35,238 nt of DNA from an uncultured Chloroflexus sp. (GTDB lineage Bacteria; Chloroflexota; Chloroflexia; Chloroflexales; Chloroflexaceae). Positions 1-35,238 of this stretch are shown here, piece by piece (the first letter of the stretch is position 1; each line of letters begins with the position of its first letter). Location of the stretch: the NCBI RefSeq assembly GCF_937951745.1, contig NZ_CALFBQ010000068.1, positions 1 to 35,238 of the forward strand, written 5' to 3'. The notes beneath the pieces are model-generated. The model saw only the letters and a list, made by a program, of their open reading frames with translations, did no database searches and was not told where the DNA came from. A program made the translations under genes and the position numbers.

Positions 1-2031
1 CCAGACCGCAGCGCTGGCGTCACTCGGCGCGCGCCAGTCTCCCCGCGGCGAGAGGGAGCCACCTGAGCCGACTTTGGGGCCGTTGGGCATGGCCGAGCGT
101 TTGAATTGGCTGATTTGGAAGAAGCGGTAGAGGAAAACCCGCAGCCAGTGCAGGATGGTGGGGAGATCGTAGGCCCGTCGCTCGTGCGCTGGTAAGCCCT
201 CTGGCCATGCGCCAACCTGCGTGTCACGCCACGCATGCATTGCGAGAAATGCGACTTTGCTTGGCCGAAAGCCGTAGCGGGTGATGTAGTAGAGGTTGAA
301 GTCCTGTAGCGCATACGGCCCGATGATCGCCTCGGTGCGCTGGGCCGGTTTGTCGTCGCTGTTGGCCGTCGCCGGCACTAGTTCGGGCGAGATTTCGGTG
401 GCGAGAATATCGGTCAGCACGCGATTCGCTTCCTCACCCAATTCACCGCTGCGAATGACATAGCGGATCAGGTGCTGGATCAGGGTTTTTGGCACCGAGG
501 CGTTGACGTTGTAGTGCGCCATCTGGTCACCGACGCCGTAAGTACACCAGCCGAGCGCCAATTCGCTCAGGTCGCCGGTGCCAACAACGATTGCGTTGTG
601 GTAGTTGGCCAGCCGGAAAAGGTGCGAGGTACGTTCACCGGCTTGTACGTTCTCGAAGGTGACGTCGTACACCGGCGCGCCTTCACCGGCAGGGTGGCCA
701 AGGTCGCGCAGCATTTGCAAGGCCGAGGGCCGGATGTCAATCTCGTGAGCACTGACGCCAAGCGCGGCCATAAGGGCGTGGGCATTCGCCCGGGTTCGGC
801 TGCTGGTGGCGAAGCCGGGCATGGTGTAGGCCAAGACGTTCTGGCGTGGCAGGCCAAGTCGATCCATAGCGCGCGCGGCCACAATCAGAGCCTGCGTGCT
901 ATCAAGGCCACCCGACACACCGATCACGACCTTTTCGACCTTAGCACTGCGCATACGCTGGATGAGACCATGCACCTGAATGTTGTACGCTTCGTAGCAA
1001 CGCTCGTCGCGGGTGGCCGGGTCGTTCGGTACATACGGAAACCGTGCGACCTCGCGACGCAGATCGGTCACAACCGGCGGGGTGATCGGCAGCGCAAGCT
1101 TGCGCATGTGACGCAATCGTTCGCGGTAATCGCCAATACTGTCACTGAAGCTGGTTTGGCGCATGCGATCTTGCTGCAATCGCTCTAGATCAACGTCGGC
1201 GAAGATGATCTGCTCGTCGTCGCGAAAACGCTGCGATTCGGTCAAGAGTTCACCGTTTTCACAAATCAGGGCGTGACCGTCCCACGCGAGATCGGTTGTG
1301 CTTTCACCTAAGCCTGCTGCCGAATAGAGATACGCAGCAATGGTACGGGCTGATTGGCTTAGGCATAATGCCCGCCGGTAGTCGGCCTTGCCAATCGTGA
1401 TGTTCGAAGCCGACAGGTTACAGAGCACGGTCGCACCGGCTAGCGCAGCGAACGTACTCGGCGGCAGTGGTGTCCACAGATCTTCACAGATTTCAACATG
1501 TACGGCAAAACCGGGAATTGCCGGCGCTTCGTAGATGAGATCAGTGCCGAAAGGTACGGTCTGGCCGGCGACGCGGATGGTGTCGCCGATCGCGTCGCGA
1601 GCGGCGGCGAAGTGGCGTTTTTCGTAAAATTCGCGATAATTAGGTAAATAACTCTTTGGGGTTACTCCTACGATTTGGCCGCTACAGATGGCAATTGCAC
1701 AGTTAAAGAGACGAGCCTCGTGCCGCAGTGGCGCACCTACGAGGAGAAGCGCATTTATCTCGCGCGAAGCGTGAACTATCGCGGCCACCGCCTGCTCAAC
1801 GGCGTCGAGCAACGTAGTTTGGTGGAAGAGATCGTCGTTGCTGTAGGCCGAAATGCCGAGTTCGGGGAAGAGGGCTAATACCGCTCCTTCAGCAGCGGCC
1901 CGATGGGCCAAGGCAATGGTGCGCTCTGCATTTACTGTTGGCTCGGCGATCTGTACCGTCGGGATGGCAACAGCTAGGCGGGCAAAGCCGTGGCGGTATA
2001 TGGAATAGAAGGGATGGGGCTGACTCATCAT
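1..2031 (-). CDS. nadE: Glutamine-dependent NAD+ synthase, 3' end cut by window edge
   Basis: This enzyme converts deamido-NAD+, ATP and glutamine to NAD+ in the last step of NAD biosynthesis. The minus strand is open for 677 codons from ATG at 2031 to position 1 without a stop. The N-terminal part is a nitrilase-fold glutaminase with its Glu-Lys-Cys triad: E in FPELGIS (about residue 57), K in [16 protein letters not shown] (about 126) and C in VEICEDLW (about 182). The synthase part carries the PP-loop SGGLDST near residue 375, followed by the family segments [16 protein letters not shown] and [12 protein letters not shown]. The final visible residues ([15 protein letters not shown]) match the usual end of the roughly 680-residue two-domain form, so only a few residues should be missing. 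A second ATG follows the first directly. No strong Shine-Dalgarno is visible; an AT-rich TATACT lies upstream. Known: the glutaminase domain lets the enzyme use glutamine as ammonia donor. Confidence 0.95.
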
Positions 2032-2084
2032 GGATCGCTCGTCTTGTATCGGCTGATTACTGTATAGTATATCGCTTCTTGCCG

Positions 2085-2140
2085 GCAGAGAACGCAACGG
2101 GGGAAACGCCAAGGCACAAAGCGCGCAGAGAACGCAACGG
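2085..2140. repeat. Two copies of a 16-bp direct repeat, intergenic
   Basis: The 16-mer gcagagaacgcaacgg occurs at 2085-2100 and again at 2125-2140, separated by a related stretch (gggaaacgccaaggcacaaagcgc). This resembles the 'aacgcaaaggcgcagag' type of intergenic repeat found dispersed in several bacterial genomes. It has no start codon and ribosome-binding site that would suggest a gene. Confidence 0.7.
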
Positions 2141-2141
2141 T

Positions 2142-2262
2142 GGTACAAGTATAAGCTAATTTCACAGAAGGTTCAGACACGATATGGGATTTGTTCTAAT
2201 CAATGGGTAGTATGGTACCAAGTGTAAGCTAATTCCATAGAAGGTTCAGACATAACATGGTG
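2142..2262. repeat. Imperfect tandem repeat of about 47 bp, two copies
   Basis: The unit at 2142-2188 (ggtacaagtataagctaa, then aaggttcagacacgatatgg) recurs at 2214-2262 (ggtaccaagtgtaagctaa, then aaggttcagacataacatgg). The period is about 72 bp and there are only a few substitutions. The DNA is AT-richer than the flanking genes. Together with the neighbouring repeats it fills the 354-bp divergent gap between nadE and the aldehyde dehydrogenase gene. I see no gene in this gap. Confidence 0.7.
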
Positions 2263-2299
2263 TTCGTTTTAGCCAACGGGTATGCTAAATATTACCCAA

Positions 2300-2362
2300 C
2301 CTTGCGTCTCTTGGTGCCTTTGCACCTTTTGCGTTTATTACCCTTTGCGCCTTCGCGGTTGG
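2300..2362. repeat. Inverted counterpart of the gcagagaacgcaac repeat
   Basis: This segment (cttgcgtctcttggtgcct, ttgcaccttttgcg, ccctttgcgccttcgcgg) reads as a degraded reverse complement of the repeat at 2085-2140. It lies directly before the aldehyde dehydrogenase ribosome-binding site (aaaggag, 2373-2379), so it would be part of the leader of that transcript or would overlap its promoter. Confidence 0.5.
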
Positions 2363-2385
2363 TTTGGTTGTGAAAGGAGCGCATC

Positions 2386-3846
2386 ATGTCAGTGATGGCA
2401 GAAGGAATCTTGGCGACGTTGCCTTTACGCTTGCTCATTAACGGCGAGTGGCGTGAGGCGGAGAATGGAGCAACCTTTGCCGTGATAAACCCGGCCAACG
2501 CTACCGTGTTGGGGTATGTGCCCGATGCTGGCGTGGCCGAGACAAGAGCAGCCATTGCAGCGGCAGTGGCCGCCCAACCGGGATGGGCAGCGACGCCGGC
2601 TGGTGAACGAGCAGCGCTGCTGCGCCGGGTGGCGGGGTTGATGCTCGAACGGCAGCAGGAGCTGGCGACGATTATGACCCTCGAACAAGGCAAGCCACTG
2701 GCTGAGGCGCGAGGTGAGATCGCGTATGCGGCGAGTTTTCTCAGTTGGTTTGCCGGCGAAGCCGAGCGGATCTACGGGATGACGATCCCTGCTTCAACCA
2801 ACGCCAAACGGATTCTGGTACTGCGCCAACCGGTGGGGGTCGTGGCAATGATCACGCCGTGGAACTTTCCAAGCGCAATGATTACCCGCAAGTTAGGGCC
2901 GGCCCTTGCTGCCGGTTGCACGGTGATCGCCAAGCCTGCCGAGCAGACGCCGCTCTCGGCGCTGGCGCTCGGTCAACTTTTTACCGAAGCCGGCGCGCCT
3001 CCCGGTGTAGTTAATATCATCACATGTCAAGACCCGCGTCCGTTTGCTGATACGATCTTCGCCGACACTCGCGTGCGCAAGATTAGCTTTACCGGTAGCA
3101 CCGAAGTCGGCAAGGAGCTGATGCGGCGGTCGGCGGATACGCTCAAGCGGGTGTCGCTAGAATTGGGTGGCAATGCGCCGTTTATCGTCTTCGCCGATGC
3201 TGATCTCGATGCAGCGGTGCGTGGCGCGATCGCCTCGAAGTTTCGTAACGCCGGCCAGACCTGCGTCTGCGCGAATCGGATCTTTGTGCAACGCTCAATC
3301 TACGCCGATTTCGCCGAACGATTTGCTGCCGAAGTAGCGCGGTTGACCGTTGGCGACGGCTTACAGCCCGGGGTGCAGATTGGCCCGCTGATCGATGAAC
3401 AGGCCCGGCAGAAGGTTGAGCGCCACGTGCGTGATGCGCTTACGGCCGGAGCGAAGGTAGTGGTTGGGGGCGGCCCAGCCCCGCTCGGCGGCAACTTCTG
3501 GTTGCCGACAGTGCTGCTGGATGCGCGCAGCGATATGCTTGTGGCCCGTGAAGAAACGTTTGGCCCCGTTGCGCCGTTAATACCGTTCGATGATGAGGCT
3601 GAGGTCATTCGCATGGCCAACGACACTCCCTACGGATTGGCCGCCTACGCTTTCACCCGCGATGTGGGTCGGGTTTGGCGGCTGGCCGAAGGGTTGGAAT
3701 ATGGGATTATCGGTATCAATGATCCGATTCCCTCAACCGCCCAAGCACCGTTTGGCGGTGTCAAGCAGAGTGGGATCGGGCGCGAGGGTGGGCCGACCGG
3801 GATTGATGAGTATCTCGACATTAAGTATGTCTCGATCGGGATTTGA
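2386..3846 (+). CDS. gabD: NAD(P)-dependent aldehyde dehydrogenase, succinate-semialdehyde dehydrogenase type
   Basis: The product oxidises an aldehyde to the acid with NAD(P)+; the closest recognised group is succinate-semialdehyde dehydrogenase, which makes succinate from GABA-derived semialdehyde. The 486-residue length is normal for the family. Visible motifs are TPWNFP (158-163), the FTGSTEVG cofactor loop (about 235-242), the general base Glu259 in LELGG, and the nucleophile Cys293 in GQTCVCANR. Cys295 two residues on gives the C-x-C pair typical of SSADH enzymes. EETFGPV and the C-terminal FGGVKQSGIGREGG are also present. The start ATG at 2386 is supported by aaaggag at 2373-2379; an ATG three codons later is possible. 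It leads a rightward series with an amine oxidase and an amidase. The exact substrate is inferred, because related dehydrogenases share these motifs. Confidence 0.88.
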   Translation: MSVMAEGILATLPLRLLINGEWREAENGATFAVINPANATVLGYVPDAGVAETRAAIAAAVAAQPGWAATPAGERAALLRRVAGLMLERQQELATIMTLEQGKPLAEARGEIAYAASFLSWFAGEAERIYGMTIPASTNAKRILVLRQPVGVVAMITPWNFPSAMITRKLGPALAAGCTVIAKPAEQTPLSALALGQLFTEAGAPPGVVNIITCQDPRPFADTIFADTRVRKISFTGSTEVGKELMRRSADTLKRVSLELGGNAPFIVFADADLDAAVRGAIASKFRNAGQTCVCANRIFVQRSIYADFAERFAAEVARLTVGDGLQPGVQIGPLIDEQARQKVERHVRDALTAGAKVVVGGGPAPLGGNFWLPTVLLDARSDMLVAREETFGPVAPLIPFDDEAEVIRMANDTPYGLAAYAFTRDVGRVWRLAEGLEYGIIGINDPIPSTAQAPFGGVKQSGIGREGGPTGIDEYLDIKYVSIGI

Positions 3847-3941
3847 GTGGGCGAAGGCGAGGCAGGAATAGCTTGGGTATTGTTTCGCACGCTGATACAT
3901 AACAAAGGACGGAACTCAGACGAGGAATGAAGGGCGAGCGC

Positions 3942-5222
3942 ATGGCTGACACAACGGAGACTGAGTACGATGTCGCGGTGATTGGAGCCGGGGCAGCGGG
4001 ATTGGCTGCTGCTCGTATGCTGCACGACGTCGGTGCGCAGGTAATTGTGATCGAGGCGCGGCCTCGGATTGGTGGGCGGATCTGGACGGAGCGCAGTTGC
4101 GGGTGGTACCCGATTGAGTTGGGGGCAGAGCTGATCCACGGCGCGCAGACGAGCACGGTCGATCTGGCAGAGAAGGCTGGATTGACGCTCGACGAGGTTG
4201 ATCGGTATAACGGCTTGCGCTGGGGGAGACCGGCTCGATTGATCAGCGAGCTGTCGCCAGATGATCCAGCTCGACGAGCGATTGAGCAGGCACGTGCAGT
4301 ATGGAACTTACTCGCGCAGCGGTACCCTGATGATGCCGCCGATTGTTCACTCGCTGATGAGCTGCGCCAACACGGATTCACACCGATGGCGCTGAGCATC
4401 GCCGATGTGGTGCTGGCTCAGACCTGCTGCGCTGAAGTCGAGCTGCTCAGTTGCCTCGATCTGGCCCGTGAGCAGCGGGTGGATCGAGCCGGGCCGCGCG
4501 AGTTCCGGCTGCGCGCGCGGTACGATACCCTCTTGGCATGGCTTGCTCGTGGCCTCGATCTGCACCTCGGCAGGCCAGTGCAGGCAATTACCGATCACGG
4601 CGACCGCGTGACAGTTCACACGACTGCTGGCCCGTTAGGGGCGAGGCACTGTATTATCACCGTACCGGTGGCAGTGCTGGCCGCCGGGATGATCCGTTTC
4701 GACCCGCCGCTCTCGGCTGGCAAACAGGCAGCAATTGCCGCCTTTCGCACGCGCCCGGCAACCAAACACTTCTTCTGGTTCGATGCGCCGCTCTGGGACG
4801 AAGGCTTTGCCTACGCCGCCCACAATGGCTTGTTTGCTCGCTGGTGGACGCCAGCCCATCCCGATTTGGCTGCGCCGTTACTCTGTTGCTACGTCACTGC
4901 CGAACGCGCAGCAGTACTCGACCGGTTGCCGGATGCGACGGTACGCGAGATCGGTTTGGCAGAACTGGGCCAGTTGCTGGGCCGCGACGATGTAGCGACC
5001 CACTGCGTAGGATTCAGGCGCTACCGCTGGGCCGCCGACGCATACGCACGCGGCGGGTATGCCCATCTGCCGCCGGGGATGGCGTGGGCGCGACCAGTGT
5101 TGGCTGCGGCGGAAGGCAATCTGCATTTCGCCGGCGAAGCCACCGCCTACGACAGCAATCCCCAGACGGTGCATGGCGCGATCGATAGCGGACAGCGAGC
5201 AGCACGAGAAATCTTCAATTGA
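3942..5222 (+). CDS. Flavin monoamine oxidase family protein (FAD-dependent amine oxidase)
   Basis: The product is a soluble flavoprotein of the amine oxidase family, which oxidises primary or polyamines to aldehyde, ammonia and hydrogen peroxide. The N-terminus holds the dinucleotide-binding motif GAGAAG (residues 15-20), followed by an acidic residue in VIVIEARPRIGGRIWTE. The C-terminus has the FAD-contacting block FAGEATAYDSNPQTVHGA, standard for this family. A Lys in TKHFFWF may be the conserved lysine near flavin N5. I chose ATG 3942 (426 residues) because aaggg sits seven bases upstream; the in-frame ATG at 3927 has GAGGA too close to it. The gene lies 95 bp after the aldehyde dehydrogenase and 18 bp before the amidase. 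The amine substrate cannot be told from sequence. Confidence 0.88.
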   Translation: MADTTETEYDVAVIGAGAAGLAAARMLHDVGAQVIVIEARPRIGGRIWTERSCGWYPIELGAELIHGAQTSTVDLAEKAGLTLDEVDRYNGLRWGRPARLISELSPDDPARRAIEQARAVWNLLAQRYPDDAADCSLADELRQHGFTPMALSIADVVLAQTCCAEVELLSCLDLAREQRVDRAGPREFRLRARYDTLLAWLARGLDLHLGRPVQAITDHGDRVTVHTTAGPLGARHCIITVPVAVLAAGMIRFDPPLSAGKQAAIAAFRTRPATKHFFWFDAPLWDEGFAYAAHNGLFARWWTPAHPDLAAPLLCCYVTAERAAVLDRLPDATVREIGLAELGQLLGRDDVATHCVGFRRYRWAADAYARGGYAHLPPGMAWARPVLAAAEGNLHFAGEATAYDSNPQTVHGAIDSGQRAAREIFN

Positions 5223-5240
5223 TCACAACGGGAGCATCTC

Positions 5241-6827
5241 ATGTCTAATGCCACCATCATCGACCGGTTGCGGGCTGCATTGCGTGCTATCGGCATTCCG
5301 GCTACCGACGCCGATTTTGCCGGTATCATCGAAAAGGGATTCCTCAGCCGTTGGCCTGACGTCGAACGTCTGCTCGATGCAGTTGACCACGAACAACTAC
5401 CTGACATGCTCGACGCGGCCAGTCTGCCGCCAGCGGCCAGCCCACCGAACGGCGGCCTGCCGGCGAGTGATGATCCGACGACCATCCTCGGTATTGCGAA
5501 CCAATTGCAACGGCGGACAATCTCGGCGGTGGAGCTAGCCGAGCAGGTGTTGGAGCAGATTGCCGATCATGATGCTGAGTTGAACGCCTTCCAGATCGTG
5601 ATGGCCGAGAGCGCGCTGGCCGATGCCCGCGCCGCCGACGCCGAACTGGCGGCGGGCAAGGTGCGCAGCCCGCTGCACGGCGTACCAGTAGCGGTGAAGG
5701 ATCTGTTCGACGTAGCCGGCTACCCAACCGCGGCAGGTTCGCGGATTCGCGCCGGTGTGATGGCGGCGACCGACGCAACCGTCGTTGAACGGCTCCGCGC
5801 CGCTGGCGCGATCATTATCGGCAAAACACGTATGTCAGAGTTCGCCTACTCACCCGGCTCGAACAATGCACACTACGGCCCAACCGCCAACCCTTACAAC
5901 CGCCAGCATGACAGTGGCGGCAGCAGTAGTGGCAGTGCAGTGGCAACAACCACCGGTATGGCATTTGCGGCAATCGGTACTGACACCGGCGGCTCGATCC
6001 GCATTCCGGCAGCCCACTGCGGGATCGTTGGACTCAAACCCACCTATGGCCGGGTGAGTCTGGCCGGCGGCTTTACCCTCTCGTGGTCGCTCGATCATGC
6101 TGGGCCGCTGGCGCGCACAGTAGCCGACGCAGCATTACTGCTCAGTGTTATCGCTGGACCAGACCAACGCGATCCGCGCACCTTGCGGCCAGCGCCCGAC
6201 TTTACCGGTGGCGGTTTGGTAGCCGGGGTACGCAACTTGCGCGTGGGTCTGGTAACCGCTGATGGCAGCGGGCAGACGATGGCCGGCCCCGCCGAGCTGG
6301 CGGCAATGCAGCGCACCGCCGATGCGTTAGCCGGACAGGGGGCGACTGTGACGCCCATTGAAGTGCCTGAACTCGAAGAACTACGGTTGCTGAATCAGGC
6401 ATTGCTGGCAATGGAAGCCGCTGCACTGCATCTGCCGTGGTTGCGCACCCGGCTCGACGAGTACGGTGAATTTATGCGCCAGCGTATTTTGGCGGCATTC
6501 ATCTATTCACCGGCTGACGTGACGCGGGTGCAGCAGGCACGGGCAGCGTTACGACGACGAGTAGCGGCCCGTTTAGCCGAGATCGATCTCTTGATAACAC
6601 CGGTCGTACCCGGCCCGGCGCCGGCGTTAGGGGTGCCGACGCCGACCTCATTCACCGGGCCGTGGAATTTCCTTGGTTGGCCGGCACTGAGCTTACCGGC
6701 AGGTATGGGTGACGACGGCTTGCCGCGCGCGGCGCAACTGGTGGCTCGCCCGTGGAACGAACCGCTGCTGCTGCGGACTGCTTTCGCTGCCGAACAGGTG
6801 CTAGGCCGGCTGATGCCATCTCTGTAA
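5241..6827 (+). CDS. Amidase signature family hydrolase
   Basis: The product is a 528-residue amidase-signature enzyme that hydrolyses a carboxamide to acid and ammonia. The Ser-cisSer-Lys triad is visible: Lys153 in AVKDLFDV, the Ser-rich loop DSGGSSSGSA (224-233) containing the cis-Ser, and the nucleophile Ser252 in GTDTGGSIRIP. It resembles GatA in the core but is preceded by about 80 extra residues that look helical and acidic (SRWPDVERLLDAVDHEQL) with a Pro-rich linker. No GatB or GatC gene is adjacent, so a stand-alone amidase is more likely than a tRNA amidotransferase subunit. GGGAG precedes the ATG at 5241 by six bases. The 18-bp gap after the amine oxidase suggests co-transcription. 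The substrate is unknown. Confidence 0.88.
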   Translation: MSNATIIDRLRAALRAIGIPATDADFAGIIEKGFLSRWPDVERLLDAVDHEQLPDMLDAASLPPAASPPNGGLPASDDPTTILGIANQLQRRTISAVELAEQVLEQIADHDAELNAFQIVMAESALADARAADAELAAGKVRSPLHGVPVAVKDLFDVAGYPTAAGSRIRAGVMAATDATVVERLRAAGAIIIGKTRMSEFAYSPGSNNAHYGPTANPYNRQHDSGGSSSGSAVATTTGMAFAAIGTDTGGSIRIPAAHCGIVGLKPTYGRVSLAGGFTLSWSLDHAGPLARTVADAALLLSVIAGPDQRDPRTLRPAPDFTGGGLVAGVRNLRVGLVTADGSGQTMAGPAELAAMQRTADALAGQGATVTPIEVPELEELRLLNQALLAMEAAALHLPWLRTRLDEYGEFMRQRILAAFIYSPADVTRVQQARAALRRRVAARLAEIDLLITPVVPGPAPALGVPTPTSFTGPWNFLGWPALSLPAGMGDDGLPRAAQLVARPWNEPLLLRTAFAAEQVLGRLMPSL

Positions 6828-6839
6828 CACGGCGCGCTA

Positions 6840-6848
6840 TGCTACAAT
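6840..6848 (+). promoter_or_regulatory. Possible extended -10 promoter element before the biotin carboxylase gene
   Basis: TG-C-TACAAT at 6840-6848 matches an extended -10 (TGnTATAAT with one mismatch) and lies 58 bp before the next ATG. No convincing -35 box is placed 16-18 bp upstream, so it would depend on the extended -10. It could allow transcription separate from the upstream cluster. Confidence 0.3.
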
Positions 6849-6905
6849 TGGCACCCGTGCCGCACAGCGTTGAAGCGGCGCAAGCAGCATTGAGGAGCGG
6901 CTGCA

Positions 6906-8681
6906 ATGTTTCGTACAGTACTAGTTGCGAACCGCGGCGAGATTGCTTTGCGCGTGATGCGCGCCTGCCGCGAATTGGGTCTGCGCTGCGTGGCTGTCTA
7001 TTCAGAGGCCGACCGTGATGCGCCCCATGTGGCTTATGCCGACGATGCTTATCTGATTGGCCCACCATCGCCGGCGGAGAGCTATCTGAACATCGAAGCG
7101 ATTATTCGCGCCGCCAAAGCCACCGGCGCCGAGGCGATCCATCCCGGTTATGGCTTTCTGGCTGAAAACCCCAACTTTGTGCGCGCAGTCACTGCTGCCG
7201 GCTTAGTCTTTATTGGTCCACCAGCAGAAGTGATGGAGCGGATGGGGGGAAAGACAGCGGCCCGTCGAGAAGCAACGGCGGCAGGTGTGCCGCTGGTGCC
7301 CGGCGTGCTTGAGCCGGTGGCCGATGCGGCTGAAGTGAAGCGGTTGGGGAAGGAGTTTGGCTACCCGATCGCGATTAAGGCGGTCGGCGGCGGCGGTGGG
7401 CGCGGCTTGCGAGTGGTGCGCTCGCCGGAAGAGGTGGCGGAGGCGTTTGCTGCGGCCCGCCGCGAAGCGGAGGTCGCCTTCAAGAACGGCGAACTCTACG
7501 TCGAAAAGTATCTCGATGATCCGCGTCACATCGAGATACAGGTGCTGGCCGATGGCTACGGCAATGCGGTAGCGCTCGGCGAGCGCGACTGCTCGGTGCA
7601 GCGCCGCCATCAAAAGCTCATCGAGGAATGCCCTTCGCCGGCGCTCACCCCTGAGCTGCGCGCCGAGATGGGGGCAGCGGCAGTCCGTCTGGCCAAAGCG
7701 GTCGGCTATGTCAGCGCCGGTACGCTTGAATTTCTCTATCAAGACGGGCGGTACTACTTTCTGGAAATGAATACTCGTATTCAGGTCGAGCACACCGTGA
7801 CCGAGATGGTCTACGGCGTCGATCTGGTAGCGGCCCAAATCCGCATTGCTCAAGGGGAAAAACTCTGGCTGAAGCAGGAAGACCTCGTGCCGCGTGGGCA
7901 CGCGATTGAATGCCGGATCAACGCCGAAGATCCGCTGCACAACTTCCGCCCGGCGTTGGGCGCGATCGGTGAATACCGCGAGCCGGTGGGGTTGGGGGTG
8001 CGGGTAGACAGCGGGGTGCGGGCCAATTACACTGTGCCATCGCATTACGATTCGCTATTGGCGAAGGTGATTACGTGGGGGGCCGACCGTAAGGAGGCGA
8101 TTGCGCGCATGCGGCGGGCGTTGGCCGAGTACCGCATCGAAGGCGTCACCACCATCATCCCCTTTCACCTTGCCGCCCTCGAACACCCGGTCTTTGTGGC
8201 TGGCGCGGCAACGGTCAACTTCATTCCGCGCCACCCAGAGCTGCTCACCCGCACAGCCGAGCTGATGCCGCCGGCGGCCACGCCAGCCCCGGCAGAGCCG
8301 ACCCCGGAACCGCGCCGGTTTACGGTGGAAGTGAACGGGCGGCGGTTTGGCGTGGCCGTGTTCGGCGATGGTATGAGCCTTGTCCCGCCCCAGCCGGCGG
8401 CGGTGCGCGGCCCTGCGCCGCGCCGCGTGGCGCCGAAGAAGACGGCGCTGGCCGCGCCGGTTGATGGCGTGATCAGCCCCATTCAAGGTCGGGTGGTGGC
8501 GGTGCGGGTGGCCCATGGTCAGCAGGTTGAAGCCGGCCAAGTGTTGTTCATCGTGGAAGCGATGAAGATGGAGAACGAGATTACCGCCCCTCACAGCGGC
8601 ACGATCGGCGAGGTGCGGGTCGAAGTCGGGGCGACGGTTGAAGCCGGCGCCGTGTTGGCGACCTACCAAACCACCGCGTAA
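6906..8681 (+). CDS. Acetyl/propionyl-CoA carboxylase alpha chain: biotin carboxylase fused to biotin carboxyl carrier domain
   Basis: The product carboxylates its own biotin with ATP and bicarbonate and passes the carboxyl group to an acyl-CoA carboxyltransferase. Residues 1-450 are biotin carboxylase: VLVANRGEIA at the N-terminus, the ATP-grasp glycine loop GGGGGRG (161-167), ERDCSVQRRHQKLIEE (226-241) and EMNTRIQVEHTVTE (287-300). A Pro/Ala-rich linker follows. A lipoyl/biotinyl domain ends the protein, with the biotin attachment site EAMKMENEI and Lys554. The 591-residue length matches the actinobacterial-type alpha chains. GAGGAG lies eight bases before the ATG. No carboxyltransferase subunit gene is in the window, so the partner must be elsewhere and the acyl-CoA used is undecided. 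In Chloroflexota that use the 3-hydroxypropionate bicycle such enzymes act in CO2 fixation; whether that holds here is inference. Confidence 0.93.
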   Translation: MFRTVLVANRGEIALRVMRACRELGLRCVAVYSEADRDAPHVAYADDAYLIGPPSPAESYLNIEAIIRAAKATGAEAIHPGYGFLAENPNFVRAVTAAGLVFIGPPAEVMERMGGKTAARREATAAGVPLVPGVLEPVADAAEVKRLGKEFGYPIAIKAVGGGGGRGLRVVRSPEEVAEAFAAARREAEVAFKNGELYVEKYLDDPRHIEIQVLADGYGNAVALGERDCSVQRRHQKLIEECPSPALTPELRAEMGAAAVRLAKAVGYVSAGTLEFLYQDGRYYFLEMNTRIQVEHTVTEMVYGVDLVAAQIRIAQGEKLWLKQEDLVPRGHAIECRINAEDPLHNFRPALGAIGEYREPVGLGVRVDSGVRANYTVPSHYDSLLAKVITWGADRKEAIARMRRALAEYRIEGVTTIIPFHLAALEHPVFVAGAATVNFIPRHPELLTRTAELMPPAATPAPAEPTPEPRRFTVEVNGRRFGVAVFGDGMSLVPPQPAAVRGPAPRRVAPKKTALAAPVDGVISPIQGRVVAVRVAHGQQVEAGQVLFIVEAMKMENEITAPHSGTIGEVRVEVGATVEAGAVLATYQTTA

Positions 8682-8693
8682 TATACCTCCGTC

Positions 8694-8715
8694 GAGCCGC
8701 ACAGTCATGCGGCTC
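8694..8715 (+). other. Hairpin just after the biotin carboxylase stop
   Basis: The arms gagccgca (8694-8701) and tgcggctc (8708-8715) pair perfectly over 8 bp around a 6-base loop. No T-tract follows, so it may act with the terminator 30 bp downstream or stabilise the 3' end. Confidence 0.5.
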
Positions 8716-8743
8716 CCATCATCGTCATGTGATCGAGATCGCC

Positions 8744-8774
8744 TCATCGCGCCGTGCGGCGCGATGATTTTTTT
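8744..8774 (+). terminator. Rho-independent terminator after the biotin carboxylase gene
   Basis: A perfect 10-bp stem (tcatcgcgcc at 8744-8753, ggcgcgatga at 8758-8767) with a four-base loop is followed at once by seven T (8768-8774). It separates the upstream metabolic series from the cupin gene. Confidence 0.88.
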
Positions 8775-8824
8775 GGTATCATCACGGCAGAATCGGCGCG
8801 ATCATCCCTAACACAGGAGGCCCT

Positions 8825-9151
8825 ATGTCCGAACGGCCATGGATCGAATTGTTTCCCGGCGTGTTTCGCCGCCGGATTGCGTTGACTGATCGAATGTATC
8901 AGATGGAAGTACGACTGACGGAAGGCAGCCATGTGCCGTTGCACAGCCATCCTGAAGATCAGGTCGCCTATATTGTTAGTGGTCGTTTGCGCTTTCAGCT
9001 TGGCGACGAGCTGATCGAAGCCGCTGCCGGCAGTTCGGTTGCTATTCCCGGCGGTACGCCGCATGCGGTTTGGACGCTGGAAGAGACATTGGCGATCGAC
9101 ACCTTTAGCCCGCCGCGGGCCGACTATTTGGCAGCCGATGGCGATCGGTAA
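8825..9151 (+). CDS. Small single-domain cupin protein
   Basis: The product is a 108-residue cupin barrel. The first cupin motif gives PLHSHPEDQVAYIVSGRLRF with His40, His42 and an acidic residue at 44; the second gives IPGGTPHAVW with His80. These are the usual metal ligands. Cupins of this size are often small-molecule binding proteins or simple metal-dependent enzymes, and no specific reaction can be assigned. The start is firm: AGGAGG lies five bases before the ATG. It stands alone after a terminator and converges with the arsenate reductase gene, only 15 bp from it. Confidence 0.85.
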   Translation: MSERPWIELFPGVFRRRIALTDRMYQMEVRLTEGSHVPLHSHPEDQVAYIVSGRLRFQLGDELIEAAAGSSVAIPGGTPHAVWTLEETLAIDTFSPPRADYLAADGDR

Positions 9152-9166
9152 GGTAATGTTTGCGCG

Positions 9167-9913
9167 TCACTGCACGTTGAACCACCTTGGTAACAGCGCC
9201 AACAACCCACGCACTCGCTCGCGCAGCTCGTCACGCACGGCGACAAACGCAGCGTATTGCTCCTCATTGGTACCGGTTACAGCCACCGGATCAGGAATGC
9301 TCCAATGAATATGACGTGCCGACTCGGGCCACACTGGACACTCCTCGCGAGCAATATCGCACACAGTCACGATCACTTGCGGTTTTTGATCAAGGATAGC
9401 GTCAATCGGTTTGGCTACCTGCTGATCGATTGGCGCACCAGCTTTAGCCATGACGGCAATGGCCAGTCGATGGATTGGTTGCGGGTGAGTGCCGGCACTC
9501 AACACCCCTACTTGCCCGCCACTCAGTGCGCGTAACCAGCCTTCGGCCATCTGTGAGCGGGCACTGTTGGCGCGACACAAGAATGCGACGGTGACGGGCG
9601 GCAACGGCGGCACGGTTGGTTCCGGCAGGGCCAATTCATGGCCAACTTGCGCGAGCAATGCCTCTAGTGCGGCGAGGTGCAAGCTGTAATAGATGACCCG
9701 CCCGTCAGCGTCACTGCGGTGGGCGTTGACTAACCCAGCTTGCCGCAGCATATTCAGGTGGTACGAAACCAGATTTTGGGCCAAGCCGGTTGCCGTCACT
9801 AACTCCGCGACTTGCCAGTCACTGTCACGCAGAGCAGTGATGAGCTTCCAGCGAGTTTCGTCGGCGAGTAGACGCAATCCAATCAACGCTGATGACGGGT
9901 GTGGTACGATCAT
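9167..9913 (-). CDS. ArsR-family HTH regulator fused to thioredoxin-type arsenate reductase
   Basis: One polypeptide has two domains. Residues 1-95 (ATG numbering) form a winged helix of the ArsR type (RLLADETRWKLITAL, then LVSYHLNMLRQAGLV). Residues about 105-248 form a low-molecular-weight phosphatase/ArsC domain. The phosphate loop is C113-RANSAR-S, the second and third redox cysteines are C185 and C192 (C-x6-C in VCDIAREEC), and the acid is in IPDP. Three such cysteines are what thioredoxin-coupled arsenate reductases need, so arsenate reduction is favoured over tyrosine phosphatase activity. The ArsR part has no C-x-C arsenite site. I chose ATG 9913; a TTG start at 9934 would add seven residues including one Cys. 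No ribosome-binding site is clear for either. No arsenite efflux pump gene is adjacent. Confidence 0.85.
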   Translation of the reverse strand: MIVPHPSSALIGLRLLADETRWKLITALRDSDWQVAELVTATGLAQNLVSYHLNMLRQAGLVNAHRSDADGRVIYYSLHLAALEALLAQVGHELALPEPTVPPLPPVTVAFLCRANSARSQMAEGWLRALSGGQVGVLSAGTHPQPIHRLAIAVMAKAGAPIDQQVAKPIDAILDQKPQVIVTVCDIAREECPVWPESARHIHWSIPDPVAVTGTNEEQYAAFVAVRDELRERVRGLLALLPRWFNVQ

Positions 9914-10208
9914 AGCAGTTGTACAGTATGTCAAACAAGGCGCAATGAAATGTAATTGCTATAGTAGCAGAGGCCAGCAGCATCAGCAAGCATCAAAGAT
10001 GTTCAATGAGGTGAAAGGCGAATTTCATGAGTGGCGAGGCTCTGAGAGGCGATATGTATGTTCGTCTTCACCTAAGTGCCGCTCTCTCAGAACAAGAGAA
10101 AAAAATAGCGCAGCCGGTGATCTCACGCGCTGGGCAGATATGTGTTCAGGGAACGAGACGTTTGCCAACGAGAATCAACGCTCTGCCCATATTCTAGGTT
10201 AAAAACCA
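9914..10208. other. Divergent intergenic region, no gene seen
   Basis: This stretch separates the ArsR-ArsC gene from the glycosyltransferase gene. Open frames here lack start signals and protein-like composition. The only structures I see are TTGACA near 9935 reading leftward, overlapping the alternative TTG start, and a loose inverted repeat gggcaga (10132-10138) with tctgccc (10182-10188) before the glycosyltransferase ATG. Confidence 0.4.
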
Positions 10209-11216
10209 ATGAACCCGCTTGCCGCTGAATATCCAACGTGGGTAGCGTATGCCCACCTCACCGCTGACCTTCCACCACCACCGATCCGCGATCCGGCACA
10301 GCCACTCGTGAGCATTGTCGTGCCGTCACTCAACCAAGGGCGCTATATCGGGGAAACGCTCAACAGCATTCTGACGCAAGACTACCCTAACCTCGAAATA
10401 TGGGTGATTGACGGCGGCAGCAGTGATGAGACGCCGAAGGTGTTGCGCGCGTTTGCCGGTGATGAGCGAGTGCAACTGGTGGTGGGCAACGATGCTGGCC
10501 AAGCTGACGCGATTAACCGAGGTTGGGCACGGGCGCGCGGATCGGTGTTGGCATGGCTCAATAGCGACGATACCTACCTACCGGGAGCGATTGCCACGCA
10601 GGTGGCGGCGTTGCAAGCTCATCCGGCGGCGGTTGCCGTCTATGCCGACGCGCGCTATACCGATGCGCAGGGCCAGCCGTTGTACACTATCGCGGCCCGC
10701 CCGTATCATCCACTCGCTCTGCTTCGATTGCTCATTCCTATGCAGCCTACCGTCTTTCTGCGCCGGACAGCGGTAGGCTTAACCGGCCCGCTCGATGTAC
10801 GCATGCGGTACGCCCTCGATACCGCGTATTGGGTGCGGCTGGCCCAACTCGGCCCGTTTCAACCCACGTCTACCGTGGTGGCGACCTACCGGCTGCATGC
10901 CGCCTCGAAGACGGTGACGCAGTTTGCCGGTTTTTATCGCGAGTGGTTGCAGATCGCCGAGCAGAGTTTTACCGTGATGCCAGAGTTATCGCCGGCGCGG
11001 CGGGAGGTGTTGGCCGATATTTACGCGGCGATGACCAACCTCGAAGCGCGCAACGGTTCGTTACGCACGGCGCTGCGCTATGCAGCATATACGTTGACGC
11101 TGGCCGGCTGGCGGCCCCGCTTAGCCAAGACGCCACTAGTGTTGCTCGATCGCTGGCTCGGTAGCGATTTGGCTGAGCGTGCCGGCAGTTGGTGGGGCCG
11201 GCAAACGCGCAGGTAG
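10209..11216 (+). CDS. Family 2 glycosyltransferase
   Basis: The product is a 335-residue GT-A fold glycosyltransferase that would move a sugar from a nucleotide donor to an acceptor such as a cell-surface glycan. The nucleotide-binding start VSIVVPSLNQGRYIGETL (34-51), the Asp in VIDGGSSDET (67-74) and the metal-binding NSDD (118-121) are all present. There is no membrane segment, so it is probably cytoplasmic or membrane-associated. The ATG has only a weak AGG eleven bases upstream. It is alone between a divergent and a convergent gene, so context does not identify the glycan. Confidence 0.9.
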   Translation: MNPLAAEYPTWVAYAHLTADLPPPPIRDPAQPLVSIVVPSLNQGRYIGETLNSILTQDYPNLEIWVIDGGSSDETPKVLRAFAGDERVQLVVGNDAGQADAINRGWARARGSVLAWLNSDDTYLPGAIATQVAALQAHPAAVAVYADARYTDAQGQPLYTIAARPYHPLALLRLLIPMQPTVFLRRTAVGLTGPLDVRMRYALDTAYWVRLAQLGPFQPTSTVVATYRLHAASKTVTQFAGFYREWLQIAEQSFTVMPELSPARREVLADIYAAMTNLEARNGSLRTALRYAAYTLTLAGWRPRLAKTPLVLLDRWLGSDLAERAGSWWGRQTRR

Positions 11217-11240
11217 CGGGTAGTAGTACCGCAGGGGCGC

Positions 11241-11277
11241 AGAGGGGGCAGAGGGTACGCTCCCCCCTGCCCCCTCT
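11241..11277. terminator. GC-rich hairpin between convergent genes, possible bidirectional terminator
   Basis: The arms agagggggcag (11241-11251) and ctgccccctct (11267-11277) are perfectly complementary over 11 bp. It lies between the stops of the glycosyltransferase and the CrtO-like gene. There is no T-tract, so the terminator role is inferred from position. Confidence 0.5.
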
Positions 11278-11295
11278 ACGTTCGCTGCGGTTCAA

Positions 11296-12957
11296 TTATG
11301 GGCGCAACAGCCTGCGTCCGGCGAGCACCGCACCGGCGGCAAGCGCTCCTGCGCCTAATACGATTGGCCCCCAGCGCCGAGCACTAGTATCCGCCAACAC
11401 GACGCGGGCCGTGTTGTAGCCACTGGCACCGAAGACACCGCCGCCGGGGTGGGTACTCGCGCCGGTGAGGTAGAGACCGCGGATCGGCGTGCGGTAACCG
11501 GCCAGCTCTGGTAGAGGGCGGAAGAAAAACATCTGGTCAAAACTCATCTCGACGTGCATCACATTCCCGCGTAGCAGCCCGATCCGCCGCTCAAGGTCGA
11601 GTGGGCTTTGAATGAAGCGGTCAATGATCTTACCGCGCATGTTGGGCGCATAGCGGTAGAGCACTTCGAGGATCGAGTCGGCGACCGCTTCGCGGATGTC
11701 GTCCCAGTTTCGACCATCGCTGAGCTGGTAGGGGAAATACTGCGACCAGAGAAAGACCGTGTGCTTGCCGGGTGGAGCAACATCAGGATCAATCGCCGAG
11801 AAAGTCATCGCGATCACTGCCGGATCACGGCTTGGCTGACCGCGCAGATAGTCTTCGTAAGCGCGGCGGACGTAGTTCATGCTGGGGCTAAGTAATTGCA
11901 AGCCGTGGTGACTCTCGTGCGGGCGGCCATAACTGCGAGCCGCAGTGTAGTCAGGCAGCTCCTCGGCAGCGCAGCGCACCGTCATACCGAAGCCGTTGCC
12001 AATCCGAATGTGGTTGAGCCGGCGCGCCAGATCGGCGCTGAGGTGATCGGGGCCAACCAGTTGCAGGAAGGTGGTCAGCACGTGCGCATTCGAGACCACA
12101 ATCGGGGCCGAGTAACGCTGGCCGTCTTCAGTCTCAACACCTTGCACACGACCATTCTGAACGATAATCCGGCGCACGGGCGCGTCGAGCACAACCTCGC
12201 CGCCCATCGCCTTGAGCGAGCGGGCCATGGCTTGGGTCAACATGCCCGACCCGCCACGTGGGTGCTTGGCGCCACTGTAGTGCAGCATCGCATGCCAGCC
12301 AAAGAAGTCACCAGCCCCGATCTCGTCTGGTGGTGGCCCACTCTGAGCAGCGAGCCACGTCATCGCGGCTCGCATTGCCTCGCTCTCAAAGGTCTCTTCG
12401 ATCAACTGCGCATAGCTGGTGAAGAGACGGCGAGTCACTTCTAGCACCTGCTGCTCGGCCTTGGGCAAACGCGGAATGCTCGACGCCACCTTGCCGAACA
12501 GGCGCGTCACCGAGGGCGGATTGAGGAAGACATCGAACACCGCCTCGTTCAGCGGCGTCCAGAAGTCGAGGAAGCGCCGGTAAGCTTCGGCGTCGCGCGG
12601 GCTAACGGTGGCAATACTCTGGCACGTGCGCTCGACATCGCGGTAGAAGTAGATCGCACCGCTCCCGTCGGGCAAGGGGTAGAAGGCGTATGGATCCATG
12701 TCGATGTACTCGAGGCCGTGCCGTTCGAGTTCGAGGTCGCGCACGATCGGAGTGAGATGGATCATGATGTGGGCCGACGAGCCGACATCGATCTTGTAGC
12801 CGGGGATGACCTCTTCAGTGCAGACGGCGCCGCCGACGATAGGCCGCCGTTCGAGCACGAGCACGCGCTTCCCCGCTTTGGCGAGATAGCCGGCGCAGGT
12901 GAGGCCATTATGGCCGCCACCCACCACTATCACGTCGTAATCGGTTGCTGATGACAT
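11296..12957 (-). CDS. CrtO-like FAD-dependent carotenoid oxidoreductase (phytoene desaturase superfamily)
   Basis: The 553-residue flavoprotein starts with the FAD-binding block VVGGGHNGLTCAGYLAKAGK (11-30), followed by ERRPIVGGA. Several stretches match the cyanobacterial CrtO beta-carotene ketolase as I recall it: HLTPIVRDLELERHGLEY, RDAEAYRRFLDFW, GGSGMLTQAMARSLKAMGG, DPDVAPPGKHT and MSFDQMFFFRPLPEL, then LTGASTHPGGG. Known CrtO enzymes add a 4-keto group to carotenoids. The family also contains PYROXD2-like proteins of unknown reaction, so ketolase activity is likely but unproven. Unusual is the C-terminal tail: a hydrophobic helix (about 530-547) then RRLLRP, which could anchor the protein in the membrane where carotenoids reside. 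AGAGGAG precedes the ATG. No other carotenoid gene is adjacent. Confidence 0.8.
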   Translation of the reverse strand: MSSATDYDVIVVGGGHNGLTCAGYLAKAGKRVLVLERRPIVGGAVCTEEVIPGYKIDVGSSAHIMIHLTPIVRDLELERHGLEYIDMDPYAFYPLPDGSGAIYFYRDVERTCQSIATVSPRDAEAYRRFLDFWTPLNEAVFDVFLNPPSVTRLFGKVASSIPRLPKAEQQVLEVTRRLFTSYAQLIEETFESEAMRAAMTWLAAQSGPPPDEIGAGDFFGWHAMLHYSGAKHPRGGSGMLTQAMARSLKAMGGEVVLDAPVRRIIVQNGRVQGVETEDGQRYSAPIVVSNAHVLTTFLQLVGPDHLSADLARRLNHIRIGNGFGMTVRCAAEELPDYTAARSYGRPHESHHGLQLLSPSMNYVRRAYEDYLRGQPSRDPAVIAMTFSAIDPDVAPPGKHTVFLWSQYFPYQLSDGRNWDDIREAVADSILEVLYRYAPNMRGKIIDRFIQSPLDLERRIGLLRGNVMHVEMSFDQMFFFRPLPELAGYRTPIRGLYLTGASTHPGGGVFGASGYNTARVVLADTSARRWGPIVLGAGALAAGAVLAGRRLLRP

Positions 12958-13187
12958 AGGGCTCCTCTAGCTGTGACACTGACTACAATGGTAGTATACC
13001 CTTAGTTTGATGGTTAAGAGAATTGTATCGGGTTGAACTATCTTCACGATGTATTTCAAGCAACCAAGCTCGCGCAACGGGACGACCGGGCGGTCGTTCT
13101 GCGTATGGCGAGTGTGTGCTGTAGCGATGCGATTCATCGCTCGGCCTTACGTTACCGGTACAGAGGCGCGAGCGAGAGTGAGGGATG
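12958..13187. other. Intergenic region with two short hairpins
   Basis: This region holds the probable promoter of the CrtO-like gene and the 3' end of the membrane-protein operon. Hairpins are acgaccg/cggtcgt (13082-13097, very tight loop) and agcgatg/catcgct (13123-13141). Neither has a T-tract. No gene is seen. Confidence 0.45.
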
Positions 13188-15662
13188 CTATCGCCTTACC
13201 CGATAGATCACCACTTCGTCTTGAGCAAAAACAACCTCACCGATCTGTGCGAGCGCAGCTAGCCCTTCTGGCGGGTATTGTTCACGTTCAAGCGCACCAA
13301 CATAAATGTAGTCGATCCCGTATTTATCGACTAAGGCTCGGATTCGATCTCGATCACCGCTGCGGTAGATTGCATCAACGGCCACACAACGCGGGCCGAG
13401 TTCGGCCAGCGCTGCCGGGTCGCCGCCGCGCCACTGCATTTCGTGGCCCACCCAACCCAGCACAGTGGCATGCCCGCTCGCTGCCGCCACCCCGCCGAAG
13501 CCTTGCCAGTTGTACGAGCCGCCGCAACGCGGTGGTTCGCTGCCGGCCACAACTGCGGCGTCATTCTCTACCGCCGCTGCTTCAAGTACCACGCTGCCCG
13601 CCGGTACGTTATAGCGCAACCACGCCAGCGAGGCTAAGCCGGCGGCGGTTTGCTCGCGGGGGGTATAGCCATTGAGGCCGCGCAACGGCCCGCGGCTGAT
13701 GTCACGGGTGACGATGAAGGGGTACACTAGCGCGCCGGCCAGCAAGAGAGCTGTGCCGGCACTGATCAGGCTCGCCGCTAGCCGCCGCCAACCCGTCGCC
13801 TGCGCCCATACCCACCACAGCCCGACTGGGGCCAGCCCGCCCCAGATCAGCCAGACCTGATAGTAAAACTTAAAGACGGTATTCATTCGGGAGGAAAGCC
13901 CCTCGAACACGTCACGGATGTAGACGATCTCAACCCCAAACAAGATGGCGCTACCCAACGCCACGAGCAGCAACCCGAAGCGGAAACCGGGTTCGGCGGC
14001 ATTGAGTGCCTGCCAGCTTGCCCACAGCGTGATACCGGCCAGCGCCAGCAACGGAAAATTAATCAGCAGACCAACAGTGAGGAGGATGAGCGGCAGCCAC
14101 AGCACCCAGCGCGGCATTGCTAAGCCGGCTAACGATTCGTTCTCTGGTGAGCGGTAAAGATAGCTGCCGGCGATGATCGGTAGCGCCATCAGGCCGAAGA
14201 TGATCATAAACTCGTGCCAGCCGCTGCGTTCGCCGAGGTAGATACCAATGATACTAGTTAGCCGACTAAGAATTGGCAGGTCAATCCACGGCGTCGCCCC
14301 ACCTACCGGCGAGCGAAAGGTGAGGTGAAACGGCAGAAAGAGGGCAAAAGCCAGCACCGCCACAATCACCGCTTCGCGCAGCCATGCCCGCCATGGAAAC
14401 GCAGCACCGTCGCGCCGGCAAGCCAGCGCCAACCCGCCCCAGTAGAGCAGCAGATAGGTGGGCAGATCCCAACTGTTGATCGCATACAAGCTACCGAGGA
14501 TCACCCCGTGCAAAGCGCGCAACAGCCAGCCAGATCGTCCGGCAGGGAACAGCGCACCATTGATAGGCAGGGAAGCTCCGCTACTCTGCGCCGCTACCGC
14601 TAGCGCCAACCCCATCGCCAGTGTCGCGAAGGGCAGCGCCATCACGTGCGGGTGCATGTCGCCGAGGCGAAAGCTGAAGAAGGGGAATTCGGTGATAGTG
14701 TAACGCCGCTCGCTGCGCGGCGGATCCCCAGCGACGCGATAGCTGTCCCAGAGCGAGCGCGATGGCCACCACCAGTTGAAGTCGTTCCATGTATCAGCCC
14801 GCCGCCATCCGTCAACCGTGCCAAAATCGTAAGTTGCGGTTTGGGCCGGGTAGGGTAAGGTGATGAAGGTCTCGCCACGCAGGGCCTGCCCGAGTGCAGC
14901 AAGGAGCTGACGGTCATCGAGCACTACCGCCCGTTCATCGCCAACGATCACTTGGATCGCGCCAGATTGATTGCCGGCTAACAAAATAATCGCAGCGCCG
15001 AGCACACCCAGCGCACTGCGGATCAAGGCTGGCGGCGGGCGATGCAACAAGCCGAGCAGGGCGTTGATCACACCAAACGCGCCTTGTGCGGTCATCGCGG
15101 CCAGCAGCGCTAACGCGAGGTTGTAGGCAGTTGCCGGCGGCAAGCCGCTGAGCATAGCCGGGATGGCCATGAGCAAGTAGCCGAAGTAGTAGTAGTTGAT
15201 ACTGTAGCCGGATAACCACGGGTCGTTGGGCGGGAAGAAGCCGCTGCGCTGGATCGCGTTGAAGAAAGCGAAGTCCATGGGGCGTTCGGTGCCCCACGGG
15301 GTGGGGTCGTGGGCACGCAGCCAGACCACGCCGAGCAAGGTGGTCAGAAAGATCGCTTCGCCGGCCAGCGTTGGGCCAAGTGGCGGCAGCCGTCGTTGCT
15401 CGCTGCGCCAAAGCCAGAGCCAGCCGCTGCCGGCAATGATCGCCAGACAGATGACGATCAGCGGTGCTTCAAAACGGCCGAGTCCTAACATTGCTAACAG
15501 CCATGCTAGAAAGCCGGTGAACAGCAACCCCAGCGGGCGAGCAAAGGCAGCACCGGCTCCCGGCAGATGGCCGAAAAGGCGCGCAGTTGCCGGCCAGCCC
15601 GCCAGCCCGAAGATAAGACCAATCACCCACCAGATCAAGACTTCGCCGGCAACCGCGCTCAT
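13188..15662 (-). CDS. DUF2298 (Chlor_Arch_YYY) multi-spanning membrane protein
   Basis: The product is an 824-residue integral membrane protein with many hydrophobic segments and a soluble C-terminal part. Family motifs are ERPMDFAFFNAIQRS (about 126-140), NYYYFG (156-161), TEFPFFSF...GDMHPH near 327, RMNTVFKF near 591, and YGIDYIYVGALEREQYPPEG close to the C-terminus. DUF2298 has no proven function that I know of; its layout suggests a GT-C-like glycosyltransferase (inference). I chose ATG 15662 rather than the longer frame because its ATGA overlaps the TGA stop of the upstream gene and GGAGGG lies six bases before it, so translational coupling is expected. The two genes therefore almost certainly form one operon. 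Confidence 0.9.
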   Translation of the reverse strand: MSAVAGEVLIWWVIGLIFGLAGWPATARLFGHLPGAGAAFARPLGLLFTGFLAWLLAMLGLGRFEAPLIVICLAIIAGSGWLWLWRSEQRRLPPLGPTLAGEAIFLTTLLGVVWLRAHDPTPWGTERPMDFAFFNAIQRSGFFPPNDPWLSGYSINYYYFGYLLMAIPAMLSGLPPATAYNLALALLAAMTAQGAFGVINALLGLLHRPPPALIRSALGVLGAAIILLAGNQSGAIQVIVGDERAVVLDDRQLLAALGQALRGETFITLPYPAQTATYDFGTVDGWRRADTWNDFNWWWPSRSLWDSYRVAGDPPRSERRYTITEFPFFSFRLGDMHPHVMALPFATLAMGLALAVAAQSSGASLPINGALFPAGRSGWLLRALHGVILGSLYAINSWDLPTYLLLYWGGLALACRRDGAAFPWRAWLREAVIVAVLAFALFLPFHLTFRSPVGGATPWIDLPILSRLTSIIGIYLGERSGWHEFMIIFGLMALPIIAGSYLYRSPENESLAGLAMPRWVLWLPLILLTVGLLINFPLLALAGITLWASWQALNAAEPGFRFGLLLVALGSAILFGVEIVYIRDVFEGLSSRMNTVFKFYYQVWLIWGGLAPVGLWWVWAQATGWRRLAASLISAGTALLLAGALVYPFIVTRDISRGPLRGLNGYTPREQTAAGLASLAWLRYNVPAGSVVLEAAAVENDAAVVAGSEPPRCGGSYNWQGFGGVAAASGHATVLGWVGHEMQWRGGDPAALAELGPRCVAVDAIYRSGDRDRIRALVDKYGIDYIYVGALEREQYPPEGLAALAQIGEVVFAQDEVVIYRVRR

Positions 15663-18600
15663 GGTTGCCCTCCGTTCAGGTTCGCCAGCATGCGCTGTGC
15701 TTCTCCGGCCCACGGCCCGTCAGGGGCAAGCTGCAGGTAGCGCTGTAAGGCGTCTTTGGCGAGTGTGGTCTGGTTACGCAACAAAAAGACACGGGCCAAT
15801 TGGAAATAAGGATCAGGCAACGCCGGGTCAATACTCATCGCTTGGCCTAACGCAAGCTCGGCCTTATCAAGTCTTCCCCAGTCGATCAACGCCGTCGCGA
15901 GTTTGTTATAGTTACCTGCCGTTGGGCTAGCCCGGGCCGCAGCAAGGTACGCCTGCTCCGCTTCATCATACCGACCGGCATCGGCCAAAATATCACCCCA
16001 TAGGTGATGCAGCCCGACATCATCGGGATTCGCAGCCGCTGCAGTAGCTAAGATTTGAGCCGCCTCGAACAATCGTCCCTGTTTGCGATAGGCTTCGGCC
16101 AGCCCAAAGGCTAGCGGCGCGTTGGTAGGTTGCGCAGCGACGGCGACCTCAAGCTCGGACAGATCGACCGCTGGTTCGTTAGGTGGTGGTGGCGGCGGTT
16201 GGGCCGCCGCCGGCATTTCCGCGCGCAACAGCCGGTAGCTGTCAGGCAAGGGCCGCACTTGATAGATCGCAACGCCATCTTGCTCGTAGACCGGACGCAG
16301 GTAGCGGTCGCGCAAGACGGTGAACTTTTCCATACCCTGTGGGTAGAAGGCGCGCTCGACACTGCCGATATAGACATAATCGACATTGTAGCGAGCCAAA
16401 ATCCGCAACGCCGTTTCGGGATCGTTGGTGGTAAAGAAGGTCTCAATATCGCGCACGCGCCGTCTGGTTACCACCGGATCGCGCTGCTCATCGGCGTGGA
16501 GGGCACTGATGACAGTAGGCAAGCCGGTGGCCGCCGCGACACGAATGCCGTAGGCGCGGTAAAACCAGAGGCTCGATTGGGCGACGATCGGCGTACCGTT
16601 GATCTGCTGGTTAAGCCAGCGAATTGCCGCCGCGTCGCCACGCAGATCGACGTGTACCATCGTCGTACCCGGCGCACATCCACCAAATGCGTTGCAGTCA
16701 TAGGTGAAGCTGGCCTGTTCCATAAACGCCATACCATCGAGCGTAGGGCCGGTTTCTATCGGGAAGCGGGTCACGAGCCGCGAAGGCACGGCGACCGGCA
16801 CGTAGCTAGCTGCGATCAATGCGGGAATGGCAATAACGGCGAGCGCTGCGGCGGTTGCTGGTTGGCCGCCGCGATGATTAAGCCACACGAGCATGCGTGG
16901 CAAGAGACCGGCAGCGGCTAGCCCCAGCAGCACCCAAACGTGCAAGCCGAACTTAAAGACGGTGTTCATCCGGTACCAGTCGCTGCCATCGAGATGATCA
17001 CGGATATAGACCACTTCGACACCGAGCGAGATGGCCCATGCTAGCCATGCCAGCAGCAGCGCGTACCATGCCGGTGCGCCGGCAGCCCGCCGTGCCAGTA
17101 GCAAGGTAGTCATCGCCAGCAGCGCCAATAGGCTGATCCGCAGTGCCCATTCAGGCAGCGCCGCGCTGACGATGAGCACGATGCCAGTTCCGCTCAGCAG
17201 CAGTGTCCACGACTGTGCCGGCAGATGCCGGCGCCAGCGTTGCAACGCCGCGCCAAGGATCACCGGTATGACGATGGTTAGCGGCAGACCATAGAGCAAG
17301 ATGTAGTCGAGTGGCAGGGTGACGTGGCTTGTTACCAGCCCGATCCCACCCACCATCGGCCAATAGCGGTCGAAGAAGGGAGCAAAGAGCGCGAGTGATC
17401 CGATCCCTAGCCCAATCGCTTTCGCCGCAGCCAACGTGATCACCGGCCAGCGCCAACCAGCACGCCGCACTGCGCCGGCAATGATGGTGATCCCAACCAG
17501 CAACCCGTAGGTTGGGAAATCCCACGAGTTGGTGACGGCCAGTGTGCCGAGGGTCAGCGCACTCAGCGCCCAGATCGTGCGCCCTTTGCCAAAGATCAAT
17601 TGCCACGCGCAAGCGATCGCTAACAGCGAGAGCGGCAATGCGATCAGGTGCGGGTGCAGATCGGCGTAGAGGAAGCTAAAGAGCGGAAACTCGTTGATCG
17701 TGTACGGAATGACCCGGCTCGGCCCGACAAACCAATCGCCGAGCAGGCCGACATTACCGCTGAGCAGCAGACGTAAACCGTTAGCGCCTTGCGACCATCC
17801 CGCTGCGATCAGGCTGGTGAGATTGCCGGCCAGCCCGATCAAGGCCAGCGCAACCAACCCGTACCGTCGCCGCTCACCCAACCGCGTCCCTAGTTCATAC
17901 GCACCAGCCAGCAACATGCCGAAGAGAGTGGCCAGCGCCAGATTGAAGCCGATCGCCGGATCGAGACCGAGCAGCTTGATCGGCAGCGACATCAGATAGA
18001 GACCGTAATAGTAATAGTTGATGTAGCCGTTGCTGTAGAACGGGTCGTAAGGCGGCATGATCGGGCTGCGCAAGATGGCGTTGAGGAATCCTTGCTCCAT
18101 GGGCTTTTCACCGCCCCAAATCGGATGCCACAGATCGGGATTAAGCGCGCGAATGACGGTCATCGCCGCAAAACCGGCCAAAAAGATGACTTCTCCGGGA
18201 ACGACTGCGCGCCATGCAACCCGGTCAGGCCGCACACCGCGCATCCAGAGCGCAAGCGTGATCCCGGCCATTACTGACAGTCCGCCAATGATACCTACGG
18301 TATCGTAACGCCAGAGACCCAGACTCGTCGGCAGCCAGATGGCATAACCGAGCATGATCAAACCAACGGGCCGCGCCCACGCCAACCCGGTTCGACCGAG
18401 CGCGGCATACGCTGGCAGCACGCCAAGGCCGGCGATCAGATACCAGACCAGTAGCCATGCCACGACTCCCAGCCATTGTTGTTCGCTCAGCAACGTATTC
18501 CAACCCAACCGGCCCGTTGCCGGCAGCTCTTGCACCGGTTGCACCAATTCGAGGGCGGGGATGGTGCGCACGCTCGGTGGGCGGATCGGCAGGTCGTTCG

Positions 18601-21600
18601 TGAGCATGCGCGGTTGGCCGGGAGTGCGCAGCCGGTAAATCACGCTCTCGCCTTGCCGGAAGACGATATCGGCGTCGCCGCGGTTGGCCAGCGTAGCGAA
18701 CTTGGCCAGTCCTTCGGCACGATAGAGTTGCCGTTCAACGCCGCCAATATAGATGTATTCAACGCCGTAGCGCCGGAGCGCCGCCAATGCGGTGTCGGGA
18801 TCAGGCGTATTGTAGATAGTGGCAATGATCTGCTGTCGGTAATGAATCACTGCTCTAGCGTTGACCGCGTTGCGCTGCTGAATCTGGTGCCATTCCCAGC
18901 CGAGCAGGGTGGGCATGCCGGTGAAGGTGGCGATCCGACCAGCCCACTGGTATGAGGGTTGGTGGGCTTCGAGGATGATCGGCGTGCCACGTGCATTGCG
19001 ACGCAGCCAATCAATCGCCGCCGCGTCTTCATCAAGCGAGTAGGGAGCGCCAGCGCGGGCCACCGTGATGTTGGTAAAGAAGGCCATGCCGTCGAGTGTG
19101 CGCGGCGCCGCCGGATCCCAACGGTCGGCGATACGGGCAGGCGTAGCCGTGATAGGGTAGACCAACCCGGCTGCGAGCAGCACTCCCACAAAGGCTCGCA
19201 CTGTCCAGCTCGTTTGGCGCGGTAGCCGGTTCGTTGCCGCCCACAGCCACGGCAGGGCTGTTGCCGTCGCCAATGCCAGCAATATCCACGCATGCAGCCC
19301 AAACTTAAAGACGGTGTTCATACGGCCTACGTCGCCCCGCACGACGATCACCTCAACCATTGCCCACAGCCCAATCCCGCTAAAAGCGAACAGCACAGGG
19401 ACGACGATGACCAGCGGGCGCGAGCGCAGTTGCCATGCGATCCAACCAGCCACCCCCAGCACGGCGAGGAGCGGGATGATGGCCGGCCAATCGAGCGTCC
19501 ATGCCACCAGCAGCACTGCCAGCAGCCCAATGACGAACAACAGATGAATACCGCGCCGCCATGCCCACAGCCCGATCATAGCCAACCACATTGCCAGCCA
19601 ATGACCGCCGATTTGCAGCAGTTGGCTGGTAGTGGTGCGTTCAGCGGCTACGACCGTCTCGAGCAGGGTCAGGCCCGGCCCACGCCAGAGGTCAATCCCA
19701 CTCGACTCAGTGGCGAAGTTGGCGATAAACGGCGCAAAGAACAGATTACCGAGCAGTGCCGGGGTCATCGCCACAGCCAGCGCCGCTGTGACGGTAGCTG
19801 GCCAACCACGTCCCGCCCGCCGCCAGCGCCGTCCGGTGGCCAACGCCAGCAGCAACCCCGCCAACCCAATGAAGGTGGGGTAATCCCACGTGTTGGTGGC
19901 CCGGATCGCGCCCGCCACCACCCCCATTAGCCCAATCAGCCACCACTGCCGCGCCGCACCCTTGCCCATCCATGCCAGCGCCAGACCCAGCGCAGCGAGG
20001 CTGAGCGGCATAACGATCATATGGGCATGGAGATCGGCGAAGAGGAAGGTAAAGAAAGGAAACTCGTTGATAGTACCCGGCGTAATCCGGGTTGCGTCCC
20101 AGAAGGCCCACTCGTAGCGCCCTTTCGTGGCTTGCTCGGCGGCATAACCGCTAAGGAACCAGCCGGCCTGCGCCAAATTGCCGAGCAGGAGCATCAAGCC
20201 GGGAGCTAGTGATCCGGCCACGAGCGCTGTTCGTTCACGGCGAGCGGATGGCACGCGCGCGGCGAGGAGGTTATAGACGATGCCAAACGCGCCCAAGGCG
20301 GTGAGGGCAAAGATCGTCGCCACGCCAAGGTTATAGCCCACTGCCGGTGCGATTCCGCTGAGATGGATTAACGCGCCGACCAGCACAAACCCGAAGTAGT
20401 AGTAGTTCATGTAGCCACCGGCATGCCATGGATCGAGCGGCGGGAAGGCAGCGCTGCGCAAGACGGCATTGAGATAGGCGAAATCCATCGGCTTTTCACC
20501 GCCGCGCGCCGGATGCCAGAGGTCAGGGTTGAACCAGCGCAAGGTGAGGCCAAGCAACAAAAACCCGATGAAGAGCAATTCAGCGACGAACAACGCCATA
20601 AAACGCTCTTGCCAGAGTTGGCGCAGCGACTCGCGAGCGCGCCAGCCAACCACTGCTCCTATCCCCAACACCACCAGCCCGATCGTCCAGAGAGTGGCCG
20701 GCGCAAAGGGGGCAAGGCGCAGGCTACCGGCCAGCCATGCAAGGTAGGCGACCAGCAACAGGCCTATGATCTTGGCCAGCGTGAAACCACGGTCGGGCAA
20801 CCCGCGCAGACGCGGCCCGATCACGGCGAACACTGCCAATCCAAGCGCCTCTAGCCAGAGTACCCACAGCACCGGCGCGAAGGGACTGGTACCGAGCCAC
20901 GACCACCACTCACCGCCGGCAGCGTACTGCGGCCAGACACTCTCGGAAAAGCGGAGCGCAGTTGGGTTACGGTCGGCAATCTGCAGCGGCGACTTGTAGA
21001 CCTCGCCCCATTCGACATCGTTGGTTATGAGGCGTTCGGCGCGTTCACGACTGTACAGCGGTGTCTTACGAAAGATCAACACTCGCGGGTGGTCGTAGAC
21101 GCTAAATGCCTCTTCAGCCATCCAGTCGGGAATACGAATACCAAGAATCGTTGGGTAGGAAGTGATCTCTGCCGCCAGCTCGAAGCCTAGCTCGCCGGTG
21201 AAGAGGCTGTGGTAATACCGCATCAGCGCCGGGTAGCGCATGCGCAAGCGCGAGGTGCTATCGTAGACGCGGTTGCTGGTCAGAGTAATGTAATCGGCCC
21301 GGTCAAGCTGATCGAGGAAGCCGGGTTCGCCGCCGCTGCCAAAATACTTAGCCGGCTCATCTTCAGCGTAAGGCGATGAGTCGATGCCAAAGAAGGTAAT
21401 ATTCCACGCGGCAATCGACGTAGCTTGCAGTGGCAACGGGTCATCCCAGCGTTCTGAAATCACATAGCTACCGGGCGAGGCGTGCTCGGCCAGCCATTGG
21501 GCCGCTTGCACCCGCGAGTGAGGGACGGTATAGATGCGTGAGAAGGCGTAGGCCCAAGCCGCAGTTGCGATCAGTACCGCTGGCAGCGCCAGCCGGGCCG

Positions 21601-23149
21601 CCCATGCCAGCCCGCGCCCTAGGCGGGCGCGCCACGCCTGTAGTCCTTGGGTGGATAGTCGCGTCGTTGAGGTGGTATACAACCAGCGCCGGCCCCAGCG
21701 TGCTGCCGTTATCAGCGCCCATGCCGCCAGCACGATTAATGCGCCGTAGATCGGCAACAGGTAACGCATCGTGATCGCAAACTGGTTACCCTGCCACGCG
21801 AAGTAGAAAGCGACCCAAGCCCACAAGACCCACGCCGGATGCCATGGCCGGCCAACGACAGGTGACGGTTGGAGCGCCCACTGCCAACCGTACCGGGCAT
21901 AACGGGCGGCAAAGAGCAGCCAGCCGCCCCACGCCGCCAATCCTAACAGCGGCCCCATCCCCCACAGTACCATATTGCTCCATGGAAAGAGGTAGGCTGG
22001 GCGACCTACCCATTGCTGGCCCGGCGGAAAATCATATTCGCCCGTCACCAATGCCCGCACTGTGGTGAGATTGTCGCGAAAACGCGGGTCGAGTCGGACA
22101 TCAAGGAAGCCAGCGCCATGCAAGATCGAAGGCCCCTCGATCAGCGGCGAATCGGCGCGCGAGCCGATGAACGCGTCGGGGGCAAGGGTGCGGAAGCTCA
22201 GCATGGTGAGGGCACCGGCCATGATCAGCAGCCAGATCTCGCGGTGGAAGAAGCGGTCGAAGACGGCTGGCCACGGTTGCCCGCGCAGCGCGCGTTGGGC
22301 GGCAATCAGCGCCGCGACAATCGCCAAGCCGCCGATGGTTGCCATCGTAATTCGGTTGGCCATCGCCGCACCAATACTAAGACCGAGCGCGCCGTACACC
22401 GCAAAGCCGCCACCTTGCACTGCTCGTACCGTCCAGTAGAGTGCAAGTAAGCAGAAGAAGGTCGAAAAAGCCGGATCGACAAAGAAATGGCTCTGCTGGA
22501 TATGCATCACTGTCAGCGCGGCAAACAGCGCAGCGAGCAGCCCAACGCGCCGGCCAAACAACCGGCGCCCAATCAGGTAGACGAGCAGAACGCTACCGAG
22601 ATCGAACAGCACCGTCAGTCCGCGCCCAACCTTCACAATCTCGCCATAACTCGTGAGATTGACGCCTGTCGGATTCAGCCATGGCAGCAGGAGCGTGAGG
22701 CGCGGCCAGTTCCGTTCAGGATTTGGCACAGGCGGGCCATAATCGGTACGCCGTTCGTTCGGTGCAGTTGGATCGGCACCGACGCGCGGCGGCCCCTTCA
22801 GAGAGAGTACCTGTGCTGGCAGTGCATCGGCTGGGGTCAGCATCACCGCCACGACACGGGTCAACATGATAGGAATCGGCCCGTACACATAGAGCGGAAA
22901 CTGTTCGTAACTGCGCGGGTTGAACGGTGAGCGGCTCGAGTCGTAGAATTCGCCAAGATCGCTTGGTAGACGAACCGTTGAGGCAACGTAAGTAAAGAAC
23001 CGTTCGTCGGGATGCTGGCCGGTGCCGGAATCCCAACCAAACAAGTTGAGGGCACGGAAATAGAGCGCCAACAGTAAAATAGCCGCCAGCCCAAGGCGGG
23101 CGACCCATGCACGGTGTCGAATCAGAGCCTGTCGCACAGCGATTCTCAC
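15659..23149 (-). CDS. Giant membrane protein: PMT/GT39-like module + two DUF2298 modules + TPR tail
   Basis: An uninterrupted frame codes for about 2,496 residues. Residues 1 to about 750 resemble protein-mannosyltransferase/GT39-type membrane enzymes, with the acidic luminal-loop motif GQHPDERF (44-51) and a final soluble domain. Residues about 790-1530 are a first DUF2298 module: PMDFAYLN near 887, NYYYFG, NEFPFFTF...ADLHAH near 1026, RMNTVFKF near 1276, YIYIGGVER near 1463. Residues about 1540-2290 repeat the module: PMEQGFLN near 1682, RMNTVFKF near 2059, YVYIGSVER near 2254. The last 180 residues hold about four TPR units (GLAEAYRKQGRLFEAAQIL, GDILADAGRYDEAEQAYLAA). The start is GTG at 23149, without a clear Shine-Dalgarno; a second GTG lies four codons later. 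Envelope glycan or glycoprotein synthesis is a guess from the GT-C-like architecture. Confidence 0.9.
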   Translation of the reverse strand: MRIAVRQALIRHRAWVARLGLAAILLLALYFRALNLFGWDSGTGQHPDERFFTYVASTVRLPSDLGEFYDSSRSPFNPRSYEQFPLYVYGPIPIMLTRVVAVMLTPADALPAQVLSLKGPPRVGADPTAPNERRTDYGPPVPNPERNWPRLTLLLPWLNPTGVNLTSYGEIVKVGRGLTVLFDLGSVLLVYLIGRRLFGRRVGLLAALFAALTVMHIQQSHFFVDPAFSTFFCLLALYWTVRAVQGGGFAVYGALGLSIGAAMANRITMATIGGLAIVAALIAAQRALRGQPWPAVFDRFFHREIWLLIMAGALTMLSFRTLAPDAFIGSRADSPLIEGPSILHGAGFLDVRLDPRFRDNLTTVRALVTGEYDFPPGQQWVGRPAYLFPWSNMVLWGMGPLLGLAAWGGWLLFAARYARYGWQWALQPSPVVGRPWHPAWVLWAWVAFYFAWQGNQFAITMRYLLPIYGALIVLAAWALITAARWGRRWLYTTSTTRLSTQGLQAWRARLGRGLAWAARLALPAVLIATAAWAYAFSRIYTVPHSRVQAAQWLAEHASPGSYVISERWDDPLPLQATSIAAWNITFFGIDSSPYAEDEPAKYFGSGGEPGFLDQLDRADYITLTSNRVYDSTSRLRMRYPALMRYYHSLFTGELGFELAAEITSYPTILGIRIPDWMAEEAFSVYDHPRVLIFRKTPLYSRERAERLITNDVEWGEVYKSPLQIADRNPTALRFSESVWPQYAAGGEWWSWLGTSPFAPVLWVLWLEALGLAVFAVIGPRLRGLPDRGFTLAKIIGLLLVAYLAWLAGSLRLAPFAPATLWTIGLVVLGIGAVVGWRARESLRQLWQERFMALFVAELLFIGFLLLGLTLRWFNPDLWHPARGGEKPMDFAYLNAVLRSAAFPPLDPWHAGGYMNYYYFGFVLVGALIHLSGIAPAVGYNLGVATIFALTALGAFGIVYNLLAARVPSARRERTALVAGSLAPGLMLLLGNLAQAGWFLSGYAAEQATKGRYEWAFWDATRITPGTINEFPFFTFLFADLHAHMIVMPLSLAALGLALAWMGKGAARQWWLIGLMGVVAGAIRATNTWDYPTFIGLAGLLLALATGRRWRRAGRGWPATVTAALAVAMTPALLGNLFFAPFIANFATESSGIDLWRGPGLTLLETVVAAERTTTSQLLQIGGHWLAMWLAMIGLWAWRRGIHLLFVIGLLAVLLVAWTLDWPAIIPLLAVLGVAGWIAWQLRSRPLVIVVPVLFAFSGIGLWAMVEVIVVRGDVGRMNTVFKFGLHAWILLALATATALPWLWAATNRLPRQTSWTVRAFVGVLLAAGLVYPITATPARIADRWDPAAPRTLDGMAFFTNITVARAGAPYSLDEDAAAIDWLRRNARGTPIILEAHQPSYQWAGRIATFTGMPTLLGWEWHQIQQRNAVNARAVIHYRQQIIATIYNTPDPDTALAALRRYGVEYIYIGGVERQLYRAEGLAKFATLANRGDADIVFRQGESVIYRLRTPGQPRMLTNDLPIRPPSVRTIPALELVQPVQELPATGRLGWNTLLSEQQWLGVVAWLLVWYLIAGLGVLPAYAALGRTGLAWARPVGLIMLGYAIWLPTSLGLWRYDTVGIIGGLSVMAGITLALWMRGVRPDRVAWRAVVPGEVIFLAGFAAMTVIRALNPDLWHPIWGGEKPMEQGFLNAILRSPIMPPYDPFYSNGYINYYYYGLYLMSLPIKLLGLDPAIGFNLALATLFGMLLAGAYELGTRLGERRRYGLVALALIGLAGNLTSLIAAGWSQGANGLRLLLSGNVGLLGDWFVGPSRVIPYTINEFPLFSFLYADLHPHLIALPLSLLAIACAWQLIFGKGRTIWALSALTLGTLAVTNSWDFPTYGLLVGITIIAGAVRRAGWRWPVITLAAAKAIGLGIGSLALFAPFFDRYWPMVGGIGLVTSHVTLPLDYILLYGLPLTIVIPVILGAALQRWRRHLPAQSWTLLLSGTGIVLIVSAALPEWALRISLLALLAMTTLLLARRAAGAPAWYALLLAWLAWAISLGVEVVYIRDHLDGSDWYRMNTVFKFGLHVWVLLGLAAAGLLPRMLVWLNHRGGQPATAAALAVIAIPALIAASYVPVAVPSRLVTRFPIETGPTLDGMAFMEQASFTYDCNAFGGCAPGTTMVHVDLRGDAAAIRWLNQQINGTPIVAQSSLWFYRAYGIRVAAATGLPTVISALHADEQRDPVVTRRRVRDIETFFTTNDPETALRILARYNVDYVYIGSVERAFYPQGMEKFTVLRDRYLRPVYEQDGVAIYQVRPLPDSYRLLRAEMPAAAQPPPPPPNEPAVDLSELEVAVAAQPTNAPLAFGLAEAYRKQGRLFEAAQILATAAAANPDDVGLHHLWGDILADAGRYDEAEQAYLAAARASPTAGNYNKLATALIDWGRLDKAELALGQAMSIDPALPDPYFQLARVFLLRNQTTLAKDALQRYLQLAPDGPWAGEAQRMLANLNGGQP

Positions 23150-23230
23150 GAATGTGTTGCCAACCCGATGGTGTTTGAATGAACGTGCGAGCGTGATGGG
23201 TTTACAGACATCACGCGATGCGCGCTAGCA

Positions 23231-23482
23231 TTATACACCGGTATCACTGAGCAAGGCGACGAGAGCGCTGATCTGGTGCGGAGTAAGACGATGCCAGCGC
23301 CTGCCGCCGGGTTGCACGAGCAGGTTCGGCCCGCGTTGGCAACGGTCTTGGCAACCACTGGTAATACATTCTACTTTTCCTACCAAACCGGCTTGCCAGA
23401 GGGCTTGTTCCAGCGCGGCGTACACATCGGTAGCGCCCCGGCTGCGGCAATGAGGCCCCATACAGAGATAAAGACGAGGCAT
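23231..23482 (-). CDS. Thioredoxin-like [2Fe-2S] ferredoxin domain protein
   Basis: The product is an 83-residue protein of the small (2Fe-2S) ferredoxin family with a thioredoxin-like fold. The probable cluster ligands are C7 and C12 (LCMGPHCRSRG) and C44 and C48 (SGCQDRCQRGPNL), with the usual tail VQPGGRRWHRLTP. Such proteins carry electrons, but no partner is identified here. I chose ATG 23482, just before the first family-conserved residues; the frame stays open upstream to an ATG at 23524 that would add 14 unconserved residues. No ribosome-binding site is obvious. It lies 81 bp before the giant membrane gene on the same strand, so co-transcription is possible. Confidence 0.8.
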   Translation of the reverse strand: MPRLYLCMGPHCRSRGATDVYAALEQALWQAGLVGKVECITSGCQDRCQRGPNLLVQPGGRRWHRLTPHQISALVALLSDTGV

Positions 23483-23570
23483 AGGAGTGTCGCATAAACA
23501 GCGTGTCATGTAAGCCGTCACCATGATACACGCTCGTGCTCTTATGTTCTTGCGCGGTGGCGAACCTGTG

Positions 23571-23717
23571 TTGTCATTGCGAGGGGACGTAGCGCCTGAA
23601 GCAATCTCCGGCTAAAGCGAGAGCCATGCCTGAGCGGGTGGCATCCGGGCTTGCGGGGAATCGCGTCGCCACGCAGGGCCATGCGCAGCATTGCCCCTCT
23701 GCAACTCACAACGACAA
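23571..23717. repeat. 147-bp MITE-like palindromic repeat
   Basis: The left end ttgtcattgcgag (23571-23583) and right end ctcacaacgacaa (23705-23717) are inverted repeats with 11 of 13 matches. Inside, 'gcctgaagcaatctc' follows the left end. This closely resembles the 'tcattgcgaggagcgaagcgacgaagcaatctc' family of dispersed intergenic repeats seen in many bacteria. It contains no gene and no transposase. Confidence 0.75.
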
Positions 23718-23742
23718 GGGGCGGGCCGTTCCCCGCCCCTTG
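23715..23742 (-). terminator. Possible terminator after the 2-oxoacid:ferredoxin oxidoreductase operon
   Basis: A perfect 11-bp stem (caaggggcggg at 23715-23725, cccgccccttg at 23732-23742) with a six-base loop lies 16 bp after the beta-subunit stop. It lacks a T-tract on either strand, so termination is inferred from stem strength and position. Confidence 0.5.
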
Positions 23743-23757
23743 CGCCTGCTTACAGCA

Positions 23758-24606
23758 TTACGCCCGGAACCGGTTCAAATAGGCTTGGGTATCGAACGGC
23801 TTAGGCGTTGGGCGCGGCAACGGTTCGAGCGGTGGGCGGCGGTAGAAGATGCCGAGCGGCAGCCGTTCGCTCTCAACTGCGTAGTGCATCGCCGCATCGA
23901 GGTCGGATGGGTCGTGCGTATCGGGCAGGTTGTAGACCAGTTCCTTATACAGCTTGTAGGTGTCGTAGAAGGTGACGCACGGGCTGAGCACGTGAATAAA
24001 GGCGAAGCCGCGATGGTCAAGGCCGGCCTTGATCAGCTCGGCTAACTGCTTTGGCTGGCTAGAGAAGCCACGAGCCACGAACGACGCGCCGCTAGAGAGC
24101 ACGATAGCCAGCGGATGCAATGGTTGGGCTGACTGGCCATAAGGAGTGCTCTTGGTGACATGGCCGCGCGGCGAGGTCGGCGAGGTTTGGCCCTTGGTTA
24201 AACCGTAAATCGCGTTGTCCATCACCACCACGGTGATATCGAGATCGCGTCGCGCCGCATGGGGCAGATGGCCTAAGCCGATGCTAAAGAAGTCGCCATC
24301 GCCGCCGACAGCCATCACTGTCAGATCAGGACGAGCGACTTTCAAGCCAATAGCTGCTGGCAAGGCCCGACCATGAACCGTATGCAGGCCGTATGTTTGC
24401 AAGAAACCGGGCAAACGCGAGCTACAGCCAATGCCGGAAACAACGGCCAAATCCTTCGGATTGATCTGCGCAGCAGCCAATGCTTGTTGGATAGCAGCCA
24501 ATACGCCGTAATCACCGCAACCCGGGCACCAGATCGGTTTCAGATCGCTGCGATAATCAGACGGTTTGTAAATAACAGGCGATGAAGTGATTGGTACGGC
24601 TGTCAT
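23758..24606 (-). CDS. korB: 2-oxoacid:ferredoxin oxidoreductase, beta subunit
   Basis: This is the thiamine-pyrophosphate-binding subunit of a 2-oxoacid:ferredoxin oxidoreductase, which interconverts a 2-oxoacid and CoA with acyl-CoA, CO2 and reduced ferredoxin. With ATG 24606 it has 282 residues. The TPP motif runs from GGDGD (101-105) to DNAIYGLTKGQTSPTSPRG (130-148). Four cysteines fit a [4Fe-4S] cluster: C27 and C30 (WCPGCGDYG), C61 (GIGCSSR) and C210 (LSPCVTF). I preferred ATG 24606 over TTG 24642 because AAGG lies eight bases upstream. It follows the alpha-subunit gene by 74 bp. Substrate choice (2-oxoglutarate or another 2-oxoacid) is inferred from overall similarity to Kor/Oor enzymes. 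Confidence 0.9.
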   Translation of the reverse strand: MTAVPITSSPVIYKPSDYRSDLKPIWCPGCGDYGVLAAIQQALAAAQINPKDLAVVSGIGCSSRLPGFLQTYGLHTVHGRALPAAIGLKVARPDLTVMAVGGDGDFFSIGLGHLPHAARRDLDITVVVMDNAIYGLTKGQTSPTSPRGHVTKSTPYGQSAQPLHPLAIVLSSGASFVARGFSSQPKQLAELIKAGLDHRGFAFIHVLSPCVTFYDTYKLYKELVYNLPDTHDPSDLDAAMHYAVESERLPLGIFYRRPPLEPLPRPTPKPFDTQAYLNRFRA

Positions 24607-24680
24607 AGGTGTGACCTTGTTGATCTGATATTGTTGAGGCAAGGCGATGTGTTACCCATACAGAATGCGGCAAAGCCCAA

Positions 24681-26417
24681 TTAAACCAGCACTGGCTCGG
24701 CTAGGCCGTACAGAGCGTGAATCTGGCGCAGAATCTCAAGCCGCGAGAATGGCATGCCGGTATACTTGGTCAACGAGCGTACCTTAATGCCGAGTTCAGC
24801 CTGCAAGAGCTTGGCAAACTGGCCTTGGAAATTGACTTCCGGCACCAACACGATCTCAACCTGCTCGAGAAACTCATTGATCGCGTCAACCGGCAGCGGT
24901 GAGAGCATCTGCACTTGCAGCAGCGCCACCGGCAAATCCTCTTGACCGGCCAGATAAACTGCACCACGAGCGGGACCGGCGGTAGTACCCCAGCAAATAA
25001 TCCCAACCTTAGCCCGCTCAGCGCCGAAACGGCGCACATATTCGCGTGATTGCTGCAACGGCGCCAATTTACCCCACCGCTTCTCAGTCATCTGAGTATG
25101 AGTAGCCGGCGTATAATCGGGGTTGCCGAACTCATTATGTTCGAGACCGGTCGCCGTGTACTGGGCATAGGCCACACCGGGAGCAACCATCGGCGAGACC
25201 AGATTAGCGGTCAGCTCGTAGCGGCGATACTGTTTGGGAGCTAACGCACCCGCGGGCCGCAACCGGTCGATACGCGGATACTTGCTCAGATCAAACGGCT
25301 CAACTGTCTCGGTACGGAACGAGAGCGAATAGTCGCTCAGCACGATCACCGGTGTTTGATATTGTTCAGCCAGATTAAAGGCCCAAACCGTCAGATGGAA
25401 ACACTCGGCGACACTGGCCGGCGCCAGCACAATGCGCGGGCTATCGCCGTGGCCGCCGTGGAGGGCGATATTCAGGTCTGACTGCTCCATCTTGGTCGGC
25501 AAACCGGTGCTCGGGCCGCCGCGCTGCGCATCAACGATCACTACCGGAATCTCGGCCATGCTAGCGTAGCCAATCGCCTCGCTCATCAGCGACAACCCCG
25601 GCCCGGAGGTAGCAGTCATGGCGCGCTTGCCACCATACGATGCGCCGATGCACGCCATAATTGACGCAATCTCATCTTCGGCCTGCATATAGCCGCCGCC
25701 GATCTGGGGCAACATTGCCGCCATGCCTTCCATAATGTCAGAGGCAGGAGTGATTGGATAGCCGGCAAAGAATTCGACCCCGGCATGCAATGCGCCGGCC
25801 ACAATCGCCTGATTGCCGGTCATTACGTAGCGGTCGTGTTCGCCGGTCGATTCCATCCAGAACGGATCGCGTTTTTCAAGCTGGTGGGCATACTCAATAC
25901 CGGCCCGCAGCGCGGCTAGATTCGACTCGAGCAGATCGGCTTTCTTGCCTAGCTTGGCCCGCACAATATCTTCGAGTTTATTCAACCCCAAACCAAACAG
26001 CGCCGCTACCAAACCGAGCGCAGCCACATTCTTGCCGCGCCGGTTGCCGGCGGCTTGCGCAATTTGGCCAATTGGGGCCGGGTACGCGATGCCGGTAAAC
26101 TCGGCAGGGAGGTCAAGCTCTTCGGGATCGTAGAGTAAAACGGCATTGGGGGCCATATCGGCGTGGTGGAGATCCCACGCTTCGCGGTTAAAGGCGAACA
26201 GCACATCAACCGCATCACCCATCGAACGGACTGGGCTGTTGGAAGCGCGCACCTGAAACATCACCGGCCCGCCCTTTATTTCAGCCGGAGTGGTGCGGAA
26301 GGTGAAGACGTGGAGGCCAGAGCGAGCAGCCGCTTGTGCTAGCATCTCGCCAGTCGCGCTGCTGCCATCGCCGCTTTCACCGGCGACGCGGATGACGACA
26401 TCTTCTTTCTGGATCAT
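24681..26417 (-). CDS. korA: 2-oxoacid:ferredoxin oxidoreductase, fused gamma-alpha subunit
   Basis: The product is a 578-residue subunit in which the gamma domain (residues 1 to about 190, starting VIRVAGESGDGSSATGEML) is fused ahead of the alpha domain. The alpha domain begins with GNQAIVAGALHAGVEFFAGYPITPASDIME, with YPITP near residue 220, and contains TSGPGLSLMSEAIGYA and AQRGGPSTGLPTKMEQSD. This gamma-alpha order is usual for two-subunit KorAB enzymes. GAGG lies eight bases before ATG 26417. A plausible promoter is at 26490-26518. No separate delta (ferredoxin-like) subunit is encoded nearby, as expected for the two-subunit form. Confidence 0.92.
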   Translation of the reverse strand: MIQKEDVVIRVAGESGDGSSATGEMLAQAAARSGLHVFTFRTTPAEIKGGPVMFQVRASNSPVRSMGDAVDVLFAFNREAWDLHHADMAPNAVLLYDPEELDLPAEFTGIAYPAPIGQIAQAAGNRRGKNVAALGLVAALFGLGLNKLEDIVRAKLGKKADLLESNLAALRAGIEYAHQLEKRDPFWMESTGEHDRYVMTGNQAIVAGALHAGVEFFAGYPITPASDIMEGMAAMLPQIGGGYMQAEDEIASIMACIGASYGGKRAMTATSGPGLSLMSEAIGYASMAEIPVVIVDAQRGGPSTGLPTKMEQSDLNIALHGGHGDSPRIVLAPASVAECFHLTVWAFNLAEQYQTPVIVLSDYSLSFRTETVEPFDLSKYPRIDRLRPAGALAPKQYRRYELTANLVSPMVAPGVAYAQYTATGLEHNEFGNPDYTPATHTQMTEKRWGKLAPLQQSREYVRRFGAERAKVGIICWGTTAGPARGAVYLAGQEDLPVALLQVQMLSPLPVDAINEFLEQVEIVLVPEVNFQGQFAKLLQAELGIKVRSLTKYTGMPFSRLEILRQIHALYGLAEPVLV

Positions 26418-26489
26418 ATGGCGACCTCGCCGTTCTTCATTGTGTTGCGTCAGTCTCGGCGCAGCACTGACAAGGAAGTTATTAACCTA

Positions 26490-26518
26490 ATCATAACACC
26501 GCTGATCAGCCACTGCAA
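26490..26518 (-). promoter_or_regulatory. Probable promoter of the korAB operon
   Basis: Reading leftward, TTGCAG (26518-26513) and TATGAT (26495-26490) are exactly 17 bp apart, about 72 bp before the korA ATG. The -10 matches five of six bases; the -35 matches only the TTG. Confidence 0.5.
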
Positions 26519-26583
26519 TGACTTTTTGCTTGTGATAAACAGTGCGATGATTGTGCAAATATGTTGCGGGCAGGAATATGGTA

Positions 26584-26691
26584 GGGGCGCAGCGGTGCTG
26601 CGCCCCACCACTAAAACCCAACCCCAGACACTGTGGTCATACGTTATGTATTGTCCCCTCACCCTACCCCGCTCCCCAGTGGGGAGCGGGG
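26584..26691. other. Intergenic region with two strong hairpins
   Basis: The 361-bp gap between korA and the helicase gene contains no gene that I can support. It has two perfect hairpins: ggggcgcag/ctgcgcccc (26584-26606, 9-bp stem, 5-base loop) and ccccgctcccc/ggggagcgggg (26667-26691, 11-bp stem, 3-base loop). The second lies in a 'cccctcaccctaccccgctc' context typical of dispersed intergenic repeats in high-GC bacteria. Either could end the leftward helicase transcript. Confidence 0.5.
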
Positions 26692-26778
26692 GGAAGGAAA
26701 ACGACGCTCGCTCTCTTCAGGGCAAAGGTTGGGAGAAATAGGTCAGCGAACGAATGGAGAGCAGGGTACATCGTACCT

Positions 26779-29700
26779 TCACCTCTCCTCTGCTCCTGCT
26801 CCCTGAAGGTTCCCCCACACCTCGACGGCAATACCATCACGTTCACCCTGCCAGAGCAGCACGCGGCAGGTGTCACGCAGCAGCCGTTTCCACAGTTGCG
26901 CGTGCTGAAAGATCTCTTCGTCGGTGGCGAAGAGCTGGAAGACGGTGCGGGCGGCGATTAAGATCAGCTTGTGGCGCGCGCGGCTGAGAGCAACATTGAG
27001 CCGGCGCGGATCGAGCAAGAAGCCGCTGGCGGCGCGCAGGTAGTCGGGGTCGCTCTCGGTGGCCGAGACGATGATCACGTCGCGTTCATCGCCTTGGAAG
27101 CGCTCGACGGTATCGACGGTCGCGCCATCGTGCTCGATCAAGAGCGCCTGCATAATCTCAGGCAGTTTTTCGCGCAGCGTCAGCCGTTGGGCGCGGTGCG
27201 GCACGACGATACCGATGCCGGTGGCGGCATCGAGGCCAAGCTGTCCAACTAATGTCTCGATCAGTGGCCGAATGAGGCTCGCCTCGAAGGGGTTGCTGTC
27301 TTGGCTCTGCGCCTCGTCGTGGACGATAACTACCAGTGGATGGTTGGGATGGAGCGCAGCAGCAACCATAGGGTCAGCAATCTGGGCGACAGCCAGAGTG
27401 GTGACACGGCGCGAAAAGTAGGGAATACCGTCTTGTTCGTAGATGACGCGGCGCAGAAACGCGGCCAGATCGCGGTGCAGGCGGAAGCTCTCGACCAACC
27501 GCGCCAGCGGCGGCGGTGGATCAAGGTTGAGCAGGGTCTCGAACAGCGAGGCATAGACGCGGTAGGCTTGGAAGGTGCGCCGACGCTCACCACGCCATTC
27601 GTGCTGCACAATCGGCGGCATCTGCCGGTGATCGCCGACGACAATCAGCCTCCCCTCGGCTTTGAGGCCCAATGCCGCCATACAGGCTTCAGGTAAGTTC
27701 ATCTGCGATGCTTCATCGAGCAGCAGCAGATCGGCAAAGGGTTCGGTGTGGTAGCACTGCTCGCGCCGCAGCAACGACGCCACTGCAAACGGTGTGGCAG
27801 CGACGAAGCAGGCCGATGTATCAATGATCGGGCTGATGCTGTCGATGACCTGCACAGCCGACGATGGTTCGGCATTCTGCCTAGGACGAACTCGAAAAAG
27901 GGGTATGGTCAGCAGTCGTTCATCAAAATAGGCAGCGAACAGTTCAGGGCGTTGGTCGCGCACGATGGCAAGCTTTGCTTGCACCTCGCCAATCTTGCGC
28001 AAAAGCACATCGGTGGCAGCATGCGTCTTACAACTGAGCAATACGCGGCAGGGTTGGCCGGCAGCCAGCAAGCCTTGCATGCGGGCCAGCAGGGCAAAGG
28101 CCGACGTGTAGCTCTTGCCGGTGCCGGGCGGGCCTTGCACCAGCAAGGTGGGAGCATCGCCATAGTTGGCAATGTAATCCATCTGGTGCTCATCAAAGGG
28201 GTGCAACACACCAGCCTCGGCCAACACACGCAACCCCGCGACGAACTGGTCGTGCCCAGTTTGCGCCGTTTCCGGCAACGCGACCCGCACCCCGGCGGGA
28301 TCGTTCAAGCGCACGTAGAGCGCATTGACTGCCCCTTTCTGCAATTCCCGCACTACCTCCATACAGCGCTGGCCATAGATGTCGTTGGGATCGGCCTCGA
28401 TCGTATACAGCTCGCCGGCTTGCGGCCAACGCCAATTGCTGTTGAAGGTGAACCGTCGATCGCCTGTGCTATAGCGATGTTCAGGCTTCAGCAACACCCG
28501 TCCGTCTGCTTCAATCGCAACCAGCGTCGCCCGTGGCTGATAGAGCAGTTGGCGAACCGTGGTGGTGAACGGTTCGCGCTGGTCGGGTGGCAACCGTTCA
28601 TCAACGCTCCAGCGCGGCGCGAGAATGACCTTATCGCCGGGCGAGAGACTAGTCAAGCGCAGTGTTGTTGCGAGATCGCACTCAACACCGCTGAGATCAA
28701 TCCGCAGACACAGCGGCACATCAGGCAGCGGCAGCGGCTCGACCTGCTTTTTCTGCTCGGCCTTCAACCGCACCCCTTTCCGGCCACCGGTCAATTCAGC
28801 CTTCAACGCCTGCCGGCGCTCGTTTTCGGCCAGCGTCTCGAGCAAGGCCGGGTCTTGATCTTCCAACTCGTAGCGCACAATCAGGCTAGTACCGGCCAGT
28901 ACCCGCTGTTCGGGCGGCGGCAGATGCTGCTGCCCCCATGTCACCAGCGCCACGTACCGCTCGAGCAACAGAAATTCGGCCAGCGCATCGGCCAAAGTAT
29001 GCGCCCGTCGTGAGTAGTTGACAATGCACGAGAGATCAAACGCCGGTTTGGTTGTGCGCGGATTGCGCGGTACTTGATCGACCAGCAGTGCGATGGCATG
29101 TAGCCGCTTCTCGACAAAGTTGATGACATCTTGCCGCTTGACTCGCCGGTAATCAACCAAATCGTCATTGCCGTGACCGGGTGGCGGCGGTAATGCATCC
29201 CACGCTGCATACACATATTCAAGAGGTATCTGATTGTTGAAGCGTACCCGTCGGGTATACCAGCCCAAATCTTTGTCATTACCGAGATCATCGAACACGC
29301 GCCGGTAGAAGAGCCGGCGATACTCGCCCCAATCAAACCGCTGCATGTACGCCAAGCGCGCCAACGAGTCGTAGGCGAGCGGGTCGTTGCGGAACCGACG
29401 GCGCTCGCTGATTAGCACCGTTACCATCGGCGCTTCAAAACCGGCGCTCTGCGCCGCCAGATCGTAGAGTGGGGTCGAGCCAAAGACTTGAGGGTGGCGG
29501 GCCAGCCCGTCGAGCAGGTTTTGCAAACTGAACGAATCGGGCACGATTAGATGGATAGGCGCTTGCCGAGTCTCATCAGCCACCGCAACAATCGCCTGCA
29601 AGAGTTCATTGATCCATTCTTCCAGCAACTTCCCTTCATCGGCTGGCAACTGCGGCGGTTGGTCGAGTAATTTGATCAGTGTCCGTTCCTGAGAGGGGAC

Positions 29701-31011
29701 ACCGTTTCTATACCCAACCACCAGCGCACCGAGCAACACTAGCATGCCCTTCGTATGGTCGTAAAGCGGGTCAAGATAGACGGCGATCAGGTTGGGATGG
29801 AAATCGGCGCTTACAGCAGGCAACGAGCTATGGCCTTTGTAGGGCAGATAAGCGGTAGCTGTGAGCCGATCGCCACGCCAGCGGCGAAACGCGCGGGCGC
29901 GGTGAATCAACTCATCGAGACGCGGGGCCAATATGGGATGGCTGTGCAGTTGGTTAATCAATGGACGGTGGCTGTCCGGCGTGATCAACCGCTCGCCATC
30001 GAACTCTTTGAGCAGAGCCAGTTGGTTCGTGGTGGTAATACCGTGCGCGCGTAAAGCTGCCTTCTCCGGCTCGGTGAGCGACGGGATAAGTGAGAGGTCA
30101 TCGTGGGTGGCAGCCCAGCGCATACACACTTCGTTATAGAGGCAGCCATCGCACTTAGCAGTGAGATGAAATGGCAACTCGGCAAACGGCGCAGTGGCGG
30201 TAGTCGCCAAAATCGATGTCGACCCATCGAGCAGGGTCTCAATCTCGGCGAGGTAAGGGGCAGGATCGGCAATCAGCTCAAGCTGAGCAATCGTCACACC
30301 GAGGAGATCAGATGCCTGCTGGCGCTCATTGGCCACCCGCCGCTGTTCAGCAGGGGTATGCTGCGGTGATGGTGTCTCACCGCGATAGAGCACGCCAAGC
30401 CGGATGGAAGCCAGCGTCACGCCGGCATCGCCCGTTATCTGTTCGAGCAGACGTTGGTAACAGGCCAACTGCAAGCGGTGCTCGATCTTGGCTGCCGCCG
30501 AACTTTTGGTGTCAATAATGATCGCATGGCAAGCGCCGGCATCATCGCAGGATAGCAACAGCAGATCGACATCGCCGCTCATCTCCCAGCCGTACACGCG
30601 CGCGGCTAAGCGGGGTTGAAACAGCACGTGGGTCGTGTTGGGCGTCAGATGCCGCAACTGGTCAATAACGATATGATTGTGATTAGACAGCAAAAAGTTG
30701 GGAACACCCTGTTGCCGGCGCTGCGCGCAGTGAATCGCCTGCGGAAACCGCTTGCGCACCTGCGCCTCGATCTCCTGCTCAAACTGGCGCCCAGCGATGG
30801 TCAGCATCGGCGGGAGGGGCTGAAGCGACATACCGTAGCGGGGCAGCCAACTCAGCTCCTTCCGGCGTTCGTGCAGGCGCAAGCGCAGATAGCGCCGGCA
30901 CTGATCGAGCCGCAGGTACTGGGCTAGATCGGTGGGAGAAATCGCCTGCGGTTGGGCCGAGTCAAGCGCCAACGGCGGTAAGCGCTCATCTATCTCATGC
31001 TGCTGGCTCAT
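26779..31011 (-). CDS. Dna2-like Fe-S PD-(D/E)XK nuclease fused to superfamily 1 helicase
   Basis: The 1,410-residue protein starts with a RecB/Cas4-type nuclease domain (about 25-300): Asp in GDVDLLLL (147-152), DTKSS (167-171) and QLACYQ (181-186). One early Cys38 plus C287-x2-C290-x5-C296 gives the four-cysteine Fe-S pattern seen in Dna2, AddB and Cas4. The middle, with ADFHPNLIAVYLDPLYDHTKG near 395, resembles the RNase H-like part of TM0106-type nucleases, but the usual acidic pair looks altered. The C-terminal third is a helicase of the Dna2/Nam7 group: GPPGTGKS near 957, DEASQM near 1097, VGDHRQMPPIV, VDTVERFQGDERDVIIVS and NVALSRARHKLI. A role in DNA end processing, repair or defence is inferred. 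Its ATG overlaps the preceding gene by 17 bp. Confidence 0.88.
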   Translation of the reverse strand: MSQQHEIDERLPPLALDSAQPQAISPTDLAQYLRLDQCRRYLRLRLHERRKELSWLPRYGMSLQPLPPMLTIAGRQFEQEIEAQVRKRFPQAIHCAQRRQQGVPNFLLSNHNHIVIDQLRHLTPNTTHVLFQPRLAARVYGWEMSGDVDLLLLSCDDAGACHAIIIDTKSSAAAKIEHRLQLACYQRLLEQITGDAGVTLASIRLGVLYRGETPSPQHTPAEQRRVANERQQASDLLGVTIAQLELIADPAPYLAEIETLLDGSTSILATTATAPFAELPFHLTAKCDGCLYNEVCMRWAATHDDLSLIPSLTEPEKAALRAHGITTTNQLALLKEFDGERLITPDSHRPLINQLHSHPILAPRLDELIHRARAFRRWRGDRLTATAYLPYKGHSSLPAVSADFHPNLIAVYLDPLYDHTKGMLVLLGALVVGYRNGVPSQERTLIKLLDQPPQLPADEGKLLEEWINELLQAIVAVADETRQAPIHLIVPDSFSLQNLLDGLARHPQVFGSTPLYDLAAQSAGFEAPMVTVLISERRRFRNDPLAYDSLARLAYMQRFDWGEYRRLFYRRVFDDLGNDKDLGWYTRRVRFNNQIPLEYVYAAWDALPPPPGHGNDDLVDYRRVKRQDVINFVEKRLHAIALLVDQVPRNPRTTKPAFDLSCIVNYSRRAHTLADALAEFLLLERYVALVTWGQQHLPPPEQRVLAGTSLIVRYELEDQDPALLETLAENERRQALKAELTGGRKGVRLKAEQKKQVEPLPLPDVPLCLRIDLSGVECDLATTLRLTSLSPGDKVILAPRWSVDERLPPDQREPFTTTVRQLLYQPRATLVAIEADGRVLLKPEHRYSTGDRRFTFNSNWRWPQAGELYTIEADPNDIYGQRCMEVVRELQKGAVNALYVRLNDPAGVRVALPETAQTGHDQFVAGLRVLAEAGVLHPFDEHQMDYIANYGDAPTLLVQGPPGTGKSYTSAFALLARMQGLLAAGQPCRVLLSCKTHAATDVLLRKIGEVQAKLAIVRDQRPELFAAYFDERLLTIPLFRVRPRQNAEPSSAVQVIDSISPIIDTSACFVAATPFAVASLLRREQCYHTEPFADLLLLDEASQMNLPEACMAALGLKAEGRLIVVGDHRQMPPIVQHEWRGERRRTFQAYRVYASLFETLLNLDPPPPLARLVESFRLHRDLAAFLRRVIYEQDGIPYFSRRVTTLAVAQIADPMVAAALHPNHPLVVIVHDEAQSQDSNPFEASLIRPLIETLVGQLGLDAATGIGIVVPHRAQRLTLREKLPEIMQALLIEHDGATVDTVERFQGDERDVIIVSATESDPDYLRAASGFLLDPRRLNVALSRARHKLILIAARTVFQLFATDEEIFQHAQLWKRLLRDTCRVLLWQGERDGIAVEVWGNLQGAGAEER

Positions 31012-31498
31012 CGAACACCCCCGGCTCTGGCTTGGGCTCGATCCGGTTGCGCAGCATGCGCTCGAAAGCGCCTACTTGGCGGGGGCCAATCGCGCGGGCC
31101 GAGATGAGCAACACCTGCCCATTGATCAGTTGCAGCTCGTAAACACCGCCAAGCTTGCGCCACGCGCGCACCTTCGACCATGGAATCTCGCTGCGCCCGC
31201 TGCGTGCGCTGACGATCAACGTCTCGCGTCCCAATTCGTAACGAGTTGGCTGGTAAATCGGTAGATCGCAGTTGCGGCTCTGGCGGTAGATCAGGACAAA
31301 ACCGGTGATGGCGTAGACCAGAAACGGAATCCAGCCGCCGATCAGGGCTGGCGCTTGCGGGATGCTCGGATCGTAGATCACGAATGCGGTCAAGATAGCG
31401 GCGACAAACGCAAACACGTAGAAAATCGGCCGGCGAAAATAACGGCTCAGTGCATGGCGCGTAAACTCGCGCTGGCTAATAGTGCTCTCGATAATCAT
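30995..31498 (-). CDS. YcxB-like two-helix membrane protein with PH-like domain
   Basis: The 167-residue protein has two hydrophobic segments (PIFYVFAFVAAILTAFVIY at about 24-42 and WIPFLVYAITGFVLIY at about 56-71). A soluble C-terminal half follows with the YcxB-like signature: YELGRETLIVSARSGRSEIPW, then SKVRAWRKLGGVYELQLINGQVLLISARAI. The function of this family is unknown. The 3' end overlaps the helicase start by 17 bp and its ATG is 12 bp after the RsbW-like stop, so all three are expected on one transcript. Confidence 0.75.
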   Translation of the reverse strand: MIIESTISQREFTRHALSRYFRRPIFYVFAFVAAILTAFVIYDPSIPQAPALIGGWIPFLVYAITGFVLIYRQSRNCDLPIYQPTRYELGRETLIVSARSGRSEIPWSKVRAWRKLGGVYELQLINGQVLLISARAIGPRQVGAFERMLRNRIEPKPEPGVFDEPAA

Positions 31499-31510
31499 GG
31501 CCAGTTACCG

Positions 31511-31924
31511 CTAAAAAGCATTCCACTTCACCAGTATTAATTCATTTCCACCCTGAGGCAATACTCGATATTGTAAATCATCGAGCAGATGGCGCGACAA
31601 AAACAACCCCAACCCGCCGGCGCGTTGCTGGCCGCGCCCGATCAGATTGCGCGGCAGCGGCACATTGAGCGGGTTGAAGGCCGGCGCGGCATCGCAAATG
31701 CGCACACACAGCATATCACCGTCGTTCCAGACATCGACCCAAATGGGGCCAGCTTGGCCGCCATAGCCGTAGGTAATCGCATTGGAAATCAGCTCATTAG
31801 CCGCATACACAACATCGTCGATACTATCCCGGCGAGCGCCGATATTGCTGGCCGCATCAGTGATGAAACGCCGGATCTGTTTAAGGCTGCGTAGGTCGGC
31901 GTTAAAGACGAATGATGCGGACAT
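31511..31924 (-). CDS. RsbW-like ATP-binding protein (anti-sigma factor / serine kinase fold)
   Basis: The 137-residue protein is a stand-alone GHKL ATPase domain like the anti-sigma kinases RsbW and SpoIIAB. The N-box is NELISNAITYG (43-53), the G1 box reads CDAAPAFNPL (77-86, with Ala where Gly is usual) and the G2 box is GGLGLFLSRHLLDD (103-116). Such proteins bind or phosphorylate anti-sigma antagonists or act in partner-switching cascades. No sigma factor or STAS-domain antagonist is adjacent. GGAG lies six bases before the ATG. It leads the cluster with the YcxB-like protein and the nuclease-helicase. Confidence 0.83.
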   Translation of the reverse strand: MSASFVFNADLRSLKQIRRFITDAASNIGARRDSIDDVVYAANELISNAITYGYGGQAGPIWVDVWNDGDMLCVRICDAAPAFNPLNVPLPRNLIGRGQQRAGGLGLFLSRHLLDDLQYRVLPQGGNELILVKWNAF

Positions 31925-32037
31925 ATTATCTCCAGTATAGGTGGGGATTCGGCAAATATATCGTGCATGATACCATAGGGTGAGGAAGTAGTGAGTAACA
32001 ATACCTCTGTTAGGTTATCGCTGAGGAGAGTTTGATA

Positions 32038-33084
32038 ATGCATGAAGCGGTTGAATTTCTCATTCGCCTCTTGCGCACGCCATCGTTATCGGGCCACGAA
32101 GCGGCGGCGGTGCAGGTGATGGTCGAGCAGATGGCGGCTTTTGGCTGGGAAGCATTCGTTGATGAGTCGGGCAGCGCGGTTGGGCATGTGGGCACAAGTG
32201 GGCCGCTGGTGGTGTTGCTCGGCCATATTGATACTGTGCCGGGCGAGGTGCCGGTGCGGATCGAGGATGGTAAACTGTACGGACGAGGCGCGGTTGATGC
32301 CAAAGGGCCGCTGGCAACGTTTGTGTGGGCGGCGCGGCGGGCCGAATTGGCCGGCACGCTTAACTGTCGGCTGGCGATCATCGGTGCAACCGAGGAAGAG
32401 GCGGCCAGTTCGCGCGGCGCACATGCCGCCCGTGACCGGTATCGTCCGGCATTCTGCGTGATCGGCGAGCCAAGCGGTTGGGATCGGATCACGCTGGGGT
32501 ATAAAGGACGCTTGCTGACGCACTACCGGTATCAGCAGCCGGCTGCCCACAGCGCTGGTGAACAGCGTGCCGCACCTGAGCAGATGGTTGATTTTTGGCG
32601 TGCAGTTGAACAACATTGTCAGCATGTGAATGCGGGGCGTGAGCGACTGTTCGAGCAGTTGATCCCCTCGTTGCGCCGCGTGAGCAGTGGCAGCGACGGA
32701 ATCAGTGAATGGGTAGAAGCGACTGTTGGTCTGCGCCTCCCACCCGGCATTGATCCGCACGAGTTAGCCGAGACCGTGCGCAGGCTGGCCGGCCCGGCAG
32801 AGGTAGGATTTGAAGGGGCCTGTCCCGCCTTCCAAAGCTCACGCACCACGCCGCTGGCCAGCGCCTTTGTGCGTGCTATCCGCCAACACGGCGGTCAACC
32901 GGCCTTCTTGCACAAAACCGGCACTGCCGATATGAACGTGGTCGGGCCGGTGTGGCAATGCCCGATCGTCGCCTACGGGCCGGGCGACTCGCGCCTTGAC
33001 CACACCCCCGACGAGCACGTCGAGCTGGCTGAATACGAGCGGGCGATTGCGGTGTTGGCCGAGGTGCTGGCGCAATTGCGGTGA
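32038..33084 (+). CDS. lysK: [LysW]-lysine/ornithine hydrolase, M20 metallopeptidase family
   Basis: The product releases lysine (or ornithine) from the amino-group carrier protein LysW at the end of the alpha-aminoadipate lysine pathway. The 348-residue protein has the dinuclear-metal residues of M20 enzymes: His63 in GHIDTVPGE, Asp87 in GAVDAKGPL, the catalytic Glu-Glu in GATEEEA (119-120), the Glu in IGEPSGW and the final His in [10 protein letters not shown]. The segments [10 protein letters not shown] and [18 protein letters not shown] are typical of LysK rather than ArgE or DapE. The start is ATG 32038, nine bases after GAGGAG; the frame extends two codons upstream to a TTG without support. 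No LysW or other pathway gene lies in the window, so the pathway is scattered. The gene is divergent from the RsbW-like gene. Confidence 0.88.
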
Positions 33085-33127
33085 TGGGGAGGGAGTTAGG
33101 GAGATGGGGAAAGATTGACAATCCCGA

Positions 33128-33185
33128 CTCCCTACTCCTTGCCTACAAACGGGCAAGCCGCTTGTAGCGAGAGGGTAGTAGGGAG
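33128..33185. repeat. Long nested inverted repeat after lysK
   Basis: The outer arms ctccctact (33128-33136) and agtagggag (33177-33185) pair over 9 bp, and an inner pair ctacaa (33143-33148) / ttgtag (33162-33167) lies within. It could fold into a long interrupted hairpin near the end of the lysK transcript. There is no T-tract, and the sequence looks like a dispersed repeat. Confidence 0.5.
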
Positions 33186-33204
33186 ATTGCCAAGCTCTAC
33201 TCCA

Positions 33205-33233
33205 TTGACGCACGGTAGCAATTATGGTACTAT
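33205..33233 (+). promoter_or_regulatory. Sigma-70-type promoter of the cobalamin riboswitch transcript
   Basis: TTGACG (33205-33210, five of six consensus bases) and TACTAT (33228-33233, four of six) are exactly 17 bp apart. The expected start is near 33240, so the leader would begin just before the riboswitch. The position relative to the aptamer makes this one of the best-supported promoters in the window. Confidence 0.7.
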
Positions 33234-33235
33234 CG

Positions 33236-33275
33236 CCGCAATTGAATATAAGTAATTGCGGGGTAGCAACCCCGC
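33236..33275 (+). other. Two overlapping, mutually exclusive hairpins at the start of the leader
   Basis: The first hairpin is ccgcaatt/aattgcgg (33236-33243 with 33254-33261). The second is gcggggt/accccgc (33258-33264 with 33269-33275). They share 33258-33261, so only one can form fully. They lie at or just after the expected transcription start, ahead of the B12 aptamer. Confidence 0.45.
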
Positions 33276-33276
33276 C

Positions 33277-33392
33277 AGCAGGGAGCCCGGAGGAAGCGAA
33301 GGGCTTAATTGGGGGAAGTCCGGTCAAAGGCCGGCGCAGTCCACGCTACTGTAGGTCGCCATCGGCGACGAGCCAGAATGCCCGTCCCTGCT
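33277..33392 (+). promoter_or_regulatory. Cobalamin (B12) riboswitch aptamer
   Basis: The outer P1 stem pairs agcaggga (33277-33284) with tccctgct (33385-33392) perfectly. P2 pairs agccc (33284-33288) with gggct (33301-33305). Then come the conserved core elements of cobalamin riboswitches: GGGGGAAGTCCGGTC followed by AAAGGCCGGCGCAGTCC, the ACTGTAGG segment, a gtcgcc/ggcgac hairpin (33355-33369), and the B12 box GAGCCAGAATGCCCGTC. I recognise this from the known consensus of the family; the ligand form (adenosyl- or hydroxo-cobalamin) is not decided. A promoter lies just upstream and an intrinsic terminator 72 bp downstream, so binding most likely stops transcription of the two exported-protein genes that follow. 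Confidence 0.92.
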
Positions 33393-33464
33393 TGTTCGCT
33401 ATCACACCCGCGCTGGAAAGGGGGTGAGGCGCGCGCAAGATTGGCGTTCTTTCTTGCCTTCGCA

Positions 33465-33492
33465 CCCTTCCACAGCCGTGGAAGGGGTTTTT
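33465..33492 (+). terminator. Intrinsic terminator of the riboswitch expression platform
   Basis: A perfect 9-bp stem (cccttccac at 33465-33473, gtggaaggg at 33478-33486) with a four-base loop is followed by G and five T (33488-33492). It lies between aptamer and gene. Upstream ggaaagggggtgaggcg (33415-33431) could pair with cgcacccttcc (33461-33471) and act as antiterminator (inference). Confidence 0.85.
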
Positions 33493-33550
33493 GTTGTCGG
33501 GGCAATAGATCTGTTGGATTGTGATGTTTTGTTGAACGAAAGGGATCTGC

Positions 33551-34612
33551 ATGATGCGCCGGGTTTTTGCACTATTCCTTGCCACGGTGTTGAGTATCGC
33601 CGCTTGGCTGCCGGTCGCTGCGCAGGGCACGGCGGTCGAATCGGCGCTGAAATGGGTCGCCAGTCAACAGCAAGCCGACGGGAGCTTTGCCGGTTTTGGG
33701 CCGGGTGACACAGCCGACGCGATCGTCGCTTTCGTAGCTGGTGGTCAGCAACCGTCGGCCAATGCCGTGACCTACCTCGCCGGGCAGGCAGCCACCTACG
33801 GCACCTCATCAGCCGGTGCGACGGCCAAACTGATATTGGCCGCCGTCGCCGCTCAGAGCGATCCGCTCAACTTCGGCGGGGTCAATCTAGCCCAACAGCT
33901 TGGTTCAACGTACAACGCAACGACCGGTCAGTACGGTAGCGATGTGTACGGTCATGCGCTCGCATTATTAGCGATCAAGGCAATGGGTGTGCAACCGCCA
34001 GCGGCGGCGATTGACCGGCTGATCGCGCTGCAATTGCGCGACGGCGGCTGGAGCTTTGATGGCACGGCGGCAACCGGTAGCGATACGAACACCACGGCGT
34101 TGGCAGTGATGGCGCTGGCTGGCCGGGCCCGCGCCGCTGATGCGCTGAACGCGGCGCGGGCTTACCTGCGCGGCCAGCAAAACCCTGATGGCGGCTTCCC
34201 CTACTCGCAGACATCGCCGTTTGGCAATGCCAGCGATGCTAACTCGACGGCAGCGGTGACGATGGCCATCATTGCCCTCGGCGAAGATCCCAGCGGCGCA
34301 GCGTGGAAGCAAAGCGACGCGACGCCACTCAGTGCGTTGGCCGCCTTCCAAAACAGCAGCGGTGCGTTCCGCTATCAAAATGCGATGCCCGATGATAATG
34401 CGCTCGCGACCTATCAGGCTATTCCGGCGCTGGTCGGGAAGGCATTGCCGGTGGCGACGACCTCGATCCCAGCAGCGCAGAGCCTGATTGCGCCGGCGAC
34501 TACGCTGCCGCGCACTGCTGGCGAAGCACAGCCGCTATTGCCGCTGCTGGCGCTGGCTGGCTTGCTGGCGTTGGCGGCAGGGCAAGCGTTGCGGCGGACG
34601 CAGGTAGGATAA
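33551..34612 (+). CDS. Exported alpha/alpha-toroid (terpenoid cyclase-fold) protein, putative cobalamin-binding, sortase-like C-terminus
   Basis: The 353-residue protein starts with a signal peptide (RRVFALFLATVLSIAAWLPVAAQ, cleavage expected near residue 25). It continues as an alpha/alpha barrel with prenyltransferase/squalene-cyclase-type repeats: ALKWVASQQQADGSF, LIALQLRDGGWSF and LRGQQNPDGGFPYS, each with the Q-x-x-DG-G/S-W/F pattern. The terpenoid cyclase fold is also that of the N-terminal domain of transcobalamin and intrinsic factor. The C-terminus is LPRTAGE (319-325), a hydrophobic helix and RRTQVG, like a sortase sorting signal. ATG 33551 (or the next codon) has AGGG six bases upstream. 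Because a cobalamin riboswitch controls it, a B12-binding or uptake role is more likely than terpene cyclisation; secretion also argues against a cyclase. Function remains inferred. Confidence 0.85.
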   Translation: MMRRVFALFLATVLSIAAWLPVAAQGTAVESALKWVASQQQADGSFAGFGPGDTADAIVAFVAGGQQPSANAVTYLAGQAATYGTSSAGATAKLILAAVAAQSDPLNFGGVNLAQQLGSTYNATTGQYGSDVYGHALALLAIKAMGVQPPAAAIDRLIALQLRDGGWSFDGTAATGSDTNTTALAVMALAGRARAADALNAARAYLRGQQNPDGGFPYSQTSPFGNASDANSTAAVTMAIIALGEDPSGAAWKQSDATPLSALAAFQNSSGAFRYQNAMPDDNALATYQAIPALVGKALPVATTSIPAAQSLIAPATTLPRTAGEAQPLLPLLALAGLLALAAGQALRRTQVG

Positions 34613-34629
34613 TGAGAAGATAGCTTGCA

Positions 34630-34650
34630 GGGCACAGCGCTGCTGTGCCC
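34630..34650 (+). other. Perfect hairpin between the two B12-locus genes
   Basis: Arms gggcacagc (34630-34638) and gctgtgccc (34642-34650) pair over 9 bp around a three-base loop, eight bases before the next ATG. It lacks a T-tract. It could hide the already weak ribosome-binding region of the downstream gene or protect the upstream message. Confidence 0.5.
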
Positions 34651-34658
34651 ATACAGCG

Positions 34659-35238
34659 ATGAAGCGAATTTTTCAACTTGTTGGCTTAATCGCGATCGCG
34701 CTTCTCTCTGGCGTGGCTGCCGCGCAACCGGCGGTTAACCGCGCCGGAGTAGTCGTGCGGTTTGGCAATGGCGAAGTTGTTACTGCGTGCGTCGAGTTTA
34801 GTGAGCCGTCGATCAGCGGATTAGAGCTGCTCGAACGTAGTGGCCTGCCGGTCATTAGCCAGCAAAGCAGCATTGGCGCAGCGGTATGCAAAATTGGGCG
34901 CGAAGGGTGTGATTATCCGGCCACCAGTTGTTTCTGTGCTCGCGATCAGCAGGGTCGGGCGGTGTATTGGGCCTTCTACCGGCGCGAAGCGGGTGGGTGG
35001 CGCTACTCTAACCTCGGTGCGAGTAGCGTGCGGGTGAGCGATGGCGATCTGCACGGGTGGGCATGGGGGCCGGGTGATGCCAGTGGCGGGGCGGTTCCGC
35101 CTCATCTGGAACTCGCCGATGTATGCCGGAGTGAAGCGGCGGAAGCGGCGACTATAGCGCCGACAGCAACGGCAGCACCTACCACAACGCCACCGCCGGC
35201 GGCGACGGCAGCACCCACCGCAACGGCAGCACCTACCA
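34659..35238 (+). CDS. Exported DUF4430 (transcobalamin C-terminal-like) protein, 3' end cut by window edge
   Basis: The frame is open from ATG 34659 to the right edge (193 codons). A signal peptide (KRIFQLVGLIAIALLSGVAAA) is followed by a beta-rich domain with the features of DUF4430: VVVRFGNGEVVTACVEF, SGLELLERSGLPV, several cysteines (CKIGREGCDYPATSCFC), YWAFYRREAGGWRYSNLGAS and DGDLHGWAWGPG. DUF4430 corresponds to the C-terminal domain of eukaryotic cobalamin carriers. From about residue 167 the chain becomes a Thr/Pro/Ala repeat (TATAAPT), a likely stalk through the envelope; the end lies outside the window. It follows the toroid protein by 46 bp on the same strand and so should be under the same riboswitch. 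The ribosome-binding site is weak. Confidence 0.83.
   Translation, partial: MKRIFQLVGLIAIALLSGVAAAQPAVNRAGVVVRFGNGEVVTACVEFSEPSISGLELLERSGLPVISQQSSIGAAVCKIGREGCDYPATSCFCARDQQGRAVYWAFYRREAGGWRYSNLGASSVRVSDGDLHGWAWGPGDASGGAVPPHLELADVCRSEAAEAATIAPTATAAPTTTPPPAATAAPTATAAPT

What the first reader, a model, noticed from the sequence alone, without database searches (positions are those of the whole stretch)
33205..35238. Riboswitch-controlled two-gene surface system that mirrors transcobalamin/intrinsic factor
Seen: promoter, cobalamin riboswitch, terminator, an exported alpha/alpha-toroid protein, then an exported DUF4430 protein with a Thr/Pro/Ala stalk. Known: animal B12 carriers consist of an alpha/alpha barrel plus a C-terminal domain of the DUF4430 type that close over cobalamin. 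Inferred: here the two halves are separate envelope proteins that together capture B12 and hand it to a transporter, perhaps an ECF type encoded to the right. Homology searches would normally label the first as a terpene cyclase or prenyltransferase, which would be misleading.
Basis: partly seen in the sequence, partly recalled or inferred. Interest (0 to 1): 0.88.

Follow-up and report, generated by a model that had tools for sequence, protein, structure and literature searches.

The report
Bacterial split version of intrinsic factor
A Chloroflexus-group bacterium carries two B12-riboswitch-controlled exported proteins that look like the two separated halves of our vitamin-B12 carriers (intrinsic factor, transcobalamin), and in relatives they sit beside, and sometimes are fused to, a vitamin-B12-type importer, which suggests a bacterial counterpart of these animal proteins.

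Summary
Window 33205-35238 contains a sigma-70-like promoter, a cobalamin riboswitch (RF00174, 40.8 bits), a terminator-like hairpin, an exported alpha/alpha-toroid protein (P1) and an exported protein with a Thr/Pro stalk (P2). The contig ends inside P2; its 3' end, CobC, CobS and EcfT lie on another contig of the same genome. P2 matches no Pfam DUF4430 model (0 of 26 family members), but its predicted fold (pLDDT 95.6) matches the beta domains of haptocorrin, intrinsic factor and transcobalamin at Z 10.7-11.8; the next unrelated fold is at Z 6.0. A P1-family profile reaches haptocorrin's alpha domain over its whole length (E 5e-5), although terpene cyclases are its closest folds; their DxDD motif is absent in 67 of 67 toroids. 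Of 58 named loci found through P2 alone, 53 have P1 within 1 kb, 41 a B12 riboswitch upstream and 38 EcfT; nine fuse P1 with P2, and three fuse P2 to the ECF S component. That S family's only significant solved relative is CbrT, a proven B12 ECF transporter. Best reading: a two-part transcobalamin-like capture device feeding a CbrT-like ECF importer. Corrinoid binding and the closed P1-P2 complex are inferred, not shown.

The parts
33205..33233 (+). sigma-70-like promoter TTGACG-17-TACTAT with TG before the second hexamer
   Evidence: 1 found, mean 0.3 in shuffles
33264..33404 (+). cobalamin riboswitch aptamer RF00174
   Evidence: 40.8 bits, gathering 31.5;
33465..33486 (+). terminator-like hairpin followed by T-run, probable expression platform (inference)
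33551..34612 (+). P1: exported alpha/alpha-toroid protein, 353 aa, hydrophobic N-terminus, C-terminal LPRTAGE + hydrophobic stretch + RR (LPXTG-like anchor)
   Evidence: sortases in genus
34659..35238 (+). P2: exported protein with transcobalamin-type beta domain (modelled from 34719-35135) and Thr/Pro/Ala stalk; cut by the contig end, 3' end on contig G000:C12

Best explanation
P1 and P2 are the two halves of a transcobalamin-like corrinoid-capture device on the outside of the cell. When the cell is short of B12 the riboswitch lets transcription pass the terminator; P1 (alpha/alpha toroid with an LPXTG-like or membrane anchor) and P2 (beta domain on a Thr/Pro stalk with a C-terminal membrane anchor) together clamp a cobalamin or cobinamide, as the alpha and beta domains of transcobalamin do, and pass it to a CbrT-like ECF importer (S component + EcfT + EcfAA'). 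In Chloroflexus the operon adds CobC and CobS, which act on the lower ligand, so salvaged incomplete corrinoids could be completed inside. Shown by calls: riboswitch, gene order, P2 fold, toroid homology, P1-P2 and P2-S fusions, ECF partners. Inferred: ligand, joint clamp, hand-over, direction of regulation.
For: Riboswitch in the window, in front of P1 in 7 of 8 genus genomes, and in 41 of 58 named P2 loci, 45-373 nt before the first P1/P2 domain; background 22 riboswitches in 8 genus genomes. Window P2 model pLDDT 95.6; Z 10.7-12.1 for 3u7z and transcobalamin/haptocorrin/intrinsic factor, next fold 6.0. P1-family profile reaches transcobalamin-1 at E 5.4e-5 over 29-283 of 285 positions. P1 within 1 kb of P2 in 53 of 58 loci; EcfT in 38, double-length EcfA in 30, S in 23. 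Nine of 58 loci fuse P1 and P2; three (L093, L094, L116) carry P2 beta domain, linker and S component in one open frame. S-family profile: only significant solved match 6fnp (E 3.6e-6; folate S component 0.13), an ECF-CbrT entry. S and EcfAA' in the own genome. CobC, CobS and CbiQ-type EcfT by Pfam.
Against: P2 is outside Pfam DUF4430, and P2 profiles find no transcobalamin by sequence. The toroid's best structural and sequence matches are squalene-hopene cyclases (Z 24.4; E 1e-39), and transcobalamin is not in the rows shown for the fusion model, so transcobalamin-like domain packing is not demonstrated. Eight of nine fusions have the order P2-P1, the reverse of transcobalamin. In the own genome S and EcfAA' lie on other contigs, and no Rfam hit was found around the S and EcfAA' genes of the genus. 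The genus can probably make B12 itself: CbiC in 7 of 8 genomes, large cobalamin operon in C. aurantiacus. 17 of 58 loci lack a riboswitch hit. The 58 loci are related to one another, so counts are not independent events.
Confidence: 0.78

Rival explanations
1. P1-P2 and the transporter serve mainly corrinoid salvage or remodelling: the physiological ligand is cobinamide or a foreign cobamide rather than B12, completed by the CobC and CobS of the same operon.
For: CobC and CobS lie between P2 and EcfT in the genus; 7 of 8 genus genomes keep a corrin-ring synthesis gene and C. aurantiacus a cobalamin operon, so finished B12 need not be imported. ECF-CbrT itself carries cobinamide too (passage).
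Against: CobC and CobS are found in only 6 and 5 of 58 named loci; most loci with ECF genes lack them. It differs from the best explanation only in the ligand.
Confidence: 0.3
2. P1 is an exported enzyme of the terpene cyclase / prenyltransferase class, and P2 is its partner or an unrelated surface protein; the riboswitch reflects a B12-dependent pathway.
For: Pfam SQHop_cyclase_N and Prenyltrans; best structural matches of the toroid are squalene-hopene cyclase and drimenyl diphosphate synthase.
Against: No DxDD in 67 of 67 toroid domains, and 43 of 67 have no Cys after residue 30 (window P1 has none), so no cyclase acid motif and, in most, no Cys for the zinc site of protein prenyltransferases (both site descriptions recalled). 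Hydrophobic N-terminus and anchor place it outside the cytoplasm. P2 and ECF genes accompany it.
Confidence: 0.05
3. P1 and P2 are envelope corrinoid binders for storage, sensing or competition and do not hand their ligand to an importer.
For: In Chloroflexus the S and A components are encoded elsewhere; some loci show no ECF genes within the fetched DNA.
Against: EcfT, EcfA and S lie in the same cluster in 38, 30 and 23 of 58 loci, several contigs being too short to show them, and P2 is fused to the S component in three.
Confidence: 0.07

Closest known systems
Animal cobalamin carriers: transcobalamin, haptocorrin, intrinsic factor
   Same: alpha/alpha toroid plus a beta domain; P2 fold matches their beta domain at Z 10.7-11.8; P1-family profile reaches the haptocorrin alpha domain over full length; nine of 58 related loci carry both in one chain
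   Different: two separate anchored bacterial proteins; no Pfam DUF4430 match; eight of nine fusions in reverse order; toroid closer to terpene cyclases; binding untested
NCBIfam SCO2321 family membrane protein and SCO2322 family protein
   Same: P1 and P2 are distant relatives (E 4.8e-34 and 1.8e-7; 26 of 26 P2 family members match SCO2322_fam at E <= 1, best 1.4e-11); the consecutive numbers imply neighbouring genes in Streptomyces coelicolor (inference from the names)
   Different: both score below the curated cut-offs (117.9 against 300; 31.6 against 85); the model names state no function
ECF-CbrT vitamin B12 transporter of Lactobacillus delbrueckii (PDB 6FNP, PMC5997447)
   Same: the S family that accompanies P1-P2 has 6fnp chain A as its only significant solved match; EcfT and two ATPase domains present
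   Different: here with double-length EcfA and extra exported P1 and P2, P2 sometimes fused to S; the passages read mention a cbrS gene but no transcobalamin-like part
'Additional lipoprotein component of putative cobalamin ECF transporter' (Lacticaseibacillus; name seen in PMC9963975)
   Same: an existing annotation that links an exported protein to a cobalamin ECF transporter; the same paper notes a DUF4430 protein encoded near rtpR (passages)
   Different: the passages give no domain for the lipoprotein and mention no toroid partner
3u7z, RUMGNA_00854 of Ruminococcus gnavus
   Same: closest solved structure to P2 (Z 12.1, rmsd 1.8 over 96 residues)
   Different: titled 'putative metal binding protein'; I saw only the title

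Membership tests
Transcobalamin / intrinsic factor / haptocorrin | beta domain of the transcobalamin type | tested here: met
   window P2 model pLDDT 95.6; Z 10.7-11.8 to these proteins, next unrelated fold Z 6.0
Transcobalamin / intrinsic factor / haptocorrin | alpha/alpha toroid domain | tested here: met
   Pfam toroid families in window P1, toroid model of a fused relative, haptocorrin at E 5.4e-5 over the full toroid profile; the toroid fold is not specific to this family
Transcobalamin / intrinsic factor / haptocorrin | Pfam match of P1 to the eukaryotic cobalamin-binding protein family (family name recalled) | tested here: not met
   only four Pfam families listed at E <= 1, this one not among them
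Transcobalamin / intrinsic factor / haptocorrin | both domains in one chain, toroid first | tested here: not met
   separate genes in the window; fused in 9 of 58 loci, toroid first in 1 of these
Transcobalamin / intrinsic factor / haptocorrin | high-affinity cobalamin binding between the two domains | not testable with these tools
   needs protein, or complex prediction with ligand
Pfam DUF4430 (PF14478) | profile match | tested here: not met
   no match in window P2, 0 of 26 family members, none in own genome at E <= 0.01
NCBIfam SCO2321 / SCO2322 | score over curated cut-off | tested here: not met
   117.9 of 300 and 31.6 of 85 bits; P2 here is truncated
Cobalamin riboswitch RF00174 | score over gathering threshold, full-length aptamer | tested here: met
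   40.8 against 31.5 bits, 1-189 of 189
Cobalamin ECF transporter (CbrT type) | S component, EcfT and EcfA/A' in the genome; S related to CbrT | tested here: met
   own genome S E 2.5e-88, EcfAA' E 3.5e-231, EcfT; S-family profile against 6fnp E 3.6e-6; transport itself untested
Type II terpene cyclase | DxDD acid motif (recalled) | tested here: not met
   0 of 67 toroid domains
Protein prenyltransferase beta subunit | Cys/His/Asp zinc site (recalled) | tested here: not met
   window P1 has no Cys; 43 of 67 toroids have none after residue 30
Sortase-anchored (LPXTG) proteins | LPXTG-like motif, hydrophobic stretch, basic tail, and a sortase in the genome | tested here: inconclusive
   LPRTAGE + hydrophobic + RR in P1 and sortases in 8 of 8 genus genomes; in the window A stands where the motif has G, and processing is untested

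The most novel reading that the evidence does not exclude
Bacteria of the Chloroflexota, and probably some Actinobacteria, use a two-protein, ECF-coupled counterpart of intrinsic factor: a toroid and a beta domain, on separate anchors or fused to each other or to the S component, close over an extracellular corrinoid and deliver it to a CbrT-like transporter; the natural fusions are bacterial transcobalamin-like proteins, and animal B12 carriers descend from such a prokaryotic pair.
Probability: 0.35. Interest if true: 0.9.

Novelty: new variant of a known kind. Interest (0 to 1): 0.76.

Why it matters
It would give a function to two protein families named only after S. [quoted passage not shown]

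Tried and rejected
P2 as DUF4430 by sequence: not met in Pfam. Transcobalamin by sequence from P2 profiles: none. A terpene cyclase or prenyltransferase role for P1: motifs absent. Domain packing of P1 and P2 from the fused relative L087: the model is good in most of the toroid but weaker in the beta domain and linker (10-residue means about 59-87 from residue 11 to 120), and neither Foldseek nor VIA listed transcobalamin in the 50 rows shown, so nothing is claimed about packing; its absence from those rows does not exclude it. The phylum-wide count (123 of 400 genomes) is not used as a count of the system, because many of its matches cover only the Thr/Pro stalk. Rfam hits around the S and EcfAA' genes of the genus: none in 15 loci. 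Prior art: ten searches showed no paper in the listings that describes this pair; the library lacks most subscription journals and preprints and listings were capped, so this is not proof of absence. Alignment A5 was replaced by A7 because stand-alone beta-domain rows were scattered; the partial fusion L119 was dropped from A7.
Full report
What is there. The window is a whole contig (G000:C68) of a 4.25-Mb genome of 94 contigs; the closest named hit of P2 is Chloroflexus islandicus (99% identity). At its right end, on the + strand, follow a sigma-70-like promoter (33205-33233), a full-length cobalamin riboswitch (33264-33404, 40.8 bits, gathering 31.5), a terminator-like hairpin with T-run (33465-33486), P1 (33551-34612) and P2 (34659 to the end). 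By eye the hairpin is kept in 7 of 8 aligned genus leaders; L012 (genome G002) is not homologous there. Upstream lies a [LysW]-lysine hydrolase gene, unrelated to B12.

The missing right side. P2 breaks off inside its Thr/Pro/Ala stalk. The first bases of another contig of the same genome, G000:C12 (4022 bases), encode the C-terminal membrane anchor of P2 (profile positions 248-280, E 4e-8; translation), and then come CobC, CobS and a CbiQ/EcfT-type protein. The same order P1-P2-CobC-CobS-EcfT is found in the seven other genomes of the genus, so in 8 of 8 counting the own genome across its contig gap. The own genome also encodes an ECF S component (G000:C4:70217-70972, E 2.5e-88; 7 of 8 genus genomes, the miss being 82% complete) and a double EcfA ATPase (G000:C19:1322-2911, E 3.5e-231; 8 of 8 with a match at E <= 1e-60), on other contigs, with no Rfam hit in the 15 loci fetched around these genes.

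Relatives. A search of the named genome collection with an alignment of P2 alone (A4) returned 58 loci, L070-L127: by record title mostly Chloroflexota, with two Actinobacteria MAGs (L114, L124), one Gracilibacteria MAG (L108, perhaps mis-binned) and one archaeal MAG (L126). They are related to one another, so the counts below are not independent events. With profiles made here, 53 of 58 have P1 within 1 kb of P2 or fused to it, two more (L110, L116) have P1 in the same cluster, and three (L091, L097, L126) have none in the fetched DNA. 38 of 58 have EcfT, 30 an EcfA of 480 aa or more, 23 the S component and 15 all five; several contigs are too short to show more.

Fusions. Nine of 58 loci carry P1 and P2 in one open frame: L086, L087, L092, L093, L094, L095, L107 and the truncated L119 in the order P2-P1, and L088 in the order P1-P1-P2, which is the order of transcobalamin. 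Three of 58 (L093, L094, L116) carry P2 beta domain, a linker and the S component in one open frame: the beta domain is there tethered directly to the transporter subunit. L086 and L092 also fuse S, EcfT and EcfA.

Riboswitches. Rfam scans of all 58 loci (863,365 bases) found a cobalamin or AdoCbl riboswitch in 7 of 11, 10 of 11, 6 of 10, 4 of 8, 8 of 10 and 6 of 8 loci, 41 of 58 together, on the same strand and 45-373 nt (median 182) before the first P1 or P2 domain (distances to the domain, not to the start codon). As a yardstick, the eight genus genomes hold 22 such riboswitches in all, 2-4 each, and in 7 of 8 one precedes P1; G002 lacks it. At that density about half a riboswitch would be expected in the scanned DNA.

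Fold of P2. No member of a 26-row family alignment matches Pfam DUF4430 at E <= 1; all 26 match NCBIfam SCO2322_fam at E <= 1, best 1.4e-11. The model of window P2 (139 residues; 48 rows, the window and 47 non-redundant of 65 P2 domains of the named loci) has mean pLDDT 95.6 and pTM 0.89. Foldseek ranks 1 to 19 are 3u7z, transcobalamin, haptocorrin and intrinsic factor only. VIA-align gives Z 12.1 for 3u7z, 11.8 for haptocorrin, 11.5 and 11.0 for intrinsic factor, 11.5 to 10.7 for transcobalamin including its isolated beta domain (5no0, 5np4), and 6.0 for the next unrelated chain.

Fold of P1. Pfam and NCBIfam relate it to squalene-hopene cyclases and SCO2321. A profile from A7 (47 rows, 285 positions: seven P2-P1 fusions, window P1 and 39 other P1 rows) matches cyclases best (E 1e-39, six stretches) and also transcobalamin-1, 4kki, at E 5.4e-5 over positions 29-283. 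The model of the fused relative L087 (422 residues, mean pLDDT 87.1) has the toroid closest to squalene-hopene cyclase (Z 24.4) and, lower, prenyltransferases (Z about 20-21); transcobalamin is not among the rows shown. The toroid fold alone thus does not decide. Against an enzyme speak the absence of DxDD in 67 of 67 toroid domains, the absence of cysteine after residue 30 in 43 of 67 and in the whole window P1, the N-terminal export signal and anchor, and the company it keeps. Strongly kept polar residues (window numbering, of 40 aligned sequences): D178 38, T182 39, N231 36, S232 39, T233 39, T287 37; they could line a ligand site, which is inference.

Ligand and transporter. The S component of these loci matches Pfam ECF_trnsprt; its family profile has one significant solved match, 6fnp chain A (182 aa) at E 3.6e-6, against 0.13 for the folate component. 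6FNP is the ECF-CbrT entry of L. delbrueckii, a transporter shown to carry cobalamin and cobinamide (passages of PMC5997447); that chain A is CbrT itself is inferred from its length. With the riboswitch and CobC/CobS this makes a corrinoid the most likely ligand. The genus is probably not auxotrophic: CbiC in 7 of 8 genomes, and C. aurantiacus has a large cobalamin operon (passages of PMC3150298). Import would then save synthesis or salvage incomplete corrinoids.

Anchors. P1 ends with LPRTAGE, a hydrophobic stretch and RR; LPRTGG and LPTTGG occur in genus relatives. A pattern scan of P1 tails in the named loci found LPXTG-like motifs in 12 of 55 proteins, one of them (L125) clearly spurious, and missed a few LPxTGT variants seen by eye, while many others lack such a tail. 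The genus has sortases in 8 of 8 genomes. P2 ends with a hydrophobic segment and basic tail without such a motif. Both would be exposed outside and held at the envelope.

What is known. Animal carriers combine a toroid and a beta domain in one chain; a DUF4430 domain at the C-terminus of transcobalamin-like proteins is mentioned in PMC4350170 (passage). An 'additional lipoprotein component of putative cobalamin ECF transporter' is an existing annotation in Lacticaseibacillus (passage of PMC9963975). Ten searches of the paper library did not show the present pair described (listings only, apart from the passages named). Recalled, not from a call: that InterPro links DUF4430 with the transcobalamin C-terminus.

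Verdict. Observation confirmed; interpretation supported in context and fold; the joint clamp on a corrinoid and the hand-over to the importer remain inference, the latter strengthened by the P2-S fusions. Rated a new variant of a known kind: known fold halves and a known transporter class in a split, anchored, B12-regulated arrangement for which I found no description.

Noticed in passing
L012 (genome G002), 14314-16597: In one of eight genus genomes the DNA upstream of P1 holds a transposase-like ORF (TnpB-like by eye), and no cobalamin riboswitch is found in front of P1 there.
   Followed up: partly
G000:C61:4535-4678 (L155): A second cobalamin riboswitch of the own genome stands before a small ORF and a BtuF-like ORF without obvious signal peptide (label by eye), so another B12-linked binding protein may exist.
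   Followed up: partly
L086 10500-14483 and L092 11239-15477: One open frame holds S component, EcfT and EcfA in a row, a whole ECF transporter in one chain.
   Followed up: no
L086, L093, L094, L096, L103, L104, L107 and others: Toroid proteins with two or three toroids in a row, several ending in a short C-terminal motif of the type YLPLVLR instead of an LPXTG-like tail; possibly another sorting signal.
   Followed up: no
L077, L078, L079, L083, L090, L104: Two P2 genes in tandem, usually a short one followed by a longer one.
   Followed up: no
L099-L102, L105, L106, L112, L113, L118, L123, L127: P1 of Thermomicrobia-like loci ends in a region with the sequence type VQYFERARFEWHP, seen as repeats in L057.
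   Followed up: no
window 32032-33084 +: [LysW]-lysine hydrolase (486.7 bits, cut-off 363).
   Followed up: no
L126 (Candidatus Burarchaeum MAG): A distant P2-like protein in an archaeal MAG, without P1 or ECF genes recognised in the fetched stretch.
   Followed up: no
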